A DNA stretch of 42,694 bases from a bacterium (lineage in GTDB: Bacteria; CLD3; SB21), in NCBI GenBank assembly GCA_019695335.1, contig JAIBAF010000028.1, positions 1 to 42,694 on the forward strand. The letters are read 5' to 3'. The position numbers were made by a program, and so were the translations under genes. Positions 1 to 42,694 of this stretch are shown here, one piece after another (positions within the stretch are counted from its first letter, which is position 1; the number at the start of each line of letters is the position of its first letter). A model generated the notes under the pieces. It was not told the DNA's origin, made no database searches, and worked only from the letters and a program-made list of their open reading frames with translations.

Positions 1-690
1 CGATCCTTTGGCGGAGTGACAAAATTGTTTGTTGCGATGCGTGATAGCGTCGAAAATAGGTTTGGATAGATCAACTTCTTGAGTGCCGCAAACGATCAGG
101 CACGGTTGCGTTATCTGTGAAGCCCAGCGTTGAACAATTGTTGTGTCATTTGGTTCGTACTCACCCGGTGAAAAAGCAATCACTCCTTGAATGGCAGGGA
201 ATTTCAACGCCATTTCAAATTCGTGCATCGCCGTGATGGAAGAACCCCAAATCCATATTTTATTGTCAGGATACTTCGAGCGTACCCATTGAATGGGCGC
301 TTCAATATCTTTTCGGGATTCCGTTATTGTATAGTCAATCGTTTCACGTTTTTGGGTTTTCTGGAATTCTTCGATGACTTTATCCGTACCGTAGCGCAAT
401 GCCGTGTGATTCATCACCGACGTAGTTCGGTCTTTTAAGCCCCAGCGCAGATCGACGGCGAGACAACTAAAACCAAGTTTCACTAATTCCGTCGCAATTG
501 ATCGGTATTCTCCCCGGCTGGAGGCCGAGCGATGAAGCAATAAAAATACCGGGCCTCCGCTTTTTTTATTGTCGTACCAGTCCGCCGTGACAGTTACTGT
601 GTCGGTACTTTTGAATGTGATCGTAACGTATGCCGAGTCGGCAGCATTTAGATTCAATGCAGACCACAAAATGATTATCAAAAATTTCAT
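1..690 (-). CDS. Exported alpha/beta hydrolase, dienelactone-hydrolase-like (3' end outside window)
   Basis: The reading frame is open from the ATG at 690 to the window edge, about 230 codons, so the C-terminus is missing. It begins with a signal peptide (MKFLIIILWSALNLNA) and continues with an alpha/beta-hydrolase core. The strand LLLHRSASSRGEYRSIATEL is followed by WIWGSSITAM, whose GSS serine is the likely nucleophile, and by AFSPGEY. The last residues visible end in HSAKGS, just where the catalytic histidine region (usually HG) would follow. A clear AAAGGAG ribosome site lies 5 bases before the start. It is the last visible gene of a minus-strand operon, 14 bp after the LanC-like gene. 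Function is probably a periplasmic esterase or lactonase; the substrate is unknown. Confidence 0.8.
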   Translation of the reverse strand, partial: MKFLIIILWSALNLNAADSAYVTITFKSTDTVTVTADWYDNKKSGGPVFLLLHRSASSRGEYRSIATELVKLGFSCLAVDLRWGLKDRTTSVMNHTALRYGTDKVIEEFQKTQKRETIDYTITESRKDIEAPIQWVRSKYPDNKIWIWGSSITAMHEFEMALKFPAIQGVIAFSPGEYEPNDTTIVQRWASQITQPCLIVCGTQEVDLSKPIFDAITHRNKQFCHSAKGS

Positions 691-704
691 GTCAACTCCT
701 TTGA

Positions 705-2030
705 TTAAAATGGATTATCAGGAAATCGGATGGCCGGCGATCGTCCGGTCATAGCGGCATCGAGATGCAAAAGCATCAGGCCGTAACCTGCCGCGCCATA
801 AAAATAACCGGTGGGAAATTTGGGTGTATCGGATTTTGACAAAAACGGGAATGCAGGCATGATCCATCTTCGGCCGTTATCGTCGATGACGGAACGCGAA
901 AGCAGCGTGTCGGCAATTTGTTTTGCAAAATGAATGTCGGCAGAATCGCGTGAAACCGAAAATTTGAACGAGAAGAAATCGGTGACGCTCGCGAGGCCAA
1001 AACGCATGTCGTCGGTCGTTGTTGAGAAACCAGCCGCTGGTGCGCCCGGAATTCCTGACGCCCGAATTCCATCGCCGCAAGCCTTCACGCGCTCCATCCA
1101 GGTTTTATCGCCGGTCACGATGGATAGACGGTAAAACAAACGAGCAGTACCTGCTGCGCCGTGCGCCCATCCGGTTTCGTATAAATCTTTCCATGCAGGG
1201 TTAGGCCAGCCATACGGCACTAGAAAAATTCCGTCGTCTGTTTTCGCAATGGACTGCATATAGGCCGTGCCTTCCAAAGCCGTTTTCAAATAACGTTCGT
1301 CTTTGGTGAGACTATAAAGAGAAAGGAAAAAATAACTGATGCCGGCCGTGCCGTGAGAAAAATTAGGCAAAATAAACGGTGCGCCTTTCCGGAATTTCCA
1401 GTTAAGTCCTATCGGTTCATGTTGAGCGCTGTCGAGAAGATTCTTACTGATTTCTTTGGCTAATTCCAAAGATGGTTGATCGTTCATTTCTGAATAGGCG
1501 TACATCAGGAATAATCCTGTACCGGCGTCGCCAAACAACAGATCATTAAATGCTGACCACGATGCACGGCCGTTATGGCGCTTGGCGCTCTTGAGAATTA
1601 ATTGAATACATTGCCGGGCGCCGTCGTCGTATTTTTTCTCACCGGTGATTTTAAACATTTCGTGGAGAATAAATCCGGCTCCACCAATACCATTATAGAA
1701 TCCGCTTTGCGGAGGAAAAGAATCTTTCAAAACCGGCGGAATCTGCGAAAGAATATAATCGGCGCCTTTGCGCGCATCGCGTCGGTATGATTCATCGCCC
1801 GTGCGTAAATAAAGCTCCGCGAAAAAAACCGTCTTTCCGGCTATGCCGCTGCCGATATCGTAACTTGCAACGCTGTCGCCTTCGGCGTCAGGCCAGATGC
1901 CGTTACGTTCAGTGGAACGAATCCACTGAGCAGCTTCTTTCGCTGCAGTCAGATAGGGAGTAGATGCTTCAGGTTTGCATGCGAACCAGACAACACTAAT
2001 TGAAAAAAGTACAGTTTTTAAAAATTTCAT
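705..2030 (-). CDS. LanC-like exported (lipo)protein lacking the zinc ligands
   Basis: The 441-residue protein has a signal sequence ending in WFAC (Cys18 possible lipid anchor, imperfect lipobox). It is built of repeated alpha-helical hairpins carrying glycine motifs: GSGIAG (60-65), GIGGAG (114-119), GDAGTG (167-172), HGTAG (226-230), HGAAG (290-294) and GAAGYG (412-417). This is the alpha/alpha-toroid pattern of the lanthionine synthetase C-like superfamily. In catalytic LanC the zinc is held by the Cys of WCYG and by Cys-His of CHG. The matching segments here read WAHG (Ala289) and MRFG (Arg343, Phe344), so zinc is probably not bound. No LanA/LanB/LanM is nearby. A GAGGATGAC ribosome site precedes the ATG. 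Likely a periplasmic glycan- or peptide-binding/processing toroid; function not known. Confidence 0.75.
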   Translation of the reverse strand: MKFLKTVLFSISVVWFACKPEASTPYLTAAKEAAQWIRSTERNGIWPDAEGDSVASYDIGSGIAGKTVFFAELYLRTGDESYRRDARKGADYILSQIPPVLKDSFPPQSGFYNGIGGAGFILHEMFKITGEKKYDDGARQCIQLILKSAKRHNGRASWSAFNDLLFGDAGTGLFLMYAYSEMNDQPSLELAKEISKNLLDSAQHEPIGLNWKFRKGAPFILPNFSHGTAGISYFFLSLYSLTKDERYLKTALEGTAYMQSIAKTDDGIFLVPYGWPNPAWKDLYETGWAHGAAGTARLFYRLSIVTGDKTWMERVKACGDGIRASGIPGAPAAGFSTTTDDMRFGLASVTDFFSFKFSVSRDSADIHFAKQIADTLLSRSVIDDNGRRWIMPAFPFLSKSDTPKFPTGYFYGAAGYGLMLLHLDAAMTGRSPAIRFPDNPF

Positions 2031-2037
2031 GTCATCC

Positions 2038-2475
2038 TCAATTAGGTTTAATGTTTTCCGCAGGAATAGCTGTTCCTTGTCCTTTAAGAATCTGCCAACG
2101 CCCGTTTCTTTTAACCAAGACGTGGATATACAGGGATTGAGAAATTACTTTGCCATTTTTATCTCGCGCCGTTAGCCTTCCTGAAAGGGTTGCTGCTTCG
2201 CTGCAGATGACCGTAGCTGTATGGCGGTCATTGGTGAAGACGACATCAGGATTATCCCTTCTGAAAAGATTCATCAAATCTTTTTTGGTCACCACAAAAC
2301 CAATAGCTGTGACACCGGTAAAATCGTCGGCATACATTTGGTCAAGCGTCACGGAATCATGCGCTGCAATGACTTTACTTCGACGAAGTTCCATCTCTAT
2401 CAATTCGTCAGCGATTTTGTTTTGTGAATACAATGGCAAGGCCATGAATAAGAAAAATGTAAGTAACGCTTTCAT
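2038..2475 (-). CDS. Exported NTF2-like (DUF4440/SnoaL-type) protein
   Basis: The 145-residue protein starts with a signal peptide (MKALLTFFLFMALPLYSQ). The rest follows the cone-shaped NTF2/DUF4440 pattern: a first helix (ADELIEMELRRSKVIAAHDSVTLDQMYADDF), a sheet region with alternating hydrophobic residues, and the typical ending VKRNGRWQILKGQGT. Such proteins are small ligand-binding or hydratase-like domains and the family name does not predict a reaction. An AGAGG ribosome site precedes the ATG. The gene lies 21 bp after the hydrolase at 2497-3582 and 7 bp before the LanC-like gene, so all are probably on one transcript. Confidence 0.75.
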   Translation of the reverse strand: MKALLTFFLFMALPLYSQNKIADELIEMELRRSKVIAAHDSVTLDQMYADDFTGVTAIGFVVTKKDLMNLFRRDNPDVVFTNDRHTATVICSEAATLSGRLTARDKNGKVISQSLYIHVLVKRNGRWQILKGQGTAIPAENIKPN

Positions 2476-2496
2476 AAACCTCTTTGTTAAGCAAAT

Positions 2497-3582
2497 TTAA
2501 TTAAAAGTTATTATTCGGATTTTATGATTATGATCAGGCTCGTCAATTTTTTGATGCTTTTGCTTGACTAAAGCATCAAAAAAATAAAGAGTTAATTTTA
2601 ATACGTCGATATATCCGTTGATCGCATCGTCACCTTTGCGGGACCAGGGTTGTACGGATTCCAGACCGGCTATTGCCGGCAAATACCCTTCAAGAAAATT
2701 GAAATTTCCGTGGGATAACGAATCATAAAACACAAAAAAATTTTGCGCCGGAAGAGAATCCATGAGCGCCGGTATCTTTTGAATACTTCCATTAGTTTTA
2801 ATACGTTCACTCATTAAAACGTAGGGTACATTCAGACGATCTATTTTCCTGTTTCCTCGGGTTGTGGGTCCGAAATAAATGCCGTCGTCAAGAGTGTTGG
2901 AGCTGAGGCTGATTACAGCATTGACGTTCGGATCGGTTGTTTGTATCCATTCCGAAGATTCGCCAGCATAACTCCACGCCAGAACTCCTATTCGTGACGA
3001 ATCGACATAAGGTAAGGCTTTAGCTTTTTGTAATTCCCTGAACCAGCTATGCATTAATTTTTGGAGCGATTGTACCCGCTCGTCTTTCGGAATTTTCCAG
3101 GGCCATGGAAAGCTGACGGTTGGAAAAATGACGACGTAACCATGTGATGCCAGGAATTCACAGAGCAACGGCTGATAAAGATAAACATCGTGACGCGCTC
3201 CCCATACGATCAACGGTTGTTTTGTGTTTACGGGTTGCGATGTGCGAGCGGCCATCATAGGTAAGGCCAGTATCCGCGAAGCGGTGAGGCTATCCAGATC
3301 ATCTTTACCGGTCATCAAAACCGATAACCACGGTCGCATTTCGGACAATTCTGTCCGTGGAATCAAACGAAAATAATCTCCGAGAGTTATTTTTTCCGAT
3401 GAACGGTTGGTTGCGGAAGGAAACCATATGATCATTGAATCAGTCATTGTAAGACCCAGTGAGTAAGGGCCGAACGGTAGTTCATTGATTTTTCGGTGAA
3501 GAACTTGGAAATCAACGGAGCTATCCGACATTTGAGGAAATGCCGAAGAAGCCAATAAGATAAGCAAGATGGCGAATTTCAT
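2497..3582 (-). CDS. Exported alpha/beta hydrolase (dienelactone hydrolase / PAF-acetylhydrolase-like)
   Basis: The start is set at the internal ATG at 3582 because it gives a proper signal peptide (MKFAILLILLASSAFPQ) and has AAGGAG 7 bases upstream; an upstream in-frame ATG at 3615 sits inside a hairpin loop and lacks such a site. The product is 361 residues. The core reads PLIVWGARHDVYLYQPLLCEFLASHGYVVIFP (beta-strand and oxyanion region), then IGVLAWSYAGESS with candidate nucleophile Ser204 in an A-W-S-Y-A-G elbow, and SLSHGNF with candidate His291. It is first of four closely spaced minus-strand genes for exported proteins. Its ribosome site is the 3' arm of the hairpin described at 3583-3649, so expression may depend on that structure. 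Confidence 0.75.
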   Translation of the reverse strand: MKFAILLILLASSAFPQMSDSSVDFQVLHRKINELPFGPYSLGLTMTDSMIIWFPSATNRSSEKITLGDYFRLIPRTELSEMRPWLSVLMTGKDDLDSLTASRILALPMMAARTSQPVNTKQPLIVWGARHDVYLYQPLLCEFLASHGYVVIFPTVSFPWPWKIPKDERVQSLQKLMHSWFRELQKAKALPYVDSSRIGVLAWSYAGESSEWIQTTDPNVNAVISLSSNTLDDGIYFGPTTRGNRKIDRLNVPYVLMSERIKTNGSIQKIPALMDSLPAQNFFVFYDSLSHGNFNFLEGYLPAIAGLESVQPWSRKGDDAINGYIDVLKLTLYFFDALVKQKHQKIDEPDHNHKIRIITFN

Positions 3583-3649
3583 AAAAAAGCTCCTTGTTTT
3601 TTTGCGTATCAACATACGCGCAAAAAAAAGACAAGGAGCAATTTTTTCG
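3583..3649 (-). terminator. Long imperfect hairpin: terminator overlapping a ribosome site
   Basis: The arms pair as GCTCCTTG (3589-3596) with CAAGGAGC (3632-3639), a T run (3597-3603) with an A run (3622-3629), and GCGTAT (3604-3609) with ATACGC (3614-3619) around a CAAC loop. On the minus strand the outer arm CAAGGAGC is followed by TTTTTT, which is the shape of an intrinsic terminator, and then directly by the ATG of the hydrolase. On the plus strand a T run also follows. The AAGGAG of the outer arm is the ribosome site of the downstream gene, so the structure can both stop transcription from the 3703-4314 gene and mask translation. Confidence 0.7.
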
Positions 3650-3702
3650 ATAAGCGGCTATTAGAATCGGTGAGCGGTACACGCTTTAGCTGAGATATAT
3701 AT

Positions 3703-4314
3703 TTACGGATTAAACGATAGACCGATTCCCCATTGAAAATAATGACCGTCATTTCCGGGATTGAACAAATATCCGACTTCCGGGCGAATAGCCCATTTAT
3801 CAATATCGGTACTAACGCCAAAACCAAGATTTAAAGCAACAAGATTATCCGAATCGGAGTCGAAGAAAATCATATAACGTGACGACACAGATGCATCGAA
3901 ATTTTTATTAAACGGATAAGTGGCGATAAAGCCGGGGCTGAAGTGAAAACTTTCATCTTCATTCACATGTTGTCCTACGTACATTCCCAATGGCGCTATT
4001 AAAGAAAACCGATCTTTGACGAGCATGAATTTAGGTTCGATCGCAATCATTCCATAATCCTTAGAATCATTGTCGATATCGATGTAGGCGTAACGGAGCC
4101 CGATATCGCTTTTTTCGCTCAAACCCGTTCGTAGTTGCGCTTCAATCGTACCATTGATTAGATGACTTCCACCGCTGTTTGAAAAAGAATTAGACGAATA
4201 GCTGGCTGTACCTTGCCACTTACCTTTTTCGACGGTTTTCGCAGTTTGAAAAGACGAGTAAGCATAGCATCCGCTTAGCATTAATGAGCCGATAAATAAG
4301 AATATTGATTTCAT
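3703..4314 (-). CDS. Outer-membrane beta-barrel-like lipoprotein
   Basis: The 203-residue product has a clear lipoprotein signal (MKSIFLFIGSLMLSGC, lipobox LSG-Cys16). The mature part is made of alternating hydrophobic/polar strands such as GTIEAQLRTGLSEKSDIGLRYAYIDI, FSLIAPLGMYVGQHV and NLVALNLGFGVSTDIDKWAIRPEVGYLF, ending in YFQWGIGLSFNP. This is a porin-like or OmpW/OmpX-like strand pattern with a near-terminal aromatic residue. GAGGAG lies 4 bases before the ATG. No specific family is recognised. The strong hairpin at 3583-3649 probably ends its transcript, at least partly. Confidence 0.65.
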   Translation of the reverse strand: MKSIFLFIGSLMLSGCYAYSSFQTAKTVEKGKWQGTASYSSNSFSNSGGSHLINGTIEAQLRTGLSEKSDIGLRYAYIDIDNDSKDYGMIAIEPKFMLVKDRFSLIAPLGMYVGQHVNEDESFHFSPGFIATYPFNKNFDASVSSRYMIFFDSDSDNLVALNLGFGVSTDIDKWAIRPEVGYLFNPGNDGHYFQWGIGLSFNP

Positions 4315-4340
4315 AGAACTCCTCAGGTTTTATTGGAACT

Positions 4341-4530
4341 TTATTTTAATGGTTTCTCCAAGATAAAGAATAACGAAAATTCATAATTGTTGGCTTTAAT
4401 CGAACACATCCTCACGATCCGAAACCCTGTAAAATTTGGGATCAATTTCTTTATAGTGCTGAAAGTAAATTCAGGAACCAGGATTGAAAGATAGTTTGGA
4501 TGACTACAAAAGATATTTTTAGATGAAGTG
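4341..4530 (-). pseudogene. Possible remnant of a C-terminal protein segment
   Basis: The 216-bp stretch between two genes keeps one minus-strand frame open for about 63 codons, ending at a stop at 4341. The translation (for example LVPEFTFSTIKKLIPNFTGF, then ...ANNYEFSLFFILEKPLK) has a natural-looking composition and a C-terminus of the type found in some enzymes. No start codon or ribosome site fits: the frame enters from inside the acetyltransferase gene at 4531-5082. It may be a decayed gene end or chance; no family is assigned. Confidence 0.25.
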
Positions 4531-5082
4531 TCAGGGTTTTTTCTGTAAATACTCCGATCGCAACAGACTAAATTGCACCGTATCATCCAACTTTTCACCG
4601 ATTCTGTAATTTTGGCGGATGATTCCGTCTTGTTTGAATCCCAGTTTTTTGGGAATAGCTTGGCTGCGATAATTATTGATGCCGCAATTGATGACGATTT
4701 TGTTCATTCCCATATCTTCGAAAAGATAAGCGATCAGTTTTTTTGTAAGACCGGTGATGATGCCTCTGCCTTGATAACGTTGATCGATGAAATAGCCGAT
4801 TTCAGCGGAATAGATATTTTCCTGAATGTCTTTCACCAGAATTACTCCGATGAGTTGCTTTCCGTCCCAGATACCGTTAAACCAGCCGAGATTTTTCGCA
4901 TAGAAATCGACATATTTCTGGATCAGTTCACCGGCTTCGGCGACGGAATACATGGTGTGAGGAAAAGCCAGAAATTCCCCGAAGTAATCGCGGTTTTTTT
5001 CAAGTAATTCATAAAACGCCGGCGCATGGCGTTTCTCAAGCATGGTCAGTTTCAATCCATTTTCAATCGGCATTGCAAGCAT
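4531..5082 (-). CDS. GNAT N-acetyltransferase, RimJ/RimL type
   Basis: The 183-residue product has the full GNAT fold: LTMLEKRHAPAFYELLEKN at the start, the acetyl-CoA site EIGYFIDQRYQGRGIITGLTKKLIAYLFED (R/Q-x-x-G-x-G/A as QGRGI), and the closing NCGINNYRSQAIPKKLGFKQDGI pattern of the RimL (ribosomal-protein serine/alanine N-acetyltransferase) subfamily. The family transfers acetyl from acetyl-CoA to protein N-termini or small amines; the substrate here is not known. The ATG at 5082 is chosen over a second one three codons on because AAGGA lies 7 bases upstream. Confidence 0.85.
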   Translation of the reverse strand: MLAMPIENGLKLTMLEKRHAPAFYELLEKNRDYFGEFLAFPHTMYSVAEAGELIQKYVDFYAKNLGWFNGIWDGKQLIGVILVKDIQENIYSAEIGYFIDQRYQGRGIITGLTKKLIAYLFEDMGMNKIVINCGINNYRSQAIPKKLGFKQDGIIRQNYRIGEKLDDTVQFSLLRSEYLQKKP

Positions 5083-5232
5083 AGGATTTCCTTAAGATAT
5101 TCGATAGTGTTATCGAAATGTCGATGAATTTTTGGCTTATTTCAACGGGAAAAACGGGGATTTTTTTCTTGCAAACGGCTTTGGTTCTCGCTAACTTTAG
5201 TCCGCTTTTCAGACCTATACTCAATATTCAAC

Positions 5233-5640
5233 ATGTCTCATTCCGTACTGCTCATCGAAGATGATGCGATGACGAATCGCATTGCCAAAGAAATCATCAA
5301 CGCGCTGGATTTTGCCGACAGCATCCGTGTCTGCACTAACGGCAAAGATGCGATTGATTTTTTCGAGACCGCGCTGAAAGATAATCCGTCCATCCTGCCG
5401 GATATTATTTTTCTCGATATCAATATGCCCGTCATGGATGGCTGGCAATTTCTGGAGGCCTATAAAAAAATCGTTCCTCAACTCAATAAAAAAATCCTGA
5501 TCTTCATGCAATCGTCATCAGCGTATGAAATCGATATGCAGCGCGCCAAATCGTACAATGAAGTGACGGATTATATCCTCAAACCCCTCGACTTCGTGAC
5601 TCTCGAACGTATCCGCAATAAATACCTCAAAGCCAATTAA
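5233..5640 (+). CDS. Stand-alone response-regulator receiver domain (CheY-like)
   Basis: The whole 135-residue protein is one receiver domain. The acidic pair is Glu9/Asp10/Asp11, the phospho-acceptor is Asp62 in FLDINMPVMDGW, the switch serine is in FMQSSS (around 94-95), and the conserved lysine is Lys117 in LKPLD. There is no output domain, as in the Rcp1-like single-domain regulators common in FCB bacteria that pair with hybrid or bacteriophytochrome-type kinases. No kinase is adjacent, so its partner lies elsewhere. It is followed by a 96-bp gap and the GMC oxidoreductase; no functional link is evident. Confidence 0.9.
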   Translation: MSHSVLLIEDDAMTNRIAKEIINALDFADSIRVCTNGKDAIDFFETALKDNPSILPDIIFLDINMPVMDGWQFLEAYKKIVPQLNKKILIFMQSSSAYEIDMQRAKSYNEVTDYILKPLDFVTLERIRNKYLKAN

Positions 5641-5736
5641 CAATGATTGATGAACAAATGAGGCATGAATAATAAGTTCAATGGCATTTTACGATTATTA
5701 TTCATTAATTCATCACACATTAGTCATTAAATAAAA

Positions 5737-7314
5737 ATGGTTTTCGATTACGACTACATTATTATCGGCAGCGGTTTCGGCGGCTCAGTTTCTGCTCTAC
5801 GGTTATCCGAAAAAGGGTATAAAGTTCTGGTCCTTGAAAAAGGTAAACGATTAACCGCGACGGATTTTCCACGATCGAACTGGAACTTGAAAAAATGGTT
5901 GTGGTTGCCGAGGTTGCGGTTTTTCGGATTCTTCAAATTGACTTTTTTCCGGCATATTACCATTTTATCGGGGACAGGCGTCGGCGGCGGCTCACTCGTT
6001 TATGCGAATACGTTACCCGTACCAAAACGAAAATTTTTTGAAGCCGAAACCTGGGCGCATTTAGCAGATTGGGAAAACGAACTCAAACCGTTTTATGAAA
6101 CGGCGTTGAAGATGCTGGGCGCAACACGCAATCCCCGTCTGGAAAGCGGCGACCGTGTTTTGCAAAACATTGCTCAAACTCTCGGAAAAGAAGAACATTT
6201 TGAAGCGACCCATGTAGCCGTTTATTTTGGTGAACCAGGGGTTACCAAACCCGATCCCTATTTTGAAGGGCGTGGCCCGGAACGCACCGGATGCTGTTTT
6301 TGCGGCGGCTGTATGGTCGGATGCCGTCATAATTCAAAAAATACTCTCGACAAAAATTATCTCTATCTTGCCGAACAGCGCGGTGCAAAAATTCAACCGG
6401 AATCGGAAGTGTACGACGTACGGCCGATCGGCAAAAACGACGGCAGCGAAGGGTACACCGTTTACTGGAAAACGTCGACGAAACTATTTGGCGGCAAAGG
6501 ACAGTGGTCAACAAAAGGAATTGTTTTTGCAGGCGGAGTATTGGGTACGGTGAAATTATTGCTGAAATTAAAGAAACAATCGTTGTCCCGTTTGTCAGAT
6601 AAAGTCGGTTCGCACATTCGCACTAATTCGGAAAGTTTGCTTGGTGTAACAACTTTTGACAAAAACACCGTGTTTTCTGACGGCATTGCGATCGGATCGA
6701 TTTTGCACACGGATGAACACAGCCATCTCGAACCTGTGCGCTATCCGGCGGGATCGGGTTTCTGGCGCATTCTGATGTCACCGGTTGCGCATGGTTCGAA
6801 TGCACTGGTGCGCGTGGCCAAAGCGTTCGTTGATATTGTATTGCATCCAGTAAAAAATAGCCGGGCATATTTTGTTTCGGATTGGGCGAAAAAAACCCAG
6901 ATTTTGTTGTTCATGCAGACGATCAATTCGACGCTGCGTTTTTCGAAAGGATTATTTGGCATGAAGTCGTCGCTCGAAAAAGGCAAAAGCCCGACGGCAT
7001 TTATTCCTGAAGCGAAGCAATTGGCCGATCAGTTTGCTTTTCAGGCCAACGGTAAATCGACGGCGTTATTGACGGAAACGGTTTTGGGGATTCCGACAAC
7101 GGCGCACATTCTAGGCGGATGCGTTATGGGAAAAGATACATCCGAAGGTGTGATTGACAACAATAATCGTGTATTCGGATATGAAAACATGCTCATTTGT
7201 GATGGCTCGATGATCTCGGCTAATCCGGGAGTAAATCCCTCGCTTACCATCACGGCTTTGAGCGAACGAGCGATGAGCAAAATTCCAGATTTTCAATCGT
7301 TAATTGCCAATTAA
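5737..7314 (+). CDS. GMC-family FAD oxidoreductase (cholesterol-oxidase-like) with four-cysteine cluster motif
   Basis: The N-terminus YDYIIIGSGFGGSVSALRLSEKGYKVLVLEKGKR is the FAD-binding Rossmann motif. GTGVGGGSLVYANT, and near the end HILGGCVMGKDTSEGVIDNNNRVFGYENMLICDGS and NPSLTITALSERA, are the GMC substrate/FAD motifs. The length (525 residues) and the N-terminal arrangement resemble bacterial cholesterol oxidase-like members. Between them, residues 186-196 read CCFCGGCMVGC, a C-x2-C-x2-C-x3-C spacing, directly before HNSKNTLDKNYL. This spacing fits a [4Fe-4S] site known from a subset of GMC-like dehydrogenases, which would route electrons to a carrier rather than oxygen. That role is inference. 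The sterol or alcohol substrate is unknown. Confidence 0.85.
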   Translation: MVFDYDYIIIGSGFGGSVSALRLSEKGYKVLVLEKGKRLTATDFPRSNWNLKKWLWLPRLRFFGFFKLTFFRHITILSGTGVGGGSLVYANTLPVPKRKFFEAETWAHLADWENELKPFYETALKMLGATRNPRLESGDRVLQNIAQTLGKEEHFEATHVAVYFGEPGVTKPDPYFEGRGPERTGCCFCGGCMVGCRHNSKNTLDKNYLYLAEQRGAKIQPESEVYDVRPIGKNDGSEGYTVYWKTSTKLFGGKGQWSTKGIVFAGGVLGTVKLLLKLKKQSLSRLSDKVGSHIRTNSESLLGVTTFDKNTVFSDGIAIGSILHTDEHSHLEPVRYPAGSGFWRILMSPVAHGSNALVRVAKAFVDIVLHPVKNSRAYFVSDWAKKTQILLFMQTINSTLRFSKGLFGMKSSLEKGKSPTAFIPEAKQLADQFAFQANGKSTALLTETVLGIPTTAHILGGCVMGKDTSEGVIDNNNRVFGYENMLICDGSMISANPGVNPSLTITALSERAMSKIPDFQSLIAN

Positions 7315-7364
7315 AAATCTGTTAAGATTGGTGATATAATTCTAAAATATTTGTTCAAAAAGTT

Positions 7365-8000
7365 ATGAATGAATCAATCGCTTTTGCCCTGCTGTGTTTC
7401 ACGTCATTTTTCAGCGTAATGAATCCTCTTGGCGTGATGCCGGTTTTTATGACCATGACGTCGGAACTTGATGAACGGCATCGCCGCAAAACGGCAGAGC
7501 GTGCTGTATTGGTAGCGTTCGTTACGCTCATGATTTTTGCGCTTTCCGGGCAACTGCTATTCAAATTTTTTGGTATTTCCGTCGATAGTTTTCGTATCGT
7601 TGGCGGCATCATTTTTTTTATGATGGGCTATGAAATGCTTCAGGCACGACTGAGCCGGGTCGAGATCGATGAAGAATCCGTTCGTACCTACGTCAAAGAT
7701 ATTTCGATTACGCCGCTCGCCATTCCTATGATCTGCGGTCCCGGGGCGATTACCAACGCAATTGTTCTCATGCAGGACGCGCATTCAATCCAGCTTAAAA
7801 TCGTTTTGATTACCATGATTTTATTAGTCATGCTGATTACGCTTATTGGTCTGATCTGGGCTGGAAAATTTATCAAAATGCTCGGGGATACCGGCAATAA
7901 AATCATGATGCGTCTGATGGGATTGATTATTATGGTGATCGCTGTTGAATTTTTCTTTGCCGGGCTACGACCGATTGTGAGAGGTATATTGGAAAAATAA
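7365..8000 (+). CDS. MarC family integral membrane protein
   Basis: The 211-residue protein has about six membrane segments and the two MarC signatures: FFSVMNPLGVMPVFM near the N-terminus and ISITPLAIPMICGPGAITNAIVL in the middle. MarC/YchE/YhgN proteins are inner-membrane proteins; the old idea of a multiple-antibiotic-resistance role for MarC was not upheld, and some members affect amino-acid export. No ribosome site is obvious before the ATG (the upstream sequence is A/T rich). It follows the GMC gene by 50 bp and could be co-transcribed. Confidence 0.9.
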   Translation: MNESIAFALLCFTSFFSVMNPLGVMPVFMTMTSELDERHRRKTAERAVLVAFVTLMIFALSGQLLFKFFGISVDSFRIVGGIIFFMMGYEMLQARLSRVEIDEESVRTYVKDISITPLAIPMICGPGAITNAIVLMQDAHSIQLKIVLITMILLVMLITLIGLIWAGKFIKMLGDTGNKIMMRLMGLIIMVIAVEFFFAGLRPIVRGILEK

Positions 8001-8055
8001 TTCGAATTAAACAGTGATAAAGAAAAGCATGTATAATTCTTTCGTTCCTGTTAAT

Positions 8056-8562
8056 TCACTTTGTGAAGTTGAAATTAGTGCCTAAAACTAAGCCTAACGA
8101 GTTGGCAGATTTCGAGCTTCCATCAAAGTAATCAGATTGTTTGATAATTGTATATCGTATATTTCCGAATATATTCCAGCGTTTTATTTGCGTCTGAGTG
8201 CCGATGAGCAGATTAAAACCGGTGTGAATTTTGGATTTGCGTACGAGCGATACTATGATGTCAGCGTCGTTAAATTGTGACGCCAAGCCGCATCCCGAGT
8301 AGAGTTGCATTTTAGGTGTTGAAAAGAATGAGTACAGTAGATCAAAATTCATTTTATGATTCCGAATGCTTTTTTCTGAAAAAGTTTCATAGGAAGGAGT
8401 CAAAATAATCGAATGAATTTTGACGTTTACCTGGCCTCCTATAAGAATAGCTTTTGGTTTTTGTTCCCAACCAATCCTTGGACCCAGACCAAAAGTAATT
8501 TGCGATTGAACTTGATTATCTAATAATAGAAAAAAAACTGCAGCTGCAAATAAACCTTTCAT
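8056..8562 (-). CDS. Exported beta-barrel-like protein, unknown family
   Basis: The 168-residue product has a signal peptide (MKGLFAAAVFFLLLDNQVQSQ) and strand-rich mature sequence: ITFGLGPRIGWEQKPKAILIGGQVNVKIHSIILTPSYET, MQLYSGCGLASQF, KIHTGFNLLIGTQTQIKRWNIFGNIRYTII, ending SLGLVLGTNFNFTK. Alternation and glycine use suggest a small outer-membrane barrel. I do not recognise a family. Its 3' end faces the MarC gene at 8000, a convergent arrangement with only 55 bp between them and no clear terminator. Confidence 0.6.
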   Translation of the reverse strand: MKGLFAAAVFFLLLDNQVQSQITFGLGPRIGWEQKPKAILIGGQVNVKIHSIILTPSYETFSEKSIRNHKMNFDLLYSFFSTPKMQLYSGCGLASQFNDADIIVSLVRKSKIHTGFNLLIGTQTQIKRWNIFGNIRYTIIKQSDYFDGSSKSANSLGLVLGTNFNFTK

Positions 8563-8678
8563 TTGGATACCTTTTTGGATAAGAATTTAAAATTGTGATA
8601 TTTTCTAAACTACACGTGATATTTTCTACGCAGAAGTATTTCTCTAAGTAAAAGATAATACATGATTTCTCAAAACAG

Positions 8679-8745
8679 ACTACCATAAAGGGTTGTTTAT
8701 TCACAGTGTTTTATTAAAATAAAAACATAAACTACCATAAAGGGT
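8679..8745 (+). repeat. Two exact 15-bp direct repeats in a divergent leader
   Basis: ACTACCATAAAGGGT occurs at 8679-8693 and again at 8731-8745, exactly 52 bp apart (about five helical turns). They stand in the 225-bp AT-rich gap between the divergent genes at 8562 (minus) and 8788 (plus). The second copy ends about 42 bp before the plus-strand ATG. Same-face spacing suggests protein binding; no regulator is identified. Confidence 0.6.
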
Positions 8746-8787
8746 GGCTTTTAGCCGATATGAAAAGTTTTCAACATGGAGGGTTTT

Positions 8788-9885
8788 ATGTTCGGTAATT
8801 TCGTACGAGTCTTTTTAAAAATGAGTTGCGTGTTTATAATCCTTTCGTCACTGATATCTTCATCGTTTGCTCAAAAAAAAATTTCGGTTGCGCTTCTTGA
8901 TTTGACTGTTTCCAGCGATTTACAACAAAGTATTTCCGGCGTTTTATCCAATATTGTTCGGCAAGAATTTTTGAAATCGGAATCGTACCAGATTCTTGAT
9001 CGGAACAATATGGCGACCATTTTAAAAGAACAGGATTTTATTTTATCGGAAAATTGTTCCGGAAAAGAATGTGCCGTGGAAGTCGGTAAATTGCTCGGCG
9101 TACAAAAAATGATTTACGGCTCGATTGGAACACTAGGGAAAAAATATATTATCAATTTACAAATGGTTGATATTGAAACCGGCAAAATCGAGAAAATAGA
9201 AAATGAGAGCCACGTCGGCGCCATTGAAGACCTGGATGCCAGCATGATCAAAATTTCACGGCGCCTGATTGGCGGTGAACAGGTCATAGCTTCCGATCAG
9301 GAATATTCACTTTATGTGACTTCCGACCCAGCCGGGGCCAGCGTACTTCTTAATGACAAACCAAAAGGCAGCACGCCGCTGACATTAATTCTCGACAACG
9401 ATCGTAAAGTTAAGATCACATTGCAGGCATCCGAGTACCAGGACTGGTTCCAGGAAGTGAAACCGAAAAAAGGCGAGCGTCTGATCGTCAACGCACAACT
9501 ATTGAAAAGCAAGACGTCTTCTAATGATCTCACGCAACGTTACGAACTGTACGATTTCAAAAAGAAATCACCCGGTGCGGCGATGGTGTGGTCGTTGGTG
9601 TCGGGTCCTTATGGCGGCGGCCATTTTTATGCCGGCGCTCCCATACGCGGGGGTTTGATATTGGGAACAACCTTAGTTACCGTATTTACTTCAGGCCAAC
9701 GTACGGATAAAGAGAACGCTGCGATCATACCTTTAGTTATAATTGCCGGATGGATTTACGATTACATTGACTCGCAACGGATTGTAAAAGCCTATAATCA
9801 GAAATTGAAAAAAGAACTGCAAATCGGTATTATCCCCGCCGATAAAAACCAGCCGGTACAATTAGCTGTCAGCTGGAAATTTTAG
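8788..9885 (+). CDS. CsgG/FlgO-like envelope protein with PEGA domain
   Basis: The start is placed at the ATG at 8788 since GGAGGG lies 4 bases upstream; an ATG at 8776 contains that very site. A hydrophobic signal ends at SSSFAQ. Residues ~30-170 (KISVALLDLTVSSDLQQSISGVLSNIVRQEFL...SYQILDRNNMATILKEQDF) match the CsgG/FlgO-like fold that senses or assembles at the outer membrane. Residues ~180-240 (YSLYVTSDPAGASVLLNDKPKGSTPLTLIL...) are a PEGA domain, an extracytoplasmic beta-fold. The C-terminal third has glycine-rich hydrophobic stretches (WSLVSGPYGGGHFYAGAPIRGGLILGTTL and AAIIPLVIIAGWIYDYIDS). Probably an envelope-associated structural protein; the exact role is unknown. Confidence 0.75.
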   Translation: MFGNFVRVFLKMSCVFIILSSLISSSFAQKKISVALLDLTVSSDLQQSISGVLSNIVRQEFLKSESYQILDRNNMATILKEQDFILSENCSGKECAVEVGKLLGVQKMIYGSIGTLGKKYIINLQMVDIETGKIEKIENESHVGAIEDLDASMIKISRRLIGGEQVIASDQEYSLYVTSDPAGASVLLNDKPKGSTPLTLILDNDRKVKITLQASEYQDWFQEVKPKKGERLIVNAQLLKSKTSSNDLTQRYELYDFKKKSPGAAMVWSLVSGPYGGGHFYAGAPIRGGLILGTTLVTVFTSGQRTDKENAAIIPLVIIAGWIYDYIDSQRIVKAYNQKLKKELQIGIIPADKNQPVQLAVSWKF

Positions 9886-9954
9886 AGATTTAACTTTATA
9901 AGGCATTCGGTAGTCTAAGCATTGAACATCATTTAATTTTAAGGAGGGACGTTT

Positions 9955-10464
9955 ATGAACGTTTTAAAAAGCATGTTGGTCATAATTTTGACTATGCCGG
10001 TTTTTGCTCAATCTGAAAACGGCGTATCGGACGAGATGCTCCGCGAAACCATTCAGAATAAGATCAATCTTTGCTTGTTTTACGGTGTCCGCGATTATGT
10101 CAAAGCCGACGTCAAAGATGGGCAAGTAGCTTTGTCGGGATGGACGACGACGCTGTGGGCGGCTAATAAAATTGCAAAAATTGTAAAATCAGTAGAGGGT
10201 GTTAAAAACGTTCAGAATGATATCGCCCTGGCTTACGGATCGGATCGTATAGCCAATGGAGCTATAGCGGCTATTTATAAAGATCCAATGTTTAAATATC
10301 GTTTGTACGACGCCGAAAGGCCCGTTCATGTAATCATTCAAAATAATAAGTTGATTCTTGCGGGAACAGTGACGACAGAAATCGAAAAGGAACGTGCTGA
10401 ATTTTTGGCATTTTGGAATACTAACACTGTCTCCGTGGAGAATGCATTAACTGTAAAAGAATAA
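9955..10464 (+). CDS. Exported BON-domain protein (OsmY-like)
   Basis: The 169-residue product has a signal peptide ending MPVFAQ. A BON domain covers about residues 28-98 (ETIQNKINLCLFYGVRDYVKADVKDGQVALSGWTTTLWAANKIAKIVKSVEGVKNVQNDI), with the typical G-x-V-x-L-S-G turn and a V-x-G-V-x-x-V-x-N close. A second, weaker BON-like unit follows (YRLYDAERPVHVIIQNNKLILAGTVTTEIEKERAEFLA). BON domains bind phospholipid and are often periplasmic stress proteins. A strong AAGGAGGG site lies 6 bases before the ATG. It is 69 bp after the CsgG/PEGA gene and probably in its transcription unit, which ends at the hairpin 10488-10517. Confidence 0.85.
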   Translation: MNVLKSMLVIILTMPVFAQSENGVSDEMLRETIQNKINLCLFYGVRDYVKADVKDGQVALSGWTTTLWAANKIAKIVKSVEGVKNVQNDIALAYGSDRIANGAIAAIYKDPMFKYRLYDAERPVHVIIQNNKLILAGTVTTEIEKERAEFLAFWNTNTVSVENALTVKE

Positions 10465-10487
10465 AATTTTTTCATTCTCAGGATAAA

Positions 10488-10517
10488 AAAAGGGCTGTCG
10501 ATGATGACAGCCCTTTT
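10488..10517. terminator. Bidirectional intrinsic terminator
   Basis: Perfect 12-bp arms AAAAGGGCTGTC (10488-10499) and GACAGCCCTTTT (10506-10517) enclose a six-base loop. The arms carry their own A and T tails, so the structure works on both strands. It stands between the converging BON gene (ends 10464) and TonB receptor gene (ends 10523). Confidence 0.9.
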
Positions 10518-10522
10518 GCTTT

Positions 10523-12778
10523 TTACTGGAGCGTCATGCGTAAGTTAAAATAAATATTTCGTCCGGGATTATTGAAGCCCACTGCAGGATCGTTGAACGA
10601 ACCCGGTTTAATTCGTGAAAGATGATCGTAATAGTTCTCACTCAGCAGGTTGTTGCATCCCAGAGTGACTTCAGTGTCATGGCCAATGAAGCGCACTTTT
10701 CCGCCAACAGACAGATTGACTAAATGGTATCCCGGCGTTTCATTTTCAGAATCGGCTTCACGGGATTGTCTGAATGCTTTGACTAATTCCACTTTGCCGA
10801 AGCTTTCTTTCAGGAAACTCCATTTGGAAAAACGAATAAGAGCCGATGATGTCCATTTGTCGGCAGGCATTAAAGGAATATAATCGCCGCTCCGTTTGGC
10901 AATGACCACGGCATAAGCACTGTGTAGTGTCAGGCGGCGCAATGAAACCGGCGACCATTCGACGACCGCTTCACCGCCTTTAAGCGTCGCGTCGGATTGA
11001 AGGAAATAATATTTCCGGTAACCTTGAGCGGTCGTGTCATTGCTCGGTGAAAGATAGATAAAATCTTTTACGCGGTTATAAAATCCCGATACGTCAAAAG
11101 ACCATGATTCGGAACGGTAAATCAATCCGAGATCACCTTCAAAATTTTGCTCACTCTTCAATTTTGAATCGCCGACTTCGTAGTGAAGTGTACCTTCATG
11201 AAGTCCGTTGGACATCAGTTCGGCCAGATTTGGTGCCCGGTAGCCGCTACTGAAGTTGGTTTTGATAGTGAATGATTCTGCAGGCTGGTAGGCCAATCCG
11301 AGAGCGCCGTTGATCGTCGAATAATTTTTCGATGTTTTGGAAAAATATCCCATCGAGTCGATTTCACCGCGTTGATCGGTACTCAAATGATAGGCATTGG
11401 CGCGGACACCTTCTTCAATAAGAAAATGATCCCATTGATGTTTTAAATAGGCAAATCCGGAAAACTCTTGCGTTGACGCATCGGGAATGATCACGCGTTT
11501 TCCATTATTGCTGTTAGATGATAAAGTTCCAGCAGCGCCCAGCGTCATTATACTGTTCGATGACCATGGCCGTTCGTATTTGACGGTAAGAGCATACGTG
11601 AGCAATTGCATATCCAGGTCGCCGATATCTTTTTCTTCTTCGCCTTCGATTTCTTTACGGTTATTCAAATGAATGCCGGCGTCAATCATCCATTTGGATG
11701 ATCCTTTGAAAAAAGTATTTTGCAAAGTCAGTAAATGATAATTGACGCCATGGTGCGCTTCTTCCGCGCCCCGGGCAAAAGGGCGTTCTTCCTCTTCTTT
11801 TTTGCCTTCTTCATTTTCGACGATACCGAATGCATAATATGAAAAATCATACCGTAAGTTACCGATAAGATTCGGCCGGTTCCAGCCGTATTCGGTTTTC
11901 AAATCGCCGCCGAGTAACCGGGAATTGGGAACACGTTTTGAATGGCCGTCAATGTAATCGGCATGGGACTGAAACCCCGCGCGCAATTTCCAATAATGGT
12001 CGTCCATGGATTGTTTGATACCGTAGTCGGTGACGATACCGTAAGTATTTCCCAAGAATTTAAACCCCATATCACTTTCGCGTTGGCCAATCAATGCCGG
12101 TTTTTCATCGATGACGTGAATCACACCGCCCATCGCATCCGATCCGTATAAAAGGGAAGCGGGCCCTTTGATAATCTCGAGCTTGTCGATACCGACGTCG
12201 GATAATCCAAGCCCGTGCTCGTCTTGCCATTGCTGATTATCAAAACGAAAACCGTTGATCATGGTCAGCACACGGTTGCCATGTAATCCACGAATGACCG
12301 GTTGAGCGATACCGGAACCGGTAGATAATTGATCGATGCCGGGAATCTGCTTCATCGATTCTGTCAATGTCAGTGCGCCACCACGATCGATTGATTCTTT
12401 ATTGAGGCTGGCAACCGGGTACGTGGTTTTTTCGGAGACCGCAGTGTAGGGCGCTGTGATAATAATATCATCGGCTTTGATCGGCGAGGGCATTAATTCG
12501 ATAGCTAATTCTGTTTCACTGTCCGTTGAAATACTGATCGTTGCCGTGCGATAACCAAGCCGGGAACATTGCATTTGAAAGCGGCCGGCCGGTAATTTTT
12601 CAATCGTAAAGCTTCCGTCATCGGCCGTCATGGTACCTTTTTGTAAATCGGGTATATAAACAATAACCCTGTCGAGCGGATCGCGCGTACTTTGATCGGT
12701 AATTTTTCCCCGTACACTATGCTGAGAAAAAACCGACGGTACAAACACAACCAGCAGCAGTAATATAAATCGGTTCAT
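10523..12778 (-). CDS. TonB-dependent outer-membrane receptor, possibly for a metal
   Basis: The 751-residue protein has a signal peptide (MNRFILLLLVVFVPSVFSQ). A carboxypeptidase-regulatory-like beta-sandwich follows at ~20-100 (VRGKITDQSTRDPLDRVIVYIPDLQKGTMTADDGSF...), then a plug domain with SMKQIPGIDQLSTGSGIAQPVIRGLHGNRVLTMINGFRFDNQQWQDEHG and DKLEIIKGPASLLYGSDAMGG, then a 22-strand-type barrel. The barrel loops include acidic and His-containing stretches (ENEEGKKEEEERPFARGAEEAHHG; EIEGEEEKDIGD) like those of ZnuD-type zinc receptors, so a divalent-metal substrate is possible but unproven. A small exported-type protein with histidines lies 110 bp upstream (12889-13263). A weakly spaced AGGAG precedes the ATG. 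Confidence 0.9.
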   Translation of the reverse strand: MNRFILLLLVVFVPSVFSQHSVRGKITDQSTRDPLDRVIVYIPDLQKGTMTADDGSFTIEKLPAGRFQMQCSRLGYRTATISISTDSETELAIELMPSPIKADDIIITAPYTAVSEKTTYPVASLNKESIDRGGALTLTESMKQIPGIDQLSTGSGIAQPVIRGLHGNRVLTMINGFRFDNQQWQDEHGLGLSDVGIDKLEIIKGPASLLYGSDAMGGVIHVIDEKPALIGQRESDMGFKFLGNTYGIVTDYGIKQSMDDHYWKLRAGFQSHADYIDGHSKRVPNSRLLGGDLKTEYGWNRPNLIGNLRYDFSYYAFGIVENEEGKKEEEERPFARGAEEAHHGVNYHLLTLQNTFFKGSSKWMIDAGIHLNNRKEIEGEEEKDIGDLDMQLLTYALTVKYERPWSSNSIMTLGAAGTLSSNSNNGKRVIIPDASTQEFSGFAYLKHQWDHFLIEEGVRANAYHLSTDQRGEIDSMGYFSKTSKNYSTINGALGLAYQPAESFTIKTNFSSGYRAPNLAELMSNGLHEGTLHYEVGDSKLKSEQNFEGDLGLIYRSESWSFDVSGFYNRVKDFIYLSPSNDTTAQGYRKYYFLQSDATLKGGEAVVEWSPVSLRRLTLHSAYAVVIAKRSGDYIPLMPADKWTSSALIRFSKWSFLKESFGKVELVKAFRQSREADSENETPGYHLVNLSVGGKVRFIGHDTEVTLGCNNLLSENYYDHLSRIKPGSFNDPAVGFNNPGRNIYFNLRMTLQ

Positions 12779-12888
12779 ACCAATAATACTCCTGTAGTAT
12801 CGTTTAAAATAATGTGCAGGTATGCTCAGAGAACCTGAAATGGATAATATTCAAGATTCATGAGAGCACAGTTTTTTGTAGAAAAATG

Positions 12889-13263
12889 TCAGGAAGGAAT
12901 ATTTGGGGGATGAAAGATATGAAACGTAAAGGGTTCGCTTTCAATAGGATTACGCGGAGGAATAAGTTCAATAACTATCGGTCGTTCGGATAATTTGAAG
13001 GATGGGATATAAAAAAAACTGATCTTTCGTTTCATCGATTTAGCTTTTTGACCCGATTCTTTTTTGCTCTCTTCCTGATGAATCGGAAAAGAGTCGGCAT
13101 TCTGTCTATCCTGATAAATAAATAAATCTTCATCATGATCGACAGTGTCAAGATACAGCGTTACACGAAAGGACGATGAAAACAACATGTAAAAAGCGTA
13201 CGGGTGGCTGCTAAAAAAAAGTATAGAAACGGTTAAAAATAGGATGTAGTAACGAATTTTCAT
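12889..13263 (-). CDS. Small membrane/exported protein upstream of TonB receptor, unknown
   Basis: The 124-residue product starts with a hydrophobic segment (MKIRYYILFLTVSILFFSSHPYAFYMLF) that could be a signal anchor. It continues with a charged stretch (DHDEDLFIYQDRQ, KKESGQKAKSMKRK) and ends PFTFHIFHPPNIPS. I recognise no family. It is co-directional with the TonB receptor and only 110 bp upstream, so a helper role or a leader gene for the same substrate is possible. No good ribosome site is visible, which lowers confidence in the start. Confidence 0.5.
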   Translation of the reverse strand: MKIRYYILFLTVSILFFSSHPYAFYMLFSSSFRVTLYLDTVDHDEDLFIYQDRQNADSFPIHQEESKKESGQKAKSMKRKISFFYIPSFKLSERPIVIELIPPRNPIESEPFTFHIFHPPNIPS

Positions 13264-13332
13264 AGGTCTGAAGTGTCAGGAACAATACAATAAAAAAACG
13301 TCTTCTGCAATTAATTTCGACTGTAGAAATTC

Positions 13333-13360
13333 TTGACTTATGCCGGTTTTCTTTTATCTT
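13333..13360 (+). promoter_or_regulatory. Candidate sigma70 promoter for the 13398 gene
   Basis: TTGACT (13333-13338) and TATCTT (13355-13360) are separated by 16 bp, matching the -35 and -10 elements at 5/6 and 4/6 bases. They lie 38 bp before the ATG at 13398, in the gap between divergent genes. Confidence 0.4.
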
Positions 13361-13397
13361 CATGAAATAATATTCTTTTATATATAGAAGCCGGAAA

Positions 13398-13844
13398 ATG
13401 AAAATGCAGTATTTTTTAAGATTCATTTTGTTAGTCGTTGTATTAAACGTGATTCGATATGTTGTCGGAATGCCGTTGGAAATGTTATTTGTTTTTGATG
13501 GTTTGATGGGTACGATGGCGGGCAATCCGTCTTATTTTAATACTAATTTTACTACGTCCGATTGGATTACATCCTATTTTTATAATTTTATGATGTGGCT
13601 GAGTTGTGTTTTGATTTTTGACAGGATGCATCCGGTTATTAGCGGTAGTTGGATGACAAAAAGCCTGAAAATATTTTCAATGACATGGCTTTTTTTCGCA
13701 AGCGTGAGTGCTATTTACATGAATCATTACAGCCATACGAAAATGTTTTATTTCTACAATATTATCGATAGCATAATTGTTTTTGCCTTGGTAGCGATAG
13801 CCAACAGCCTTTTATATCCCAGATTACTACGTAATAAAAAGTAG
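13398..13844 (+). CDS. Small polytopic membrane protein, unknown
   Basis: The 148-residue protein has about four hydrophobic segments: YFLRFILLVVVLNVIRYVVG, NFMMWLSCVLIFD, IFSMTWLFFASVSAIYM and NIIDSIIVFALVAIANSLLYP. It looks like a four-helix inner-membrane protein with a basic tail (PRLLRNKK). I recognise no family. An alternative start is two codons on (ATG at 13404). It stands alone between a divergent small gene and the VWA operon. Confidence 0.6.
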   Translation: MKMQYFLRFILLVVVLNVIRYVVGMPLEMLFVFDGLMGTMAGNPSYFNTNFTTSDWITSYFYNFMMWLSCVLIFDRMHPVISGSWMTKSLKIFSMTWLFFASVSAIYMNHYSHTKMFYFYNIIDSIIVFALVAIANSLLYPRLLRNKK

Positions 13845-13864
13845 ATAAATCCAGCTATTTTACG

Positions 13865-13908
13865 GTTTATCAGTTGAGCCTACATTTTGGCGGTTTGATA
13901 AACTTTTT
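13865..13908 (+). terminator. Weak terminator-like dyad
   Basis: Arms GTTTATCA (13865-13872) and TGATAAAC (13896-13903) are perfectly complementary. A short GCC/GGC pair lies inside the 23-base loop, and TTTTT follows at once. It sits just after the stop of the small membrane-protein gene. Confidence 0.4.
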
Positions 13909-13994
13909 GTTGTCTCCGTATTGATTTTACCATATATTCCAGACAACCATACCTTTTTTTGCCTCGTCTAAGTAGAATTGCATAAGGGTTTTGC

Positions 13995-14777
13995 ATGAGC
14001 GGCGATCTGATCAAGCGGCAAAAAGAAGCTTTGCTTAAGAAAATTGCCGAACATAAAACGCTTTCTAAACCGGTACTCGATAAAGTGCGGCAAGGCGTTC
14101 CGCTCGAAATCGTATTTATGTTTGATACGACCGGAAGCATGGACACTTATTTGTCGGAAGTGCAGATGCATATTCAGCTCATTGTACGGGAAATTCGCAA
14201 ACGTGTTCCGGACGCGCGCATTTCGGTTATTGCCTATAAAGATCATGAACAAGGTCCGTATGTGACGAAAACCTTGCCTTTTACGGACAAAGAAGAAATG
14301 ATCATTTCGTTTTTGAGATCGGCAGAGATAGCTCCCGGAGCGGGCGGCGGCGGCGCGGAAGCCGTAGAATGTGCATTGCATGACGCCAATCAACTTGATT
14401 GGACTCAGGGCACAAAGGGCAAGGCGATCATTCTGATCGGCGATAAACCTCCTCACGGCGTCATGGACAGCTTCGACGAATGTACCAGCGGTCGCGATTA
14501 CCGCGAAGAAACCAATAAGCTGATCGCTAAAAGCGTGAAAATGTATACAGTTTTGTGCAATAATGTCGCCGAAACGATTGATAACTTCCAATGGTTTGCC
14601 GAAAAAACCGGCGGAAAATTCGTCCGGCTTGAAGCCATACACGATTTAGTGGAATTACTTGTAGCGGTCAGCATCAAGGAGTCCAATCCTTTATTGTTGC
14701 AAGCGTATACGGATGAACTCAAACAAAAAGGCGTTTTGACCGAATCCAAACGAAAACTTTTGCAAAATTTATCCTGA
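13995..14777 (+). CDS. Von Willebrand factor A (VWA) domain protein
   Basis: The 260-residue soluble protein has an N-terminal basic helix and then a VWA domain: LEIVFMFDTTGSMDTYLSEV is the metal-site DxTxS form of the MIDAS loop, IAYKDHE and the glycine-rich GAGGGGAEAVECAL loop follow, then AIILIGDKPPHG. This architecture resembles the VWA proteins linked to alpha-kinase-like or serine/threonine signalling. Its TGA shares bases with the ATG of the receiver-GGDEF gene (TGATG), so the two products are probably made together. A link between VWA-mediated protein assembly and cyclic-di-GMP signalling is suggested by position only. Confidence 0.8.
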   Translation: MSGDLIKRQKEALLKKIAEHKTLSKPVLDKVRQGVPLEIVFMFDTTGSMDTYLSEVQMHIQLIVREIRKRVPDARISVIAYKDHEQGPYVTKTLPFTDKEEMIISFLRSAEIAPGAGGGGAEAVECALHDANQLDWTQGTKGKAIILIGDKPPHGVMDSFDECTSGRDYREETNKLIAKSVKMYTVLCNNVAETIDNFQWFAEKTGGKFVRLEAIHDLVELLVAVSIKESNPLLLQAYTDELKQKGVLTESKRKLLQNLS

Positions 14778-15763
14778 TGTCACACAAACACAAAAAAACA
14801 CAGACCAAACAAGAGCCCAATTCGGAAAGCGATTACCGCCCGCGCATCCTCGTAGTTGAAGACGATCCGTCTGTGCGTAACATGATCATTGATTTTTTGG
14901 GGAAACGTAATTTCGAAATTTACGAGGGCAAAACCGGTGAACAGGGATTGGAGCTTGCAACGACTGAGAAGCCGGATGTGATTTTGACCGACCTGATCAT
15001 GCCGGGGTTGGACGGTTTGGAGATGATTCGCCAACTTCGCCAGCAACCCGGTACAATGTTGATTCCGATTATTGTCTTAACGGCTATCAATAGCTTGGAT
15101 ACTAAAATCAATGTTTTTCGGGCCGGAGGCGACGGGCTTTTGATCAAGCCTTTCGATTTACAGGAAATGCAAGTACGGATTGAACGCGCTATTCAGATTT
15201 CACGCAACTTTATGAAGTTGACCTACATCGATGCGCTTACTGCCGTATACAACCGCCGCCTTTTTGATGAACGTTTGCCGATCGAAATCAATCGCACCAA
15301 ACGCTACACACAGCCATTGTCACTTGTGATGATCGACATCGATTTTTTCAAATCGTTTAACGATACGTATGGCCATCGTGCCGGTGATTTTGTTTTGAGT
15401 GCGATCGGTCAACACCTGAGAAAATCGTTGCGAACCCAGGATTTTGTTTGCCGCTATGGGGGTGAAGAATTTGCGATCATCATGCCGATGACCAAAGGCA
15501 GCGATGCCGCGATGGTCATGAGCCGGATCCGCGCCGACCTGCAAGAACGGTACTTCTATTCGCCTTACGACGATATGGATTTTAATGTTCATATCAGCGT
15601 TGGTGTCGCCCAGTATCCGGACGATGCAGCGGATTACGATTCACTCGTTCGTGCCGCGGATGATGCGTTATATGAGGCCAAAAACACCGGCCGAAATAAA
15701 GTGGTAATCTACTCGCATGAATTACATTCGATGAAAAATAAGTTGGACACTAGCCACTTATAG
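14777..15763 (+). CDS. Receiver-GGDEF diguanylate cyclase (PleD-like)
   Basis: Residues ~22-140 form a receiver domain with phospho-acceptor Asp72 (ILTDLIMPGLDG) and the KPF lysine. Residues ~160-320 form a GGDEF domain with the active-site motif GGEEF at 228-232 and an intact inhibitory I-site RTQD at 219-222, five residues ahead of it. Active-site residues IDIDFFKSFNDTYGHRAGD are also present. It is predicted to make cyclic di-GMP from two GTP, activated by phosphorylation and restrained by product. Its start overlaps the VWA gene's stop by one base. The first ~20 residues are a basic, charged tail of no known role. Confidence 0.92.
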   Translation: MSHKHKKTQTKQEPNSESDYRPRILVVEDDPSVRNMIIDFLGKRNFEIYEGKTGEQGLELATTEKPDVILTDLIMPGLDGLEMIRQLRQQPGTMLIPIIVLTAINSLDTKINVFRAGGDGLLIKPFDLQEMQVRIERAIQISRNFMKLTYIDALTAVYNRRLFDERLPIEINRTKRYTQPLSLVMIDIDFFKSFNDTYGHRAGDFVLSAIGQHLRKSLRTQDFVCRYGGEEFAIIMPMTKGSDAAMVMSRIRADLQERYFYSPYDDMDFNVHISVGVAQYPDDAADYDSLVRAADDALYEAKNTGRNKVVIYSHELHSMKNKLDTSHL

Positions 15764-15831
15764 ATCGAGTAAGAAATTAAAAATTTAATTTCGTAGTAAT
15801 TAGCCTTCCTTTTCAATTCTTCAATCTACTC

Positions 15832-16068
15832 ATGCAATACATTGACCTACTTCATGAAAATCTGGAAATCTTCGTTCAGGTATTCAAAACGAATCCTGAT
15901 GCGTCGTTGATTGAAGAACGTACGGAATTAAATCATCGTTTGGCCGTTTATGAATTAAATGATGAAGTTTTTGTGTTTCATTTTTCCGATACGGCGCTTT
16001 CTCAATTAATAGTTTTTGAGAATGTACCGGCGGCTTTACAATTTTTGAGAACGTTTTCACCGGAATAA
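15832..16068 (+). CDS. Small soluble protein, unknown
   Basis: The 78-residue product is acidic, with a helix-strand-helix look (MQYIDLLHENLEIFVQVF; LNHRLAVYELNDEVFVFHFSDTALSQLIVFENVPAALQFLRTF). No family is recognised and no ribosome site is clear before the ATG. It is 6 bp upstream of the QueD-like gene and probably co-transcribed with it. The coding-like composition and spacing argue for a real gene. Confidence 0.55.
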   Translation: MQYIDLLHENLEIFVQVFKTNPDASLIEERTELNHRLAVYELNDEVFVFHFSDTALSQLIVFENVPAALQFLRTFSPE

Positions 16069-16074
16069 AAATTT

Positions 16075-16440
16075 ATGTATCAACTTGAGATTGTTGAAAA
16101 ATTTTCAGCGGCACATGCACTGCGGGATTATCCGGGTGTCTGCGCGAGAATTCACGGAAATAACTGGACTTTAAAAATCGGGCTGACAGCCCAAACTACC
16201 GATGAACGAGGGATGACGATAGATTACGCCGATCTCAAGAAGATTGTTGGAAAATTGATCGAAGAATTCGATCACAATTTTTTTAACGATCACCCGTATT
16301 TTAAAACCGTCAATCCGACGTCTGAAAAAATTGCCGAATACTTGTACGGGCGATTGGAAACGCAATTACTCGACCGCATTCAGTTGGAATACGTTCAGAT
16401 CGCCGAGACGGAAAATTTCTTGGTAACGTACCGAAAGTAA
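16075..16440 (+). CDS. queD: QueD-like 6-pyruvoyl/6-carboxy-tetrahydropterin synthase with altered zinc motif
   Basis: The 121-residue protein matches the QueD/PTPS fold: FSAAHAL (His14), CARIHGNNW (Cys23 and His27), MTIDYADLKKIV, EEFDHNFFND, and NPTSEKIAEYLYGRLE, ending IAETENFLVTYRK. Family enzymes form 6-carboxy-tetrahydropterin from dihydroneopterin triphosphate in queuosine/7-deazaguanine synthesis. The usual HGHN zinc motif reads HGNN here, so the third zinc histidine is Asn29. The catalytic Cys and the Asp-His pair remain. It may be a variant of QueD with changed zinc binding, or a relative with another substrate. No other queuosine gene is in the window. Confidence 0.75.
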   Translation: MYQLEIVEKFSAAHALRDYPGVCARIHGNNWTLKIGLTAQTTDERGMTIDYADLKKIVGKLIEEFDHNFFNDHPYFKTVNPTSEKIAEYLYGRLETQLLDRIQLEYVQIAETENFLVTYRK

Positions 16441-16473
16441 AACGACTATATGCCCGGCTTGCCGAAAGGTGTT

Positions 16474-17481
16474 CTATAATTTTCTCATCGCAAATGTTCC
16501 CGCTCCCATAATACCGGCATCATTCCCTAATTTAGCCCGAACAATTTTTAAGTGAGGTTTTACCGGTTTCATGACACGGGAGAGCGTTTCATCCCGCACT
16601 TTGTTGATAAATTCATCACCCGCATCCGATACACCGCCCCCGATGACAACTATTTCCGGACTTAGCACATTGACCATCGTTGAAATTCCTGCTCCAAGAT
16701 ATTTAATCATCTGCTCAACGATTTGATTGCACAATTCGTCTCCGAGTTCAGCCGCTTTGAATATCCATGCCGGATTGATGTCGCTTTTGGATTGAACCAG
16801 TTCCATAATGCGCGATGAATTTCCGCGATCAATGGCATCGATCACGTCGCGGACAATGGCGTGTGCCCCGACGTATTTTTCGAGACAACCATGATTACCG
16901 CATGCACACGCACGCCCATCGGTTTCAACCACTACGTGTCCGAGTTCTGCTGCGTTGAATCGATGTCCGTGATAGATGGATCCGTCTATTATAATTCCGC
17001 CTCCGACGCCCGTTCCTAAAGTCAATCCCACAACGTGTCGATATCCGCGCGCTGCGCCCCAGGTTGTTTCTCCATAAGCCATAAAATTGGCGTCATTGTC
17101 GGCAAATGCAGGCACACCGGCCATGTCCGACAAAGGTTTTGTTATTTCCACTCCTTCCCATTCCACAATGTGCGGTGCAGGACCGAGAGAACGGCCATTA
17201 ACCGAATCGATGGTTCCCGGACAACCGGCGCCGATGGCTTTAATTGAAAAGCTTTCTTTTTTTGAAAACATCAAACATTCGTCGACAGCATCTTTCATCA
17301 CTTCGATGACTTTGAGACCGCCTTTCGACGTTTGAGCTGGAGTCAGATTTTTGTAAACGATTTCACCAAGGTTGGAAATAATACCATACTTCAAATTCGT
17401 TCCACCCAGATCAAGGCCGATCGTATATTCGCGTACGGCCGGTTGTTCGGTTAAGGTAGTTTTGATTGGAATAGTTGCCAT
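16474..17481 (-). CDS. ROK-family sugar kinase (glucokinase-like)
   Basis: The start at the ATG at 17481 gives 335 residues beginning MATIPIKTTL; an ATG at 17514 would add a tail unlike the family. The protein has the N-terminal phosphate-binding motif IGLDLGGTNLKYGII, the ROK signature around GLTLGTGVGGGIIIDG, and the zinc-binding CACGNHGCLEKYVGA. Acidic DNDANFMAYGE holds the catalytic aspartate region. ROK glucokinases phosphorylate glucose or N-acetyl-sugars with ATP; the exact sugar is not set by sequence alone. It converges with the QueD-like gene, whose 3' end is 33 bp away. Confidence 0.9.
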   Translation of the reverse strand: MATIPIKTTLTEQPAVREYTIGLDLGGTNLKYGIISNLGEIVYKNLTPAQTSKGGLKVIEVMKDAVDECLMFSKKESFSIKAIGAGCPGTIDSVNGRSLGPAPHIVEWEGVEITKPLSDMAGVPAFADNDANFMAYGETTWGAARGYRHVVGLTLGTGVGGGIIIDGSIYHGHRFNAAELGHVVVETDGRACACGNHGCLEKYVGAHAIVRDVIDAIDRGNSSRIMELVQSKSDINPAWIFKAAELGDELCNQIVEQMIKYLGAGISTMVNVLSPEIVVIGGGVSDAGDEFINKVRDETLSRVMKPVKPHLKIVRAKLGNDAGIMGAGTFAMRKL

Positions 17482-17621
17482 GAGCCTGCGTTTTGTTAAA
17501 ATGATGACGAACAAATTTAGACACGAATGGCGCAGGAAGCAAGTTTCAATTGTTTCTGTTTTGCTTTTTTAAAAAAATGTCTTACTTTCACCACGACCCA
17601 AAAGGGACATTTCAGTTTTCT

Positions 17622-18140
17622 ATGAAGTACAAAATTGCTACCGCTTCGAAAGAATACGATATCGAGATCATCGAATCAGACCACGGATTATCGGTTCGCA
17701 TAGGTAAGGAACCGAATGCCGAAACTTTTAATGTTGATTTCAGGACTGTTGGTAAAGGCGCGTTGTATTCATTGCTGGTCAATCGCGATTCATACCGGGC
17801 AATTGTCAGCAAAAATAAAAATCAGCACGCGGTTTATATACGCGGCCATCGGTTCGAATTCACTGTCGAGGATGAACGCACGCATCTGATGCGGTCGTTG
17901 ATTGGCAATTCAAAAACCAAATCAGACGGCGAAATCAAAGCGCCAATTCCGGGATTGGTTACCAAAATTATGGTCAAAGAAGGTGATCGCATTACCGCCG
18001 GGCAAGGTATTCTGATTCTGGAAGCGATGAAAATGGAAAACGAAATCAAAGCGCCGCATGAAGGAATACTCAAGAAACTAATCGTCTCTGCGGGAAAAAA
18101 TGTCGAAAAAGGTCAGCCGCTGTTTGCCATCGGAGATTGA
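17622..18140 (+). CDS. Biotin carboxyl carrier protein of an acyl-CoA carboxylase or decarboxylase
   Basis: The start at 17622 (MKYKIATASKEYDIEI) is chosen as it fits family N-termini; ATGs at 17577 and 17550 in the same frame add a poorly composed tail. The 172-residue product ends in a biotinyl domain IKAPIPGLVTKIMVKEGDRITAGQGILILEAMKMENEIKAPHEG, with Lys137 in AMKM as the biotinylated residue. The N-terminal ~80 residues are a short beta-rich region found in carriers of propionyl-CoA or oxaloacetate decarboxylase-like systems. No carboxylase or carboxyltransferase subunit is next to it, so the partner enzyme is encoded elsewhere. Confidence 0.85.
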   Translation: MKYKIATASKEYDIEIIESDHGLSVRIGKEPNAETFNVDFRTVGKGALYSLLVNRDSYRAIVSKNKNQHAVYIRGHRFEFTVEDERTHLMRSLIGNSKTKSDGEIKAPIPGLVTKIMVKEGDRITAGQGILILEAMKMENEIKAPHEGILKKLIVSAGKNVEKGQPLFAIGD

Positions 18141-18160
18141 CCCGTTTCGGCAAAAAAACA

Positions 18161-18189
18161 TTGACTTCCAAAACATGAAAAGTTAGATT
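18161..18189 (+). promoter_or_regulatory. Candidate sigma70 promoter for the first Crp/Fnr gene
   Basis: TTGACT (18161-18166) and TAGATT (18184-18189) are separated by 17 bp. They lie 21 bp before the ATG at 18211 and follow the end of the biotin-carrier gene. The -10 matches at four of six bases. Confidence 0.45.
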
Positions 18190-18210
18190 ACAAGCCGAAA
18201 GATCGGATCA

Positions 18211-18921
18211 ATGAATAAAAAATTCGAAATACCGCTCTGCGATAACTGCCAATCCCGCGTCCATTCCATTTTTAACGACCTCAAAGAATCAGAACTTTCG
18301 TCTTTGTCGGCCAATAAATGCGGCAATTTATACAAAAAAAATCAGGTTATTTTCTACGAAGGTAATAAACCAACCGGTTTGTATTGTCTGAATAAAGGCA
18401 AGGTCAAAGTTTATAAAATCAACGAGGATGGTAAAGAGCAGATTATACGTCTTGCCAAAGACGGTGATGTGCTTGGGTACTCGTCCCTGATCAGCGGCGA
18501 GTCGTTCTCTTCGTCCGCAGCCGTTCTTGAAGATGCGATGATCTGTTTTATTCCCAAAAGCGCTTTCATTGGGCTCATTCAAAACAATTCGGAATTATCC
18601 ATGCGGATGATCCAATTGCTCTCGCACGACCTGAAAACCGCTGAGAACCGCATTGCCAATCTCGCACAAAATACCGTACGTGAACGTCTCGCTGAAACCT
18701 TGCTGATGTTGCGTGAATTTTGCGGTTTCGAGGACGACCATGTTACACTGAATATTACCTTATCACGTGAAGATATCGCGAATATTGTTGGTACCGCTAC
18801 GGAAACCACCATCCGTCTACTTTCCGATTTCAAACACGAAAAACTTATCGATCTCGAAGGCCGCAAAATTAAAATCCTCGATCATCAGGGACTCATTCAA
18901 GCCGCCAACATCTACGATTGA
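18211..18921 (+). CDS. Crp/Fnr-family transcription regulator
   Basis: The 236-residue protein has a cyclic-nucleotide-type beta-roll (KKNQVIFYEGNKPTGLYCLNKGKVKVYKINEDGKEQIIRLAKDGDVLGYSSLISGE), a long dimer helix (MRMIQLLSHDLKTAENRIANLAQNTVRERLAETLLMLREF) and a C-terminal winged HTH (LTLSREDIANIVGTATETTIRLLSDFKHEKLIDLEGRKIKIL). Cys10 and Cys13 (PLCDNCQSR) resemble the FCB-type N-terminal pair, with Cys37 and Cys59 further on. The FNR pattern C-x2-C-x5-C is not present, so an iron-sulfur sensor is possible but unproven. It is a global regulator candidate for the module that follows. Confidence 0.92.
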   Translation: MNKKFEIPLCDNCQSRVHSIFNDLKESELSSLSANKCGNLYKKNQVIFYEGNKPTGLYCLNKGKVKVYKINEDGKEQIIRLAKDGDVLGYSSLISGESFSSSAAVLEDAMICFIPKSAFIGLIQNNSELSMRMIQLLSHDLKTAENRIANLAQNTVRERLAETLLMLREFCGFEDDHVTLNITLSREDIANIVGTATETTIRLLSDFKHEKLIDLEGRKIKILDHQGLIQAANIYD

Positions 18922-18969
18922 CCGATACCGTCTCCGCTTTTCCCCATCCTTTTTAAATCATTCATAACT

Positions 18970-18983
18970 ATGATATTTATCAT
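18970..18983 (+). promoter_or_regulatory. FNR-like dyad (TGAT-N4-ATCA)
   Basis: ATGAT-ATTT-ATCAT is a perfect dyad with the half-sites and four-base gap of the FNR consensus TTGAT-N4-ATCAA (8 of 10 consensus bases). It lies in the 164-bp gap before the second Crp/Fnr gene. Confidence 0.55.
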
Positions 18984-18993
18984 TGGTCACTTG

Positions 18994-19022
18994 TGATACT
19001 GTACGTATTTTGTACAGTATCA
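18994..19022. promoter_or_regulatory. Perfect 11-bp inverted repeat, likely operator
   Basis: Arms TGATACTGTAC (18994-19004) and GTACAGTATCA (19012-19022) are perfectly complementary around a seven-base spacer. There is no T-run after it, so a terminator is less likely than a protein-binding or RNA structure. It lies 11 bp after the FNR-like dyad and 63 bp before the second Crp/Fnr gene. Confidence 0.6.
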
Positions 19023-19085
19023 TGCTGAGGGGATGATATTTTTTTTGATAATTTTATTCGAGTTTTAGCAACAACGGTTTCAGCC

Positions 19086-19754
19086 ATGGGTGATCGAGAC
19101 GCTCACATTTCCTTATCCGGTTTTCCGATTTTCAAAAATATTCCAGCCGACGAATTAAAAAATGTACTATCCGAGCAAGGGATCGTACACTATAAAAAAA
19201 ATCAACAACTCTTCCGCGAGAGCGAATTGTCAGACGGCATCTTTTGTTTGTTGAATGGCAAAGTCAAAATCACCAAAAAAGATGCGGCGCATCGCGATAC
19301 TCTGATCCGGTTCGCCTGCACCGGTGACGTGCTCGGTCTTCATTCAATTTTTGCCGATGGCTTACACCACACATCAGCGACTGCGATGGAAGACGCCCGA
19401 ACGTTGATGATTACTAAAAATGCTTTGATCCAGTTTGGCGGGAGCCATCGTATATTTTTTGAAAACATTCTGGATCAATTGTCGCATGAAATGCGCGAAA
19501 AAGAATGTCGCATCACGCGTATCCGGCTTCGCAGCGCCAAGGGCAGACTTTTGGAGACGCTGGATATGATGAAAAATACTTACGGCACCAATGACCGGCA
19601 GGTTATTAATTATAATTTTGATAAAGAAGAACTGGCCGGCCTGATTCACGTCAAAACGTCTTCGCTCAACCGCATTCTCAACGACCTCCAGTCCCGGCAA
19701 CTCATCCGCTGTTCCGGCGCCGAAATTCAAATCCTGAACTCCGACCCAAGTTGA
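19086..19754 (+). CDS. Second Crp/Fnr-family transcription regulator
   Basis: The 222-residue protein repeats the architecture of the 18211 gene: beta-roll (HYKKNQQLFRESELSDGIFCLLNGKVKITKKDAAHRDTLIRFACTGDVLGLHSIFADG), dimer helix, and winged HTH (FDKEELAGLIHVKTSSLNRILNDLQSRQLIRCSGAEIQIL). The recognition helix (KTSSLNRILNDL) differs from that of the first regulator (TATETTIRLLSDF), so the two probably read different sites. The N-terminal cysteine pair is absent. The gene is followed 46 bp on by a universal stress protein gene and is probably in the same unit. Its leader carries two dyads, which suggests cross- or autoregulation. Confidence 0.9.
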   Translation: MGDRDAHISLSGFPIFKNIPADELKNVLSEQGIVHYKKNQQLFRESELSDGIFCLLNGKVKITKKDAAHRDTLIRFACTGDVLGLHSIFADGLHHTSATAMEDARTLMITKNALIQFGGSHRIFFENILDQLSHEMREKECRITRIRLRSAKGRLLETLDMMKNTYGTNDRQVINYNFDKEELAGLIHVKTSSLNRILNDLQSRQLIRCSGAEIQILNSDPS

Positions 19755-19799
19755 TCTTTCCGGCGCGAAGCCGTACGGCCTTATAGAAAGGACGAAACC

Positions 19800-20633
19800 A
19801 TGAAGATCGACATGCTTCTTTATCCGACCGATTTTTCGTCGAGCGCGGAAATGGCTTTGGATTATGCAATATTTCTCGCCAAACGCTACCGTGCAGTCGT
19901 CGCCTTGCTCCACGTCAATGAATTTGCATCGCTGATCGATCCCAATAACGCCTACGGTTACCGCGGTTCCTATCAACTCAAAGACGAAGTCGAAAAAGTT
20001 GCCAAAGAAAAATTGCGAAAGTTAGCAGGGAAAATCGAAAAAAAGGTTAAAGTTAAAACATACTATTCCGAGGGTGCCGCTTATGATCAGATCGTTCGCC
20101 TTTCAGAAAAAGAAAAGATCGGAATGATCGTCATGGGTACGCGCGGGCGAAGCTTTTTATCGGATTATTATATGGGCAGTACGGCGGAACGCGTGATGGC
20201 GTTGACGAAATGTCCGGTGCTGACGGTGCATGGCAAGTACAAAGAACCGCCGTTCAAAAAAATACTTTTGTTTTATGATTTCTCCGAGGTCAGCGAACTG
20301 ACGCTTTCAAAAGTAATGGCAATGGTCAGAGATTTTGAATCAGAAATTATTCTTTGCCATCCTGATGAAATGGCAACTGAAGAAAGAGTGGTCGCGCTGA
20401 GTAAATTTCTCGAGGGATTCGATCTGCGGGGAATCGTTGTCAGTAAGCGTTCATACGCCGAATCCGACGGATACGGAGGAATTGTGAAGTGCGCCGGAAT
20501 CGAAAATGCCGATCTGATCGTTTTTGGCAAAGACAGCCGCGTCGGCCGCCGTCATGTTTTTCTTGAGGGCATTTCCGAGGAAATCATCCGTTATGCCCAT
20601 CAGCCTGTGTGGATCCTGCCGACACAACAATAA
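19800..20633 (+). CDS. Universal stress protein with tandem UspA domains
   Basis: The 277-residue product has two UspA-like halves. The first (residues 1-~145) ends in the ATP-binding motif GTRGRSFLSDYYMGSTAERVMALTKCPVLTVHG, which has the G-2x-G-9x-G-S/T form. The second (from FKKILLFYDFSEVSELTLSKVMAMV) ends VFGKDSRVGRRHVFLEGISEEIIRYAHQPVWILP, in which the motif is degenerate. Such tandem proteins are common in FNR- or starvation-controlled operons. The ATG follows GAAAGGACG. The location next to a Crp/Fnr gene supports a role in anaerobic or energy stress. Confidence 0.9.
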   Translation: MKIDMLLYPTDFSSSAEMALDYAIFLAKRYRAVVALLHVNEFASLIDPNNAYGYRGSYQLKDEVEKVAKEKLRKLAGKIEKKVKVKTYYSEGAAYDQIVRLSEKEKIGMIVMGTRGRSFLSDYYMGSTAERVMALTKCPVLTVHGKYKEPPFKKILLFYDFSEVSELTLSKVMAMVRDFESEIILCHPDEMATEERVVALSKFLEGFDLRGIVVSKRSYAESDGYGGIVKCAGIENADLIVFGKDSRVGRRHVFLEGISEEIIRYAHQPVWILPTQQ

Positions 20634-20657
20634 GCAATTCGTTAGAAAGGAGTGTCT

Positions 20658-21068
20658 ATGATATTAGACAGTAGTTTGAGACTCGCACAAAAAGTTCATC
20701 AATTGCACGACCGTATGCATACGATAGCCGGACGTACCAGCGAACCGATGGAAAGAGAATTTGACATCGATCGTGTCAATATGCGTTTGGATGAATTATC
20801 CAAAAAAATGGAAGGCATGATGGAAGAATTGCGCGATCGTACGGGGGTGGCAACAAAATATTCCGAAAGTACGCTTCGGAATCTACGCTACCTGTCGATC
20901 CTGACGAGCCATATCGCGGGCGATCTCGATGACATCAATAATGCGTTATCGCGCGGGCAACGATCCGAAGATGAAGCAGCCTACAAAAAGTTGGCGCAGG
21001 CATTGTGGCTGCTCGATAAGATGTTTCCTGAATTTGAATCCACCATGCGAACGATGCGCGAAAATTAG
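20658..21068 (+). CDS. Coiled-coil protein of unknown function
   Basis: The start at ATG 20658 has AAGGAG 5 bases upstream; a GTG at 20652 in frame overlaps that site. The 136-residue product is almost all alpha-helical and charged, with heptad-like runs (RVNMRLDELSKKMEGMMEELRDRTG; LRYLSILTSHIAGDLDDINNALSRG; AQALWLLDKMFPEFESTMRTMRE). No family is recognised. It follows the universal stress gene by 24 bp and may share its transcript. Confidence 0.65.
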   Translation: MILDSSLRLAQKVHQLHDRMHTIAGRTSEPMEREFDIDRVNMRLDELSKKMEGMMEELRDRTGVATKYSESTLRNLRYLSILTSHIAGDLDDINNALSRGQRSEDEAAYKKLAQALWLLDKMFPEFESTMRTMREN

Positions 21069-21132
21069 TTTTCCATGCTTTATGGAAATTCATTTTTAGG
21101 CGATTATCTTATTTAATTTTTTGAATTTACGT

Positions 21133-21167
21133 GTGATCAAAATCATTCGGACTTTTGACAAATGTCA
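21133..21167 (+). promoter_or_regulatory. Two Crp/Fnr-type dyads 22 bp apart, second overlapping a -35
   Basis: GTGAT-CAAA-ATCAT (21133-21146) has the TGAT-N4-ATCA core of FNR sites. TGAC-AAAT-GTCA (21156-21167) is a related dyad. Their centres are 22 bp apart, two helical turns. TTGACA at 21155-21160 is a perfect -35 hexamer overlapping the second dyad; the matching -10 is poor. They precede the receiver-alanine dehydrogenase-CoA-transferase genes. Confidence 0.5.
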
Positions 21168-21314
21168 TATGTTTTTATGGATTTCAGACGTATGTTAGAA
21201 AGCCGTTGAAGGCACACGTGTCTGTTGAATTCAGATCAAATTGAAACCGACTGCGGAACGGGATAGGCGACGATGATGAACCCCTCTTGGAAGAGATCTG
21301 GATCGGAGGGCTTT

Positions 21315-21680
21315 ATGGAGAAAATCTTAGTCATCGACGACGATGATCATCTTCGCCTGCTTTACAAACTGGAACTGGAACGGCAAGGCTATGAAGTGTC
21401 ATGTGCCGACAACGGACGGGATGCAATGCCTGTAACGCTCGCGTATCACCCTGACTTGATTATTCTGGACATTATGATGCCGCAGGGCGATGGAATCGAT
21501 TACTTACGATGGCTAGTAGGCAACCATATTCAGATACCCGTAATTATTTATTCAGCCCACGCACATTATAAAAGTAATTTTATCAGTTGGGGTGCGGATG
21601 CGTACCTGATCAAATCATCGGATTTGACGGAACTCAAAACGGAAGTGAAAAAGATTTTACAGCAACGGCAACTTTCATAA
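21315..21680 (+). CDS. Stand-alone response-regulator receiver domain
   Basis: The start at 21315 has GGAGG 6 bases upstream and gives the receiver-typical MEKILVIDDDDHLRLLY; an in-frame ATG at 21273 is rejected because it adds an unrelated tail. The 121-residue protein has the acidic pocket Asp8-Asp9, phospho-acceptor Asp52 (LIILDIMMPQGDG), the switch Ser in IYSAHAHY and Lys in AYLIKSSD. There is no output domain. It is 14 bp upstream of the alanine dehydrogenase gene, so it is probably transcribed with that metabolic gene; its kinase is not nearby. Confidence 0.9.
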   Translation: MEKILVIDDDDHLRLLYKLELERQGYEVSCADNGRDAMPVTLAYHPDLIILDIMMPQGDGIDYLRWLVGNHIQIPVIIYSAHAHYKSNFISWGADAYLIKSSDLTELKTEVKKILQQRQLS

Positions 21681-21694
21681 AACAACTTACGGCT

Positions 21695-22783
21695 ATGATA
21701 ATAGGAATTCCCAAAGAGCAACCCGGTGAACGCCGGGTGGCATTGACGCCGGCAGGCGTGAAAACACTGGTTCGTGCCGGTCACACGGTTATGGTTGAGA
21801 GCGACGCCGGTACGCCGAGCGGCATCAGCGATAAAGAATTTGTAGAAGCGGGCGGCCAGATCGTTTTCTCTCACGAAGAAGCTATTCGCCGTGTCGATTT
21901 CCTGCTCAAAGTCGGCGCACCGACGGATGCGGAATACGATATGCTTAATCGCGATCAGATCGTATTTTCATTCTTTCACCTCGCGGTCGCGGATAAACTG
22001 CATGTTGAAAAACTGATGCAAAAACACATTGCCGCCGTAGGTCTGGAAACGATTGAAACAGAAACGAGACGATTGCCGGTCCTACATACGATGAGCGAAA
22101 TAGCAGGTCAATTATCTATTATGGTTGCGGCTCAGTTGCTGGAATGCAATTCCGGAGGCCGGGGCATTTTACTCGGCGGATTACCGGGCGTTCCGGCGGC
22201 GTCGGTGGTGATTCTCGGCGGCGGTGTGGTCGGACACCATGCCGCGCAAACGGCACTTGGATTGGGTGCGCAGGTTCTGCTCATGGATGCCGATTTAGAA
22301 AAATTGCAGACGATAGACCGTTTATTTTCGAAAAAAATTACGACGATCATTGCCAATGAATACAACATCGCGAAAGCGTTGCAATTTGCCGATGTAGTCA
22401 TCGGTGCGGTATTGATTCATGGCGCCAAAACTCCAAAACTCATTACTGAGAGTATGGTGAAAACGATGAAAACGGGCGCCGTGATAATCGATGTGTCGAT
22501 CGACCAGGGCGGATGCGTTGAAACCAGCCGTCCGACTAATCCGAAAGATCCTTTTTTTGTGAAACACGGCGTCATTCATTATTGCGTCCCCAATATGGCA
22601 TCCAGCGTCGCGCGTACAGCGACATTTGCGTTGAACAATGTTTTACTGCCCTATATTCTGGAAGTTGCAGGATCAGGCGTCGACACTGTTGAAAAAATCA
22701 ATCCGGCGATCCGGAGGGGTTTGTATACTTTCCAGGGAAAATGTCTGCATCCTAAAATTGTCGAACTTTTTGAATTGAAATAA
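21695..22783 (+). CDS. ald: Alanine dehydrogenase
   Basis: The start at 21695 (MIIGIPKEQPGERRVALTPAGV) matches the family; longer in-frame versions begin inside the previous gene. Over 362 residues the protein has the substrate residues Arg14, Lys72 (LLKVGAP) and His95 (FFHLAV), the NAD-binding glycine motif VVILGGGVVGHHAAQTALGLGA, and the hallmark IGAVLIHGAKTPKLITESMVKTMKTGAVIIDVSIDQGGCVET and HYCVPNMASSVARTATFALNN. It interconverts L-alanine and pyruvate + ammonia with NAD(H). PntA transhydrogenase was considered but lacks this IGAVL...GGC form. With PPDK downstream it links alanine, pyruvate and PEP. Confidence 0.93.
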   Translation: MIIGIPKEQPGERRVALTPAGVKTLVRAGHTVMVESDAGTPSGISDKEFVEAGGQIVFSHEEAIRRVDFLLKVGAPTDAEYDMLNRDQIVFSFFHLAVADKLHVEKLMQKHIAAVGLETIETETRRLPVLHTMSEIAGQLSIMVAAQLLECNSGGRGILLGGLPGVPAASVVILGGGVVGHHAAQTALGLGAQVLLMDADLEKLQTIDRLFSKKITTIIANEYNIAKALQFADVVIGAVLIHGAKTPKLITESMVKTMKTGAVIIDVSIDQGGCVETSRPTNPKDPFFVKHGVIHYCVPNMASSVARTATFALNNVLLPYILEVAGSGVDTVEKINPAIRRGLYTFQGKCLHPKIVELFELK

Positions 22784-22792
22784 ACGGAGTTT

Positions 22793-24088
22793 ATGAACTG
22801 GTTAGATGACTACAAAAGCAAACGCGCTACGGCCGATGAAGCCGTGAAATTGATTAAATCCGGCGACCGGATTCACGTGCATCCCGGCTGCGCCAATCCG
22901 GAAACGTTGATCAAAGCCATGGTGAAACGTGCACCGGAACTGGAGAACGTGGAATTAATCCATTTGCTGACCTTGGGTTATGCCGATTACGTTTTACCGC
23001 AATATTCCAAAAACTTCCATCATCGCGCCTTATTTGTCGGTGCGAATTGCCGTGAAGCCGTCAATGAAGGCCGCGCCGATTTTATTCCGATTTTTTTATC
23101 GGAAATTTCTTCGTTGTATCGCCAGGGAAAAATCAAATTAGATGTAGCGCTTTTACATTTATCGCCTCCGGACGCTCACGGCTTTTGCAGTTTAGGCGTC
23201 GGCATTGAAAATACCAAAGCGGCTTCCGAAACCGCCAAAATTGTCATCGCTCAAATTAATCCTAACATGCCCCGGACGTTAGGTGATTCGTTCGTGCACG
23301 TTTCAAAATTAGACGCCGTGGTTGAAGTGGATACGCCGGTAGTCGAATTGCCCCGCGTTCGGATGACGGAACAAACGCGCAAAATCGGGGAAAACGTCGC
23401 TTCACTCATCGAAGACGGTTCGACGTTACAAATGGGCATCGGCGGAATTCCGGATGCCGTGTTGTATTATCTGAAAGACAAAAAAGATTTAGGCATTCAC
23501 ACGGAAATGTTTTCCGACGGTATCATGGAATTGGTCGAACAAGGCATCATCAATAACGAAAAAAAGTCGCTGCATCCCGGCAAGATCGTTTCGAGTTTTA
23601 TTTTGGGAACGCGTAAATTATACGACTTCGTCAATAACAATCCGATCATTGAATTTCATCCGTCGGAGTACGTCAACGATCCTTTTATCGTCGCTCAGAA
23701 TGACAATATGATTGCTATTAATTCGGCTATCCAAATCGATCTGACGGGGCAAGTTTGTTCCGATTCGATGGGCCGCCACATTTTCAGCGGCATCGGCGGG
23801 CAAGTCGATTTCATTCGCGGCTCGGCACGATCAAAAGGCGGCAAACCGGTGATCGCAATCCCGTCGACCGCCAAAGACGGCGCTATCTCACGCGTCGTCC
23901 CGACGCTGACGGAAGGCGCCGGCGTCGTAACGTCGCGCGGCGATGTGCATTATGTCGTGACGGAATTCGGTGCCGTCGATCTGTTTGGAAAAAGTATTCG
24001 CGAACGCGCTAAAGCGTTGATTTCGATCGCCGATCCGAAATTTCATGAACAGCTCGAAGCCGCAGCAAGAAAAATGAATTACCTGTGA
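22793..24088 (+). CDS. Acetyl-CoA hydrolase/transferase family; 4-hydroxybutyrate-type CoA-transferase
   Basis: The 431-residue protein is a family I CoA-transferase with two matching Rossmann-like halves. The catalytic glutamate is Glu238 in GIHTEMFSDG, the number found in Clostridium aminobutyricum 4-hydroxybutyrate CoA-transferase. GGIPDAV and the C-terminal GGQVDFIRGSARSKGGKPVIAIPSTAKDG with TEFGAVDLFGKSIRERAKALISIADP are family hallmarks. It swaps CoA between acetyl-CoA and a carboxylic acid; the acceptor (acetate, 4-hydroxybutyrate, succinate or propionate) cannot be fixed. CGGAG precedes the ATG. It lies 9 bp after ald and ends at the terminator at 24118. Confidence 0.88.
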   Translation: MNWLDDYKSKRATADEAVKLIKSGDRIHVHPGCANPETLIKAMVKRAPELENVELIHLLTLGYADYVLPQYSKNFHHRALFVGANCREAVNEGRADFIPIFLSEISSLYRQGKIKLDVALLHLSPPDAHGFCSLGVGIENTKAASETAKIVIAQINPNMPRTLGDSFVHVSKLDAVVEVDTPVVELPRVRMTEQTRKIGENVASLIEDGSTLQMGIGGIPDAVLYYLKDKKDLGIHTEMFSDGIMELVEQGIINNEKKSLHPGKIVSSFILGTRKLYDFVNNNPIIEFHPSEYVNDPFIVAQNDNMIAINSAIQIDLTGQVCSDSMGRHIFSGIGGQVDFIRGSARSKGGKPVIAIPSTAKDGAISRVVPTLTEGAGVVTSRGDVHYVVTEFGAVDLFGKSIRERAKALISIADPKFHEQLEAAARKMNYL

Positions 24089-24117
24089 TCATCCACGATT
24101 GAAATTAACGTCATACT

Positions 24118-24151
24118 CGGAACGGCTGAATGCCGTTCCGGGTTTGTTTTT
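24118..24151 (+). terminator. Intrinsic terminator after the CoA-transferase gene
   Basis: Arms CGGAACGGC (24118-24126) and GCCGTTCCG (24132-24140) close a five-base loop and are followed by GGTTTGTTTTTT. Confidence 0.85.
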
Positions 24152-24207
24152 TCAAATAAAAATTTTTAGTTTGCATTAACCGACCCAAATATAACTCAGA
24201 CCCAATC

Positions 24208-24417
24208 ATGAGCTCCGAATCAGAAAACACCAATTTTTTAATCAAATTCTGGCCGACAACTTTACTGGGGATCGCCGCATTGGCAACGCTTGTTCCGTCA
24301 TCGACCGCATCTTCAAGCAATTTTTTTGGTTATATGTCGATGTGCCCGAATGCGCCGATCAGTACTTTAGCGTGTACATTTTTTGCATGGTTTTTTTACA
24401 TGAAGAAAGCGAAGTGA
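24208..24417 (+). CDS. Conserved-looking small membrane protein
   Basis: The 69-residue product has two hydrophobic segments, FWPTTLLGIAALATLVPSS and TLACTFFAWFFYMKKAK, joined by TASSSNFFGYMSMCPNAPIS. The central stretch (S-x-x-GY-x-S-x-C-P-x-AP-I-S) has the look of a widespread small two-helix protein of unknown function, from memory and unverified. No clear ribosome site is visible. It sits alone between the terminator at 24118 and the PPDK gene. Confidence 0.6.
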   Translation: MSSESENTNFLIKFWPTTLLGIAALATLVPSSTASSSNFFGYMSMCPNAPISTLACTFFAWFFYMKKAK

Positions 24418-24515
24418 AACAATAGTCTGCTGATATGTTTGAAAACTTACACCATTTGAAGTCTAGTGTTATATTACAATTATCTTTGTCATAAATTTTC
24501 ATACGGAGGAATATC

Positions 24516-27251
24516 ATGAAGAAATCCGGCGGATCGAAGAAACTGATTTATCTTTTCAAACAGAGCAAAGCCGATGGCAATGCCAAAATGATGAATACGC
24601 TCGGCGGTAAGGGCGCTCACTTGGCTGAAATGGGACGCATGGGCATTCCGGTACCGGCCGGATTTACGATTTCGACGGACATATGTACGTACTATTATGC
24701 CAACAAGCGTCAGATGCCCAAAACTTTTAAAAACGACGTGCGCAAAGCATTGACACATATTGAAAGAGCGATGAATGCTACTTTCGGCGACCCGGAAAAT
24801 CCGTTGCTGGTGTCCGTTCGTTCCGGTGCGCGCAAATCGATGCCCGGCATGATGGAAACCGTTCTCAACGTCGGTCTCAATAATACCACACGCGACGCGT
24901 TGATTCGCAAAACCAATAATCCGCGTTTCGTGTACGACACCCAACGCCGGCTCATCCAAATGTACGCCGACGTCGTCATGGAAAAAGCGCAAGGCATCGA
25001 ACCGGAAGAAGGCAAAGGCATTCGTGTACAACTGGAACATATTCTCGCCGACATGAAAAAACGGCGCGGCGCACATTCCGATACTGATTTAACGGCGGAC
25101 GATCTGAAAGAAATTGTCGAATTGTATAAAAATAAAGTTCAGGAAGTTTTAGGAAAACCATTTCCGGAAGATCCCGAAGAGCAACTGATGGGCGCCATCG
25201 GAGCTGTTTTCGCAGCGTGGAATGGCAAACGCGCCGTGTCGTATCGCCGCATCGAAGGCATTCCCGACGAATGGGGCACTGCGGTCAATGTGCAAGCGAT
25301 GGTGTACGGCAATAAAGGGGATACATCCGCGACCGGCGTGGCGTTTACGCGTAATCCGGCGACCGGTGAAAAGATGTTTTACGGTGAATGGCTTTCGAAT
25401 GCGCAGGGCGAAGACGTCGTTTCCGGCTCACGCACGCCGAACCCGATCAACGTTTCCGGTAAAAACGAGCACAGTCATCATTTAAAATCACTCGAAGAAG
25501 CGATGCCGCAGGTGTACAAACAGCTCGATGCGATCCGTACAAAACTGGAAAAACATTACCGCGACATGCTTGACATTGAGTTTACAATTGAAGATGGAAA
25601 ACTCTGGATGCTGCAATGCCGTGTCGGTAAACGCAACGGCGTCGCCGCCGTCAAGATCGCGTTGGAAATGCTGAAAGAAAAATTGATCACCAAACATGAA
25701 GCGATCATGCGCGTTACGCCGGATCAGATCGACGAACTGTTGCATCCGATCATTGATCCGAATGAAGAAATCAAAGCGAAACCTTTTGCGAAAGGTCTTC
25801 CCGCCGGGCCGGGCGCTGCTTCCGGAATGGTCGTATTCAATGCGCAAGACGCTGTGAATTGGGCGAAACAAGGTAAAAAAGTAATTTTAGTTCGTGAAGA
25901 AACAAATCCCGAAGATGTGGAAGGTATGCGTGCGGCGGAAGCGATTCTTACGGCGCGCGGTGGTATGACGAGTCATGCGGCGCTGGTCGCCCGCGGCTGG
26001 GGCAAATGCTGCGTCGTCGGCGCATCGTCGCTGGAAATTGATTACGATTCACGCGCGTTCCACTCCAACGGAACGGCTGTCAAAGAAGGCGATTGGCTCA
26101 CGCTCAACGGCTCCAAAGGTTACGTCTACGAAGGCCAGTTGCCGATGATGCGCTCGACCAAAGAAAACGCCGACTTCAATGCATTCATGAAACTGTGCGA
26201 CGACGTGCGCCGCCTGAAAATCCGCACCAATGCGGATACGCCCGAAGACGCGGGACGCGCGATGGATTTTGGCGCCGAAGGCATCGGGCTTTTCCGGACG
26301 GAACACATGTTCTACGGCAAAAATTCCGAGACGCCGCTTTTCATTCTGCGCAAAATGATCGTTTCAAAAACCCAGAAGGAACGTCAGGCCGCAGTAGATG
26401 AATTATTCCCGTACGTAAAAAACGATATGAAACAAACACTCGCGGCGATGAAAGGTTATCCCGTCACGATCCGCACACTGGATCCGCCGCTGCATGAATT
26501 TATTCCCAATCGCCATGAAGAACGTCAGCGATTAGCGGAAAGTCTCGGTATTTCGGCGGATCAATTGAATTCCCGCGCGGACGATCTGCATGAAAATAAT
26601 CCGATGATGGGTCATCGCGGCGTGCGTCTGGGCATCACATACCCGGAAATCACCGAAATGCAAATCCGCGCGATTTTCGAGGCGACGGCGGAATTACTCA
26701 AAGAAGGACAAAAAGCATTTCCCGAAATCATGATTCCCGTGGTGACCGTTGATACGGAACTGGCGCATCAGAAGCAAGTAATTGCTCGTGTATATAAGGA
26801 GACGCTTGAAAAATTTGGTTTGAAAAAAATCCCGCATCTCGTCGGAACGATGATCGAAGTGCCGCGTGCGGCCGTGACGGCGGATAAAATTGCCGCTGAA
26901 GCGGAATTTTTCTCATTCGGTACGAATGATCTTACGCAACTTGGATTCGGTTTTTCGCGTGACGATATCGGAACTTTTGTTCCGCATTATGTCGATAAGA
27001 AAATTTTACCGGTCGATCCGTTCCAGGTTTTGGATCGCGAAGGTATCGGCTGGCTGATGCAGGTTGCGATTTTAAAAGGACGCAAGGCGCGCCCGGACCT
27101 GAAGATCGGCATTTGCGGTGAACACGGCGGCGAGCCACACTCGGTGGAATTTTGCCACCAGCTTGGATTGAATTATGTCAGTTGTTCGCCTTTCCGTATT
27201 CCTATTGCGAAATTGGCGTCCGCTCAAGCGGTGGTGAAGGAGAAAAAGTAA
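24516..27251 (+). CDS. ppdK: Pyruvate, phosphate dikinase
   Basis: The 911-residue protein has all PPDK domains in order: N-terminal ATP-grasp (MNTLGGKGAHLAEMGRMGIPVPAGFTIST; SVRSGARKSMPGMMETVLNVGLN), the swivelling phosphohistidine domain with His487 (LTARGGMTSHAALVARGWGK), and the C-terminal TIM-barrel PEP-binding domain ending GICGEHGGEPHSVEFCHQLGLNYVSCSPFRIP, with Cys867 as the expected catalytic acid. It interconverts pyruvate + ATP + Pi and PEP + AMP + PPi. GGAGG lies just upstream of the ATG. It has its own terminator downstream within the repeat at 27253, and is probably a single-gene unit linked in function to ald. Confidence 0.97.
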   Translation: MKKSGGSKKLIYLFKQSKADGNAKMMNTLGGKGAHLAEMGRMGIPVPAGFTISTDICTYYYANKRQMPKTFKNDVRKALTHIERAMNATFGDPENPLLVSVRSGARKSMPGMMETVLNVGLNNTTRDALIRKTNNPRFVYDTQRRLIQMYADVVMEKAQGIEPEEGKGIRVQLEHILADMKKRRGAHSDTDLTADDLKEIVELYKNKVQEVLGKPFPEDPEEQLMGAIGAVFAAWNGKRAVSYRRIEGIPDEWGTAVNVQAMVYGNKGDTSATGVAFTRNPATGEKMFYGEWLSNAQGEDVVSGSRTPNPINVSGKNEHSHHLKSLEEAMPQVYKQLDAIRTKLEKHYRDMLDIEFTIEDGKLWMLQCRVGKRNGVAAVKIALEMLKEKLITKHEAIMRVTPDQIDELLHPIIDPNEEIKAKPFAKGLPAGPGAASGMVVFNAQDAVNWAKQGKKVILVREETNPEDVEGMRAAEAILTARGGMTSHAALVARGWGKCCVVGASSLEIDYDSRAFHSNGTAVKEGDWLTLNGSKGYVYEGQLPMMRSTKENADFNAFMKLCDDVRRLKIRTNADTPEDAGRAMDFGAEGIGLFRTEHMFYGKNSETPLFILRKMIVSKTQKERQAAVDELFPYVKNDMKQTLAAMKGYPVTIRTLDPPLHEFIPNRHEERQRLAESLGISADQLNSRADDLHENNPMMGHRGVRLGITYPEITEMQIRAIFEATAELLKEGQKAFPEIMIPVVTVDTELAHQKQVIARVYKETLEKFGLKKIPHLVGTMIEVPRAAVTADKIAAEAEFFSFGTNDLTQLGFGFSRDDIGTFVPHYVDKKILPVDPFQVLDREGIGWLMQVAILKGRKARPDLKIGICGEHGGEPHSVEFCHQLGLNYVSCSPFRIPIAKLASAQAVVKEKK

Positions 27252-27252
27252 G

Positions 27253-27322
27253 GCACGCGGATAAGACGGATTTTATCGGATTTATTTTAGAGAGCGGAAC
27301 GCTAATGTTCCGCTCTTTTTTA
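27253..27322 (+). repeat. Intergenic repeat, left copy, carrying the PPDK terminator
   Basis: The segment runs GCACGCGGATAA ... GACGGATTTT ... CGGATTTATTTT and ends in a perfect hairpin AGAGCGGAAC (27291-27300) / GTTCCGCTCT (27307-27316) followed by TTTTT. The hairpin is the terminator of the PPDK gene. A diverged second copy stands at 28003-28079 in the same orientation, on the other side of the toxin-antitoxin genes. Confidence 0.75.
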
Positions 27323-27328
27323 ATGCAC

Positions 27329-27357
27329 TTGACATTTGTTATTACATTTGTTATAAT
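27329..27357 (+). promoter_or_regulatory. Perfect sigma70 promoter with 11-bp tandem operator-like repeat
   Basis: TTGACA (27329-27334) and TATAAT (27352-27357) are exact consensus hexamers with the optimal 17-bp spacer. ACATTTGTTAT occurs twice, at 27332-27342 and 27344-27354, a 12-bp period that spans the whole promoter. A repressor bound to these repeats would block polymerase, as expected of an autorepressing antitoxin. Confidence 0.85.
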
Positions 27358-27377
27358 TTCAAAAAAAGGAATGTCAC

Positions 27378-27602
27378 ATGCAAAAAACAGCCGTTCGTAA
27401 AGTAGGCAATAGTTTTGGAATTACTCTGCCTAAGGCCATTATTGAAACCTACAATCTGTCAGAGGGGGATGAACTTCACATAATTGAAACGAATGAAGGC
27501 ATCGTTTTATCACCCTTCAATCCGGAGTTCGCCGAATGGGCTGAAGCGTACGATCAAGTCAATCGTAAATACCGTAATACCCTTCATAAACTTGCCAAAT
27601 AA
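27378..27602 (+). CDS. AbrB/MazE-type antitoxin
   Basis: The 74-residue protein has an N-terminal SpoVT-AbrB swapped-hairpin DNA-binding domain (AVRKVGNSFGITLPKAIIETYNLSEGDELHIIETNEGIVLSPF) and a short C-terminal helix (EFAEWAEAYDQVNRKYRNTLHKL) that would bind the toxin. AAGGA precedes the ATG. Its TAA shares a base with the ATG of the Doc gene (TAATG). The AbrB-type antitoxin in place of the usual Phd makes this a hybrid pair. It probably represses its own promoter at 27329-27357. Confidence 0.88.
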   Translation: MQKTAVRKVGNSFGITLPKAIIETYNLSEGDELHIIETNEGIVLSPFNPEFAEWAEAYDQVNRKYRNTLHKLAK

Positions 27603-27997
27603 TGGCCGTTAAATTTTTGCCGCTTGAACTTGTCAAGCTCATTCACGCCAACCAGATCCATCGTTACGGCGGTTTGCCCGGGATACGTGATCACGGTTTG
27701 CTGGAATCGGCTTTGGCTCAGCCAAAAATGAGTGCCGGCGGCCGTCTCATCCATAAAAATATTTTTGAACAAGCCGCGGCTTACGGCTTTCACCTTTGTA
27801 AAAATCATCCATTCGTAGACGGGAATAAACGTACAGCTTTCGTGTCCATGTACGTTTTTCTTTTTAATAACGCTTATGAAATTGTTGCTACAGAAGGAGA
27901 AGCGTACTTGGCGATGATGAAACTTGCTAATGGCAGGCTTTCGAAAAACGAAGTGGTTTCGTGGCTCAAGAAAAATTGTCGGAAGATAAAGAAGTGA
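27602..27997 (+). CDS. doc: Doc-family toxin (Fic fold, death-on-curing)
   Basis: The 131-residue protein has the Doc form of the Fic motif, HPFVDGNKRTA (His69-Arg77 core), after EQAAAYGFHLCKN. The N-terminal KLIHANQIHRYGGLPGIRDHGLLESALAQP is the Doc-family pattern. Doc toxins phosphorylate EF-Tu and stop translation; the NKR ending, not the GNxxxR AMPylator form, supports kinase-type activity. It overlaps the antitoxin stop by one base, so translation is coupled. Together the pair is a plausible stability or stress module. Confidence 0.9.
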   Translation: MAVKFLPLELVKLIHANQIHRYGGLPGIRDHGLLESALAQPKMSAGGRLIHKNIFEQAAAYGFHLCKNHPFVDGNKRTAFVSMYVFLFNNAYEIVATEGEAYLAMMKLANGRLSKNEVVSWLKKNCRKIKK

Positions 27998-28002
27998 TTA
28001 TT

Positions 28003-28079
28003 GCACACGGATGACACGGACAGACGGATTTTGTACGGATTTATTTTTGTAGGGCGGGATGTTGTTCCACTCATTTTTT
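28003..28079 (+). repeat. Intergenic repeat, right copy, decayed
   Basis: This stretch aligns to 27253-27322: GCACACGGATGA, GACGGATTTT-GTA-CGGATTTATTTT, then GGGCGGGATGTTGTTCCACTCATTTTTT in place of the terminator hairpin. It adds a short CACGGACA insert and has lost most stem pairing. It begins 6 bp after the Doc stop codon and its end overlaps the 3' end of the minus-strand gene at 28071. Confidence 0.7.
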
Positions 28080-28752
28080 GTCGGGCACTTCTTTTTTCAT
28101 CGAGAGACTAAACCTAATAACAAATAGCAAAATGAATACAATCAATATCCAGTGATCAGAAAGTTTGATAATCCATGCCCAGAAGCCAGTTGCATCTACT
28201 GGAAATTTAACTCTGCATGTCCCTTGAGTATGTGATACTTTTATATAATCTTCTTGCGATGAAAAAGATGACCCGATATGATATTTTTCCCAGACTGTTA
28301 TTCGAATTCTGTTTATAGGCCTTAAATTTCCAATTTTGATTTGCTTTGAAAAGATACCTGCCGAATGTGCGTCAAGTTCATCTGTTGTAATTGAATAGTA
28401 ACCGTTGAAAGGAAGATGAAGTATTAAATCGTTTAACTCTCCTTCTTTTTCATTTTTTATTTCAAAAAACCAGATTTGATAATAGTCTAAAAACTGGTTA
28501 CGTAGATCATGAAAACTTCTACTAAGTTTATATTGCAAATTGTAATCGTCTATAGTTCCAAAAAGTCGTTTGGAGACTATCCATATCTTTTCTCCAAGAA
28601 GAAGGAACTTCAAACCGTGATCTCCGACCAGTTGCAGATAAGTCTTCATCCATCCACCCTTTTATTAAAATAATCAGAGTTATAATCATTGAAATTAAAC
28701 TTATTACTGTAGTTATCTTACCAATTGATACCCACGTTTTATCTTTTAGCAT
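28071..28752 (-). pseudogene. Two-helix membrane protein gene broken by a 4-bp duplication
   Basis: Two overlapping frames appear to be one gene. From the ATG at 28752 the first frame gives MLKDKTWVSIGKITTVISLI...ILIKGWM, a signal-anchor helix, then runs out of frame to a stop at 28528. The second frame opens at MKTYLQLVGDHGLKFLLLGEK (28649) and runs to 28071, with a globular extracytoplasmic part and a C-terminal helix (DHWILIVFILLFVIRFSLSM). The junction on the coding strand reads GGATGGATGAAG. Removing one GGAT restores the continuous reading KGWMKTYLQLV. Likely a recent frameshift; an assembly error, ribosomal frameshift or two separate genes are alternatives. The family is unknown and the region is AT-rich. 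Confidence 0.6.
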
Positions 28753-28859
28753 TATCTTCCTCTTGAATTGCTTCTCGTTAACTTAATTTTGATAGAGATA
28801 CGATTAATTGTACTGGACGAATCCAGAATTTGCAAGAAGAAATTTAGTTGTTTCGCTGG

Positions 28860-28879
28860 ATTCCCGCTTTCGTGGGAAT
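28860..28879. repeat. dRS3-like 20-bp hairpin repeat (ATTCCC-N8-GGGAAT)
   Basis: ATTCCC-GCTTTCGT-GGGAAT fits the ATTCCC-N8-GGGAAT form of small intergenic hairpins known from Neisseria (dRS3) and seen in many genomes. Only one copy is found in the window. Confidence 0.5.
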
Positions 28880-29009
28880 AATAGTGAAGGAGGCTCCCAT
28901 CCCCATGTGCCAATTTCTCTAATTCGTAGATAACCCATTCGTATTGATTTAAATGGACTAGGAAATTTTTTCTTAAAATGGCACTTTACAGAATTAAGTC
29001 TGTACTGTA

Positions 29010-29114
29010 TATTGGCCTATCATTTTAGTCCAATATCTGCAATTGGCCTGTATAAAATGTTTGAAATTGGTCTATAATTCGTTATTTTTGTCACATCATA
29101 CAGTCCAATTATAG
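29010..29114. promoter_or_regulatory. Array of five ATTGGNCT operator-like sites with a -10 element
   Basis: Copies on the plus strand are ATTGGCCTATC (29011-29021), ATTGGCCTGTA (29042-29052) and ATTGGTCTATA (29066-29076). On the minus strand they are ATTGGACTAAA (29024-29034) and ATTGGACTGTA (29099-29109). The shared form is ATTGGNCTRTA. TATAAT at 29073-29078 overlaps the third site and may be the -10. The array ends 28 bp before the first ATG of the long run. Multiple direct and inverted ATTGG/TGGNCT-type sites are typical of MocR-family regulators, and one such gene lies at 37961. Confidence 0.7.
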
Positions 29115-29136
29115 ATAAACACCATAAAGGCGTCGT

Positions 29137-30066
29137 ATGTCGTCCAAAAAACATTTCTCAGCAGGTTTGAGTTCGTATGTGATCTGGGGATTTGTGCCGC
29201 TGCTTTTCAAAGAGTTGAGCGCGTTCGATGATTACGAGATTATTTTCTATCGCGTGTTCGTGGCCGCAATCGCGATGACGGTTGTTTTTTCGCTGGATTT
29301 GAGAGAATCATGGAATGCGGTGGCGGATGTGTTTCGCCAGTCGAAAAAAGATTTTTGGATCATGATGACGCTGACACTCGTGGGCGGCGCGCTATTGATG
29401 GTGAACTGGGTGACGTATGTGTACGTGGTGAATCACGTGAGCATTCACGGCGCAGCATTCGCCTACCTGATCCTGCCGATCGCCACTACGTTTCTTGCGT
29501 TTTTTATTCTCGGCGAAAAATTGAACAAAAATAAATGGACCGGCATCATACTCAGCGGCATTAGTTGTTATCTCATGGCTAACGTAGACGTGAATCAGAT
29601 TCTGTACATCGCCGCGATCACGCTGTCGTATTCGTTTTACATGATCACGCAGCGGAGGAATTTGTATGTCAATCGCCGGATCAGTTTGTCGATGCAAATG
29701 GTTGCGGGCGTTTTAATGATGCTGTTGATCGATCCGATCAAAACGCCGGTCGCGCAATTGGACTTTCATTTCTGGTTGTTTATTTCGCTGGTTGCGTTGT
29801 TTTTTACCATTACGCCGTTACTGTTGAATCTTTACGCGCTGAACGGGATGGAGTCGTCACAGCTCGCATTTTTGATTTATATAAATCCGATCATCAGTTT
29901 CATCATTGGCGTGACGATTTACGGCGAGGAATTGGATTGGCTGGCGGTAGTTGCTTACAGTTTGATGGCGATTGCGATCGTGATTTTCAATTGGGAACTG
30001 ATCGGCCACGCCGCGAAAAAAACGGGCATTTACAAATCGCAGGAATCCGTAAAGAAAGTTGCCTAA
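29137..30066 (+). CDS. RarD-type EamA/DMT-superfamily exporter
   Basis: The 309-residue protein has about ten membrane helices in two EamA halves. The N-terminus AGLSSYVIWGFVPLLFKELSAFDDYEIIFYRVFVAAIAM and NWVTYVYVVNHVSIHGAAFAYLILPIATTFLAFFILGEKL are RarD signatures. TGIILSGISCYLMANV and LFTITPLLLNLYALNGMESSQLAFLIYINPIISFIIGVTIYGEEL complete the second half. RarD proteins are inner-membrane transporters of unknown or amino-acid/metabolite substrates. The start ATG has AAAGG 6 bases upstream. It is first in the long run and lies behind the operator array. Confidence 0.88.
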   Translation: MSSKKHFSAGLSSYVIWGFVPLLFKELSAFDDYEIIFYRVFVAAIAMTVVFSLDLRESWNAVADVFRQSKKDFWIMMTLTLVGGALLMVNWVTYVYVVNHVSIHGAAFAYLILPIATTFLAFFILGEKLNKNKWTGIILSGISCYLMANVDVNQILYIAAITLSYSFYMITQRRNLYVNRRISLSMQMVAGVLMMLLIDPIKTPVAQLDFHFWLFISLVALFFTITPLLLNLYALNGMESSQLAFLIYINPIISFIIGVTIYGEELDWLAVVAYSLMAIAIVIFNWELIGHAAKKTGIYKSQESVKKVA

Positions 30067-30104
30067 AAGGAAAAACACGATTTTTGTGTATTTGAGAGGT
30101 TGAG

Positions 30105-30731
30105 ATGTACGTTCCTAAACGATATGAAGAAAAAGACGAAGCCATTATTCGTGAATTTATAAAAACGAATAACTTTGCGACCATTGTAAGCTGCGACGAA
30201 AAGACGCCGGTGGCAACGCATTTGCCGTTGGATCTGGTGCAAACGGACGAAGACGAATTTTTGTACGGACATTTTTCAAAAGCGAATACGCATTGGAAAA
30301 AATTGAAAACCGATCAGACGGTCTTGGCCATTTTCACGGGCCCGCACGCGTACATCACGCCGCAGTGGTACGATCATATGAATGTTCCGACGTGGAATTA
30401 CACCGCCATTCACGTGTATGGCAAACTTTCGATCGTTGAAAATTATGACGAATTATATACCATGCTTCAACGGTTAATTGACAAACATGAAGCGCGTTAT
30501 GAAAACAAATATACGATCCATTCCATGACTAAAGAGTATCTGGACAATGAAATGAAAGGGATCGTAGGATTTAAAATCAAAATTGAAAAATTCGAAGCGG
30601 CGTTTAAGCTGAGCCAAAACCGGCATGAGCGGGATTTTGAAAATATTGTTCATCAATTGTCACAGAGCGACGACGCAACCGAGAAAAACGTTGCGGAATG
30701 GATGAAGAAAAAAAACCCGCACAAAAAATAG
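30105..30731 (+). CDS. PaiB-family FMN-binding protein
   Basis: The 208-residue protein has the PaiB pattern throughout: MYVPKRYEEKDEAIIREFIKTNNFATIVS, ATHLPLDLV, YGHFSKANTHWKK, and VLAIFTGPHAYITPQWYDHMNVPTWNYTAIHVYGKL. In Bacillus paiB stands beside the GNAT gene paiA and the pair affects protease and sporulation control; the fold is a flavin-reductase split barrel that can bind FMN or heme. Here a GNAT gene follows 61 bp on, as in the paiAB pair but in reverse order. AGAGG lies shortly before the ATG. Role is probably detoxification or redox rather than DNA binding. Confidence 0.85.
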   Translation: MYVPKRYEEKDEAIIREFIKTNNFATIVSCDEKTPVATHLPLDLVQTDEDEFLYGHFSKANTHWKKLKTDQTVLAIFTGPHAYITPQWYDHMNVPTWNYTAIHVYGKLSIVENYDELYTMLQRLIDKHEARYENKYTIHSMTKEYLDNEMKGIVGFKIKIEKFEAAFKLSQNRHERDFENIVHQLSQSDDATEKNVAEWMKKKNPHKK

Positions 30732-30745
30732 GATGATGGGGAATT

Positions 30746-30768
30746 CACTCAGAACCGAGTTCGGAGTG
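30746..30768. repeat. Small intergenic hairpin
   Basis: CACTC-A-GAAC (30746-30755) pairs with GTTC-G-GAGTG (30759-30768) around a CGA loop with one mismatch. No T run follows, so it is likely a small intergenic repeat rather than a terminator. Confidence 0.4.
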
Positions 30769-30792
30769 ACAAAAAACTCAGTGTGAGGAAAT

Positions 30793-31245
30793 ATGGAATA
30801 TTACAAAAATGAATTTACGATCAGCACGGACAAACGAAAATTAGATATCGAAACGATTCATGGTTTTCTGACCACGTCGTATTGGGCGAAAGACATTACG
30901 CCGACGATTGTTTTGCGCGGTATCGAGCATTCGCTGTGTTTCGGCATTTACGACGGATCGAAACAAATCGGATTTGCGCGCGTGATTTCGGATTACACGA
31001 CGTTCGCTTATCTGGCCGATGTTTTCGTCATCGAAACGTACCGCGGTCGCGGGTTGTCGAAGTGGTTGATGGAATGCATTATGAATTATCCCGATCTTCA
31101 GGGTTTGCGCCGGTGGATGCTGATGACACGCGATGCGCACGGATTATATGAACAATACGGGTTTCAGATTGCAGCGCGTCCACAACACGTGATGGAGATT
31201 GCACGACCGACTATTTATTCAGAAATGTTCACAATGAACAATTAA
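30793..31245 (+). CDS. GNAT N-acetyltransferase
   Basis: The 150-residue protein has a compact GNAT fold: FGIYDGSKQIGFARVISDYTTFAYLADVFVIETYRGRGLSKWLMECIMNYPDLQG is the beta4 plus acetyl-CoA loop (YRGRGL), and RRWMLMTRDAHGLYEQYGFQ closes the fold. This single-domain subgroup is broad, and its substrate is unknown. A weak GTGAGGAAAT site precedes the ATG. It follows the PaiB-family gene, as paiA does in reverse in Bacillus, which makes a polyamine- or small-amine-type substrate conceivable. Confidence 0.85.
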   Translation: MEYYKNEFTISTDKRKLDIETIHGFLTTSYWAKDITPTIVLRGIEHSLCFGIYDGSKQIGFARVISDYTTFAYLADVFVIETYRGRGLSKWLMECIMNYPDLQGLRRWMLMTRDAHGLYEQYGFQIAARPQHVMEIARPTIYSEMFTMNN

Positions 31246-31255
31246 GTAATGATTA

Positions 31256-32230
31256 ATGAACAATAGTAATTCAATAAAGGTAATCACGACTTATTTGGAG
31301 ATGTTCGAAAAGCCGAAGTTTTTTTTCGAACAAAAACCGGGGACGTCAGTCATTCGTGCAGAAAAACCGACGGTTTCGTTTTACCGCTATTTATATAACA
31401 CCGTCGGCGCGTCGTGGCTGTGGGTCGATCGAAGAAAAATGAAAGACGTGGAGTTGCGAACGATCATTCAAGATCCAAAAATTGAAGTGAATGTCTTATA
31501 CGTCGGAGGCACGCCGGCGGGATATGCGGAGTTGGATTTACGCCAGCCGGGTGAAATCGAGCTCGGATATTTTGGACTGATTCCGGATTTTGTCGGGCAA
31601 GGTTTGGGAAAATATTTGCTCACATGGGCCGTTGACGCCGCGTGGAAAAAAAATCCAAAACGTTTTTGGGTACATACATGCAGCCTCGATCATCCGACGG
31701 CTTTGCCCTTATATCAAAAATGCGGATTCACTATTTACAAAACTGAAGAACACTATGACGGATCCGCGCACGGAAGGCTGGTTTCAATGAATGTTATTCG
31801 CTGTACAGAAAAGCACGCAGCAGTGATTGCACCGCTATTCGACGCGTATCGCGGGTTTTATCATCAAACCTCCGATATCACCGGCGCAGAAAAATTTTTA
31901 TCCGACAGGCTGAAGAATTCTGAATCCATTGTCTTTGTGGCTTTGGATGATTCCGGGAAAGCTTTGGGCTTTGTTCAATTGTATCCGTCGTTTTCATCGG
32001 TTTCAATCAAAAAAATTTGGATTTTGAATGATTTGTTTGTCATCCCGGAAGCACGCAAAAAGGGCGTTGGCGAAGCTTTAATGGAAACGGCACGGAAATT
32101 TGCAGTGGAAACGCATGCTAAAGGATTGCAATTGGAGACCGGAATTGAAAATATCACCGCGCAACGTTTGTACGAAAAACTTGGTTATGTCAGGAACGTC
32201 GAAACGCATCAATATTTTCTGAAGGTGTGA
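31256..32230 (+). CDS. Tandem two-domain GNAT acetyltransferase
   Basis: The 324-residue protein holds two GNAT domains. The first (about 1-180) has YVGGTPAGYAELDLRQPGEIELGYFGLIPDFVGQGLGKYLLTWAVDAAWKK with the acetyl-CoA loop GQGLGK. The second (from ~183, MNVIRCTEKHAAVIAPLFDAYRGFY) has FVQLYPSFSSVSIKKIWILNDLFVIPEARKKGVGEALMETARKFA with loop RKKGVG and the closing RLYEKLGYVRN. The junction has its own ATG at about 31802, so two once-separate genes may have fused. The start is uncertain by a few codons. It ends with a TGA that overlaps the next gene's region. Substrates are unknown. Confidence 0.85.
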   Translation: MNNSNSIKVITTYLEMFEKPKFFFEQKPGTSVIRAEKPTVSFYRYLYNTVGASWLWVDRRKMKDVELRTIIQDPKIEVNVLYVGGTPAGYAELDLRQPGEIELGYFGLIPDFVGQGLGKYLLTWAVDAAWKKNPKRFWVHTCSLDHPTALPLYQKCGFTIYKTEEHYDGSAHGRLVSMNVIRCTEKHAAVIAPLFDAYRGFYHQTSDITGAEKFLSDRLKNSESIVFVALDDSGKALGFVQLYPSFSSVSIKKIWILNDLFVIPEARKKGVGEALMETARKFAVETHAKGLQLETGIENITAQRLYEKLGYVRNVETHQYFLKV

Positions 32231-32232
32231 TT

Positions 32233-32718
32233 GTGATTCAAAGCATGACTGAAAACGATTGGCCGTTTGTTCAGGCGATTTACGAGGAAGGCATTGCGAC
32301 CGGGCATGCGACGCTGGAAGTCAGTGTTCCGGATTGGCCGAAGTGGGATGCCGAACACGTGGAGGAATGCCGGCTTGTTTTCAGAGAAAACGGTACCGTT
32401 CAAGGTTGGGCCGCATTGACAGCCGTTTCAGGGCGTTGCGTCTACGCCGGCGTGGCCGAAGTCAGCGTGTATATCGGTAATTCTTTCAAAGGCAAAGGCA
32501 TCGGTAAAAAATTATTGCAATCGCTTGTAGAAACATCAGAAGCGAATGGTATCTGGACTCTGCAAGCCGGAATTTTAAAAGAAAATACCGCCAGCATCGA
32601 ATTGCATAAATCGTGTGGTTTTCGCGAAGTCGGCGTACGCGAAAAATTGGGACAACTCAAAGGCGTGTGGCGCGACGTCGTTTTGATGGAAAGGCGCAGT
32701 AAGGTAGTAGGCGTATGA
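32233..32718 (+). CDS. GNAT acetyltransferase, phosphinothricin/methionine-sulfone type
   Basis: The start is set at the GTG at 32233, with GAAGG seven bases upstream; a GTG at 32227 overlaps that site. Over about 161 residues the protein follows the PAT/YwnH-type GNAT pattern: MTENDWPFVQAIYEEGIATGHATLEVSVPDWPKWDAEH, VSVYIGNSFKGKGIGKKLLQSLVETSEANGIWTLQAGILKENTASIELHKSCGFREVGVREKLGQLKGVWRDVVLMER. Members acetylate phosphinothricin, methionine sulfone/sulfoximine or other small amino-group compounds. It shares an ATGA overlap with the DJ-1/PfpI gene. Confidence 0.88.
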   Translation: MIQSMTENDWPFVQAIYEEGIATGHATLEVSVPDWPKWDAEHVEECRLVFRENGTVQGWAALTAVSGRCVYAGVAEVSVYIGNSFKGKGIGKKLLQSLVETSEANGIWTLQAGILKENTASIELHKSCGFREVGVREKLGQLKGVWRDVVLMERRSKVVGV

Positions 32719-33317
32719 AACAACGTAATGTTGCCGTAATTATTTTTGACGAAGTCGAAGTGCTCGATTTTTGCGGTCCGTTTGAAGTTTTTTCCGTGAC
32801 GGGACAACGGGATGGTTCCAATCCATTCAATGTGTACACGGTTGCCCAACACCATCAATTAATTTTGGCGCGGAATGCTTTGAGTGTTAAACCGCATTTT
32901 GATTTTAACGATTGCCCGGCTCCCGATATTGTGGTGGTGCCCGGAGGGTTTGGAACGCGCAAAGAAATGAATAATCCGGTGTTGCTCGAGTGGATTCGTG
33001 AAGTTAATCAAAAAGCTGAATTAATGTTATCTGTGTGCACGGGCGCGTTAATTTTAGCCAAGGCAGGATTGCTTGACGGTTTATCGGCGACTACGCATCA
33101 CGGTGCAGTCGATTTATTGAAAGAAGTCGCGCCAAAAACGCGCGTCGACACATCAAAACGTTTTATTGACAATGGCCGGATCATTTTATCGGCCGGTATT
33201 TCGGCCGGACTGGATATGTCGCTTCACGTTGTAGAAAAATTATTGGGCAAAGCGCAAGCGGTTGAAACAGCCCAATACATGGAGTATCGTTGGGAAATCG
33301 ATAAGACCGATCAATAA
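32715..33317 (+). CDS. DJ-1/PfpI family protein
   Basis: The 200-residue protein has the DJ-1 fold: RNVAVIIFDEVEVLDFCGPFEVFSV, DIVVVPGGFGTRKEMN, and the nucleophile elbow LMLSVCTGALILAKAGLLDG with Cys108, followed by TTHHGAVDLL with a candidate His. The subfamily resembles isonitrile hydratases and the glutamine-amidotransferase-like domains of AraC-type regulators, without an HTH. Possible roles are detoxification or hydrolysis of a small metabolite. ATG lies in an ATGA overlap with the previous gene's stop. Confidence 0.85.
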   Translation: MKQRNVAVIIFDEVEVLDFCGPFEVFSVTGQRDGSNPFNVYTVAQHHQLILARNALSVKPHFDFNDCPAPDIVVVPGGFGTRKEMNNPVLLEWIREVNQKAELMLSVCTGALILAKAGLLDGLSATTHHGAVDLLKEVAPKTRVDTSKRFIDNGRIILSAGISAGLDMSLHVVEKLLGKAQAVETAQYMEYRWEIDKTDQ

Positions 33318-33343
33318 GTTACGATTTATTCATAGGAGAAAAC

Positions 33344-33871
33344 ATGGATTTTAAAACGCGCCCCGCAACCGGTGACTACAACGACTATTTTAAACGGTAT
33401 ATCGATCGCATTCCCCCGGAAAGCGATTTGTTACAGCTATTAGAATCAGATTTTCGTGAGACGGAAAAATTCATCCTGTCGTTATCGGAAGAACAGTTAA
33501 ACCACCGTTATGCTCCGGATAAATGGTCGATCAAGGAGATCATCAATCATCTTACCGATGGCGAACGGGTATTTGCTTACCGCGCGATGCGGATTTCACG
33601 CAAAGATCAAACCGTTCTTCCCGGGTTTGACGAAAATTTATACGTACCGAACGCCAAAGCCTCTGCTCGATCTATCAGCAGTCTGATATCGGAATTTTCA
33701 GCTGTTCGCCGCGCAACCATTGAACTATTTAAAAATTTCGACAGTGAAATGTTGGCGCAAACCGGAACGGCAAGCAATTATAAAATCTCCGTACGCGCTC
33801 TTGGTTTTATTATCGCAGGGCACGAATTGCATCACATGAACGTTATTAAAGAACGTTATTTGAAAGGATAA
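33344..33871 (+). CDS. DinB-family metal-dependent protein
   Basis: The 175-residue protein has a four-helix DinB/YfiT-like bundle: SDFRETEKFILSLSEEQLNHRYAPDKWSIKEIINHLTDGERVFAYRAMRISRK, and the closing IAGHELHHMNVIKERY. The spaced histidines (His in NHL, and HELHH) match the metal site of the family. DinB-family members are often thiol transferases (bacillithiol or mycothiol S-transferases) or maleylpyruvate isomerase relatives, not DNA polymerase. AGGAG lies a few bases before the ATG. Confidence 0.85.
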   Translation: MDFKTRPATGDYNDYFKRYIDRIPPESDLLQLLESDFRETEKFILSLSEEQLNHRYAPDKWSIKEIINHLTDGERVFAYRAMRISRKDQTVLPGFDENLYVPNAKASARSISSLISEFSAVRRATIELFKNFDSEMLAQTGTASNYKISVRALGFIIAGHELHHMNVIKERYLKG

Positions 33872-33875
33872 AATT

Positions 33876-34304
33876 TTGAATGCTTTTTATTGGCCAATTG
33901 TCCTGGTTGTCGCCGCTAACATCATTTATCATCTCTCCCAAAAATCGATCCCGCATAGCGTGAATCCGATAGTATCGACGATCGTTGCCTACGGAGTTGC
34001 GCTCGTGGCGTCAATCGTTTTGTATCCGTTTTTCGCCGATGGGCAAAGCATTGCCAATCAAGTGAAGGAAATCAACTGGTCGACGTATACGGTTGGAATT
34101 GCAATCGTAGGAATTGAAGTTGGATTTTTGCTGGCGTACCGCATCGGTTGGAACGTCAGCTTTGGCGCCATTTTTTCAAATGCGACGGCAACGTTGCTGC
34201 TGATTCCGCTTGGATTGCTGTTTTTTAAAGAAAAAATATCATGGATCAATATTACCGGCATCCTGTTGTGCATTGCCGGATTGTGGATGATTATAAAAAA
34301 ATAA
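33876..34304 (+). CDS. Half-size EamA-like transporter
   Basis: The 142-residue protein has about five helices, one EamA unit: MNAFYWPIVLVVAANIIYHLSQKSIP, IVSTIVAYGVALVASIVLYPFF, VGIAIVGIEVGFLLAYRIG, FGAIFSNATATLLLIPLGLLFFKEKISW and ITGILLCIAGLWMIIKK. Single-unit EamA proteins act as dimers. The start is a TTG at 33876 with AAGGA eight bases upstream, since an ATG nearby (33880) is out of frame. Substrate unknown. Confidence 0.82.
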   Translation: MNAFYWPIVLVVAANIIYHLSQKSIPHSVNPIVSTIVAYGVALVASIVLYPFFADGQSIANQVKEINWSTYTVGIAIVGIEVGFLLAYRIGWNVSFGAIFSNATATLLLIPLGLLFFKEKISWINITGILLCIAGLWMIIKK

Positions 34305-34320
34305 ATTTTTAAGGATAAAT

Positions 34321-34728
34321 ATGATCGACTACCGCATCGGGAATGATCTGGATTTGGATGAAATGATTGAGTTATATCGCGCTTCGACTTTAGGCGAACG
34401 GCGGCCCGTGGACGATCGTAAACGAATGGGCGAAATGTTGAAAAATGCAAATTTAGTTGTGACGGCGTGGGAAGGAAATTTGATGGTTGGTATTTCACGT
34501 TCCATAACGGATTTTGTATACGCAACGTATTTATCGGATCTTGCCGTACGATTGTCGCATCAAAAAGCCGGTATCGGAAAGGAATTGATCCGCCGGACAC
34601 AAGCGGCGGCTCCACAAGCCAGCGTCATCCTTTTAGCCGCACCTAAGGCTGTGGATTATTATCCACGTATCGGATTTACGCAGCATCTCAGTGCGTGGTG
34701 GTTGAAGTCGGATGAGAGAGTGAAATAA
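34321..34728 (+). CDS. GNAT N-acetyltransferase
   Basis: The 135-residue protein has GNAT motifs: IDYRIGNDLDLDEMIELYRAS, VVTAWEGNLMVGISRSITDFVYATYLSDLAVRLSHQKAGIGKELIRRTQAAA with QKAGIGK as the acetyl-CoA loop, and ILLAAPKAVDYYPRIGFTQH at the end. It belongs to the small-GNAT group found widely in FCB bacteria, with unknown substrate. AAGGA precedes the ATG. It is 16 bp from the half-size EamA gene. Confidence 0.82.
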   Translation: MIDYRIGNDLDLDEMIELYRASTLGERRPVDDRKRMGEMLKNANLVVTAWEGNLMVGISRSITDFVYATYLSDLAVRLSHQKAGIGKELIRRTQAAAPQASVILLAAPKAVDYYPRIGFTQHLSAWWLKSDERVK

Positions 34729-34812
34729 ATTATTTATACCAGAGAACACTGAAAGCGCAGAGATTACGAAACTGATTCCTCGCTTCGTTCGGTATAGAGC
34801 AAAGGGAAGTAA

Positions 34813-35562
34813 ATGGAAGCAACTTTTAAAGATCATTTTTCAAAGCAATCGGATTTGTACGCTAAATTCCGTCCCGATTACCCGAAAGCAATGTACGAAT
34901 TCATCCTTTCGCATGTGCAAGGGCGAGAACTTGCATGGGATTGTGGTACAGGTAACGGGCAGGTGGCGGCAGCATTAGTTGAATATTTTGATCGTGTCAT
35001 TGCCACCGATCCAAGCGCCAAACAAATCGAAAAAGCCTTTCACCATGATAAAATTGAATACAGAATCGAACCGGCTGAACAAACGAGCCTGCAAAACGGA
35101 ACCGTTGATTTTGTCGCCGTCGCACAAGCGTTACATTGGTTTGATTTCGATCAATTCTATTCAGAAGTCCGTCGCGTAGCTAAATCCAAAGCTATTGTTG
35201 CGGTATGGACGTATGATCTTTTAAAAGTGAATGCTGAGATCGATCAGATTATCAATCATTTTTATACGGAAGTTGTCGGGTCTTATTGGCCGAAAGAACG
35301 GCGCTGGGTGGATGAACAATATAAAACCATTCCTTTTCCGATTGACGAATTCAAAGCGCCGGAATTCTTCATCGATAAATTTTTTAATTTTGAAGATTTT
35401 TTAGGTTATCTCCACACATGGTCGAGCGTGCAGCAATACATTAAAATCAATGGCCAAGATCCGGTTGATGAAATAAAACATGATTTATTAACCGCATGGG
35501 GAAACCCCGGAAAAGAAATTCCGGTTCGTTGGCCGGTATACGTCAGAATAGGACGAGTATGA
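34813..35562 (+). CDS. Class I SAM-dependent methyltransferase
   Basis: The 249-residue protein has the SAM motif I ELAWDCGTGNGQVAAALVEYF, motif II VIATDPSAKQIEKA, and VDFVAVAQALHWFDFDQFYSEVRRVAK as motifs III/IV. This pattern fits the trans-aconitate-methyltransferase-like class of small-molecule methyltransferases. The substrate is unknown. GGGAAG precedes the ATG. The gene's TGA overlaps the ATG of the MOSC gene at 35559 (ATGA). Confidence 0.88.
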   Translation: MEATFKDHFSKQSDLYAKFRPDYPKAMYEFILSHVQGRELAWDCGTGNGQVAAALVEYFDRVIATDPSAKQIEKAFHHDKIEYRIEPAEQTSLQNGTVDFVAVAQALHWFDFDQFYSEVRRVAKSKAIVAVWTYDLLKVNAEIDQIINHFYTEVVGSYWPKERRWVDEQYKTIPFPIDEFKAPEFFIDKFFNFEDFLGYLHTWSSVQQYIKINGQDPVDEIKHDLLTAWGNPGKEIPVRWPVYVRIGRV

Positions 35563-36350
35563 ATCTTTCATCAATTTATGTTTACCCGATCAAAGCGTGC
35601 CGTGGCCTTTTAGTTGATCATGTGACGTTTGACGAATATGGAATTGAAGGAGACCGTCGTTTTCTGATCGTCGATTCGGAAGGTGTGGCGATGACGCAAC
35701 GTGACTTTCATACTTTGACATTTGTCGAGCCGCAAGCCGATGGAGAAGTTCTTTCACTGTCAGCCCCGGGAATGAACAAAGTTCAAATTGACGTTTCTCA
35801 TAATCACTTTCGACAAAAAGTTCAAGTGTGGGATGATCGTTGCGATGCCGAGGATTGTGGCGATGAAGCAGCCGAGTGGTTCAGCGAATATTTAAAATTA
35901 CGGTGTCGATTGGTAAAAATGGCTCATGGCTTTACGAGACTGATTGACAGAAATTATTCGTCACTTGACGAGCACGTAAGTTTTGCCGACGCTTATCCGG
36001 CATTGATCATTTCTGAGGCATCGCTCGCGGACTTGAATTCAAAGCTCGAAGAAAAAATAACGATGAAACGCTTTCGTCCGAATTTTGTGGTTGAAGGTTG
36101 CGAACCGTTTGCCGAAGACAGTTGGAAAAAAATACAAATCGGTTCTATGACTTTTCGCGCGGTCAAATTATGTGCGCGCTGTGTGGTTCCGACGATCAAC
36201 CTTGAAACCGGAGTGCCGGGAAAAGAACCATTACGCACACTGGCGACGTATCGTACCATCAATGGCAAAGTCATGTTTGGCCAGAATATCATTCACGATC
36301 AGAAATCGGGCTCAGTGCGCGCCGGCGATACCGTCACAGTGATTCAATAA
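35559..36350 (+). CDS. MOSC-domain protein with N-terminal beta-barrel (YcbX/mARC-like)
   Basis: The start at 35559 overlaps the previous stop (ATGA); in-frame starts further up lie in the previous gene. The 263-residue protein has the MOSC_N domain (MNLSSIYVYPIKACRGLLVDHVTFDEYGIEGDRRFLIVD) and a MOSC domain with KLCARCVVPTINLETGVPGKEPLRTLATYR, holding Cys205 and Cys208. This is the molybdenum-cofactor-binding fold of YcbX and mARC, which reduce N-hydroxylated compounds; the ferredoxin domain of YcbX is missing, so a separate electron donor would be needed. Role is likely reductive detoxification. Confidence 0.87.
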   Translation: MNLSSIYVYPIKACRGLLVDHVTFDEYGIEGDRRFLIVDSEGVAMTQRDFHTLTFVEPQADGEVLSLSAPGMNKVQIDVSHNHFRQKVQVWDDRCDAEDCGDEAAEWFSEYLKLRCRLVKMAHGFTRLIDRNYSSLDEHVSFADAYPALIISEASLADLNSKLEEKITMKRFRPNFVVEGCEPFAEDSWKKIQIGSMTFRAVKLCARCVVPTINLETGVPGKEPLRTLATYRTINGKVMFGQNIIHDQKSGSVRAGDTVTVIQ

Positions 36351-36360
36351 GGAGAGATTT

Positions 36361-37137
36361 ATGAGAATTCCTTTATATCAAATTGATGCATTTACCAACC
36401 GTGTGTTTTCAGGTAATCCGGCTGCCGTGTGTCCGTTGGAATCGTGGTTAGATGATACGATCTTACTGAACATCGCTGCGGAAAATAATTTATCCGAGAC
36501 GGCGTTTTTTGTACGTGAAGGTGACATTTTTCGTTTGCGTTGGTTTACACCGCGTGTTGAAGTGGATTTGTGCGGGCACGCTACACTCGCATCGGCGTAC
36601 GTAATTTTTAATTTGATGCACTATCACGGCGACCGGATTGAATTTCTTTCTCAAAGCGGGCCGTTGTGGGTTTATCGCCGTGGTCATCATTTGGTAATGG
36701 ATTTCCCGACGCGCGATCCGATAGCCTGTGAAGTTCCGGCCAATTTAATCAAAGGCCTTGGCGTGCAACCGATTGAAGTGTTGAAATCGCGGGACTATTT
36801 TTGCGTGCTCGATTCGGAAGAACAAGTTCGCACCGTTATTCCGGACATGAATTTGTTGATGACTCTCGACGCCGATGTGCTTATTACCGCGAAGGGTAAT
36901 CAGGCGGATTTCGTTTCCCGCTATTTCGCTCCGCTCGCCGGTATTCCTGAAGATCCGGTGACGGGTTCGACCCATTGCAATCTGATTCCTTACTGGGCGG
37001 AAGCTCTTGGCAAAAAAGAATTGTACGCCCAACAGCTTTCCAAACGCGGCGGGGAAATTTTTTGTGAAATGCACGGGGATCGCGTGCACATTGCCGGAGA
37101 AGCGGCGAAATATTTTGAAGGTTTTATTGAAATATAA
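36361..37137 (+). CDS. PhzF-family isomerase-like protein
   Basis: The 258-residue protein has the PhzF/diaminopimelate-epimerase fold: IPLYQIDAFTNRVFSGNPAAVCPLESWL, NNLSETAFFV with Glu46 as the catalytic base, RWFTPRVEVDLCGHATLASA, and GIPEDPVTGSTHCNLIPYW. PhzF acts on a dihydro-anthranilate in phenazine synthesis, but most relatives have unknown small-acid substrates; no other phenazine genes are near. GGAGAG precedes the ATG. Confidence 0.9.
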   Translation: MRIPLYQIDAFTNRVFSGNPAAVCPLESWLDDTILLNIAAENNLSETAFFVREGDIFRLRWFTPRVEVDLCGHATLASAYVIFNLMHYHGDRIEFLSQSGPLWVYRRGHHLVMDFPTRDPIACEVPANLIKGLGVQPIEVLKSRDYFCVLDSEEQVRTVIPDMNLLMTLDADVLITAKGNQADFVSRYFAPLAGIPEDPVTGSTHCNLIPYWAEALGKKELYAQQLSKRGGEIFCEMHGDRVHIAGEAAKYFEGFIEI

Positions 37138-37139
37138 TA

Positions 37140-37607
37140 ATGGAAAATAAAGTACTTATCATCGATTATTCCCAAGAACATCAACCGGTGTTCAAAGCGC
37201 TTAATGTAGCATGGATCGAGAAAAGTTTTGAAATGGAACCCATCGATCATTATCAATTGGATCATCCGGAAGAAGCGATTTTGAAAGACGGCGGATGCAT
37301 TATTCTTGCTCAATATGATAACCAAATCGTAGGAACATGCGCGTTGATCAGAATGAATACGGAAGTCGTAGAAATGATCAAAATGGCTGTCGATGAACGT
37401 TTTCGCGGTTTGAAAATCGGTCATGAGTTAGGAAAAGCCATTGTCGATAAAGCAAAACAGATGGGCGCAAAAAAAATTGAATTGTATTCCAGTACGACCG
37501 GTTCGGCCAATGCCGTGCAATTGTATAGAAAATTAGGCTTCCGCGAAATTCCTCTCGATCACATGGAATTCAAACGGGCCGATATTAAAATGGAATTGGA
37601 ATTATGA
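37140..37607 (+). CDS. GNAT N-acetyltransferase
   Basis: The 155-residue protein has GNAT motifs: IDHYQLDHPEEAILKDGGCIILAQYDNQIVGTCALIRMNTEVVEMIKMAVDERFRGLKIGHELGKAIVDKAKQMGAKKIELYSSTTGSANAVQLYRKLGFREI. The loop FRGLKIGHELGK is the acetyl-CoA site. Substrate unknown. The ATG follows the PhzF stop by two bases and lacks a clear ribosome site, so translational coupling is likely. Its TGA overlaps the cupin ATG (ATGA). Confidence 0.86.
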   Translation: MENKVLIIDYSQEHQPVFKALNVAWIEKSFEMEPIDHYQLDHPEEAILKDGGCIILAQYDNQIVGTCALIRMNTEVVEMIKMAVDERFRGLKIGHELGKAIVDKAKQMGAKKIELYSSTTGSANAVQLYRKLGFREIPLDHMEFKRADIKMELEL

Positions 37608-37933
37608 AAATCGAAACTGTTCCTTTTCAGGTTGTTGATTGGAAAGCAGTTGACACGACTGAACATGCCGGCGATTCAGGTAAGGCCTACTGGAGAACTT
37701 TTCAGGAAGGCAATATCCGCGTTCGTATGGTCGAATATACGCCGGGTTATCATGCCAATCATTGGTGCAAAAAAGGGCACGTACTATTGGTAATGGAAGG
37801 TGAATTAACTACCGAACTTGAAGACGGGAGAAAATTTACGTTAAAGCCGGGTATGAGTTATCAGGTAGCCGATGATCTTTTTCCGCATCGGTCATACACG
37901 GAAAAAGGCGCAAAATTATTTATTGTAGATTAA
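37604..37933 (+). CDS. DHCW-motif cupin
   Basis: The 109-residue single-domain cupin fits the DHCW-motif cupin group: VPFQVVDWKAVDTTEHAGDSGKAYWRTFQEGNIRVRMVEYTPGYHANHWCKKGHVLLVMEGELTTELEDGRKFTLKPGMSYQVADDLFPHRSYTEKGAKLFIVD. The metal-type residues are His in NHWC, His in KKGH, and the DLFPHR His; the usual DHCW reads NHWC. Function is unknown. It overlaps the preceding GNAT gene by four bases. Confidence 0.87.
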   Translation: MKIETVPFQVVDWKAVDTTEHAGDSGKAYWRTFQEGNIRVRMVEYTPGYHANHWCKKGHVLLVMEGELTTELEDGRKFTLKPGMSYQVADDLFPHRSYTEKGAKLFIVD

Positions 37934-37960
37934 CGTCCAAGCTTCTTTGAAGGAGCCATT

Positions 37961-39502
37961 ATGTTTTTCGAACTTAACAAAGACAACGGTATTCCGCTGT
38001 ATATTCAGATTGAATCGCGTTTGACGCAGCTGATCCATCAGGGAATACTGAAGCCGCTGGAACGGTTGCCGGCAACTCGGGAATTATCGGATCAACTGAA
38101 TGTGCATCGCAATACGGTCGTTCAGGCTTACCGTGAATTAGAAGTGAAAGGGTTTGTGTTTTCTGAAGTCGGGCGTGGCACCTTTGTCAACAAATACATT
38201 AAACCCGAATCGCATCGCGAGACTTTTTCATCGTTGATGTCGAGTGCACAATTTTCTTACGACGGATTGTACTCTGATAATTGGATCAGCCCCGAAGACA
38301 TTACGATGACGACCATTGAAAACATCGTTCGGACCTGCCATAAACCTAAAGACGTTATTGCTTTTTCTTCCGTAGTGCCGGACAAAAACATTTTCCCTTT
38401 ACGCGAATTTCAAAATTGTACGTATCACACGATTCAGAAATACGGCGTTGATTTATTGGAAATGGGTGACACGCAGGGATTTCGCCCATTTCTGGAATAC
38501 TTACCTAAATTTTTTGTCCGCCGCGGTATGACCGTGCACAGCGATGACATCATCATTGTCAGCGGGATTCAACAAGGCATCGATCTGATCAGCCGTTTGC
38601 TGCTTAATCCCGGCGACACAGTCGTTACAGAGGAATTGACCTATCGCGGCGCGCTGCGTATTTTCCGTTCGCTTGGTGTCAATGTCATCGGTATTCCCGC
38701 CGATCGTCAAGGCATGAGAACCGACGTGCTGGAAACTATTCTTGAGCGGCAGAAAATTAAAATGATTTATACGATTCCAACGTTCCAAAATCCGACCGGA
38801 ACGGTCATGCCGCTCGAACGGCGTAAACAGTTACTGGAGTTAGCGCAGCGATACCAGATTCCAATCATCGAAGATCAGTACGCCAATGAACTGAGGCTCG
38901 ACGGTGAAGAAGTACTGCCGCTGGCGGCGCTGGACAAAACAGGACAAGTGATTGTGCTCGGAAGTTTTTCAAAAATTCTCTTTCACGGAATCCGCCTCGG
39001 CTGGGTCGTTGCGCCCAACAAAGGTTTTTTTAACAAATTGTGTTACGCTAAACGTATTACCGACTGGCAAAACAATTATTTAATTCAAGGCGCTATTCTT
39101 GAATTTTGCGAACGTGGTTATTTCGATAAATACCTGAAGAAAAAATTAAAAATTCTTAAAGAACGCCGTGATGCGATGTACGAAGCTTCACGAAATTATT
39201 TTCCGGAAGAAGTGTTCTATGAACGGGCGTGCGGCGGGCTTTTCGAGTGGGCGGAACTGCCTCCCGAGTTAAACGCTTATGAATTGCTTATGGAAACACG
39301 CCAACGCAGCGTGCTGTTTACGCCGAAAAGATTTTTCTCCGCTCATGCAGACGATGATAACGGTATGAGGCTCGGCTACGTTTCATACGAGCCTTCGAAA
39401 ATTGCGGAAGGCATGCGGATCCTTGGTGAGTATTTGAAGCGTGCCATTGCTGTTCAGTCGAATACGGTCGTTGTAAGCGAAAACATTGCACCGGTGATTT
39501 AG
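37961..39502 (+). CDS. MocR-type regulator: GntR winged HTH fused to aminotransferase
   Basis: Residues ~10-75 are a GntR-type winged HTH (IPLYIQIESRLTQLIHQGILKPLERLPATRELSDQLNVHRNTVVQAYRELEVKGFVFSEVGRGTFV). The rest is a fold-type I aminotransferase with the PLP lysine at Lys338 (GSFSKILFHGIRLGW), YTIPTFQNPTG, EDQYANEL and MRLGYVSYEP, all the PLP-contacting motifs. MocR proteins sense PLP or PLP-amino-acid adducts and bind TGG-type repeat operators; many control pdx, GABA or taurine genes. AAGGAG lies 6 bases before the ATG. The pdxS/pdxT genes lie 1.9 kb downstream and the ATTGGNCT array 8.9 kb upstream. Confidence 0.93.
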   Translation: MFFELNKDNGIPLYIQIESRLTQLIHQGILKPLERLPATRELSDQLNVHRNTVVQAYRELEVKGFVFSEVGRGTFVNKYIKPESHRETFSSLMSSAQFSYDGLYSDNWISPEDITMTTIENIVRTCHKPKDVIAFSSVVPDKNIFPLREFQNCTYHTIQKYGVDLLEMGDTQGFRPFLEYLPKFFVRRGMTVHSDDIIIVSGIQQGIDLISRLLLNPGDTVVTEELTYRGALRIFRSLGVNVIGIPADRQGMRTDVLETILERQKIKMIYTIPTFQNPTGTVMPLERRKQLLELAQRYQIPIIEDQYANELRLDGEEVLPLAALDKTGQVIVLGSFSKILFHGIRLGWVVAPNKGFFNKLCYAKRITDWQNNYLIQGAILEFCERGYFDKYLKKKLKILKERRDAMYEASRNYFPEEVFYERACGGLFEWAELPPELNAYELLMETRQRSVLFTPKRFFSAHADDDNGMRLGYVSYEPSKIAEGMRILGEYLKRAIAVQSNTVVVSENIAPVI

Positions 39503-39522
39503 TTCGAAAGGAAGAATAAATC

Positions 39523-39873
39523 ATGAACGATTTAAAAAATCAAATCTTCGAGCTATCGGAAAAAATTAGGTACGTTGCGATTTACAAAAACGGTGAATTG
39601 ATTTCGTCGAGCAAGCAAGATTTACAAAACACCAGTTCGTCCGAATCGGATAAATATGAGGAGTTGATTGTCAACCCGACGTTGCTTACACTGGCCACGC
39701 AACGTGGCAATATCGATTGCGGCGGATGCGAGTATATCGTAATTCGTTACGGCCATTTTTTTGAATACATGTCTCGAATCAAAGACGGCCATGTCAGTGT
39801 TGGGATCGAACCGGATGCGGAAGTTACTGACTTGGCTATCCGTCTTAAAAAAACGCTAACTATTCACGAGTGA
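39523..39873 (+). CDS. Conserved protein of unknown function (roadblock-like?)
   Basis: The 116-residue soluble protein reads EKIRYVAIYKNGELISSSKQDLQNTSSSESDKYEELIVNPTLLTLATQRGNIDCGGCEYIVIRYGHFFEYMSRIKDGHVSVGIEPDAEVTDLAIRLKKTL. The alternating strand-helix plan is similar to roadblock/LC7-type domains, but that is only a pattern resemblance. The CGGCE (Cys-Gly-Gly-Cys) pair is notable. GAAAGGAAG precedes the ATG. It sits directly after the MocR gene and overlaps the next gene's start (TGATG). Confidence 0.75.
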   Translation: MNDLKNQIFELSEKIRYVAIYKNGELISSSKQDLQNTSSSESDKYEELIVNPTLLTLATQRGNIDCGGCEYIVIRYGHFFEYMSRIKDGHVSVGIEPDAEVTDLAIRLKKTLTIHE

Positions 39874-40379
39874 TGATTGGTCAAATAATTCAAATTAATG
39901 TCTCTTCCGGTGGCGTGCCCAAGAGACCGGTTGCATCGGCGTTTGTCAGCTTCGAACGGGTTGAGGGTGATGATTGGCGGTATAAAGATGTGCATGGAGG
40001 GGCGCAACAAGTCATTTTGATGATTGCTCAAGAAAATATTGATACACTTGCAAAGACAGGCTTTTCAATATTCCCAGGGGCACTGGGAGAAAATTTTACG
40101 ACGACCGGCATTGATTACAAAAATATTCGTTATGGCGATGTATTCAAAGCGGGCGATACTTTGGAATTTCGCATTACCAAACGCCGTGCGCCTTGCAGGA
40201 CTATTCTAGTCTATGGTGCTGCGATCGGCGAAGCTATTTTCGATAGAGCTGCGAACGAACATGATTTTCGTTCTGAAAAATGGGGCATGTCCGGTTTTTA
40301 TGCCGAAATACTGAAAGAAGGATCCGTCAAAACCGGTGACGCGATTGAAAAAATTAACAGGATTACCTCTAATGAGTAA
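39873..40379 (+). CDS. MOSC-domain protein (YiiM-like, single domain)
   Basis: The start at 39873 shares its A with the stop of the previous gene (TGATG). The 168-residue protein has a MOSC domain: IGQIIQINVSSGGVPKRPVASAFVSFERVEGDDWRYKDVHGGAQQVILM, FPGALGENFTTTGIDY, RYGDVFKAGDTLEFRITKRRAPCRTIL with the probable molybdenum ligand Cys in APCRT. It lacks the N-terminal barrel of the MOSC protein at 35559. It may be an activity partner for molybdenum-dependent N-hydroxy reduction. Its stop overlaps the next gene by 8 bp. Confidence 0.85.
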   Translation: MIGQIIQINVSSGGVPKRPVASAFVSFERVEGDDWRYKDVHGGAQQVILMIAQENIDTLAKTGFSIFPGALGENFTTTGIDYKNIRYGDVFKAGDTLEFRITKRRAPCRTILVYGAAIGEAIFDRAANEHDFRSEKWGMSGFYAEILKEGSVKTGDAIEKINRITSNE

Positions 40380-41325
40380 AAAGAGCTATTGGCCGACGCT
40401 GGTGATCGTCATTCTCTCCGTCATCTGGGGCTCAACGTGGATTGCCATCAAATTTGGATTGGAAGATTTGCCGCCTTTCTTGTTCGGAGGTTCACGCTTT
40501 ATCATCGCGACGATTTTAGTTTGGTTGATGATGAAAGTATGGAAGATCACGTTTCCTCGCGATTGGGAGTCGTGGAAGATCATGCTGATTCTTGGTCTCG
40601 CGCAGGCGGGCGATTATGTATTTGTATTTTGGGGCGAACAGTATATCAGCGGCGGGCTGGGCGCGATTTTGTTTGCGACAATGCCTTTTTTCGTTGTGAT
40701 CCTTAATTATTTCATGGCCGATGAACACGGAGTCGAGCCTGTACAAATCGTAGGTATTGCAATTAGTTTCATTGGTGTTGTTCTGATTTTTATCAAAGAT
40801 ATGTCACTTTCAGATAATTCTGTATGGGGTGGCATCGCGATTATTGCTGCATCGATTTGTGGGGCGTTTATCAGCGTCTACGCGAAACTTCATGCCAATA
40901 ATATTCATTCGATTACGAATACATTCACGCAAATGCTCGTATCGGCTGTTGTTTTGTGTACGATGGGATTGATTTTAGAAGATGTAAATCGATTCCATTT
41001 GACAATGGATGGCGCCTTGTCCATTCTGTATCTTGGTTTGTTCGGCTCTGCGATTGCGTTTGTTTTGTACATGTGGGTTATTAAAAAAGTTTCAGTGATT
41101 GAAGCTTCTGTGATTCCATTGACGACGCCGATTGCCGCTGTAATTCTAGGTTGGGCAATGCGCGATGAAGCGATGGGAATCAATGTGATTGCCGGAGGAA
41201 TTTTGATTCTTGCAGGAGTATATCTTGTTAATATTTTAAAAACTCAATTGATGTTTAGAAAAAAAACAGCTGTTTCCTCCGGACCTGCAGAGGTTGCTGA
41301 CGTCGTCAATGAGGCAAAAATTTAA
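40372..41325 (+). CDS. EamA/DMT-superfamily transporter
   Basis: The start at 40372 (MSKKSYWPTLVIVILSVIWGSTWIAIKFGLEDLPPFLFGGSRF) is set since an upstream in-frame ATG (40336) lies in the preceding gene. The 317-residue protein has ten helices in two EamA halves, with IWGSTWIAIK, WGEQYISGGLGAILFATMPFFVVILNYF, and SVIEASVIPLTTPIAAVILGWAMRDEAM. EamA exporters of this kind move amino acids or related metabolites outward, and DMT genes commonly neighbour MocR genes. The gene overlaps the MOSC gene by 8 bp, so translation is coupled. It ends the long run. Confidence 0.88.
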   Translation: MSKKSYWPTLVIVILSVIWGSTWIAIKFGLEDLPPFLFGGSRFIIATILVWLMMKVWKITFPRDWESWKIMLILGLAQAGDYVFVFWGEQYISGGLGAILFATMPFFVVILNYFMADEHGVEPVQIVGIAISFIGVVLIFIKDMSLSDNSVWGGIAIIAASICGAFISVYAKLHANNIHSITNTFTQMLVSAVVLCTMGLILEDVNRFHLTMDGALSILYLGLFGSAIAFVLYMWVIKKVSVIEASVIPLTTPIAAVILGWAMRDEAMGINVIAGGILILAGVYLVNILKTQLMFRKKTAVSSGPAEVADVVNEAKI

Positions 41326-41340
41326 TTTGATTACTCGTTT

Positions 41341-41367
41341 TGCGTATTATAAAAACGCACGTTTTTT
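41341..41367 (+). terminator. Weak terminator-like stem after the EamA gene
   Basis: TGCGT (41341-41345) pairs with ACGCA (41355-41359), followed by CGTTTTTT. The stem is short and AT-flanked, so it may be a weak stop before pdxS. Confidence 0.35.
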
Positions 41368-41406
41368 AAAAAATTCATATATTTTATAGCAAGGAAAGGA
41401 AAACTC

Positions 41407-42345
41407 ATGGCAGTAAATAATCAAAAACAAGCGGTCTCCGGCGGCAATGGCCAGGAGGATAACGTTTTGAAAGGAACGTATAAAGTCAAAGTCGGGTTAG
41501 CCGAAATGCTGAAAGGCGGCGTCATCATGGATGTCGTCAATGCCGAGCAGGCAAAAATAGCTGAAGATGCCGGCGCATGCGCAGTCATGGCTTTGGAACG
41601 TGTGCCCGCCGATATTCGCCGCGACGGCGGTGTCGCGCGGATGAGCGATCCGGAAATGATTCTCGGTATCATGGATGCGGTGACGATTCCGGTCATGGCG
41701 AAAGCGCGTATCGGACATTTTGTCGAAGCGCAAATTCTCGAAGCGCTCGGCGTCGATTTTATTGACGAGAGTGAAGTGTTAACGCCCGCGGACGAAACCA
41801 ACCATATTTACAAACACGATTTTAAAATTCCGTTCGTTTGCGGTGCGACTAATCTCGGTGAAGCTTTACGCCGTATCGGTGAAGGAGCGGCGATGATTCG
41901 CACCAAAGGCGAAGCCGGCACCGGCAACGTTGTCGAAGCCGTACGTCATATCCGCACCATCGTCGGCCATCTCAAAAAACTGACCGTGATGGGAGAAGAT
42001 GAGTTAATGAGCGAAGCAAAAACGCTCGGAGCGCCGTACGAACTCGTTCGCTGGGTCGCCCAGCACGGAAAATTACCTGTGCCCAATTTTTCGGCGGGTG
42101 GTATTGCGACGCCGGCGGATGCGGCTTTGGTCATGCAACTTGGCGCGGAAGCTGTATTTGTCGGTTCAGGCATTTTCAAATCCGGCAATCCGGCGAAACG
42201 CGCGGAAGCGATCGTGAAAGCCGCCACGCATTTTCGCGATGCTCAGGTTTTGGCGGATATTTCCAAAGGCCTCGGTGAAGCTATGGTCGGCATCAACCTG
42301 GACACTTTGAATGCCAGTGAACTTTTGGCCAACCGCGGCTGGTAA
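41407..42345 (+). CDS. pdxS: Pyridoxal 5'-phosphate synthase subunit PdxS
   Basis: The 312-residue product has all PdxS motifs: [74 protein letters not shown] with the ribose-phosphate lysine, [11 protein letters not shown] with the second catalytic lysine, and [33 protein letters not shown]. PdxS joins ribose 5-phosphate and glyceraldehyde 3-phosphate with ammonia from PdxT to make PLP. A ~15-residue N-terminal tail ([15 protein letters not shown]) is longer than usual. AAGGAAAACTC precedes the ATG. The pdxT gene follows. Confidence 0.97.
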
Positions 42346-42428
42346 TAATTAAAATTTTGGGTTACCAGAATTGTCTGAATGCATTTGTTGCGGCAACTAC
42401 TTAAAAATTAATCAAACTTAGTGTCTGA

Positions 42429-42694
42429 GTGTTGAAAAAAATAGGTGTATTGGCGCTGCAGGGGGATTTCGATGCGCATCAAAAAATGCTGGATCGACTG
42501 TCCGTACAGTCGTTACAAATTCGAACCCGTGAACAACTAAATGATATAGGCGGACTGATCATTCCGGGTGGCGAGAGTACTACTTTGATTAAACTCATGC
42601 GTGCGTTCGATCTGATCGAACCGATCAGTCAATTTTATGAAAAAGGCAAACCGATTTTCGGTACATGTGCCGGTTCGATTCTCGTAGCCAAAAA
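42429..42694 (+). CDS. pdxT: Pyridoxal 5'-phosphate synthase glutaminase PdxT (truncated by window end)
   Basis: The frame is open to the window edge. Its start is a GTG (42429) or TTG (42432), right after an in-frame TGA; no ATG is available there. Translation reads (V)LKKIGVLALQGDFDAHQKMLDRL, then IIPGGESTTLIKLMRAF and IFGTCAGSILVAK. The glutaminase GGES and the nucleophile Cys in GTCAG fit PdxT, which feeds ammonia to PdxS. The non-ATG start and weak ribosome site suggest low or PdxS-coupled translation. The distance to the pdxS stop is 83 bp. Confidence 0.92.
   Translation, partial: MLKKIGVLALQGDFDAHQKMLDRLSVQSLQIRTREQLNDIGGLIIPGGESTTLIKLMRAFDLIEPISQFYEKGKPIFGTCAGSILVAK

Follow-up and report, generated by a model that had tools for sequence, protein, structure and literature searches.

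A putative seven-box PdxR operator at the head of a long pdxR-pdxST gene run in an uncultured bacterial lineage

The locus analyzed here raises the question of which regulator recognizes a cluster of closely similar TGG boxes in front of a long co-directional gene run, and how these boxes act on the promoter in which they lie. The window, i.e. the whole 42,694-nt stretch of DNA under analysis, belongs to genome G000; G001 to G006 are relatives from the same family, and G007 and G008 are class-mates from another family. The original prediction had described five copies of an ATTGGNCTRTA-type sequence, three on the plus and two on the minus strand. All five were recovered at 29011-29109, three matching ATTGGNCTRTA exactly and two with one mismatch; as a description of the array they are incomplete, because two plus-strand boxes further upstream, A and B, belong to the conserved set. 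The array totals seven boxes, five direct and two inverted, and contains a predicted promoter:

28953-28960, plus strand: box A, ATGGACTA; TGG at 28954, about -65 from the predicted start; TGGNCTA invariant across five genomes
28978-28987, plus strand: box B, ATGGCACTTT (longer form TGGNNCTT); TGG at 28979, about -40, running into the -35 hexamer; conserved in the family
28985-29013, plus strand: predicted promoter TTTACA (28985-28990), 17 nt, TATATT (29008-29013); start expected near 29020
29011-29021, plus strand: box C, ATTGGCCTATC; TGG at 29013, TTGGNCTA invariant; overlaps the -10 and the expected start
29024-29034, minus strand: inverted box C', ATTGGACTAAA; present in G000 and G001, degenerate (ATTGGCAC / ATTGGTAT) in G004 and G005, absent from G003
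29042-29052, plus strand: box D, ATTGGCCTGTA; TGG at 29044; conserved, 30-31 bp after C
29066-29076, plus strand: box E, ATTGGTCTATA; TGG at 29068, AATTGG invariant; its end forms a TATAAT
29099-29109, minus strand: inverted box F, ATTGGACTGTA; present in G000 and, degenerate, in G001; confined to the genus

The clustering is well above chance. TTGGNCTR occurs five times within 105 bp, compared with a maximum of two both in 300 first-order Markov resamplings of the window and in 3000 resamplings of the local AT-rich region. As this motif had been picked post hoc, all 8-mers with one wildcard were searched as well; ATTGGNCT was the top word of the window (five copies, 29011-29102), and the best word in 12 resamplings reached three copies 11 times and four copies once. 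Lone exact ATTGGNCTRTA sites in the 3.76-Mb genome are at chance level (13 versus 14 in the reversed control). TTGGNCT pairs, direct or inverted, are no more frequent than in the reversed control, and the regulon can therefore not be defined by lone boxes or loosely paired ones.

TTTACA-17-TATATT is the best sigma-70-type match of the intergenic region, with 10 of 12 consensus positions; TATATT does not vary among five genomes, and four retain TTTACA. Boxes B and C overlap both hexamers, B at the edge of the -35 and C covering the -10 together with the expected start. The overlap of one copy with a TATAAT that had been pointed out before does exist (29073-29078, the tail of box E), but this element was rejected as the main -10: no adequate -35 accompanies it and its conservation stops at the genus, whereas TTTACA-17-TATATT matches better and is conserved.

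Downstream of the array, a plus-strand run starts at 29137 and continues past the contig end at 42694. It is co-directional, as had been proposed; its size was put at about 18 genes, and we count about 20, ending in pdxS-pdxT:

29137-30066, plus strand: first gene, EamA/RarD-like transporter (Pfam EamA; under the NCBIfam RarD cut-offs)
30105-37933, plus strand: FMN_bind_2 (PaiB-type), GNATs, DJ-1/PfpI, DinB, an EamA half, methyltransferase, MOSC, PhzF and cupin (Pfam, NCBIfam)
37961-39502, plus strand: pdxR, MocR-type regulator with GntR HTH and aminotransferase fold (NCBIfam equivalog, Pfam)
39523-41325, plus strand: 116-aa unknown protein, MOSC protein and EamA transporter
41407-42345, plus strand: pdxS, PLP synthase lyase subunit (NCBIfam equivalogs, 515.6 against a cut-off of 395 and 475 against 438.45)
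42432-42694, plus strand: start of pdxT, cut by the contig end (by sequence reading; resembles the pdxT-like ORFs after pdxS in loci L044 and L047)

The MocR gene expected within the run is indeed present. Its identity as PdxR, like the presence of pdxST, had escaped the original prediction. The protein scores 327.9 bits with the PdxR model NF052282 against a cut-off of 320, a narrow margin, and the G004 orthologue falls just below it at 316.1. The GntR domain (PF00392, E = 2.6e-17) spans residues 13-76 and the aminotransferase domain (PF00155, E = 1.9e-23) residues 164-461. Lys338, in the motif SFSKILF, is invariant among six aligned PdxR orthologues; from family knowledge we take it to be the PLP-binding (Schiff-base) lysine of the aminotransferase fold. 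Among solved structures, GabR is the regulator relative listed. The protein misses the cut-off of the GabR model (188.5 against 600). In G000 and G001, one GntR-HTH protein each was found, which is PdxR. A second MocR-like protein (G000 contig 29) was rejected as a rival regulator, being a 401-aa aminotransferase without an HTH. The MOSC family corresponds to COG2258. The linkage of pdxR to pdxS and the start of pdxT, which end the run, recurs in the same order in L044 and L045/L047.

Several neighboring genes deserve mention in their own right. The half-size, single-EamA transporter gene within the run (33876-34304, 142 aa) may need a partner or homodimerize. Directly before pdxR lies a DHCW-motif cupin (37604-37933; NF038084, a hypothetical equivalog), for which a PLP-linked role is possible; directly after it, the 116-aa protein (39523-39873) is conserved in G000 and G001 and matches nothing in Pfam or NCBIfam. 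In other genera, the orthologous runs carry genes that look by eye like PLP enzymes (L045:15595-17058 and L044:11369-12517): a decarboxylase-like gene directly after pdxR, and one for a trans-sulfuration-type protein. A stand-alone Fic/DOC-family protein upstream of the array (27602-27997) was not seen beside the array in other genera.

The geometry of the direct boxes, A-25-B-34-C-30/31-D-24/25-E (in bp), is kept in five genomes despite diverged flanks. The spacings are 25-34-31-24 in the window, 25-34-30-24 in G003, 25-34-30-25 in G004 and 25-34-31-25 in G005, so that D and E stand 24-25 bp apart, the same as A and B. Invariant columns make up 30 of 40 positions inside the boxes versus 20 of 91 elsewhere (Fisher p = 1.4e-8), and the window is identical to G003 at 33 of 40 box positions against 36 of 91 outside. 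A sequence-only 130-nt profile of the array, built without G006 and run over 41 genomes, found one strong place per genome in six family genomes (81-101 bits; 82.8 in G006) and a weak match in G002 (23 bits); nothing above 20 bits was found elsewhere. In G000 and in five other family genomes (G001 and G003 to G006, thus including the place found in G006), the gene next to the array is the same RarD/EamA-type transporter that opens the run; in G001, G003, G004 and G005 the run leads on to pdxR, and to pdxS/pdxT where the contig is long enough. The upstream neighbors vary between genera, which assigns the array to the run. In G002, the run has similar gene types in another order, and an A-B module immediately precedes it. 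PdxR orthologues in the family are 65-94 % identical. The original prediction had made its case depend on ATTGGNCT sites being conserved in relatives with this MocR; they are kept with their spacing in G001 and G003 to G006, more weakly in G002, and the two class-mates, G007 and G008, have neither a MocR of the PdxR kind nor the array. Conservation is weak for the inverted-repeat half of the model, since other genera have a degenerate C' or none and F is confined to the genus.

These data bear on two explanations that do without a DNA-binding regulator. A chance cluster or a dispersed repeat element would fit the chance-level frequency of single ATTGGNCTRTA sites genome-wide, but the five-fold cluster never arose in the resamplings, and in several genera each genome has a single such place, always at the same position; this conservation refutes the explanation, and its probability is negligible. 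Alternatively, the boxes downstream of the start could act as RNA, the C/C' and E/F hairpins forming a 5' leader attenuator or riboswitch. C/C' and E/F are inverted pairs, and the G000 leader folds somewhat better than shuffled sequences (z = -1.94). Four relatives yielded z values of -0.08, -1.05, 0.04 and 0.76, however, and thus no conserved fold; the inverted boxes are the least and the direct boxes the most conserved, transcription is expected to start downstream of A and B, and no Rfam match was obtained up to E = 1. We consider an RNA element extremely unlikely.

The boxes recur in front of distantly related pdxR genes. We collected 75 distant MocR loci (31-38 % identity, 1.30 Mb in total), 24 of them linked to pdxS and 51 others. 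Nine A-B modules were found, eight of which precede the MocR start by 74-101 bp in coding orientation; these eight come from Chloracidobacterium, six Rokubacteria and a Gemmatimonadetes bin, and seven of them have pdxS downstream. TTGGN(1-2)CTTKAC, which combines box B with the -35, was located within 300 bp upstream of MocR in 17 of 17 occurrences in the pdxS-linked loci, against 4 upstream and 11 elsewhere in the other 51. Nominal p-values for such counts are overstated because loci from related species, many of them Rokubacteria, are counted as independent, but the pattern still spans several phyla. Most of the upstream B boxes, which read (CCA)ATTGGNNCTTKAC, are flanked by one TGG 23-26 bp ahead and another 33-34 bp further on, as in the window. 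The resulting A-B-C core is common to distant PdxR genes of Rokubacteria, Acidobacteria and Chloroflexi, and at four such loci the protein scores above the PdxR cut-off; the exact box form is missing from many MocR loci, mainly those of Firmicutes. Among 386 unselected genomes the B-C core is not enriched (18 matches versus about 14 in the reversed control), with 4 of the 18 adjoining a PdxR or RarD-type gene. It is therefore no general promoter signal and is meaningful solely next to PdxR.

A second operon came to light through a weak half match of the array profile in G000 and G001:

G000 contig 17, 8784-11133 (L160:784-3133), minus strand: 108-aa unknown protein, Lrp/AsnC, LysE and EamA genes, with an A-B module in the promoter

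In its promoter, A and B, at a distance of 24 bp, are accompanied by TTGACG and, about 17 bp on, a -10-like element (TATAAT in G001); no C, D or E box is present. In G003, a LysE-EamA pair (LysE 58 % identical) has the same A-B pair with a poorer -35. In G000, the A-B module with a -35 occurs in two places, the main array and this operon. A scan of nine genomes with TGGNCT-N18/19-TGGNNCTTKAC returned the main promoter in the six family genomes, the second promoter in G000 and G001 and one extra place in G001, with one reversed-control match in total and no match in the class-mates. The extra place (G001 contig 384:1572-1606, TGGCCT-N18-TGGATCTTTAC) has no G000 counterpart and is possibly due to chance. 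The Lrp-LysE-EamA operon, with its exporter genes, is probably a second target of PdxR, on the support of three genomes.

Taken together, the conservation of the array, the sole GntR-HTH protein, the boxes upstream of distant PdxR genes, the PLP-linked gene content and the published box consensus argue for the MocR-operator reading proposed originally. In Corynebacterium glutamicum the PdxR consensus is AAAGTGGW(-/T)CTA, as quoted in PMC4494728, and both TGGNCTA and TGG-NN-CTT, the form longer by one base (TGGNNCTT), fit it. The array is thus very probably an autoregulatory operator of PdxR, in which A-B would be the activating pair and C, D and E, together with the inverted boxes, would serve feedback repression by PLP. 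We infer that PdxR binds the boxes, that PLP is the signal and that some boxes activate and others repress. PdxR without PLP would occupy A and B (-65/-40, B touching the -35) and activate the promoter. Protein bound to box C over the -10 and start, to the D-E pair and to the inverted C' and F would block initiation or early elongation, so that plentiful PLP would lead to feedback repression of pdxR, pdxST and the transporter and acetyltransferase genes. That the second operon has A-B alone would fit an activating A-B pair, the rest being the feedback part of the autoregulated operon.

Two rival readings retain DNA binding by a regulator. In the simpler one, PdxR binds all boxes and represses from all of them, as a plain autorepressor without an activating pair; the overlap of B and C with both promoter hexamers would suit this, and in group A Streptococcus a modest repression of pdxR by its own product is described (PMC11619246). 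Box A near -65, however, is outside the core contacts of polymerase yet conserved like B and C, and the second operon retains A-B and not C; moreover, characterized PdxR proteins activate pdxST or pdxKU at low B6 (PMC5320631, PMC11619246). Pure repression is accordingly rather unlikely. The other rival assigns the array to a different protein, for instance the Lrp/AsnC regulator whose gene sits in the second operon bearing the A-B module, with PdxR in the run by coincidence. This is highly unlikely: the same boxes occur directly before pdxR in Rokubacteria and an acidobacterium, in an otherwise different pdxR-pdxST neighborhood, and match the published PdxR consensus (PMC4494728).

Returning to the autoregulatory PdxR operator, we tentatively suggest that the two promoters could form a two-module vitamin B6 thermostat, in which the A-B pair is shared with the transporter operon, and D-E, C and the inverted boxes add PLP feedback solely at pdxR-pdxST. 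The A-B-C core with its built-in -35 and -10 might then be an old PdxR architecture of several phyla in which PdxR operators are uncatalogued. The locus provides a testable link of regulator, site and genes for an uncultured lineage, would tie poorly characterized PaiB-type, GNAT, MOSC, PhzF, EamA and LysE genes to the vitamin B6 level, and would extend the PdxR promoter architecture across phyla. With A-B alone at one operon and the full set of A to F at the other, the two promoters also offer a natural test of the MocR activator-to-repressor switch on PLP binding.

Known MocR systems show both likenesses and differences. The PdxR operators of C. glutamicum pdxR-pdxST, Bacillus clausii and Listeria monocytogenes share the regulator family, the pdxST target and the TGG-W-(T)-CTA box. 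Here, in contrast, five direct and two inverted boxes span the promoter and extend into the leader; the pdxR and pdxST genes follow about 9-12 kb downstream in a 20-gene run rather than beside the operator. PdxR operators combine direct and inverted repeats about whole helical turns apart, and in B. clausii apo-PdxR is reported to prefer direct and PLP-PdxR inverted repeats (PMC5320631); repeated TGG boxes near the promoter are likewise found here, at spacings of 25, 34, 31 and 24 bp, several of which are not exact multiples of 10.5. The TauR operator of Rhodobacter capsulatus (CTGGACYTAA) also has direct repeats of a closely similar TGGACY box, but TauR controls taurine genes and the regulator here matches PdxR instead. 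The ATACCA repeats of the GabR operator of Bacillus subtilis are direct repeats to which a MocR dimer binds in head-to-tail fashion; their box differs from ours, as does the protein by the model cut-off. The MocR catalogue of Suvorova and Rodionov (2016; 825 regulators; PMC5320631) describes the same TGG-core boxes and the same PLP-linked gene types, listing pdxST, RimI/RimL acetyltransferases, COG2258, COG384 (PhzF) and DMT transporters. It gives two to four boxes per motif, a descriptive rather than defining range that is exceeded by the seven here, treats three direct boxes as a rare class (18 regulons), and finds most PdxR groups in Proteobacteria, Firmicutes and Actinobacteria, whereas the present array is in an unclassified lineage. 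For other groups, part of the A-B-C core may already be recorded in that catalogue. What is new in the present case is the size of seven boxes, the single array heading a run with distal pdxR and pdxST, the lineage, and the A-B-C core shared with the PdxR genes of other phyla.
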